From assembly GCA_023251475.1 (NCBI GenBank), contig JAHEYS010000067.1, positions 1-33,105 of the forward strand: 33,105 nucleotides of DNA. Reading direction: 5' to 3'. Made by a program: the position numbers and the translations under genes. The first letter of the stretch is position 1. Every line of letters starts with the position of its first letter. This stretch comes from Prolixibacteraceae bacterium (lineage in GTDB: Bacteria > Bacteroidota > Bacteroidia > Bacteroidales > Prolixibacteraceae). The notes under the pieces were generated by a model that did no database searches, was not told the DNA's origin, and saw nothing but the letters and a program-made list of their open reading frames with translations. This document shows, piece after piece, positions 1 to 33,105 of this stretch.

Positions 1-574
1 GATCCCCCTTCTTTCCCGAAGAATCAGGTGTTTCACCGTTACCCAACTTCTTCCAGGCCAGCATCGATTTGCAGATATGAATACCCCGGTCATTCACAAT
101 ATTTGTTTTCACCACCTTATTACCATTGGCCTTCATGATCTCGCTAATGGAATAACCTAAAAGATTGTTCCTGATATGCCCAAGATGAAGCGGCTTATTG
201 GTATTGGGAGAGGAATATTCAATCATCACCAGCTCCGAGTTATCATCAGCGGTTTTGAATCCGTATGTTAAGTCTGATGCTGCAAGGTTAAGTTGCTCAA
301 TCCAGTATTTGTTGTCAATCACCAGATTAAGAAATCCTTTTACAATATTAAATTCTGAAATTACCCCGATAGAATCGACCAGATACTTTCCAATCTCATC
401 GGCAGTTTGTTCTGCTGTCTTTTTTGAAAATCTCAGGAAAGGAAAAACTACGACTGTTTTATCCCCCGTAAACTCCTTGCGCGTGGTCTGAACCTGCACC
501 TGTTTCTCGTCAACTTCCTGACCGTAAAGCACTTTAATTGCATCAATTACTTTATTCCTGATTAAGATTTCCAT
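1..574 (-). CDS. argS: Arginyl-tRNA synthetase, N-terminal part (truncated by window edge)
   Basis: Reverse-strand translation from ATG at 574: MEILIRNKVIDAIKVLYGQEVDEKQ...VMIEYSSPNTNKPLHLGHIRNNLLG..., with the class I HIGH-type motif (LGHIRN). Not in the ORF track because it runs off the left edge. Confidence 0.93.
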   Translation of the reverse strand, partial: MEILIRNKVIDAIKVLYGQEVDEKQVQVQTTRKEFTGDKTVVVFPFLRFSKKTAEQTADEIGKYLVDSIGVISEFNIVKGFLNLVIDNKYWIEQLNLAASDLTYGFKTADDNSELVMIEYSSPNTNKPLHLGHIRNNLLGYSISEIMKANGNKVVKTNIVNDRGIHICKSMLAWKKLGNGETPDSSGKKGD

Positions 575-652
575 TACTTTTGTATTGTCATTTTTGAGAG
601 CGCAAATATAGGAAAATAGTCACTATTATTATTCGCGCACCTCTAAAGTCTT

Positions 653-994
653 ATGTTTAATAAAAATATTGGGAATATGCAGAAAAATATAATTACCGGA
701 CAGGAGGATCAGATTAACGAAATTATCGAACGGATCTTTGAGATAACAGGAAAACAGCTCCCGATCGGGGCCACTATCGGCATGATTGGAAAGGTGATCA
801 AAATGAGGGAGACCGGGGCTGAAGAGATCGCGGTAAAAAAACAGATTTCCGGAGTTACCGGAATTGGGCTGAATGACCCACGGATTGATGAAATTATTTT
901 TGAAATTGAAGAAAAGCCGGCCCAAAATACATACATGCCTTTTAACAACAATCAGTTTGAAAACTTAAAATCAAAACTGGATAAAGAGGAGTAA
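653..994 (+). CDS. Hypothetical protein (113 aa)
   Basis: Open frame between argS and a convergent gene; soluble, charged composition; no recognised domain. Confidence 0.6.
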   Translation: MFNKNIGNMQKNIITGQEDQINEIIERIFEITGKQLPIGATIGMIGKVIKMRETGAEEIAVKKQISGVTGIGLNDPRIDEIIFEIEEKPAQNTYMPFNNNQFENLKSKLDKEE

Positions 995-1081
995 TTAAAC
1001 AATTTGGAAATCCGATAATTTGATAATGAGGGGCATGCGGATAATTTTAAGACATCGATGACCTATTCTGTCACTATAATT

Positions 1082-2329
1082 TCATTTCTTCATTCTTTCA
1101 TTTTTACTGATACTGATCCAGGCTCCGAAATTACCATCCTTTTCAGCCGGAGACAGTGGCAGGAATCCTTCCATCATTTTTCCGTTATCGCATATTAATG
1201 GCTCTTTTTTCAACTTCTCATCACAAAATTGCTGGAATTCCCCCTCTTTACCATGAAAAATCCGGAATTCCCCTGTTGCATCCTCCGCCAGATGTTCTCT
1301 TAAACTTAGGGCAACTGCACCCATGGTAAACCTGCAATTAATTTCCAGACAAGGGTGAAATTTATACTTCCCGTCAGATGATTTCCAAACGAGTGTATCA
1401 ACACCAATCCAGCCATAATATGCTTTTGAGTAGTCACTTGACATGAGTAGTTGATGAAGAATTTTTCTCAGCTCAGGTATGGTCCCTTCCAGGTATTCTT
1501 TTAATTCAGGCCGAAGGTCAACAGGTAGTTCATGAATGTAATTTCCGGTGTAATGTCCTGCCTGATCTGTTGAGAATGAGGTCAGACCTTTATATTCGAT
1601 GGTCCCGTTACCATATGAGTAAAACTGGAAAGAGAGATCAAGCACCTTATCGTACCATGGCTCTGCAACGACAAACTTCTGCTGTTTGAAATAGCCGTTA
1701 ATAACCTGTCGGTTTGTTTGGTTGTATTCATCGTTGCGCAGCACCTGCAACCCCCGGCCGGATGAACTCCAGGGGGCCTTTACTACCACTTTCCCCCATT
1801 TCCGCTGAAGGGAGATAATCTGGTCATGACTGGTGCAGATTTCAGGAAAATCATTGTATGTTATCATATTATTGGAAATATTGCTATCAACAATAATGCT
1901 CAGAATTGCGAGCGATGATTTCCGGCTGTAAAGTTCCCGGTGAATATCCTGCCATTCAGCGACAGGAGAGCTTAAAAATTCGATGCAACATCCGGTTTTT
2001 AAAGGCCACAGCAGTTTATGCGCCGCAGGACTCCATCCCCATGGAAAAAGAAACCCCCTTGTATCAGATAAAAATTTGGAATCTGATAAAACAGCATCCC
2101 TGTTCCGGTAGGCTGGCTGGTGGAAGCCGGCTCCGGCCAACTGATCAGTAAACTGTTGATTTGGAAGCTGATCAACTAAAACAATATCGTTGGGCCGGGC
2201 AAGGATACCTGCTAATGTACATAACTCATTTTCAAATTTCCGAAGATGAACCGGAGCCATATAGCTGGCAGAACCGTTAGCCACAGCCAATTCACAGGTT
2301 GGATTAAAAAAATAAATATTTGGCTTCAT
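1082..2329 (-). CDS. Conserved hypothetical protein, ATP-grasp-like
   Basis: Long ORF; start trimmed to MKPNIYFFNPTCELAVANG. KVVVKAPWSSSGRGL and CLEINCRFTMG resemble ATP-grasp nucleotide/metal-binding segments. Confidence 0.7.
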   Translation of the reverse strand: MKPNIYFFNPTCELAVANGSASYMAPVHLRKFENELCTLAGILARPNDIVLVDQLPNQQFTDQLAGAGFHQPAYRNRDAVLSDSKFLSDTRGFLFPWGWSPAAHKLLWPLKTGCCIEFLSSPVAEWQDIHRELYSRKSSLAILSIIVDSNISNNMITYNDFPEICTSHDQIISLQRKWGKVVVKAPWSSSGRGLQVLRNDEYNQTNRQVINGYFKQQKFVVAEPWYDKVLDLSFQFYSYGNGTIEYKGLTSFSTDQAGHYTGNYIHELPVDLRPELKEYLEGTIPELRKILHQLLMSSDYSKAYYGWIGVDTLVWKSSDGKYKFHPCLEINCRFTMGAVALSLREHLAEDATGEFRIFHGKEGEFQQFCDEKLKKEPLICDNGKMMEGFLPLSPAEKDGNFGAWISISKNERMKK

Positions 2330-2502
2330 CCTGCAAAAATATCTGAATCCGACAAGTTTACTGGGATTATTTACCAAAAAATCTTAATCTTGTGGCGGAT
2401 TATACAGGAATGTCTGTAAACCTTTAATTTTATGGTTAGATAATTTTTCAGCCTTTGATTCTCCGATAATTTTGTAATATTAAATCTGTTAAAATAATCA
2501 GC

Positions 2503-3021
2503 ATGAGAACTTCAAAATATTTGATCTGCAATGATATAATGGCCAAAGATGACCAACCTGCCGAGTTTATTCTGCACAACCATCACCCCAGGTTTCTTGC
2601 AAAGGTGGAAGAACTTGATTTTGAAGAGATTGAAAACCGTCCGGACAAACCTTTTGCCGATATTCTTTATGTGAATGGCGATGGTGCAATGGTCATTTAT
2701 CGTCTTACGGTGACCGAATTTTATGAGCGTGCCGATGAAGAGGACGTCCTGGATGAGCTGTTCCCTGCACGTGATTACTACACGAGCTATTTACAGGATA
2801 TTGAGTCTGAAGAAGGTGGTAAGGAGGGGTATCCGGTTAAGGATTTCAGTCCGGAACTCCCCGGGTTGAAAATTTTACAATCATCTGATAACTGGACGGT
2901 TATTTATAACGGAGTAATCGCAGAATTCACTTCCGAAGAGGAGATGGATGAATTTCTGGAACATGATCTGAACATTGAGCCAGAATTGCTTGACAAGGGG
3001 GTAATCAATGAGTTTGAATAA
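2503..3021 (+). CDS. Hypothetical acidic protein (172 aa)
   Basis: Intact ORF, strongly acidic, no recognised family. Confidence 0.65.
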   Translation: MRTSKYLICNDIMAKDDQPAEFILHNHHPRFLAKVEELDFEEIENRPDKPFADILYVNGDGAMVIYRLTVTEFYERADEEDVLDELFPARDYYTSYLQDIESEEGGKEGYPVKDFSPELPGLKILQSSDNWTVIYNGVIAEFTSEEEMDEFLEHDLNIEPELLDKGVINEFE

Positions 3022-3051
3022 GTACGATAAGGTTACTTGTTCAATTCACCG

Positions 3052-3984
3052 CTATAATATGGTTTGGCTTTTCCGTCTCTGGTAATAATGGTAGAGCGGA
3101 AACCCAAGGACAGAGATCAGGATGATTGTGGTTCCCACATAAAAACCGTCGGTCATCCGCTCACTTTCACCGAATAAAAACCATGCCATGAGAATGCCAT
3201 AAACCGGCTCAAGATTAATGGTTAATGCAACGATGTAGGCTGTCAGATGTTTCATAATATCTACCTGAACAGCAAATGCATATGCCGTGCAAACAACTCC
3301 AAGCACCAGTAAATAAATAAAGTCTGAAGGAGAAGGAAGGGACAAAGAATGACCTCCTGAGCCTGAAAAAAGAAGATAGATCGTAATACAGGTAAGACCA
3401 CCCATCATCTCATAAAAGCTGATCACAGAAGCTTTGTGATTATTTACCATTATTTTGTTTAGAACCGTGAATAACCCTGCAAGAAAGGCTGAGATCAACG
3501 CCACAATTACCCCGGTGGTATACCTGGTTTCAAATCTGAAGATCATATATAATCCGATGATAATCAATATACCAACCATCACCTCAAGTGCATTGATCCG
3601 TTTGCGGAAGAAGAATGGTTCCAGCAGACTGGTAAACAGGGTTGTGGTGGCCAGACAGCCAAGAGCGACAGAAACATTGGCGATCTTTATGGCGCCAAAG
3701 AAGGTTATCCAATGAATGGCAACAACACTACCGATGCCAAATAGTTTAAAGAATTGTTTTCGGCTGATGGATAAATCGGTCTTTTTCCACCGGATAAAAA
3801 GATAGAAGGTGATAATTGCGATCAACATCCTGTACCAGACCAGCTGGGGCGCAGGTAACGTGATTAGCTTTCCGAGAATGGCGGTAAAACCATATATCAA
3901 TACAATAAGATGTAGTTTGAGATGACTTGATATGAGCAGGTTTTTCAAAACAAAAAATTTTGGATTCAAAGATAGCTGTTGCAA
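3052..3984 (-). CDS. EamA/DMT-family transporter
   Basis: About 10 hydrophobic segments; EamA-like features (IYGFTAILGKLI..., LEPVYGILMAWFLFGE). Confidence 0.85.
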   Translation of the reverse strand: MQQLSLNPKFFVLKNLLISSHLKLHLIVLIYGFTAILGKLITLPAPQLVWYRMLIAIITFYLFIRWKKTDLSISRKQFFKLFGIGSVVAIHWITFFGAIKIANVSVALGCLATTTLFTSLLEPFFFRKRINALEVMVGILIIIGLYMIFRFETRYTTGVIVALISAFLAGLFTVLNKIMVNNHKASVISFYEMMGGLTCITIYLLFSGSGGHSLSLPSPSDFIYLLVLGVVCTAYAFAVQVDIMKHLTAYIVALTINLEPVYGILMAWFLFGESERMTDGFYVGTTIILISVLGFPLYHYYQRRKSQTIL

Positions 3985-4072
3985 TTCATCAAAAATAGTT
4001 TAAAATCATATTATTGAAGAGTGCTCCTTTTTGTTTAATTTTAGCATTTTAAAAAACTTAAAACCGGATACA

Positions 4073-4762
4073 ATGAAGTACTCATTTATTGTTGTTATTA
4101 TTTTGACAGTCAGCTTGTTTAGCGTAAAGGCGCAAAACATTCCCATTAATTCGATCGAAAATTTCAGATTTAAACGGCTTACTGAAGGGCTTTATACCAA
4201 TCAAAATCTTAAACTGTCGGATATTAAGGGTACTCCGTATCTTACCGAGGATTTCGTTCCAGGAAAATTAAGTACCACTGACGGTTTAATCAACGAAAAT
4301 ATTCCACTAAGGTATAACGCCTATTCTGACGACCTGGAATTCAAGAAGGGCAATGAAATCTACATTGTTGATCCAAAATCAATTGTAAAAAAGGCTGAAT
4401 TTGGAGGTACAGTTTTCGGTTATTCGTCATATCTCTATGGTGGAAAGATTCTGACCGGATTTTTCAAAATTCTTGCGGAAGGCAAAGCCAGACTTATGGC
4501 CAGGTATGTTATCGTTTTTTTGGATAAAGAGGAACAAAAGGCTTATGCTGAGCCTAAACCAGCCCGTTTTGATGAAGCCCGGAAGGAATATTACATTTCA
4601 ATTGATGAGGATCCTGCGAAACTATTTACCAGCAAAAAAGGTTTGCTCGATCTTTTGGGAGACAAAAAGAAGGAGGTGGAAAACTATTTTTCGAAAAACA
4701 AACTCACGGCCAAGGGGGAAGAACAATACATAAAAATTGTTTCCTACTACAATTCATTGTAA
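4073..4762 (+). CDS. Secreted hypothetical protein
   Basis: Start trimmed to MKYSFIVVIILTVSLFSVKAQ, a typical signal peptide; no catalytic domain recognised. Confidence 0.65.
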   Translation: MKYSFIVVIILTVSLFSVKAQNIPINSIENFRFKRLTEGLYTNQNLKLSDIKGTPYLTEDFVPGKLSTTDGLINENIPLRYNAYSDDLEFKKGNEIYIVDPKSIVKKAEFGGTVFGYSSYLYGGKILTGFFKILAEGKARLMARYVIVFLDKEEQKAYAEPKPARFDEARKEYYISIDEDPAKLFTSKKGLLDLLGDKKKEVENYFSKNKLTAKGEEQYIKIVSYYNSL

Positions 4763-4947
4763 ATAAGTCTATTATTCCTGATACTTTTGTCTCAAAAGTA
4801 AAAAACTGACCTGCAGCATCAACCCGTTGGTCGAGCTGGCATTAAAATGGGAATACATGAAATAAGTCATAATTACCAATTAGACAAATATTTGATCTTT
4901 TTGTAATTTTACCCCGATAATCTGATTGTAGTACTAACAATTAAAAC

Positions 4948-7068
4948 GTGAAAAAATTATTAATCCCATTGGCTGTCATCTGTTTATTGACATCCTGCGT
5001 TAAACAAGAGAAAAAATCTGAAGTGAAAAATCCATTTTTAGAAGTCTATAACACCCCCTTCGATGTTCCCCCGTTTGACAAGATTATGAACAAGCATTAT
5101 TTGCCTGCATATGAAGAGGGAATCAAACAACATAATGGGGAGATCAAAGCTATTACAGATTGTGCAGAACCTGCCGGCTTTGACAATACAATTGGAGCAC
5201 TGGATTACAGCGGATCGCTGTTGCAGCGGGTAAACAGGGTTTTCTCAAATCTTAAAGAGGCTGTGACCAATGATTCGATGCAGGAGATTGCCAGGAAAGT
5301 TGCTCCAATGCTTTCGCAGCACGAGGATGCCATTAATCTCGATGCTCAGCTGTTTAGCAGGGTAAAAACTGTTTATGACAAGAAAAGCACCTTAAATCTT
5401 AATCAGGAACAATCACGTTTACTGGAAGAGACTTATAAACGTTTTGTCCGGGGAGGGGCCAATCTTAGTGCCGAAAAGAAAGAGGAGTTAAAGAAAGTCA
5501 ATGAAGAGCTTTCATTGCTCGATCTTAAATTTGGGGACAATATGCTGGCCGAGACCAATACCTATAAATTGGTGATTGACCATAAAGAAGATCTGGCAGG
5601 ATTGCCCGAATCCGTTATTGCCGGAGCTGCTGATGAAGCAAAAGCCGGAAATATGGACGGGAAATGGGTGTTTACACTTCAGAAACCAAGCTGGATTCCT
5701 TTTGTTACTTATGCCCAAAACCGTAGTTTACGGGAGAAAATCTATAAGGCAATGTACAACCGCGGCAATAATGGCAATGCAAATGATAATAAGGAAGTGA
5801 TCAGTAAAATTGTCAATCTTCGGCTGCAAAAGGGCAATATTATGGGATTTGAAAGTTGGTCAGCTTTTGTACTAGATGATTGTATGGCCAAAACCCCTGC
5901 CAATGTCTATAAATTGCTGAACCAGGTTTGGACCCCTGCCATAAAAAGGGCAAAAGAGGAGGCCAGGGATATGCAAACCATGATCGACAAAGAGGGTGGA
6001 AAATTTAAACTTCAGAGCTGGGATTGGTGGTATTATTCCGAAAAAGTAAGAAAAGCGAAATATGATCTCGACGAGGAGCAGATTCGCCCCTACTTTGAAC
6101 TGAATAATGTCCGTGAGGGGGTTTTTGCCGTTGCCAATAAATTATACGGACTCACATTTACCCGCCTGAAAGATATGCCGCTCTTCCATCCCGAATGTGA
6201 AGTTTACGAGGTGAAAGATGGTGACGGCTCCGAAATCGGGGTGCTATATATGGATTTCTTCCCGCGGGCTTCAAAAAAAGGGGGTGCCTGGATGACCAAT
6301 TACCGGGAGCAGTATATCAGCCGGGAGGGGAAAAACATCCGTCCTGTGGTTTCTGTCACAGGTAATTTCTCAAAACCAGTAGGCGATAAGCCGGCATTGC
6401 TTAGCTTCGATGAAGTGGAAACACTGTTTCATGAGTTTGGTCATGCATTGCACGGCTTACTCTCCCAGTGTCATTATGAAGGGTTGGCAGGGACAAATGT
6501 TGCGCGTGATTTTGTTGAACTCCCCTCTCAGGTGATGGAACATTGGGCATCAGAACCTGAAGTCCTCAGAATTTATGCAAAACACTATAAAACAGGAGAA
6601 TTAATTCCACAAACACTGGTTGATAAGATTGTGAAATCGGGTAAATTCAATCAGGGTTTTGCAACTGTTGAATACCTGGCCGCAGCCATTCTTGACATGG
6701 ATTATCACACCATAACAAAGGGTGGCGTTATTGACGTTGAGCAGTTTGAAAAGAACTCGATGGAGAAAGCCGGCCTGATACCTGAAATTATTCCCCGCTA
6801 CAAATCGACCTATTTTGCCCACACCTTCTCCGGCGGCGGTGAATATTCGAGCGGATATTACAGTTACATCTGGGCTCAGGTACTGGATTGTGATGCATTC
6901 CAGGCATTCAAGGAGGCCGGAAGTATTTTTGACCAGAAAGTTGCCAAATCATTCCGAACAAATATTCTGGAACGTGGCGGAACCGACGAAGCAATGAAAC
7001 TTTACCTTAATTTCAGAGGCAAAGAACCTGGTATTGAGCCACTTCTGAAAAGCAGAGGTTTGAATTAA
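4948..7068 (+). CDS. M3-family metallopeptidase (peptidyl-dipeptidase Dcp/oligopeptidase-like), lipoprotein
   Basis: HEFGHALH zinc motif, M3-type C-terminus, lipobox-like LLTSC; GTG start. Confidence 0.93.
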   Translation: MKKLLIPLAVICLLTSCVKQEKKSEVKNPFLEVYNTPFDVPPFDKIMNKHYLPAYEEGIKQHNGEIKAITDCAEPAGFDNTIGALDYSGSLLQRVNRVFSNLKEAVTNDSMQEIARKVAPMLSQHEDAINLDAQLFSRVKTVYDKKSTLNLNQEQSRLLEETYKRFVRGGANLSAEKKEELKKVNEELSLLDLKFGDNMLAETNTYKLVIDHKEDLAGLPESVIAGAADEAKAGNMDGKWVFTLQKPSWIPFVTYAQNRSLREKIYKAMYNRGNNGNANDNKEVISKIVNLRLQKGNIMGFESWSAFVLDDCMAKTPANVYKLLNQVWTPAIKRAKEEARDMQTMIDKEGGKFKLQSWDWWYYSEKVRKAKYDLDEEQIRPYFELNNVREGVFAVANKLYGLTFTRLKDMPLFHPECEVYEVKDGDGSEIGVLYMDFFPRASKKGGAWMTNYREQYISREGKNIRPVVSVTGNFSKPVGDKPALLSFDEVETLFHEFGHALHGLLSQCHYEGLAGTNVARDFVELPSQVMEHWASEPEVLRIYAKHYKTGELIPQTLVDKIVKSGKFNQGFATVEYLAAAILDMDYHTITKGGVIDVEQFEKNSMEKAGLIPEIIPRYKSTYFAHTFSGGGEYSSGYYSYIWAQVLDCDAFQAFKEAGSIFDQKVAKSFRTNILERGGTDEAMKLYLNFRGKEPGIEPLLKSRGLN

Positions 7069-7092
7069 CAGAAAATCATGCAAAATCAAAAC

Positions 7093-7122
7093 AAATCCCG
7101 GGTGCAGTACCGGGATTTTTTT
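7093..7122 (+). terminator. Rho-independent terminator after the M3 peptidase
   Basis: Perfect 9-bp stem AAATCCCGG-(gtgcagta)-CCGGGATTT followed by a T run. Confidence 0.85.
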
Positions 7123-7148
7123 ATTGATAAAATAATAACAACAAATAA

Positions 7149-8972
7149 ATGAGCAGTTCCATCCGGCAACAATACCAGCTTCAGATCGAAACAATAAAAT
7201 CGGAGCGGCTAAAACTCTTAAAAAAGGAGGGTTATATTCCGCTTTTAAGATTTATCACCTTTATCTTTTCAGTGATAATGTTCTATAGTTTTCTGGCGAA
7301 CAAGGAGATAACCCACATTTACAACGCGGCTGCGTTGCTGGTCTCTTTTGTGTTCCTGACCTGGCAGGATATCCGGTTAAAAAGAAAGATAGAACGCTGT
7401 GACCATTTAATTCAAATCTGCAGCAATGAGATCAGATCGATCGACGGAGATTTTTCCCCGTTTGAATCCGGTGAAGAATATGCAGATCCCGACCATCCCT
7501 ATACCTATGATCTGGATCTGTTTGGCAAAAAATCACTGTTCCATTGTATCAACCGCAGCGTTACAATCTTCGGTAAAAACAGACTCGCAACAGTTCTGAA
7601 AAATGCATTTGATTTTAAAGATCAGATCTCACAGCGGCAAAATGCGATCAGGGAACTTTCTGAACATCTCGATTTCTGCCAGCAAATGCAATTGGTATTC
7701 TATGGACAAAAGAGTACGGAGAATGATCGCATCGAATTTATAAAATGGCTTGGTTCGGACAATAACCAGATTAAAAAACGCCTCTTTAATATCATAAGAT
7801 TTGCACTTCCAATAATTACGAATGGATTGATTCTTCTGTCATTCCTGGGAGAGGTTGTTGTACATATCCCAATTATGATGGTTATTTTACAGTTACTCAT
7901 TGTCTCGCTATATATTCGCAAAACAATTAGAATTCAGTCGCTGCTCACTTCAAAAGTTGAGATAATTTCCAAATATGCCAGTTTACTTCATCTAATTGAG
8001 AGGAGCAATTTCAAGTCGCAGTTGTTAATTGAATTAAAAGGTCAGCTGTCGCATAAAGGAATTGAAACTCCTTCCAGGATTATCCGGCAACTTTTCCGAC
8101 TCTTAAACTGGATGGATACCAACCTGAATATCATTGCTGCAGTGGTTCTTAACGGACTATTTCTTTTTAATCTCCACCTTCTTGGGGCAGTCTGGAAATG
8201 GAAGTCCAACTATGGCAAGGACATTCTGCGGTGGTTTGCCATAATTGGTGAGTTTGATGCACTGGCCTCCATGGCAAACTTTAGCCGTAACAACCCCGGT
8301 TATATCTTCCCGGAACCTGTTAAAGAGCGGTTTATTTTCGAAGCTAACAATCTTGGTCATCCCCTTATCCCAAAAGATGAGTGTGTGACAAATAGCATTT
8401 CCATCCCGGGATGGAATGAGTATTTCATAATTACAGGTGCAAATATGTCGGGTAAAAGCACCTTTTTACGTACAGTAGGGACCAATTACATCCTGGCCAT
8501 GGCAGGCGCCCCGGTATTTGCATCATCGTTTGTTTTCTCCCCGGTATTCCTTCACAGTAGTATCCGGACAAATGATTCACTGGCAAAAAAGGAGTCATTT
8601 TTTTATGCAGAATTAAAACGGCTCAAAACAATTATTGACGAAATGGAAGGGGGACAGCGTACATTTATTTTGCTTGATGAAATTCTGAAAGGGACCAATT
8701 CGAGGGATAAGCAGGCAGGTTCAATCGCTCTTCTGGAACAATTAATTAAATATCAATCGGTTGGACTCATAGCCACGCATGATCTTATTTTAGGGGATCT
8801 GATCACAGATTATCCGGATAATATTCGTAATCTTTGCTTTGAGATACAGATCGTGGATGATGAGATGAGCATCGATTACAAATTAAGGGATGGCGTTTGC
8901 AAAAATCTGAATGCTACTTACCTGATGAAAAAAATGGGCATACTTACGGATAACCGGGAGATACAGGTATAA
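7149..8972 (+). CDS. MutS-related ATPase with transmembrane segments
   Basis: Walker A TGANMSGKSTFLRTVGTN, Walker B TFILLDEILKGTNS, and TH in IATHD; preceded by several hydrophobic segments. Confidence 0.88.
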   Translation: MSSSIRQQYQLQIETIKSERLKLLKKEGYIPLLRFITFIFSVIMFYSFLANKEITHIYNAAALLVSFVFLTWQDIRLKRKIERCDHLIQICSNEIRSIDGDFSPFESGEEYADPDHPYTYDLDLFGKKSLFHCINRSVTIFGKNRLATVLKNAFDFKDQISQRQNAIRELSEHLDFCQQMQLVFYGQKSTENDRIEFIKWLGSDNNQIKKRLFNIIRFALPIITNGLILLSFLGEVVVHIPIMMVILQLLIVSLYIRKTIRIQSLLTSKVEIISKYASLLHLIERSNFKSQLLIELKGQLSHKGIETPSRIIRQLFRLLNWMDTNLNIIAAVVLNGLFLFNLHLLGAVWKWKSNYGKDILRWFAIIGEFDALASMANFSRNNPGYIFPEPVKERFIFEANNLGHPLIPKDECVTNSISIPGWNEYFIITGANMSGKSTFLRTVGTNYILAMAGAPVFASSFVFSPVFLHSSIRTNDSLAKKESFFYAELKRLKTIIDEMEGGQRTFILLDEILKGTNSRDKQAGSIALLEQLIKYQSVGLIATHDLILGDLITDYPDNIRNLCFEIQIVDDEMSIDYKLRDGVCKNLNATYLMKKMGILTDNREIQV

Positions 8973-8990
8973 AAAAATATCTTAAAAAAT

Positions 8991-9737
8991 ATGGAATCAA
9001 TCTGGAGGGAAAGTTTTGAAATAAAGTCCTATCATGTAGATTTTCAACAAAAGATTAAACCATCTGCTTTGATGCAGTTTTTTCAGGAAGTGGCTTCCAA
9101 TCATGCCGCTAAACTTGGCGCGGGATATGAAGCCTTGATCGCGAGGGAGCTGTTTTGGGCTTTGTCAAGGTTGAGAGTTGAAATATCAAGGATGCCCCGG
9201 TGGGGTGAAACGATTACCTTTGAGACCTGGCCCTGCGGAACCGAAGGGCTCTTTTTCAGACGTGATTTTGTGGTGTTTGACATGGATCAGCATGTGATTA
9301 TTCGGGGTGTGTCGGGGTGGTTATTGCTGACGGTGGCTTCCCTTCGGCCTCAACGACCTTCGCTGCTGGGAATTGCCGTCCCAATCAATAAAGGGAGAAA
9401 CTCCCTTGCCGATTTTCCGGAAAGAATTACCACACAGACAGAAAGGTCCGCTTTTAATAAAACAGTGGCCTACAATGAAATTGATCAGAATCTTCATGTG
9501 AATAATACCCGTTACCTTGATTGGGCGACAGATTGTTTTGGCCTTAAACATTATCAGAATTACTCGTTATCGCGGTTTTCACTTGAGTTTTTATCTGAAA
9601 CACACTGGGGGGATGAGATTGAACTGATGGTCGGAAACTCGGTGATTAATTCCGATATTGAAGCAATCGAACGCTCCTCAGGAACTTTACTATTCAAGGC
9701 AACACTCAGCTGGGAAACAGCTATTCCCAAATCCTGA
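8991..9737 (+). CDS. Acyl-ACP thioesterase (FatA/FatB-like double hotdog)
   Basis: Hotdog-like IWRESFEIKSYHVDFQQKIKPSALMQFFQEVASNHA and NEIDQNLHVNNTRYLDWATD. Confidence 0.88.
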   Translation: MESIWRESFEIKSYHVDFQQKIKPSALMQFFQEVASNHAAKLGAGYEALIARELFWALSRLRVEISRMPRWGETITFETWPCGTEGLFFRRDFVVFDMDQHVIIRGVSGWLLLTVASLRPQRPSLLGIAVPINKGRNSLADFPERITTQTERSAFNKTVAYNEIDQNLHVNNTRYLDWATDCFGLKHYQNYSLSRFSLEFLSETHWGDEIELMVGNSVINSDIEAIERSSGTLLFKATLSWETAIPKS

Positions 9738-9882
9738 ATTTTTTTCTCCTTTAAGGTAGGGTAAAACGTTATTGAAACGGTTAACTATTGAAAGCACAAA
9801 ACTGAGATCATTTAATTGTGTAAATTCAAATAAATGAAGGTGAAGTTCTTTTATAGGTTCAATCCGTTAAACAATATTCATT

Positions 9883-10908
9883 TTGAAAGACCTGTCAATC
9901 ATAACTATAAATTATCGAAGTTGGGACAAACTGTCCCGATGCCTTGATTCTTTAGTTGCAATTTCAGCCTCTTATTTCTCCTTTGAGGTTATTGTGGTTG
10001 ATAATTGTTCACAGGATGGAAAACTTACTGAATTCAGGCAAAAATATCCTCAATTCACCTTTCTGTTAAATAAGGGGAACTACGGTTTTGCAAACGGAAA
10101 TAACCTTGGTGCTGCAAATGCCAGTGGGAAATACCTGCTTTTTCTGAATCCTGATACTATTGTCTCAGAGAAAGCATTGCTGGCAATGCTCGATCAGGCA
10201 AAAGTAAGCAGGGCGAACTCAATCATTTCATGCCGGCAAATAAGGGAAAACAGCAGTGAAGATAAACCATACGGGTTATTTCCATCCCCGATATCCCTTA
10301 CAGGATGGACAAGAGCATTGGCAAAACTCCTGAATATTCTTACCATACCGGTTCAGAATGAAAGATTTATCCTTCCTGACTGGGTATCCGGATCTGTTAT
10401 GATGATGAGCAAAACAAGCTTTAATGCCATTGGAAAATGGAACGAAAGATTCTGGATGTACTACGAGGATGTCGATTTTTGTAAAAGAGCATTCGATTTG
10501 GGTGGAGTCGTGTTTATGCTTAAAAATATTGTTGTAACACATAGGCATGGCGGCTCTTCACGTTTTGACTCAGAGACAACAGCTTTGACCAAAACTGAGG
10601 TAAATATTTCGCGGCATGAATATATTTCATTGCATGAGAATGGAATTAAAGAGGTGCTTATTCACACATTTTTAATCCTGAATAACCTTATATTTGGATT
10701 TATTACAGCCGTTCCTGGTTTGTTCCTGTTTTTCAATAAACAATTATTTACTGCCACAAGGGGCTATTACAAGTTATTGAATTACTATTTTAATGCATTT
10801 CTGCACGATACCTGGATTAGTCCACGCTCGGTTATGCATCCCGAATCGTATCAGCTTTCAAATAATTTGAATAAAAAACTGGTGACAATAGGTGATAAAA
10901 ATCCTTAA
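9883..10908 (+). CDS. Glycosyltransferase family 2
   Basis: SIITINYRSWDKLSRCLDSL...VIVVDNCSQDG...NKGNYGFANGNNLG...LFLNPDT; TTG start. Confidence 0.9.
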   Translation: MKDLSIITINYRSWDKLSRCLDSLVAISASYFSFEVIVVDNCSQDGKLTEFRQKYPQFTFLLNKGNYGFANGNNLGAANASGKYLLFLNPDTIVSEKALLAMLDQAKVSRANSIISCRQIRENSSEDKPYGLFPSPISLTGWTRALAKLLNILTIPVQNERFILPDWVSGSVMMMSKTSFNAIGKWNERFWMYYEDVDFCKRAFDLGGVVFMLKNIVVTHRHGGSSRFDSETTALTKTEVNISRHEYISLHENGIKEVLIHTFLILNNLIFGFITAVPGLFLFFNKQLFTATRGYYKLLNYYFNAFLHDTWISPRSVMHPESYQLSNNLNKKLVTIGDKNP

Positions 10909-11045
10909 GTATATGGTTGTAAATTAGTAACAGTTGGATTCAATCTAATAACCGGCTTCTGAACTTCGGGACATCAAATCAGAAACCTGCATTAAAAAGT
11001 GGAAACCATTTTGTAGTTTCGCACTAAATTTAAGCAATTGAAACT

Positions 11046-11531
11046 TTGACCAGGGAAGAATTTAAAAATATATTTGATACCCATTTTGCCGGAGTTCGTA
11101 ATTATATATATTATCGGTCGGGCGATCAGGAGTTGGCGACCGATGTGGCGCAGGAGGCTTTTATCACTTTGTGGGAAAAGAAGTCCGGATTTGCAAATGG
11201 AAATATAAAGGGACTTCTCTTTAAAATAGCAGGTGATCTTTTAATCACCCAGTTGCGAAAGCGCAATGTGGCAATGAGATACAAGGCAAAAGCTGTTGAT
11301 GAGCAGTTTAATGAGAGTCCGGAAGATTTGATGGCGTACAAGGAGATGTTGCGGAACTATGAGCGAGCGCTTGAGAACCTGCCGGAAAAACAGAGAACGG
11401 TTTTTCTCCTGAGTCGGATGGAAGGTTTAAAGTACTTTGAGATCGCTGATAATTTGGGCGTTAGTGTTAAGGCGGTCGAAAAAAGGATGAAAAACGCCCT
11501 GGAATATTTAAGAAAATCGATAGGAAATTGA
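11046..11531 (+). CDS. ECF-type RNA polymerase sigma-70 factor
   Basis: Sigma region 2 (YIYYRSGDQELATDVAQEAFITLW) and region 4 (LPEKQRTVFLLSRMEGLKYFEIADNLGVSVKAVEKRM). Confidence 0.93.
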   Translation: MTREEFKNIFDTHFAGVRNYIYYRSGDQELATDVAQEAFITLWEKKSGFANGNIKGLLFKIAGDLLITQLRKRNVAMRYKAKAVDEQFNESPEDLMAYKEMLRNYERALENLPEKQRTVFLLSRMEGLKYFEIADNLGVSVKAVEKRMKNALEYLRKSIGN

Positions 11532-12388
11532 TGAAGAGCGGGAAAAAACATATGAAGTTAAACACAAGCGAAATGGTTGACCATTTCCCGGAGATCGTGT
11601 ACCAGTATACGGTTTCTAAGGATGAAGTATGGGAAGACCTTGAAAGCAGGACGAAAGAACCGGAGCACAGTGTCCGGATAATCTCCTTTACCCCGCTTTA
11701 CAGAATAGCTGTGGCTGCTTCATTGTTATTGATACTGGGGATGACCGGTTTTTTCAGGTTTTACACAAAAAATGTTTATGCTCCGGCCGGTCAACGGATT
11801 ACTTTTTACCTGCCCGACAGTTCATTTATCAACCTGAATGCTCAGTCATTGGTCAGTTTTCACCCCTACTGGTTCCGTTTTTCAAGAACAGTTAAACTTG
11901 ATGGCGAAGCTTTCTTTGGAGTGGTGAAGGGAAATACTTTCCAGGTAGAATCGGAGCTGGGAGAGACAACAGTTCTGGGAACAACCTTCAACATTTATTC
12001 CCGGGATAAAGAGTACAGCGTAACCTGCATTACCGGGAAAGTAAGGGTCATATCCATGAGAAAAACCCAAAAAGTTCTGTTGCATCCCAATGAACAGGCC
12101 TTTATAAATAACGATGGTTTATTAAGTTTTGTTAAAAAGGTAAATCCTGAAACGGCGCTTGGATGGCGAAACAATATGTTTGTCTTCACCGGTTCATCAA
12201 TCGTTGGAGTTTTAAAGGAAATTGAACGTAATTATAATATTAAAATCCAGTTTCAGGCCGATCCAGGTCTGACTTACACAGGAAATTTTTCCAGATCATT
12301 ATCAGGAAAAGAGGTTCTCGATTTGGTTTGTACCTCATTAGGGATTAAATTTGAGGCCAAATCAGATAATGAATTTCTGGTTAGATAA
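11531..12388 (+). CDS. FecR-family anti-sigma factor
   Basis: FecR-type core (LPDSSFINLNAQSLVSFHPYW...VKLDGEAFFGV...TTVLGTTFNIYS) after one TM; its start overlaps the sigma-factor stop. Confidence 0.9.
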   Translation: MKSGKKHMKLNTSEMVDHFPEIVYQYTVSKDEVWEDLESRTKEPEHSVRIISFTPLYRIAVAASLLLILGMTGFFRFYTKNVYAPAGQRITFYLPDSSFINLNAQSLVSFHPYWFRFSRTVKLDGEAFFGVVKGNTFQVESELGETTVLGTTFNIYSRDKEYSVTCITGKVRVISMRKTQKVLLHPNEQAFINNDGLLSFVKKVNPETALGWRNNMFVFTGSSIVGVLKEIERNYNIKIQFQADPGLTYTGNFSRSLSGKEVLDLVCTSLGIKFEAKSDNEFLVR

Positions 12389-12400
12389 TTCCTTTGGCGC

Positions 12401-14908
12401 GTGAGGCAACGATCTATATTTCTGATATTATATTTTCTACTTAATGGGATATCCTGCTTCTCTCAAGAGATTGATATCCATGTTCATGACGTTCCATTGA
12501 ATCAGATTCTCATTGGTCTGCGTGATACCTACAAACTGGAATTCTCCTTTAATGATCAATTACTCTCGAAGTACAACCTTTCCATTAACCAAATATGGGG
12601 CTCACCTGAAGATGCAATCCGATCAATAATAAAGGATCTGCCGCTGACTTACTCGAAACAGGGAAATATTTTTTTAATTCTTCCGAAAACTAACCAGGCT
12701 GCACAAGAAAAATATTTTCTATTTGGACAGGTTACTGAAGCAAAATCAAACGAACCACTTCCATTTTCCCAACTTTATGTGGATAACCGGATAATTGTTT
12801 CTGATCAGTATGGTAATTTTTCTTACCAAAGTACCGGTGATAGTCTTTTCCGAATTAAAGTGTCACATTTGGGATATTACATCCTCGATACAGTGGTGGT
12901 AGCCGATATCAATCATCATCTCAGTCTAATTCCTTCAGTGATTGGACTTCGTGAAATTGTTATTAAGGATAGATTCATCGACAAGTCAACCCATATCGGC
13001 AACAAGGCAGGAATCATCAAGGTTAACCAACAGATTGCAAAATATCTCCCGGGAAGCGGCGATAATTCCGTGTTTACCTTACTCAGGCTTATGCCCGGAA
13101 TTCTCGCTTCGAGTGAACAATCAAATGGTTTGATTATTTGGGGCTCCTACGAAGGTCATAGTCAGGTCTTGTTCGATGGATTCACCATATGGGGCCTTAA
13201 AAGTTTCAATGATGATATCGATGCCGTAAATCCTTTAATTACAAAAGAGATTGAAGTTCTTAAAGGTGGTTACGATGCCACCTATGGAGGGAGAGTAGGG
13301 GGAATTGTCAATATTTCAGGAAAAACAGGAAGCATGAAAAAACCATCTTTCAGTCTGAATATCAATAATGTAACAATAAATGGGATGGCTGAAGTACCAT
13401 TATGGAAAAACAGCTCCATTATTATGTCCTTCCGTCAAACTTATTACAATTTGTACAAAGGGAAAGATATTTATCCGGCTAACAACGAAAATGAAATAGT
13501 TCAGCCCGATAAAACAAAAATCGATTATACCATACTACCCGATTATTATTATCGCGATGCGAATATACGGTATACGACACGGAATAATAAAGGCGAACTT
13601 TTTTATCTGAGTTTTCTGGGTGGGCAGGATCGTTTTAGGTATTCCATCAATCCGTTTATCGATATCAACGGACTTTTTAAAATCAATGCTGAAAATAATT
13701 ATCAATATGGGGCATCCGCGTTTTATGGCCGTACCTGGAAAAATGGAAATATAACCAATTTTACATCTTCCTGGTCGTCACTCGAAACAGGCGTATCAAA
13801 TATCCAGAGTATCCAGCGGAAATTAAATGTATTTGAACAAATAAGCAATGATCAAACATATAATAAAATAGCTGAATATTCAGGACGTATGGACAATTAT
13901 ATCAAGCTGTCACAATCACATATGCTTGAATCAGGAATAGGATTTGCCCGCAACAGGGTTGGATTAAAGGCAGACTCATCCGGGTATAATCAGACGAATC
14001 TCCAGTCCAGGGCATCCAGGGTTGATGGATTTTTACAGGACCATATCAATTTGCCGGGAGAGGTGGAGATCAAGTTAGGGGTACACGCCGATTTCCCTTC
14101 CCACCTCGGAAAAATCTATTTGCAGCCACGGGTTTCAGCAAGTATCAAAATAACTGACCATGTTAAGTTTAACACAGCCTGGGGGATTTATAATCAGTTC
14201 ATTTCCAAAAGTTCAGTGGTTGACAATCAGGGGAATTATCGTTACATCTGGACTTCCTGCGATAATCAACAAATTCCGGTGCTGCAGTCGGTTCATTGGG
14301 TTGCCGGAGGTGCATACCACTATAATAGTATCACCTTTAGTGTTGAAGGCTACTACAAAAACACGGATGGATTAACGCGTTTCATCAACAAAGATCAGAA
14401 ATACAAGGATCTGATATATAGTGGTACGGGCAAAAGTTACGGTCTTGATTTTTTCTTCAGGAAAGATTTCAGGGGACATTCAGCCTGGATATCCTATACT
14501 TTGAGCAAGACAGAAGAAAAATTTAATTATTTTGCAAAAGATGAGTTCCAGCCGGCGCCTCAGGATCAGCGGAATGAACTTAAACTTGCCCTTTTATTTA
14601 ACATTAAACCATTTTACCTTTCCGGCAATTATGTATTTGGTTCGGGTTTTCCGCTGAATAAAGGTACGACCCTTAATCCTGAGTTTATCAATCCCGATTA
14701 CAACCGGATTGATGTTGCTGTAAACTACCGGTTTAATGTTGGGAAGGTGTCAGGCGAGACAGGTTTATCGCTTTTAAATCTTTTTAATTCAAAAAATGTC
14801 AGGTATTCCAATTTTGAAAAAGTTCCTGTTGACCAGTCCAATACATTGAATATTTATTCCCAGGCTGTCCCCTTCTCCCCGCGTCTCTCCTTAAGATTAT
14901 ATTACTGA
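12401..14908 (+). CDS. TonB-dependent outer-membrane receptor with STN and carboxypeptidase-regulatory-like N-terminal domains
   Basis: Signal peptide, STN-like region, plug (EIEVLKGGYDATYGGRVGGIVNI), C-terminal beta-barrel ending in an aromatic residue. Confidence 0.9.
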   Translation: MRQRSIFLILYFLLNGISCFSQEIDIHVHDVPLNQILIGLRDTYKLEFSFNDQLLSKYNLSINQIWGSPEDAIRSIIKDLPLTYSKQGNIFLILPKTNQAAQEKYFLFGQVTEAKSNEPLPFSQLYVDNRIIVSDQYGNFSYQSTGDSLFRIKVSHLGYYILDTVVVADINHHLSLIPSVIGLREIVIKDRFIDKSTHIGNKAGIIKVNQQIAKYLPGSGDNSVFTLLRLMPGILASSEQSNGLIIWGSYEGHSQVLFDGFTIWGLKSFNDDIDAVNPLITKEIEVLKGGYDATYGGRVGGIVNISGKTGSMKKPSFSLNINNVTINGMAEVPLWKNSSIIMSFRQTYYNLYKGKDIYPANNENEIVQPDKTKIDYTILPDYYYRDANIRYTTRNNKGELFYLSFLGGQDRFRYSINPFIDINGLFKINAENNYQYGASAFYGRTWKNGNITNFTSSWSSLETGVSNIQSIQRKLNVFEQISNDQTYNKIAEYSGRMDNYIKLSQSHMLESGIGFARNRVGLKADSSGYNQTNLQSRASRVDGFLQDHINLPGEVEIKLGVHADFPSHLGKIYLQPRVSASIKITDHVKFNTAWGIYNQFISKSSVVDNQGNYRYIWTSCDNQQIPVLQSVHWVAGGAYHYNSITFSVEGYYKNTDGLTRFINKDQKYKDLIYSGTGKSYGLDFFFRKDFRGHSAWISYTLSKTEEKFNYFAKDEFQPAPQDQRNELKLALLFNIKPFYLSGNYVFGSGFPLNKGTTLNPEFINPDYNRIDVAVNYRFNVGKVSGETGLSLLNLFNSKNVRYSNFEKVPVDQSNTLNIYSQAVPFSPRLSLRLYY

Positions 14909-15300
14909 ATAATTTGAATCTCTTCCTTTTCAACTTCACCATTGCGGATGATGAAAGACTTAACATCCGGTAGTTCTGCTGCCAGCGAAACAATCACATA
15001 ACTGATCTCCGGATCATAAGCCAGGCGGATATCCTCCTGCGAAGGTCTCGCCGGTGTCGCGGGATGACTGTGGTAATTCGCCAGAAGAACCAGGCCTTCT
15101 TTCCGCGCCGTACGAACAACCTGGAACTGCTCGGCAGGATCAAAGGAGAAATGTTCCGGACTGTGATCAATATTCGTCATCGGAAAGTGTCTGGTCACTG
15201 TCCGCTCTGTTCCAGCCAGATAACCGCAAATCTCTTCCGGCAAACCGTTTTTAGCATGATCAAACATCTGATCAATAATTTGTTGAGAAATATTTATCAT
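14902..15300 (-). CDS. M67-family (JAMM/MPN+) metallopeptidase
   Basis: Start trimmed to MINISQQIIDQMFDHAKNG; JAMM motif E...NYHSHPATPARPSQED. Confidence 0.9.
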   Translation of the reverse strand: MINISQQIIDQMFDHAKNGLPEEICGYLAGTERTVTRHFPMTNIDHSPEHFSFDPAEQFQVVRTARKEGLVLLANYHSHPATPARPSQEDIRLAYDPEISYVIVSLAAELPDVKSFIIRNGEVEKEEIQIIQ

Positions 15301-15310
15301 GTTTCGGGTA

Positions 15311-15535
15311 TTATTTTTCAATAAGAACTTTGTGTACCTGCCCCCCCACATGTGACACTTCCAGAACTTTATAACCTTGTTCCCGGGCACTACGCGGTAT
15401 GTTTTGAAGTGGTTCTCCTTCAGTGAGCAACACTTCGAGAATATCGCCCGATTGCAGTTTAGATAACTGAATTTTTGTTTTGACAAAAGTCATCGGGCAA
15501 TGTTCCCGGGTAATATCTAGCTTGACGGTGGACAT
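15311..15535 (-). CDS. TusA-family sulfurtransferase
   Basis: LDITREHCPMTFVKTKIQLSKLQSGDILEVLLTEGEPLQNIPRSAREQGYKV: TusA-type active-site CPxx and fold pattern. Confidence 0.88.
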   Translation of the reverse strand: MSTVKLDITREHCPMTFVKTKIQLSKLQSGDILEVLLTEGEPLQNIPRSAREQGYKVLEVSHVGGQVHKVLIEK

Positions 15536-15613
15536 ATAATAAATTATTAGCTTTAATAAATGTGACTTGATGCAGATTTGGGTTAACCGATAAATGCAAA
15601 CAAAATGTAATGT

Positions 15614-16126
15614 TTAAATAAACAGCGTTCTGCCACCTTCAGAGATATCGAGGAATGTGGTTACCCCCAACACCTCTTTCACTTCATGGATAAAGTCACT
15701 CTTTTGGAGACCAAGGATGTGCATCGCCATTTCGCAGGCGTACATATTGACTTCCAAAGCTTTGGCTGCATCCACGAGCTCTTCAAGGGTAGCAACGTTC
15801 TTTTTACGCATCAGGTAACGGAATATCTTCGGACTGAGTCCCATAAAGTTCAGGCGACTCACCGGTGCACTACCCAATCCTCCCATAAAGAACCCAAACA
15901 GTTTAGGTAAGAACCCGGTTCCGACAAATGCCCTACCCTGCTTCTTCTTGATGGCATTGAGCCCCCAAAAAGTGAAGAATATATGCACTTCGTAACCAAC
16001 TGCCGCTGCACCTGTGGCCAGGGTAAAGGTGGCAACCAGCTTATCAAAATCACCGCTAAAACTGATGATTGACAGTTTTTTTGGGTCTTTCGGCTGATCT
16101 AAAGATCTAATATCTGAATTTTCCAT
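15614..16126 (-). CDS. DsrE/DsrF/DrsH-like (DsrE2-type) protein
   Basis: SIISFSGDFDKLVATFTLATGAAAVGYEVHIFFTFWGLNAI and VNMYACEMAMHILGL. Confidence 0.88.
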   Translation of the reverse strand: MENSDIRSLDQPKDPKKLSIISFSGDFDKLVATFTLATGAAAVGYEVHIFFTFWGLNAIKKKQGRAFVGTGFLPKLFGFFMGGLGSAPVSRLNFMGLSPKIFRYLMRKKNVATLEELVDAAKALEVNMYACEMAMHILGLQKSDFIHEVKEVLGVTTFLDISEGGRTLFI

Positions 16127-16129
16127 TTT

Positions 16130-16939
16130 TTAATGTTGGCTTTTAATTTCACATGTTGCCTGTTCGTAATCGACCAGCTCAGTAATGGTGGGGTGATCTC
16201 CGCAAACCTGGCACCTGTGATTGTGTTTCACTTTGATGGTGCGAAATTCCATGGTTTTTGCGTTGAAGGTCAGCAGTCTGTTTGTCAGCAAGTCCCCGAC
16301 ACCAGTGAGGTATTTTAAAACTTCAGTTGCCTGAATAGTCCCCAGCATTCCGGCAATGGCACCAAGTACACCAGCCTGCGAACAGGTGGGTACGGCATTT
16401 GGTGGCGGAGGTGCATGAAACACACACCTGTAACAAGCAGTTCCGGGAAGAATGGTCATTGTCTGACCGTCGAACCGCAGGATACCCCCGTGCGAAAATG
16501 GTTTCCCCGCTTTAATGCAGGCATCATTAATCAGAAATTTTACAGGAAAATTGTCGGTTCCGTCTACGATAAAATCATAATCTTTAATGATCTCCAACGC
16601 ATTTGCGGTCGTTAACAAATCATAATAAGTAATCACCTTAACATCGGGGTTCAGCTGATTGATCTTCTCTTTTGCAGAAAGGACTTTAGCCTTGTTTACA
16701 TCAGGGGTGAAATGAATAACCTGACGTTGCAGGTTGGAGAGATCGACAACGTCGCCATCGATGATCCCAATGGTCCCTACGCCTGCAGCTGCAAGGTAAA
16801 GCGCAACTGGTGCACCTAATCCCCCTGCGCCAACAATTAGCACTTTTCCGTTACTTATTTTTTCCTGCCCCTCCACTCCCACATCCTGTAAAAGAATGTG
16901 CCGGCTATATCGGTGTATCTGATCTTCTGTGAAATCCAT
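16130..16939 (-). CDS. ThiF/MoeB/HesA-family adenylyltransferase
   Basis: RYSRHILLQDVGVEGQEKISNGKVLIVGAGGLGAPVALYLAAAGVG; Cys pairs CYRC and CQVC. Confidence 0.93.
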   Translation of the reverse strand: MDFTEDQIHRYSRHILLQDVGVEGQEKISNGKVLIVGAGGLGAPVALYLAAAGVGTIGIIDGDVVDLSNLQRQVIHFTPDVNKAKVLSAKEKINQLNPDVKVITYYDLLTTANALEIIKDYDFIVDGTDNFPVKFLINDACIKAGKPFSHGGILRFDGQTMTILPGTACYRCVFHAPPPPNAVPTCSQAGVLGAIAGMLGTIQATEVLKYLTGVGDLLTNRLLTFNAKTMEFRTIKVKHNHRCQVCGDHPTITELVDYEQATCEIKSQH

Positions 16940-16945
16940 AATTTA

Positions 16946-18187
16946 TTATCCTTTATTTAAAGCCTGGAACAGGTCATCTTTCAGATCTTCAATATCTTCA
17001 ATACCAAGTGACAGACGGAGGGTTACCTCTTTCACATCAAGGCTGATACGGGTTTCCGGATCAAAATCACAATAGATGGTTGATGCCGGATGAAGGATCA
17101 AAGTTTTGTTGTCGTAAACATTGGTTGCACGCCGGATCATCCCGAGGTTGTTCATAAAAGTGAAACATTCCTCCCGGGATGAGAAATCAAAGGTGAGCAT
17201 TGCTCCCGGAAAACTGCCAAACTGGAGTTTACTGATCTCATAAAATTTTGAACCTTCCTCACCGGGATAATTGACCGACTGAACCTGGGGCAAAGTCTCG
17301 AGATATTGAGCAATTTCACGGCAGTTCATTGCCGCCCTTTCAAACCTGAGCTGCAGCGTTTCGAGTCCAAGACTCTGCAGATAAGCTGCATATGGTGACA
17401 TGCAAGCCCCCAGGTTTCGGAAAATCTCCCGTCGTAATTTGTAATTAAAGGCAAAAGGTCCGAAACGTTTTGCAAGTGGCGCCAGTTTTTTCGATTTGCT
17501 CCAGTCAAAGGTGCCGTAATCAACAATAAGTCCGCCAATACTGGTTGCCCCACCTGATATACATTTGGTGCTTGATATCAGGTCGATATCAACGCCGAAC
17601 TCTCTTGCGGCAAAAACATTTGGCGGTGTAAGTGTTGAATCTGAAATCAGCGGAACATTATTTTCGTGTGCAATACGCGACAAACCGGCAAGATCAACCA
17701 CTTCCAGTTGCGGATTGGTAATGGTTTCGACAAAAACTGCTACTGTATTATGATCGATGTTTGCTTTAACCTCTTCACTGTTTGTCAGATCACAGAACCT
17801 GGTTTCAATACCAAGTTCCCGGATGGTTGATTCAAAAAAAACATAGGTGTTACCAAACAGATGTTTTGATGTAATAATATTGCTGCCTGATGAAGCGAGT
17901 ACAAAAATTGCATTGGATATCGCAGCCATTCCTGAACTAAGGGCGGTAACATTCAACGCTCCGGTAATTTGTTTGATACGGAGTTCGAAATTTTCAACAG
18001 TAGGATTGGAGATCCGGGAATAGGCATGGACAGGCAAACGTCCCTGAAAGGCAAGTTCCATTTGCTCAGCAGATTCAAAATCAAAGGCTGAATTGCTGTA
18101 AATTGGTTGATGCAGTGCCCTGTTGGCATCTCCCTTCGCAAATGGGGTATGAATAATTTTAGAAGTAAATCCTTTGGGCTTCAACAT
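16946..18187 (-). CDS. PLP-dependent O-acetylhomoserine sulfhydrylase-like enzyme (MetY type)
   Basis: Cys/Met-metabolism PLP enzyme motifs, e.g. ALSSGMAAISNAIF and the PLP-lysine region SSTKCISGG. Confidence 0.88.
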   Translation of the reverse strand: MLKPKGFTSKIIHTPFAKGDANRALHQPIYSNSAFDFESAEQMELAFQGRLPVHAYSRISNPTVENFELRIKQITGALNVTALSSGMAAISNAIFVLASSGSNIITSKHLFGNTYVFFESTIRELGIETRFCDLTNSEEVKANIDHNTVAVFVETITNPQLEVVDLAGLSRIAHENNVPLISDSTLTPPNVFAAREFGVDIDLISSTKCISGGATSIGGLIVDYGTFDWSKSKKLAPLAKRFGPFAFNYKLRREIFRNLGACMSPYAAYLQSLGLETLQLRFERAAMNCREIAQYLETLPQVQSVNYPGEEGSKFYEISKLQFGSFPGAMLTFDFSSREECFTFMNNLGMIRRATNVYDNKTLILHPASTIYCDFDPETRISLDVKEVTLRLSLGIEDIEDLKDDLFQALNKG

Positions 18188-18396
18188 CGCGAGCCTCCTC
18201 CCATAAAATAAAGAAAATCAACCTCATCGTTTGTATTGATGATTGTTGAATTAAAATCTTCACGATTCACAAATTCACCGTTAACCTGAATTGAAACCAT
18301 TTCGGGTTGTTCAACCTTATTCGCCCTGATTAAATCCATCAGTGAGATTGGAACCTCTACCTCCTGCGCTTTACCGTTTACCAATATGCTTCCCAT
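18181..18396 (-). CDS. ThiS/MoaD-like sulfur carrier protein with a tail after the glycines (..FMGGGSRC)
   Basis: Small ubiquitin-fold-like protein MGSILVNGKAQEVEV...VDFLYFMGGGSRC. Confidence 0.88.
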   Translation of the reverse strand: MGSILVNGKAQEVEVPISLMDLIRANKVEQPEMVSIQVNGEFVNREDFNSTIINTNDEVDFLYFMGGGSRC

Positions 18397-18460
18397 TGCG
18401 TGAAATATACTTTGTTTTTAATATCTGCGAAAATAATGTTAATTATAAAAATCACAAATC

Positions 18461-18495
18461 CCTTGTTTATGGCATTTTATATACCATAAACAAGG
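18461..18495. promoter_or_regulatory. Perfect 12-bp inverted repeat, 11-nt spacer (operator or hairpin terminator)
   Basis: CCTTGTTTATGG-cattttatata-CCATAAACAAGG between rimO and the sulfur-carrier operon. Confidence 0.75.
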
Positions 18496-18569
18496 TAGGT
18501 GAAAACTTTCATCATCTATTTGGAAAATCGAAATGTGTTTCAGGAAATAACCGGATCAAAATCGGCGAG

Positions 18570-19862
18570 TTATTCCACTTCGCCGTAAAGGTCAAAATCT
18601 TCGGAGGAGGTGATCTTTACCTGATAATAATTGCCAATTTTCAGTTTTTTACCTGCAGCGATCAACACCTCACCATCCACTTCTGGTGAATCGAATTCAG
18701 TTCTGCCAATAAAGTAATCTCCTTCAAGCCGGTCAATCACAACCTTCAGGGTCTGGCCTACCTTTTCTGCATTGATCTCAGCGGCGATCTGTTGCTGAAT
18801 GGCCATCAGTTCATCTGCCCGCTCCTGTTTAACTTCATCAGGGACATCATCTTTATAGAGTTCACCGGCAATGGTGCCATCCTCATGGGAATAGGGGAAG
18901 ACGCCAAGGCGCTCAAACCGCATCAGGCGTATAAATTCCTTCAGTTCCTCAAAATCGGCTGCCGTTTCTCCCGGATGTCCAACCAGCATGGTTGTCCGCA
19001 GATGTATTCCTGGTACCTCTTCCCTGATCCGGTTGATCAGCCGGATGGTCTTTTCCTTTGTGATATTGCGGCGCATGAGTGTGAGCATGTTATCGCTACA
19101 GTGCTGCAGCGCAATATCCAGATAGCGTGCCACGTTTGTCTTCGCATGCATTACCGGGAGTATTTCATACTGGAAATTAACCGGGTAGGCATAGTGAAGT
19201 TTAATCCATTCAATCCCTTCGATAGCGGAAAGTTCCTCAATCAATTGGGCAAGTTTCGGTTCTTTATACAGATCGAGGCCATAATCCGAAAGATCCTGGG
19301 CAATAATCAGCAGTTCTTTTACCCCTTTAGCAGCCAGACCCTTTGCTTCCGTAACAAGGTTCTCAATAGATACCGATTTATGTTTGCCGGTCATCTTGGG
19401 AATTGCACAGTAGGAACAGGTTCTGTTGCACCCTTCTGAGATCTTCAGGTAGGCATAATGGGATGGGGTGGTCAGATAGCGTTGGCGCGAAAGTGACATT
19501 TTATATTCGGCATTGAGATCCTCTACCATTTTTTTGATCTGAAATTTACCATAGATTCCATCCACCTCAGGAATTTCAGCCTTTAAATCATCCTTATATC
19601 GCTCAGACAAACAGCCAAATACATATATTTTATCGATCAATCCCCGCTTCTTTGCATCAGCAAATCCCAGGATCGTATTGACAGACTCCTCTTTGGCATC
19701 TCCGATAAACCCGCAGGTATTTATCGCCACAATCCGGGCATTTGAATCGTCCGAATTATGTGAGACTGAATAACCGTTTGCAGCCATCTGGGACAAAAAA
19801 AGCTCCGAATCGACCAGATTTTTGGAACATCCCAAAGAAATAACATTAATCTTTTTCTTCAT
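18570..19862 (-). CDS. rimO: Ribosomal protein S12 methylthiotransferase
   Basis: Radical-SAM CNRTCSYCAIP, N-terminal MTTase domain (ISLGCSKNLVDSE), C-terminal TRAM-like domain. Confidence 0.95.
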   Translation of the reverse strand: MKKKINVISLGCSKNLVDSELFLSQMAANGYSVSHNSDDSNARIVAINTCGFIGDAKEESVNTILGFADAKKRGLIDKIYVFGCLSERYKDDLKAEIPEVDGIYGKFQIKKMVEDLNAEYKMSLSRQRYLTTPSHYAYLKISEGCNRTCSYCAIPKMTGKHKSVSIENLVTEAKGLAAKGVKELLIIAQDLSDYGLDLYKEPKLAQLIEELSAIEGIEWIKLHYAYPVNFQYEILPVMHAKTNVARYLDIALQHCSDNMLTLMRRNITKEKTIRLINRIREEVPGIHLRTTMLVGHPGETAADFEELKEFIRLMRFERLGVFPYSHEDGTIAGELYKDDVPDEVKQERADELMAIQQQIAAEINAEKVGQTLKVVIDRLEGDYFIGRTEFDSPEVDGEVLIAAGKKLKIGNYYQVKITSSEDFDLYGEVE

Positions 19863-19863
19863 A

Positions 19864-20811
19864 TCAATTAAACAACGAATCTACAAATTCGTTACGGTGA
19901 AAAATTTGTAAATCTTCAATTCCTTCACCAACACCAATATATTTGACAGGAATTTTAAACTGATCGGATATCCCGATCACCACTCCCCCTTTTGCCGTTC
20001 CGTCAAGTTTGGTAAGCGCCAAAGCGGTTACCTCGGTGGCAAGGGTGAATTGTTTTGCCTGCTCGAAGGCATTCTGACCTGTTGATCCATCCAGTACCAG
20101 CAATACTTCATCCGGTGCGGAGAGGTAAACCTTTTGCATCACCTTCTTTATTTTGGAAAGTTCGTTCATCAGGTTAATCTTATTGTGCAGCCGACCTGCC
20201 GTATCAATAATGACCACATCGGCGCCCATCGATTTTGCGGATTGCAGGGTATCGAAAGCAACAGAAGCGGGATCAGAACCCATGTTTTGACGAACAAGCG
20301 GAACGCCAACCCTGTCGGCCCAGATTTGAAGCTGTTCGATTGCCGCAGCCCTGAAAGTATCCGCGGCGCCTAAAACAACCAACTTTCCTGCCGCCTTAAA
20401 CTGATGAGCCAGCTTCCCAATAGTGGTTGTTTTACCAACCCCATTCACACCAACAACCATAATTACATAAGGTTGACCGGTTTTTGGAAGGTCAAAATCG
20501 GATACATCGGTTGAGTTGTTTTCCTCCAACAATGATGCGATCTCCTCTTTTAACAGGCGGTTCAACTCCGATGTACCCATATATTTATCGGCGGCAACCC
20601 TCTTTTCAATCCGTTCGATTATCTTCAGCGTTGTTTTCACACCGACATCCGATGAAATGAGGATCTCCTCCAGATTATCAAGCACCTCATCATCAACGGT
20701 AGTCTTGCCGATAATTGCCCGGGAGAGTTTTTTAAAAACACCCTCCTTGGTTTTTTCAAGACCCTTGTCAAGGCGCTCTTTTTTTGATTTGGTAAAACTG
20801 AAAATTCCCAT
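19864..20811 (-). CDS. ftsY: Signal recognition particle receptor FtsY
   Basis: SRP GTPase NG domain: VGVNGVGKTTTIGKLA, DTFRAAAIEQL, DTAGRLHNK, TKLDGTAKGG. Confidence 0.95.
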   Translation of the reverse strand: MGIFSFTKSKKERLDKGLEKTKEGVFKKLSRAIIGKTTVDDEVLDNLEEILISSDVGVKTTLKIIERIEKRVAADKYMGTSELNRLLKEEIASLLEENNSTDVSDFDLPKTGQPYVIMVVGVNGVGKTTTIGKLAHQFKAAGKLVVLGAADTFRAAAIEQLQIWADRVGVPLVRQNMGSDPASVAFDTLQSAKSMGADVVIIDTAGRLHNKINLMNELSKIKKVMQKVYLSAPDEVLLVLDGSTGQNAFEQAKQFTLATEVTALALTKLDGTAKGGVVIGISDQFKIPVKYIGVGEGIEDLQIFHRNEFVDSLFN

Positions 20812-20878
20812 AACTAATGTTTTGAATAACCTGAAACTATTCGGTTTTGGTCAGATAAGCCGGTGAATGGACGGTAAT

Positions 20879-20915
20879 AAAAAAAAGAGCTCTCATCCAT
20901 AACGACGAAAGCTCT
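20879..20915 (-). terminator. Rho-independent terminator of the rpmB-rpmG-DUF4295 operon
   Basis: Minus strand AGAGCTTTCGTC-(gttatg)-GATGAGAGCTCT (12 bp with G-U pairs) followed by a T run. Confidence 0.85.
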
Positions 20916-20935
20916 CCTTCTACATAAGCTATGGA

Positions 20936-21094
20936 TTATTTACTTTTAAAATAATCGGTTACCGCTTCGTTAGGTATAATTTCCTCAACGAATTTGTAAG
21001 CTCCGGTTTTTTCAGACTTAACCATTCTGATTACCTTCGAATAAGTTTTACCGGCTCCTTTTTGAAGTGATGCAACTACTTTCTTTACTGCCAT
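20936..21094 (-). CDS. DUF4295-type small protein (52 aa)
   Basis: MAVKKVVASLQKGAGKTYSKVIRMVKSEKTGAYKFVEEIIPNEAVTDYFKSK; typical Bacteroidota partner of rpmB/rpmG. Not in the ORF track. Confidence 0.85.
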   Translation of the reverse strand: MAVKKVVASLQKGAGKTYSKVIRMVKSEKTGAYKFVEEIIPNEAVTDYFKSK

Positions 21095-21102
21095 AATTCA
21101 AA

Positions 21103-21285
21103 TTATTTAATTTCCCGGTGAACGGTAATACGTTTAAGAATCGGATTGAATTTTTTCAGTTCCAGGCGTTCCGGTGTATTCTTCCGGTTCTTTTTGGTCA
21201 CATAACGGGAAGTTCCGGGTTGCCCGCTAGCCTTGTGTTCTGTACACTCCAAAATGACCTGTACTCTGTTACCTTTTTTTGCCAT
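21103..21285 (-). CDS. rpmG: 50S ribosomal protein L33
   Basis: [52 protein letters not shown]. Confidence 0.95.
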
Positions 21286-21299
21286 TGCTCAGTAACTTA

Positions 21300-21542
21300 T
21301 TAAATTTTTTCTAAATAACCCTTGGCTTTTGCTTCCTTTAAGGTAGCCGCCAATCCGTTTTTATTAATTGTTCTCAACCCTGCGGCTGTAACATTCAACT
21401 TGATCCATCTATCCTCTTCAGGAAGATAAAACCGTTTGGTGAAAATATTCACCATAAACTTTCTGTTGGTCCTCCGTTTTGAGTGAGAGACATTGCTCCC
21501 AAACATCACTTTCTTACCTGTTATCTGACAAACTCTCGACAT
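21300..21542 (-). CDS. rpmB: 50S ribosomal protein L28
   Basis: [33 protein letters not shown]. Confidence 0.96.
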
Positions 21543-21587
21543 TTTGAGTAATTTTTAACTTTCTTCCTACAATTTTCAAACAGTTCG

Positions 21588-21594
21588 CAAAGTA
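21588..21594 (-). promoter_or_regulatory. Putative Bacteroidota-type -7 element (TACTTTG) upstream of rpmB
   Basis: Minus-strand TTTACTTTGCG, close to the Bacteroidota TAnnTTTG -7 consensus, about 45 nt upstream of the rpmB start. Confidence 0.4.
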
Positions 21595-21952
21595 AAGTCT
21601 TTTTGTTCGAATAATCAAACTCTTCACCTCTTTTTTAACGACAGTTTATTCAATTGTTGATAAAATATGAATTACATCTATAAATCAGACAGATAATAGA
21701 TTTTTTATCGTTCAAAACCCGGAAAAACAAATGTTAAACTACCACCAATGGGGATCAGCCCTGGTTTTGGATGATTAAAACCGTCGCGATAAGATTAATA
21801 ATCAGCAACAAATATTTAACATTCACAGCTATTCCCCCCGAATAATCCTTTTTAAACCCGATGTCAATTATGATAAAAATATAAAACAGAATATCCCTGG
21901 TTGGTTAAAACAACTCTTTCACTAATTTTGTTACTTAATTAAAGAAATAATT

Positions 21953-22759
21953 TTGAGCGACAAAATTTCCAAATTCTATCCCACATTCTGGCAAGCGGTA
22001 AACCTGATTGTAATCTACATCTTTATCCAGACGGCGGTCGATTTCCCCCTGGCCATCTACGATTACAATCATGGCACCGACTGGCTTTACCAGCCATGGA
22101 TAAAAGTACCGGTTTTTCTTGGATCAACACTTTTTATCCTTTATCTCGGCTATATCTTTTCAGGATTATCATTCAATGAGGTGTTTTCCATCAAGCGGTT
22201 CAACCCCCTTGTAGTTCCATCAATGATCATCGTATTTGCCGGATTACAATACTTTCTGAACGAAATCAATATTCATTTCGAACAGATTCTTCCACCTCCC
22301 GGGTGGTTTATGGAGCTCTTTGCCAGGCTGTTCGATTCTGATCTGGGCGTATGGGGCGGAATTCTCCGGATTGTGGTCATCGCTCCTGTTGTAGAGGAGA
22401 TTATATTCAGAGGGGTGATCATGTCAGGCTTCTCGAGAAATTATCATCCTGTTTTTGCCATCTTCTTCTCCGCGCTGCTTTTTGCCTTGTTTCACCTCAA
22501 TCCATGGCAGTTTGCCGCAACTTTTGCCCTTGGACTTTTGCTTGGCTGGATACGCGTACGAACAGGATCACTTCTTGCATGCATAGCCGGTCACGCAATT
22601 CACAACGGACTGGTATTTATAACGGTATACTATTATAACGAATTAAAAAGTTTATCATTTATGCAGTCTGGTATTTCTCTTAACTATTGGATTCACCTCC
22701 TGGTAATGGTTTCCGGGATTGCATTAATCTGGCTGTTTAGCCGGAACAAGGAGAGATAA
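21953..22759 (+). CDS. CPBP-family intramembrane metalloprotease
   Basis: PF02517-type motifs: VVEEIIFRGVI, LFALFHLNPWQF, HAIHNGLVF; TTG start. Confidence 0.88.
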   Translation: MSDKISKFYPTFWQAVNLIVIYIFIQTAVDFPLAIYDYNHGTDWLYQPWIKVPVFLGSTLFILYLGYIFSGLSFNEVFSIKRFNPLVVPSMIIVFAGLQYFLNEINIHFEQILPPPGWFMELFARLFDSDLGVWGGILRIVVIAPVVEEIIFRGVIMSGFSRNYHPVFAIFFSALLFALFHLNPWQFAATFALGLLLGWIRVRTGSLLACIAGHAIHNGLVFITVYYYNELKSLSFMQSGISLNYWIHLLVMVSGIALIWLFSRNKER

Positions 22760-23015
22760 AGCGATGATAAAAACAGAGGAGACCTCTCCTTAACCTGAGT
22801 GATCTCCTCCATTGGAAATAGAAGTAGTTTAAAATCAAAGCTGTTTAATATATAAACCTGAATAATTCATTCTTCACGTTTCATATATATCTATAAGACC
22901 TTAAAGATTGTTTCGTCACTTTTGATTAATCATGTTCCTCCCGGAACAATAAATAAGTAATGTTCCTCGTATGGCAGTTGGCTCGCGGAGAGAGGAGCGA
23001 TGGGAATTAGATAAT

Positions 23016-23085
23016 GTGTCATCGCGAGGAGCTCATCGATGATTTTTAACGAAATGATTGAAATGATGAGCAACGAAGCAATCTC
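23016..23085. repeat. Degenerate dispersed intergenic repeat (gtcatcgcgaggagc ... caacgaagcaatctc)
   Basis: Ends match the widespread motif recalled as GTCATTGCGAGGAGC...GCGACGAAGCAATCTC; the middle is AT-rich and diverged. Confidence 0.5.
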
Positions 23086-23170
23086 TTCTGCATGTCAGCT
23101 TTCCCAGGGGATTAAAATTAAACAATCCTCCATCTTTAAAACGACATCTATTTATTCTCACTACTTAACA

Positions 23171-23428
23171 TCAATTAGAATCGGGTGATGAACCTCCTTT
23201 TTTGGTTAATCCATCAATCAGAGCCTTGGATATTACATAATCGGTTATAAGAATTTTTAGTTTCACCGGATTGGTACCACCTGAGGCGTCATACCAGGGA
23301 GCAATGGTCCCCATCAGTTCACTCCCCATATAAGAGGCGATTCCATTCTCTTCGAGTAATTCTTTAATCAAAATTGCTTTCCATAATTCACCTGAAAATA
23401 TTTCGATGATTTCATCCTGATTTTTCAT
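23171..23428 (-). CDS. DUF2007-like putative signal-transducing protein
   Basis: IIEIFSGELWKAILIKELLEENGIASYMGSELMGTIAPWY...KLKILITDYVISKALIDGL. Confidence 0.7.
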   Translation of the reverse strand: MKNQDEIIEIFSGELWKAILIKELLEENGIASYMGSELMGTIAPWYDASGGTNPVKLKILITDYVISKALIDGLTKKGGSSPDSN

Positions 23429-23455
23429 GACCAGCAATTTTATCGGTGATCAGTT

Positions 23456-24685
23456 TTATTTTACCGTCATCATCGCCAGCGATTCTTTATCCTTGATAAC
23501 CAATTTATTCCCGGCTAAAATGGGATAAGAATAGGTTGGTGTATCTGCAACCTTGATCAATGCTACTTCACTATATGAAGTTTGATCGGGTTTAAAAACT
23601 ACCAGGTTTGATGTTTGTGGCAAAGCGATGATCAGTGAACCGGCATCCACAATTGATCCGAAATCGTTGTGCAGCCGCGTGTCTATCCAGGCGGTCTTGC
23701 CCGTTGCAGCATTCATGCAAAAGAGTTTTCTCCCGTCTGAAACGCCATAAAGAAAACCATCTTTCAACACAGGCGTATTCCATTTAGTCCCAAGTTCATT
23801 GTTTTTCCAAAGCTCACCTGCCACATATCCATCCCCTTTTTTCTCAATTTTCACAGCCTTTGTCCCCTGGCCCTGACCGGTAATAATCACCGTCTCTTCA
23901 TTGATAACAGGACTTGCTGCGTTATAAAACCGATTCTCTGTCGGTACTGCAAACTGCCACAAAAGTTTCCCCTTTGCCGGATCAATCCCTACCAGGTTTT
24001 TTGCCGTCAGCACAACAATCTGTTTTTTCCCTTTCACCTGCATTATTAATGGTGAAGCATAAGAAGGGGCATCGCACGGACAAATCCATTTCTGCTTTCC
24101 ACTTTTCATGTCAAAAGCAATCACTTCACCCTTCTCCTTTCCACCCATATGAACAATGCACATTCCATCAAAGATCAGGGGTGACAAACCGGTAAAGAAA
24201 GGGGGTAAATCCTTTGTGAAATCTTCATTACTCCAAAGCAACGCTCCTTTTGCCAGATCGAGACAGGTCAGTACTCCGCCAACACCCAGGGTCACAATTC
24301 GCCCCGCTCCTACTGCCGGTGTACCTCTTGGCCCGGGATGCTGAGAACTGGCAGGTCCACTGATTGCCAGCGCGGGATATTTATACTGCCAGACCTCCTC
24401 TCCGGTGGCAAGACCGACGCACCGGATTACCTCATCATTCCCCTGACGGGTAAATGTAAATAGTTTATCTCCGGTAATAACGGGGGAAGCGTCGCCCAAA
24501 CCCACTGTCACTTTCCATTTGACCGGTAAATTACCTGGCCATGCCTGTGGGGCATCGAATCCTGTAACTTTACCGTCACCGTTGGCACCGCGCCACTGCG
24601 TCCAATCCTGTGCAAAAACGGTTTTATTCATGATCAGTACCAGGATTACTGTCATGGAGAACAACAATCGGGCAATGTTTTTCAT
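23456..24685 (-). CDS. Secreted PQQ-like beta-propeller repeat protein
   Basis: Signal peptide; repeated WxW/blade motifs (DWTQWRGANGDGKV, GEEVWQYKYP, GKLLWQFAVP, GKTAWIDT). Confidence 0.88.
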   Translation of the reverse strand: MKNIARLLFSMTVILVLIMNKTVFAQDWTQWRGANGDGKVTGFDAPQAWPGNLPVKWKVTVGLGDASPVITGDKLFTFTRQGNDEVIRCVGLATGEEVWQYKYPALAISGPASSQHPGPRGTPAVGAGRIVTLGVGGVLTCLDLAKGALLWSNEDFTKDLPPFFTGLSPLIFDGMCIVHMGGKEKGEVIAFDMKSGKQKWICPCDAPSYASPLIMQVKGKKQIVVLTAKNLVGIDPAKGKLLWQFAVPTENRFYNAASPVINEETVIITGQGQGTKAVKIEKKGDGYVAGELWKNNELGTKWNTPVLKDGFLYGVSDGRKLFCMNAATGKTAWIDTRLHNDFGSIVDAGSLIIALPQTSNLVVFKPDQTSYSEVALIKVADTPTYSYPILAGNKLVIKDKESLAMMTVK

Positions 24686-24865
24686 CTTTATTATTTTTTG
24701 TTAAAACAACTAGTTACCAATACTCTAAATATACAAAAAATAAAGATATAAATAACTATTCAGAAGAAAATTTTCAATCGTAACGCGTATGATTTTTGCT
24801 TAAAAGAATCTTTATTGTTACAGTTTTATCATAATATAAAGGCCAACAATTATCTGTAAATATGG

Positions 24866-25282
24866 TCAGGCTTCCTTCTTCCCCATTACCAGGATAACCA
24901 CGACAGCAACAATTGCAAGCAGAACAGAATAAGTAATTACATCGACCAGTACCACTGAAAAGCTGTTATACATATGACTCATGGAATAGCTGCCCAAATC
25001 ATAGGAGGAGGATATGAGCAATCCAATGATTGCTGCAATTTTCACACCTTCCCGGATTCCTGTTGTTTTTGACCAGCTAAAGACCAGAGAGAGCAAAAAT
25101 CCAACACCCAGACTGGATAAAATCATGGCCCACCAGATCATCTCCTCCATCGGTCTGGAGGCGCACTGATTAATATTGGCGGTCATGTAACTATTTAACA
25201 GAATCCCATAAACCAACCATCCAAGAAAAAAATAAGTCACCCCACCTGCTAATCCCCCGAGTAAAATCTTGTTTGTCTTCAT
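24866..25282 (-). CDS. Small membrane protein, paralog of 25750..26172
   Basis: Four hydrophobic segments; strong similarity to the neighbouring 140-aa ORF along its whole length. Confidence 0.75.
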   Translation of the reverse strand: MKTNKILLGGLAGGVTYFFLGWLVYGILLNSYMTANINQCASRPMEEMIWWAMILSSLGVGFLLSLVFSWSKTTGIREGVKIAAIIGLLISSSYDLGSYSMSHMYNSFSVVLVDVITYSVLLAIVAVVVILVMGKKEA

Positions 25283-25444
25283 TTTGAATAATTTAATTAG
25301 TTAATAACATTATTACGAACGAATTACTATTTAGTTTCAATAATATTACGAAAGTTAATCCAATGTGATAAATGGTTTGAAGATGGCTTCAAAACCCAGG
25401 TTTTGTATTCATAATCACCGGTGAGGTGATCCTTCTGATGCTGT

Positions 25445-25753
25445 TTATTCTGTCTTGTCGTAAACCTCCAAAGCTGTGGGAAGACAACTTGCAACACCCT
25501 TTAAGCCACAAACAGTTAATGTAATCAGAATGGTATCCCTGATCTCTTCCCTGGTCGCCCCAAGTTTTTTTGCCATCGGAACATGGTAGTGGATTGCTGT
25601 TGTATCTCCCACGGAGGCCTTTATTCCGATATAAACCAATTGTTTCGTCTTTGGATCCAATCCGCTGGTACTTTTTAATGCTTCAATCAATCCATCAAAA
25701 GCTGTAGCAACTTCTGGTGCCTCCTTTTGAAAAATATCGAGTGGGTTCATCAT
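25445..25753 (-). CDS. Carboxymuconolactone decarboxylase / AhpD-like family protein
   Basis: LDPKTKQLVYIGIKASVGDTTAIHYHVPMAKKLGATREEIRDTILITLTVCG; lacks the CxxC of AhpD. Confidence 0.85.
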   Translation of the reverse strand: MMNPLDIFQKEAPEVATAFDGLIEALKSTSGLDPKTKQLVYIGIKASVGDTTAIHYHVPMAKKLGATREEIRDTILITLTVCGLKGVASCLPTALEVYDKTE

Positions 25754-26172
25754 TCCTCTTTTTTATCCATCGCCATTACCCAGGCAATTACGGCTCCGCC
25801 AGTAATTAATATTATAACGGATGCAATGAGATCAACAAACACGACACTCAGATCATGAAACATATTGCTCATGGCATAAAACTGAAGATCGATAAAGAGG
25901 GTAAACAGTAGTCCCAGGATTCCCCCAACCTTCGCGCCAGCTATTACACTGGTTGAATTTGACCAGCTTATTACAATTGTCAGAAGAAATCCCAGGCTAA
26001 GGTTTGAGAGGATTAAAGCCCACCAGGTCATATCCTCCATCGGCTTCATAAAGCATTGATTATAATTGGCTGCCATGTAATTTTTCAACAGTATACCGTA
26101 GACAAACCAATTGGCCAGAAATAAAATAATACCCCCGGCGACCCCTCCAAGCATAATTTTTGTTGTTTTCAT
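25750..26172 (-). CDS. Small membrane protein, paralog of 24866..25282
   Basis: MKTTKIMLGGVAGGIILFLANWFVYGILLKNYMAANYNQCFMKPMEDMTWWALILSN matches MKTNKILLGGLAGGVTYFFLGWLVYGILLNSYMTANINQCASRPMEEMIWWAMILSS; overlaps the CMD gene by 4 nt. Confidence 0.78.
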   Translation of the reverse strand: MKTTKIMLGGVAGGIILFLANWFVYGILLKNYMAANYNQCFMKPMEDMTWWALILSNLSLGFLLTIVISWSNSTSVIAGAKVGGILGLLFTLFIDLQFYAMSNMFHDLSVVFVDLIASVIILITGGAVIAWVMAMDKKEE

Positions 26173-26225
26173 AGTGCAAATATTAATTTCCCCTACTCTC
26201 AGGCTTTTCGGTGACGCCCCGTTTT

Positions 26226-26642
26226 TTAAAGTGGGTTCTGAACTCCACTTTTTACCTGTTTAATCTTGTCAATTTTGGTTTTCCCCTTTTGCAAATTTTC
26301 ATTGACCCGGAATAATACAATCCGGGTGATCAGATCCAGCGGCAGGGGTTTGTCAAGGGGAAACTGCACCGAACCTTTTGCCCACTTAAAACCGGAGAGT
26401 TCTTTATAAAATGTTGCTATTCCTGAAGCGCCGGGATAAAATCCGATATGTTTGTTATATCCGGCAAAATAGAGCAGAATCCTTCCGTAAATTTTAAATG
26501 CCGGCATCCGGTAACTGATGACCTCTTTCGCCTCCGGCGCGGCTTCCCGTATCAGGCTACGAAGTTGATTCAGAAGTTCCCTGGTCTCTTGCGGGAAAGC
26601 ACTAATATACCGATCAATCTCATTTGGGGGTAGTGGTGTCAT
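26226..26642 (-). CDS. DUF1801/YdhG-like protein
   Basis: IDRYISAFPQETRELLNQLRSLIREAAPEAKEVISYRMPAFKIYGRILLYFAGYNKHIGFYP. Confidence 0.88.
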   Translation of the reverse strand: MTPLPPNEIDRYISAFPQETRELLNQLRSLIREAAPEAKEVISYRMPAFKIYGRILLYFAGYNKHIGFYPGASGIATFYKELSGFKWAKGSVQFPLDKPLPLDLITRIVLFRVNENLQKGKTKIDKIKQVKSGVQNPL

Positions 26643-26780
26643 ACGGCTGGTATTAATAACGGTAACAAAGTTAATAATATCGTTTCAAACAATTAAACAG
26701 AAATAACCGGGCATGCAAGAATGGTTAAAAAGTGGATGGGCTCGCGCTGTGAAAAAATTCTACTTGTTATTTAAAAAGTT

Positions 26781-29138
26781 TCAATCTTTATGAGATCGAT
26801 TTTGAATGTTGAAATGAAATGCAGCACCTTTCCCTTCTTCGCTCTCAATCATCATTTTTCCGCCAAGTTTTTCAATCAGGTCCTTACATATTATCAATCC
26901 CAGACCTGTACTGGATTCACCCTGAGTCCCTTTTCTGCGTGTATTCACATCAAGCCGGAATAAGTTACCGATCATCTCTCTGCTCATGCCAATACCATTA
27001 TCTGTGATTGAAATGCTGACACCGGCATCAGAAGCCGAACTTGCAGCGATAATTATTCTTCCACCTTTGGGGGTGAACTTTACCGCATTGATGGCTAAAT
27101 TTCTGATTATACCCTCAAGTATATTTTTATCTGTAAAAACAAATAAGTCTTCTGCTATTTTCAGATCAATAAGAATATCTTTTTTGCGGGCAGCCTCAAA
27201 AATAAAAATCAAACATTCGGATATTACAGGAAACAAGCGGAATGTTGACAGGGTAATTGTGGTTAAGCCCCTTTGAATCATTGACCATTCCAGCAGGTTT
27301 CCCAGGAGATTATAAAGATCTGTTGCCGATTTGTTCAATAACAACGAAATCTCCTGTAATTCTTCTGAACTCATTCCAGGTAACTCCCTGCACATCATAT
27401 CAGTCAGTCCCATAAACCCACTAAATGGGCTGCGCAGATCGTGGGCAATAATGGAGAAAAATTTGTCTTTTTCAGCATTAACTTTTACCAGTTCCTGGAA
27501 TTGTTGGTGGATTTTTAATTCAGCTTTCCTGTATTCCGAAATGTCGCGCGTGATCGACAGCAGCGATTCAACGTTTCCATTTTTATCGAACATAGGAACG
27601 GCTGAAGATTCAAGCCAACGATGAGTACCCAACAGCCCGGTGATTTCGAAAATAAGTTTGTGCGATTGTCCTTGAAATACCTCCTCTGTAAGCCGAATAA
27701 ATTCATCCCTGTTTTCAGGAATAATTAAGTGGTAGATGGATTTACCGATGACCTCCTCCAATGATCCTGCTTCAATCATTTTAAGCCCGGCAGGATTCAT
27801 ATATTTTAATTCCCCTTCCCGACCAATTATTTTTACACACTCCGGTTCATTTTCAATAATTGATTTATTGAATGCCTCACTCTTACGTAAAGACTCTGCA
27901 ACCTGCTTGCGCTCTGTAATATCCTCTTTTATTGCAAGATAATGTGTAATGACTCCGGATTCGCCGACGATAGGCGAGATTTTTGCAGCTTCCCAGTACA
28001 CTTCGCCATTTTTTTTCCGGTTGCAAAACTCCCCTTCCCATACTCCGCCAGAGGAAATAATGCTCCATAAATTTGAGTATTCATCATCTGATGTATTCCC
28101 TGATTTAAAAATACGGGGATTATTACCCTTTGCCTCCTGGAAGGTGTAACCTGTTGTTTCAGTAAATTTTGGATTGACATACTCGATATTCCCGAAGAGG
28201 TCGGTAATCACAATTGTTGACGGACTCTGATCAACGGCTTTGGAAAGTTTTCGGGATCTTTCTTCCGCCTTTTTACTTTCGGTAACGTCCCTGAAGGACC
28301 ATACTCTACCTACCACCTTATTTTCTATTCTGTAGGGCTGGGAATACCGTTCGAAGATACGTCCATCCAAAAACCGGATCAGGTTCAGATCCGATTCTTC
28401 CAGATTTGTATAGAGGTATTTTACCCGATCCACAAATTTAACAGGGTCAGTAAGTTGTGAAAGAATATGATCCACGTCAAAAATGTCCTTTCCGGGTGAA
28501 AGGAGGTCCGGAGATAATTGCCACATATTTGCAAATTTCTGATTCCATTTGATCATTACCCCCACCCGGTTTACAATTAAGATGCCATCGGCAGTCGATT
28601 CCAGAGAGGAATTAAGTAACGATAATGTCGCTTTTATAGATTCTTCTGCACTCTTTCGTTCAGAAATTTCATTTACAACGATCAGAAAACGGGCCTCCTG
28701 ACCATTATTGTTGAGCTTTTTGGAAATCGCAAGTTCGAACCATTTTAATCCGGAGGGGGTCTGCAACGAATAGCAACCCCCTTTGTGATGGCCATTGGCT
28801 GAAGCTTCTGCAATCGACTGTTTGATCACCACGCTGGCATCCGCAGGGAGTATCTCTTCTACTGATTTCCCCATAAACCTCTCCGGCTGACCATATAACA
28901 TATCGGTGTGAGGTGAACGGAAATCATAAATACGTCCATCCTCATCCGATTCAAATAACATTACAGGCAGTTCATCAAGCATTGACTGTAAATGATCATT
29001 CGTTCTCAGCAGCGTCTCCTCTGTCAGCCTCCGCTTATGGAGCTCCGCTGCATGAGATACCTTTAACTGATTATTCTGCTGCTCCAATTCTTTTACAACC
29101 TTCAGGAGTTCTTCCCTGGTTTTTTCCTGATAAATCAT
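26781..29138 (-). CDS. Multi-PAS sensor histidine kinase
   Basis: Several PAS/PAC blocks, HisKA FFSIIAHDLRSPFSGFMGL, HATPase N/G boxes (NLAINAVKFTPKGG, DNGIGM, GLGLIICKDLIEKLGG). Confidence 0.93.
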   Translation of the reverse strand: MIYQEKTREELLKVVKELEQQNNQLKVSHAAELHKRRLTEETLLRTNDHLQSMLDELPVMLFESDEDGRIYDFRSPHTDMLYGQPERFMGKSVEEILPADASVVIKQSIAEASANGHHKGGCYSLQTPSGLKWFELAISKKLNNNGQEARFLIVVNEISERKSAEESIKATLSLLNSSLESTADGILIVNRVGVMIKWNQKFANMWQLSPDLLSPGKDIFDVDHILSQLTDPVKFVDRVKYLYTNLEESDLNLIRFLDGRIFERYSQPYRIENKVVGRVWSFRDVTESKKAEERSRKLSKAVDQSPSTIVITDLFGNIEYVNPKFTETTGYTFQEAKGNNPRIFKSGNTSDDEYSNLWSIISSGGVWEGEFCNRKKNGEVYWEAAKISPIVGESGVITHYLAIKEDITERKQVAESLRKSEAFNKSIIENEPECVKIIGREGELKYMNPAGLKMIEAGSLEEVIGKSIYHLIIPENRDEFIRLTEEVFQGQSHKLIFEITGLLGTHRWLESSAVPMFDKNGNVESLLSITRDISEYRKAELKIHQQFQELVKVNAEKDKFFSIIAHDLRSPFSGFMGLTDMMCRELPGMSSEELQEISLLLNKSATDLYNLLGNLLEWSMIQRGLTTITLSTFRLFPVISECLIFIFEAARKKDILIDLKIAEDLFVFTDKNILEGIIRNLAINAVKFTPKGGRIIIAASSASDAGVSISITDNGIGMSREMIGNLFRLDVNTRRKGTQGESSTGLGLIICKDLIEKLGGKMMIESEEGKGAAFHFNIQNRSHKD

Positions 29139-29339
29139 TCCTGCAAAATTTTTAAGCTCAATGTGAAAATGGTAAGACAGGTTAGGTCTTAAGAATCAGA
29201 GGTTAACTTTACACGGCAGAGACCATCATCGCTGTTTTCTTCAATTCAGAACATATTCCGGCCAGACAAAAAAACAGATGATCAAGGAATTTTATAATGA
29301 TCGGTTTAACCGTGTCTGTTTTGGACAAAAATAAGATTT

Positions 29340-29573
29340 TTAACAATATCTCACACCACTTCGAATCCGTGAGAGGATAAATTGTTGGGCCGGCAGGGTG
29401 TCGTTCACCCCGGCGATTGCCTTTTTAGCCAGGGCTGAGGTTGCCTGCATCGACAGGATTTTCAGCGCTTCTTTGGTCGGGTCATAATCGGTTCCGAAAC
29501 CCAGTGCGGATGAGATCAGCTCATCAAAGTTGGCCACATTTTTTGAATGGCCTGTCTCCATAGTACTTGCCAT
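29340..29573 (-). CDS. Hypothetical protein (77 aa)
   Basis: Start trimmed to MASTMETGHSKNVANFDELISSALGFGTDYDPTKEALKILSMQATSALAKKAIAG. Confidence 0.65.
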   Translation of the reverse strand: MASTMETGHSKNVANFDELISSALGFGTDYDPTKEALKILSMQATSALAKKAIAGVNDTLPAQQFILSRIRSGVRYC

Positions 29574-29786
29574 AATAAATAATTTTACGTGTTTAATAAA
29601 TTGTTCCAGCGATTGTATACTACAAAAAATCAATTTATTAAATATACGGAAATTAAGGGTGCAAATGTTTCAATTTTAAAAATATTGTTTAGTAAACAAA
29701 TTCGGATTTGAATAATCTGCAGGTTATAATGAACCATTTTAAATTTCTGATTATCCATATTTGACACCTCTAAGAGGTTTTCCAAA

Positions 29787-29881
29787 AACTCTGTGTGCCT
29801 CTGCGTCTTCTTTGTGGTTCTCTGTGTAATTAACTGTTTCACAGAGTTATACTGAGCAGGTACAGAGTTTCACAAAGCGGA
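29787..29881. repeat. Low-complexity dispersed repeat (ctctgtgtgcctctgcgtcttctttgtggttctctgtgt...)
   Basis: Matches the widespread 'CTCTGTG..CTCTGCGTC..TTTGTGGTTCTCTGTG' class of intergenic repeat. Confidence 0.55.
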
Positions 29882-30100
29882 AAAGAACAATTTTTGAAGT
29901 TTTTGGACACGCTTTTAGGGTCACCGTCCTGAAAAACTTCATCATTTTAGAAATATACTCACCAGAAATGAGATAAACTTAAGTTTACCCCACTAAACCA
30001 GAAAAGGAAGAGATTTAAGTTTAAGGTTCATTCTGCGGTTTTGGTTATCATCAATTTGGTTGCTAAAACCTAAATAAATTGTACTTAAATAATTTTATAA

Positions 30101-30778
30101 TTAGAGATGTGAAATTAAGATAAGCGGCAGATTAATAAAAAAATGGAGCAATACACTGTAAATAAAGCCATTCTTATAGGTTATCCTCACATAACCAAAC
30201 ATTAATCCCATTATAATCTGATTCGAAACCAAAAGGGGGAAAAGAAGATATTGAGCTAATTTCAGATTTTCAAAATTTGTTAGGTGAAATAAACCAAAAC
30301 ACAGCGCCAATCCATAATATAGAAAAGGGAAGTATCTCTGCCACACCCGTTCCATTTTTGAAAAAAAAGATTCCTTAATAAGATCCCAATGTGGAACCGA
30401 AGCAATCAAAAATGATATGCAAACCAGTATTATTAAATTAAATGAATGATAAAAAAGGAGAAATTGGAGAGTTGCCAACGATAAAAAAATATTCTCTTTT
30501 GAATATTTTAGTGGCAACCTGAATATAACCTCTTCATAAATCGGGACAAAAACGATCAGCTTAAAAGACAAGGGTATTGCTGAAAGTCTTATGCGTTGTT
30601 CTGGAAATAGATTTAGTAGACTCAAGATTGGCAGGAATAAAACAGATGTCACAATAATCGTCCCTAGATAAACTAAAATCATTTTGCCCAATAACGAAAT
30701 CAACTGGTTCATATTTAATGACAAAGGTATACCAACGTTTTTGGGATGAAAAAGAAAATATGAAAAATTATTTGTCAT
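30101..30778 (-). CDS. CPBP-family intramembrane metalloprotease
   Basis: Motifs YEEVIFRLPLK, FGLFHLTNF, LHFFINLP; multiple TMs. Confidence 0.82.
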   Translation of the reverse strand: MTNNFSYFLFHPKNVGIPLSLNMNQLISLLGKMILVYLGTIIVTSVLFLPILSLLNLFPEQRIRLSAIPLSFKLIVFVPIYEEVIFRLPLKYSKENIFLSLATLQFLLFYHSFNLIILVCISFLIASVPHWDLIKESFFSKMERVWQRYFPFLYYGLALCFGLFHLTNFENLKLAQYLLFPLLVSNQIIMGLMFGYVRITYKNGFIYSVLLHFFINLPLILISHL

Positions 30779-30811
30779 TATATGGACTTTATTAACTTGA
30801 AAACCAATTGA

Positions 30812-31012
30812 TTATTTTAGAAATAAATTCACCAGAACGGTAATTGAATTACGCAATGCATGAACAATAATAATGGCACATGCCGCATCTTCCCAGCACC
30901 TTCTCCGGAGAATCAGAACATAACCTGCTACCAGAACGCTCCCGCAAAGTGTTGCAAAAATGATATAAATAACTTCCAATAAATAGTGATCAAAAAAGCC
31001 AGATACAAACAA
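30812..31012 (-). CDS. Small two-TM membrane protein (66 aa)
   Basis: MFVSGFFDHYLLEVIYIIFATLCGSVLVAGYVLILRRRCWEDAACAIIIVHALRNSITVLVNLFLK; in line with its neighbours. Confidence 0.55.
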   Translation of the reverse strand: MFVSGFFDHYLLEVIYIIFATLCGSVLVAGYVLILRRRCWEDAACAIIIVHALRNSITVLVNLFLK

Positions 31013-31024
31013 GAGAAGTCGGTA

Positions 31025-31174
31025 CTAGAACAAGTTTATGATACTTCTGAAGAAATGGCCTATTCCAAATCCAATATTATACAGAATATTGTTTTGTCCT
31101 TCAAATTCAAGCACTACTTCCATCAGAATTGAAATTGAACAAGTAGCGAAAAACCAAACGGTAATCCAAGTCAT
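31025..31174 (-). CDS. Small membrane protein (49 aa), distantly similar to the 66-aa ORF downstream
   Basis: Hand translation: MTWITVWFFATCSISILMEVVLEFEGQNNILYNIGFGIGHFFRSIINLF*. Not in the ORF track. Confidence 0.5.
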   Translation of the reverse strand: MTWITVWFFATCSISILMEVVLEFEGQNNILYNIGFGIGHFFRSIINLF

Positions 31175-31215
31175 TTTTTTATGCCTAACTTTTTAATTAT
31201 CTTAATGTCTGCTCG

Positions 31216-31341
31216 TTATCCAAAAAACTGAAAAACTATCCGTTCAAAACTACTCCAGTTGTGAAAAATAAGGTATGATAAGGCAATTATAGTCAATAAT
31301 AATTCCATCTCGACTTTTGCAATAACAGATTTTTGTTTCAT
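31216..31341 (-). CDS. Small single-TM ORF (41 aa)
   Basis: Hand translation: MKQKSVIAKVEMELLLTIIALSYLIFHNWSSFERIVFQFFG*. Not in the ORF track. Confidence 0.4.
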   Translation of the reverse strand: MKQKSVIAKVEMELLLTIIALSYLIFHNWSSFERIVFQFFG

Positions 31342-31401
31342 TAATATGAAAATATGGTTTTCAATAATTTTCAAATGAATTTTGATTAATCATCAGAATA
31401 A

Positions 31402-31947
31402 TTAACTTACTTTTAAATAAGAGTGCTTAAATGAAATTGATAAAATCTGGTTTAAAAAAATACATGTATTGAATATTGAATGGATTAAGAAAATAATTAT
31501 AAAAGAACTTCTGTATTGATAACCCTTAATTAAATTAACATACAAAAAGTTAATAAAAACGCAAATGAAAAAAGTTAAGATTACTGTTGACAAATAAAAA
31601 AAATGAGTAAGCCCAAACAATAAAGCGCTCAAAAAAATAAACAATATCGAATTACATTTAAATTTAACGCACAAAATATAATGAATCAAATATTGAAAAA
31701 TTAATGTTTCAATTAAAGGACCTATAAAGCAAGCTTTAATAAAACGAGAAATAAAATAAAGGATCATCTCAAAATAAGTATTAGGCAAATTAAGAGGGTG
31801 ATTACTTTCATGAGGAATTTTAAATAGAAAAAATAAAAAAGATATGGAAACCTCAATTACGAGTAAAAAAAAGACACAAAACAATATCAACCAAATTGGT
31901 TTTACTCTAAATAAAAAGTATTTGATTACAATAATTTTATTAGTCAT
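31402..31947 (-). CDS. Divergent CPBP-family membrane protein
   Basis: PLIETLIFQYLIHYIL (variant of EExxFR), LFGLTHFFYL, LIHSIFNTC; multiple TMs. Confidence 0.72.
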   Translation of the reverse strand: MTNKIIVIKYFLFRVKPIWLILFCVFFLLVIEVSISFLFFLFKIPHESNHPLNLPNTYFEMILYFISRFIKACFIGPLIETLIFQYLIHYILCVKFKCNSILFIFLSALLFGLTHFFYLSTVILTFFICVFINFLYVNLIKGYQYRSSFIIIFLIHSIFNTCIFLNQILSISFKHSYLKVS

Positions 31948-31981
31948 AAAAAAAATTTAATCTATCCATTTAAAATTCAAT

Positions 31982-32012
31982 TAGGGAAAGTAATCAAGTT
32001 ATACTTTCCCTA
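31982..32012 (-). terminator. Intercistronic hairpin between the GG-leader peptide gene and the CPBP gene
   Basis: TAGGGAAAGTA-(atcaagtta)-TACTTTCCCTA, perfect 11-bp stem; no strong T run, so possibly an attenuator or processing hairpin. Confidence 0.6.
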
Positions 32013-32021
32013 TTAAAATTG

Positions 32022-32198
32022 TTAGACTGCATGATGGATAACAAATTGCCCACCAGTTTGAGCGGAAAAATCTATATACGCTCTTCCTGCAGCTGATAAA
32101 CAATCAATCGCAGCATCTATTATTTTCCCCCAAATATAATCTTCAATAAAACTGCCTCCATCCACCTCTTTTAATTCCAGTTCATTTAACTCTTTCAT
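32022..32198 (-). CDS. Double-glycine-leader bacteriocin/RiPP-like precursor (58 aa)
   Basis: Hand translation: MKELNELELKEVDGG|SFIEDYIWGKIIDAAIDCLSAAGRAYIDFSAQTGGQFVIHHAV*. L(-12), E(-8), L(-7), V(-4), GG leader pattern. Not in the ORF track. Confidence 0.8.
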   Translation of the reverse strand: MKELNELELKEVDGGSFIEDYIWGKIIDAAIDCLSAAGRAYIDFSAQTGGQFVIHHAV

Positions 32199-32328
32199 AG
32201 CTTCAATTTATTATATTCCTGAAAGTTTAACTCCTGCTTTGTTTAGCGTGCCGCAGGTTTTGGCGCGGTAACATTACAGGATCAAAGTAAAGGTTGTACA
32301 CTCTCATAAAAAAGCAGCGAATGAATTT
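32155..32328. repeat. Direct repeat copy A (promoter/5' UTR/leader block)
   Basis: Aligned by hand with 32932..33105: 174 bp, 3 mismatches, offset 777 bp. Confidence 0.95.
32283..32289 (-). promoter_or_regulatory. Putative -7 element (TACTTTG) of the 58-aa peptide gene
   Basis: Minus-strand CCTTTACTTTGATCC resembles the rpmB upstream TTTACTTTGCG; no clear -33 TTG. Confidence 0.35.
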
Positions 32329-32479
32329 TATTAACTCCCCCGATAATTTCTTTGGCCCCCTGATCGGAGATGATTTTCAGAGAATCTAAAGATTGAAGTG
32401 CACAATTTAAACCGTACTTTCATAATATGTAAATAGTTAATCCAGGAAATGGTAAAATAACTGATCATTTTTTTGCATT

Positions 32480-32680
32480 TTAATCGGACAAAAGCCATTT
32501 AACACCATAATACACTCCAACACCTAATGCTACACCAAGCAAAATGCAACCCAATACCATTCCACAACCGGTAAGCACAGCGCCAGCTCCGGCGACAGCT
32601 GCCATTCCTCCATTAGTTTCTTTTAACTCCTCCGAAGTTAAAGAATTAAACAGTTCCAATTCTGAATTTAATTTATGCAT
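32480..32680 (-). CDS. Double-glycine-leader bacteriocin-like precursor (66 aa), hydrophobic glycine-rich core
   Basis: MHKLNSELELFNSLTSEELKETNGG|MAAVAGAGAVLTGCGMVLGCILLGVALGVGVYYGVKWLLSD; L(-12), E(-8), L(-7), GG. Confidence 0.82.
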   Translation of the reverse strand: MHKLNSELELFNSLTSEELKETNGGMAAVAGAGAVLTGCGMVLGCILLGVALGVGVYYGVKWLLSD

Positions 32681-32686
32681 CTTATA

Positions 32687-32791
32687 TCAAATTTTATCAA
32701 AATGTATTGCTAAAAAGACTCCCAAAAGAAAGCTAAGTAAAAAAGCAAAAAACGAAATATAAATGATAATTTTCCAAATCTTTTGATTCAT
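32687..32791 (-). CDS. Tiny single-TM protein (34 aa), possible immunity or accessory peptide
   Basis: Hand translation: MNQKIWKIIIYISFFAFLLSFLLGVFLAIHFDKI*; ends 6 nt before the 66-aa precursor start. Not in the ORF track. Confidence 0.5.
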   Translation of the reverse strand: MNQKIWKIIIYISFFAFLLSFLLGVFLAIHFDKI

Positions 32792-32810
32792 ATACAACTG
32801 ATATTAGGTA

Positions 32811-32975
32811 CTAATTCAACGCACATGCAATTGTTATACCGGCAGCAAAACCTGCAAAAAAGGAAGCGCCACATGCTGCAGCGACAACTTCTGCTGAATA
32901 TAAGGTGCCTAAAATAAGCAGAGGTATGAATCCTCCATCCACCTCTTTTAATTCCAGTTCATTTAACGCTTTCAT
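32811..32975 (-). CDS. Double-glycine-leader bacteriocin/RiPP-like precursor (54 aa)
   Basis: Hand translation: MKALNELELKEVDGG|FIPLLILGTLYSAEVVAAACGASFFAGFAAGITIACALN*; leader nearly identical to the 58-aa precursor. Not in the ORF track. Confidence 0.8.
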   Translation of the reverse strand: MKALNELELKEVDGGFIPLLILGTLYSAEVVAAACGASFFAGFAAGITIACALN

Positions 32976-33105
32976 AACTTCAAATTATTATATTCCTGAA
33001 AGTTTAACTCCTGCTTTGTTTAGCGTGCCGCAGGTTTTGGCGCGGTAACATTACAGGATCAAAGTAAAGGTTGTACACTCTCATAAAAAAGCAGCGAATG
33101 AATTT
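32932..33105. repeat. Direct repeat copy B (promoter/5' UTR/leader block), truncated by window end
   Basis: 174 bp aligned with 32155..32328, 3 mismatches; identity continues to the last base of the window. Confidence 0.95.
33060..33066 (-). promoter_or_regulatory. Putative -7 element (TACTTTG) of the 54-aa peptide gene
   Basis: Copy B equivalent of 32283..32289. Confidence 0.35.

Follow-up and report, generated by a model that had tools for sequence, protein, structure and literature searches.

Gly-Gly (GG) leader peptides, loci of C39-peptidase ABC exporters (PCAT) and hypervariable core peptides are all already known, and several described systems resemble the locus analysed here. In the class II GG-leader bacteriocins (PF10439, Bacteriocin_IIc; TIGR03949, lactobin A/cerein 7B), as in our case, a 15-aa GG leader precedes a short hydrophobic core, a PCAT occurs with an HlyD-type partner (here in the syntenic locus), and CPBP proteins lie nearby. 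Our locus differs from them in belonging to the Bacteroidota and in having mutually unrelated cores, its peptides being predicted ones. The Bacteroidetocins (Coyne et al. 2019, PMC6671954), which are also from Bacteroidota, have leaders of 15–16 aa cleaved after GG and a PCAT exporter. However, their loci carry a thiol oxidoreductase, and their cores contain four (at least two) cysteines (PMC6671954), whereas each of our cores, A and B, has a single cysteine, and no thiol oxidoreductase gene of that kind was seen here.

The RiPP precursors with a conserved leader and a hypervariable core (PMC2890512; cyanobactins, prochlorosins) likewise place constant DNA around an unrelated core, and how bacteria vary a small core extremely while the surrounding DNA stays constant was described as an open question in a 2010 commentary (PMC2890512). 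Unlike those precursors, the window has no visible modifying enzyme: inspection of the ORFs revealed none, whether of the lanthipeptide, graspetide or radical SAM kind, near the window peptides or in the 10–20 kb loci of relatives. Its constant part also differs in including a putative promoter and 5′UTR, the 3′ end of a regulator gene and a gene remnant that gives the arrangement a direction. Finally, the DUF805b RNA (RF02914) occupies the same 5′UTR position in other genera, whereas the window's own element (type P1) has no covariance-model match; neither the window block nor the P1 blocks of four relatives matched any Rfam family, even at E values of 5–10.

The two blocks and the genes around them

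The window, by which we mean the whole stretch of DNA analysed, is the complete 33,105-bp contig G000:C466. Its two 174-bp blocks, copies A and B (Table 1), are 98% identical over their length (171/174, E 2e-82, by repeat search and own-genome BLASTN). The outer 121 bp on the minus strand, positions −130 to −10 from the ATG, are identical, and the three differences fall at −9, −2 and +8. Identity ends in the second Gly codon (GGA GGC AGT versus GGA GGA TTC), at the end of the 15-aa leaders MKELNELELKEVDGG and MKALNELELKEVDGG. Beyond this codon the cores have no detectable similarity as protein (score 24, shuffle p 0.20) or as DNA (46% identity, against 46% for shuffled sequence). The preliminary description was accurate on the two blocks with their three differences, on where the identity ends and on the dissimilar cores; its proposal of a recent duplication or gene conversion is supported by the 121 identical bp. 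As it also stated, copy B reaches the last base of the window, where C466 ends. Since the window is the whole contig, 174 bp is the visible length of the repeat only, and its outer edge is set by the assembly because C466 stops within copy B. Own-genome BLASTN found no third block copy in this assembly.

Table 1. Features of the peptide locus in the window.
Feature	Position	Strand	Remarks
Block copy A	32155..32328	-	3′ end of HTH remnant, putative promoter/5′UTR and GG leader; repeat search, BLASTN
Block copy B	32932..33105	-	3′ end of HTH gene, putative promoter/5′UTR and GG leader; repeat search, BLASTN
GG-leader peptide A, 58 aa	32022..32198	-	leader codons 32154-32198, core 32025-32153
GG-leader peptide B, 54 aa	32811..32975	-	leader codons 32931-32975, core 32814-32930
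Middle GG-leader peptide, 66 aa	32480..32680	-	between A and B; 25-aa leader MHKLNSELELFNSLTSEELKETNGG, unlike the A and B leaders
34-aa ORF	32687..32791	-	one predicted hydrophobic segment, MNQKIWKIIIYISFFAFLLSFLLGVFLAIHFDKI; read from sequence
HTH regulator gene 3′ end at copy B, last ~15 codons (44 bp), ...IHSLLFYESVQPLL	33062..33105	-	stop codon 33059-33061; truncated by contig end
HTH gene remnant before copy A, ~45 codons	32282..32419	-	starts after an upstream stop; without start codon or DNA-binding part; GG and tail kept
GTAATGTTAC palindrome-like element, copy B	33045..33054	.	conserved in 11-row alignment
GTAATGTTAC element, copy A	32268..32277	.
CCTGC...GCAGG hairpin, copy B	33010..33034	-	presumed 5′UTR; 5 pairs kept in 11/11 rows
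CCTGC...GCAGG hairpin, copy A	32233..32257	-	alignment
CPBP (Rce1-like) membrane protein	31402..31947	-	PF02517 23.9 bits, cut-off 22.4
Second CPBP (Rce1-like) membrane protein	30101..30778	-	PF02517 22.8 bits, cut-off 22.4

The leader consensus, MKxLNELELKEVDGG, is of the C39 type, with hydrophobic V−4, L−7 and L−12 and a terminal GG. Peptide B scores 25.3 bits with TIGR03949, above the cut-off of 21.5, and E 1e-5 with PF10439, slightly below the cut-off; peptide A has weak profile matches only. Both are predicted peptides of a known kind, GG-leader and class II bacteriocin-like, and would be exported as toxins or signals. Among the neighbours, the 34-aa ORF is a possible immunity or accessory peptide, and the CPBP protein at 31402–31947 we take to be a probable self-immunity protein. 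A 30-bp imperfect direct repeat (87%; 29938–29967 and 30808–30837) stands on both sides of the CPBP gene that comes first in the coordinates, and the interval that separates this gene from the other CPBP gene (30812–31374) holds ORFs that are short and fragmented, possibly decayed immunity genes.

Comparison with relatives shows that a winged-HTH gene (PF08279; 107 aa) ends in the outer part of the block; in those genomes this gene lies directly behind hlyD and a PCAT. Thus, where the block had been described as promoter plus leader, the leader and the promoter part stand, and the outer 47 bp of each copy (32282–32328 and 33059–33105) belong to a gene 3′ end. Before copy A, the HTH profile matches 32285–32416 with model residues 64–107 (E 1e-10). 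The end at copy B is identical in DNA to this remnant, and relatives have the full gene at its position. Copy A is the derived copy because the headless HTH remnant is attached to it; the duplication therefore has a direction.

The order hlyD–PCAT–HTH is common to six relatives (G011, G014, G010, G001, G013 and G017), in which the exporter linkage is genetic. In our genome, a separate 4.1-kb contig, C298, carries hlyD and PCAT and terminates in HTH codons 1–24 (MNMTGQLQRIQKMNRMIKSENTGS), and the middle part of the HTH gene is absent from the assembly; the link between C298 and C466 rests on synteny and the common HTH gene rather than on a closed contig. Most likely, the assembler broke the locus inside the HTH gene, and the order of the locus is hlyD, PCAT, HTH, block B, peptide B, small ORF, middle GG peptide, HTH remnant with block A, peptide A and CPBP proteins. 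The suggestion that more cassettes might follow to the right is accordingly unlikely to hold: by synteny, the remainder of the HTH gene is expected there, with PCAT and hlyD beyond it, and C298 ends in just the missing start of that gene. The genome also encodes another PCAT, distinct from this one and accompanied by an HlyD-like protein (L025, G000:C183:1-5018); a GG precursor, ...FKYLNSNEMNNLRGGGPSEPPLPPPSG..., may be encoded on the opposite strand.

A constant module with changing cores

BLASTN with the block gives nine matches in seven relatives (121–177 bp, 73–80% identity), each followed by a short GG-leader gene, and the cores behind them are mostly unrelated. The search for further copies proposed in the preliminary description is therefore negative within the genome and positive among its relatives. 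For the first peptides of seven exporter-linked loci, including that of the window, mean identity is 73% for the upstream DNA, 76% for the leader and 47% for the core, versus 45% for shuffled cores; no pair of cores is significant after correction for 21 tests, and the first core is different in every one of the seven genomes.

Within the module the order is the motif GCTTTTTTTATG, a TAnnTTTG-like box, GTAACGTTAC, a CCTGY...RCAGG hairpin and the leader. The box is presumably the −7 promoter type of Bacteroidota. Most relatives carry GTAACGTTAC in place of the window's GTAATGTTAC, and one pair of the hairpin occurs as C-G, U-A and U-G. Orphan modules without an HTH gene (G001:C21, G024:C247 and G024:C140) retain the DNA CTTCCCTACTTTTTTATGAGA(G/T)TG..., and GCTTTTTTTATG recurs, read in a different frame, where the HTH genes of other genera end (GCT TTT TTT ATG in L058, CTG CTT TTT TTT GAG in L026). 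Since GCTTTTTTTATG is kept in two HTH reading frames, and since promoter DNA is conserved in orphans that lack the gene, it is read as cis-acting DNA. On the strength of this conservation, the block would serve as promoter and 5′UTR. An RNA switch with mutually exclusive stems was considered and rejected; overlapping inverted repeats are suggestive, but covariation is limited (one or three two-sided pairs).

A second module type, P2, has the DUF805b RNA in the same 5′UTR position before GG-peptide genes (L033, L058, L059, L065 and L067). This RNA is found in 102 of the 140 family genomes upstream of many kinds of genes and is thus a general 5′UTR element. It reaches up to 12 copies per genome (L080–L109; L110–L118) and often stands in tandem before paralogous small secreted proteins (G064:C12, G143:C1, G086:C53), and also before GG peptides. 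It may be that P1 and P2 are themselves related modules that have diverged.

Four core families are common to several genera, at 44–56% identity (z 12–22, by pairwise shuffling on 28–45 aa, a modest statistic). Alpha cores occur twice with P1 in G001 and with P2 in G084 and G085; beta cores with P1 in G011 and P2 in G024:C140; gamma cores with P1 in G024:C247, P2 in G070 and a third, longer leader in G120; and delta cores with P1 in G010 and P2 in G062. For the beta and gamma cores, then, all four combinations with P1 and P2 exist, a pattern classically taken to indicate recombination between two sites. In G001, related cores stand behind clearly different leaders (MKELQKNELMEVNGG and MKELNEMELREVDGG), the reverse of the situation in the window. 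In G024, peptide modules sit as orphans elsewhere in the genome. Cores A and B had also been proposed as queries for alternative leaders; a leaderless core search of the 140 family genomes returned only themselves.

That the module for expression and export is held constant while the mature peptide is replaced, as originally suggested, agrees with the unrelated cores of the relatives and with the core families behind other promoters. Through these comparisons, modular exchange at the leader is well supported. We infer that the joining took place through recombination within the common leader sequence; the joint would then fall at the GG codons, as first observed.

The HTH protein and its C39-type leader

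The seven copies of the HTH protein in the genus share a C-terminal ...SLKIISxxGxKEIIGG, followed by 17–18 aa. Profile searches, run with different thresholds, found the HTH family in 56 of 140 family, 52 of 393 order and 34 of 396 phylum genomes. In 59 family and order loci that were not selected for GG (two lie at a contig edge), GG is present in all 32 intact HTH proteins with a PCAT directly upstream, versus 12 of the 26 others (Fisher p 1e-6); the sole PCAT-adjacent exception in these samples is a protein truncated by a contig end. These unselected counts are used because alignment A5 was chosen for GG, which makes its invariant GG circular. In the phylum sample, GG is present in 9 of 11 PCAT-adjacent proteins; of the other two, one is a reading frame of 84 residues that contains a TAG and one is a protein of 80 aa. 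Beyond these 11, four relatives (L163, L165, L172 and L173) have AG in place of GG (LNAG, INAG, LGAG), probably as variants of the cleavage motif; most of them have an HlyD-type gene in the region. In the PCAT-adjacent homologue of L161 (G738:C5), a TAG interrupts the frame before the leader part, which may mark a pseudogene or an unusual reading.

Counted from the GG in 39 HTH sequences, the residues are hydrophobic at −4 in 92%, at −12 in 95% and at −15 in 79%; LSNKEIQIVNGG, LSREDVRKVEGG and LSGEELQAVNGG are textbook-like examples. In the LahT complex, V−4, L−7 and L−12 of the leader are seated in pockets of the C39 protease (PMC6363468). An AlphaFold2 model of the HTH protein has a winged helix (pLDDT above 90 for most of residues 11–66), a helix at 81–90 that ends at the GG and a disordered tail, 90–107 (pLDDT below 50). 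A PDB sequence search with the HTH profile gave no match, and a fold search gave weak winged-helix matches only (BirA, NiaR-like; best E 0.02).

The association with PCAT and the C39-type leader extend to other Bacteroidota classes, and no dedicated Pfam or NCBIfam model exists for HTH proteins with such a leader. About 50 loci across the phylum, besides L026:8233-8556, L016, L065, L073 and L130, have a PCAT-adjacent HTH protein with a C39-type GG leader and a variable tail. Three loci of genus g8 (L053, L055 and L057) have a PCAT and a GG-tailed HTH protein without a GG peptide gene directly behind.

The HTH protein may be a substrate of the exporter. It would then be cleaved and exported, and it may act as a regulator; alternatively, the leader would serve for docking without cleavage, or for the release of a peptide signal. 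It is tempting to combine these elements, and we do so tentatively, since we regard the combination as somewhat less probable than its opposite: the HTH transcription factor would dock on the C39 exporter or be its substrate, its variable tail of 11–28 aa could be a peptide signal, export would feed back on transcription of the modules, and the modules would be cassettes recombining at one expression site, the whole class being widespread in Bacteroidota. We found no description of an HTH/double-glycine fusion in the openly licensed literature.

Origin of the two copies and its significance

We propose that the two blocks are copies of one expression-and-export module in a locus for GG peptides of the class II bacteriocin-like kind, the module comprising the end of the HTH gene, a promoter, a structured 5′UTR and the 15-aa leader, which would bring any sequence after Gly-Gly to the C39-peptidase exporter. 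Copy B would be the native gene for the first peptide after the exporter operon hlyD–PCAT–HTH, which would lie on C298 and across about 200 bp missing from the assembly. Copy A would be a recent duplicate of the module that carries a headless piece of the HTH gene and was joined at the GG codons to an unrelated core, and the HTH protein would presumably control the module. We give this reading a probability of about 0.75.

A tandem duplication of the whole gene, after which the core diversified fast under selection in an arms race, without any exchange of modules, is unlikely. Conserved leaders with hypervariable cores are general in such precursors (PMC2890512), and a weak FI...I.G...A match between cores A and B, at chance level, could be counted in its favour; however, identity is complete over 121 bp of flanking DNA and at random level over the entire core, and the existence of all four core–module combinations also argues against it. 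Other core families are still 44–56% identical across genera, and because cores stay conserved between genera, fast drift in place cannot account for dissimilar cores within one genus. Slightly less probable again is an assembly artefact, in which sequences of coexisting strains were joined at the common 174 bp. The evidence at the locus comes from the contigs of one MAG and from short cores with pairwise statistics; that MAG has 578 contigs and 3.5% contamination, its contig stops exactly in the repeat and the HTH middle is missing from it. A mis-join at the repeat could have exchanged which upstream end pairs with which core, but even then two cores would occur with one module type. Moreover, the copies differ at three sites, their flanks differ on both visible sides, the HTH remnant is joined to copy A, and the loci of relatives normally hold two to three GG peptides.

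We consider it very improbable that the block is a mobile cassette moved by site-specific recombination, integron-like or driven by a recombinase. The orphan modules far from the exporter in G001:C21, G024:C247 and G024:C140 and the palindromic GTAACGTTAC would fit such an element, yet the surroundings of the copies showed neither a recombinase nor an attC-like boundary nor a target duplication, the break on the downstream side lies within leader codons, and the outer limits differ between the orphan modules and copy A.

No description of a directional module copy at the cleavage codons was found for Bacteroidota in the openly licensed literature, and we do not claim priority. To the question of how a core changes within constant DNA, the locus adds a case with a direction, in which a freshly copied module, still bearing part of the gene next to it, meets a different core at the cleavage codons; within this genus, the first peptide differs at each of the exporter-linked loci examined. 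If it is true that the exporter processes the HTH proteins, this would be a new coupling of peptide export to gene control across the phylum, and it would provide a sequence handle for peptide loci that are so far unannotated.
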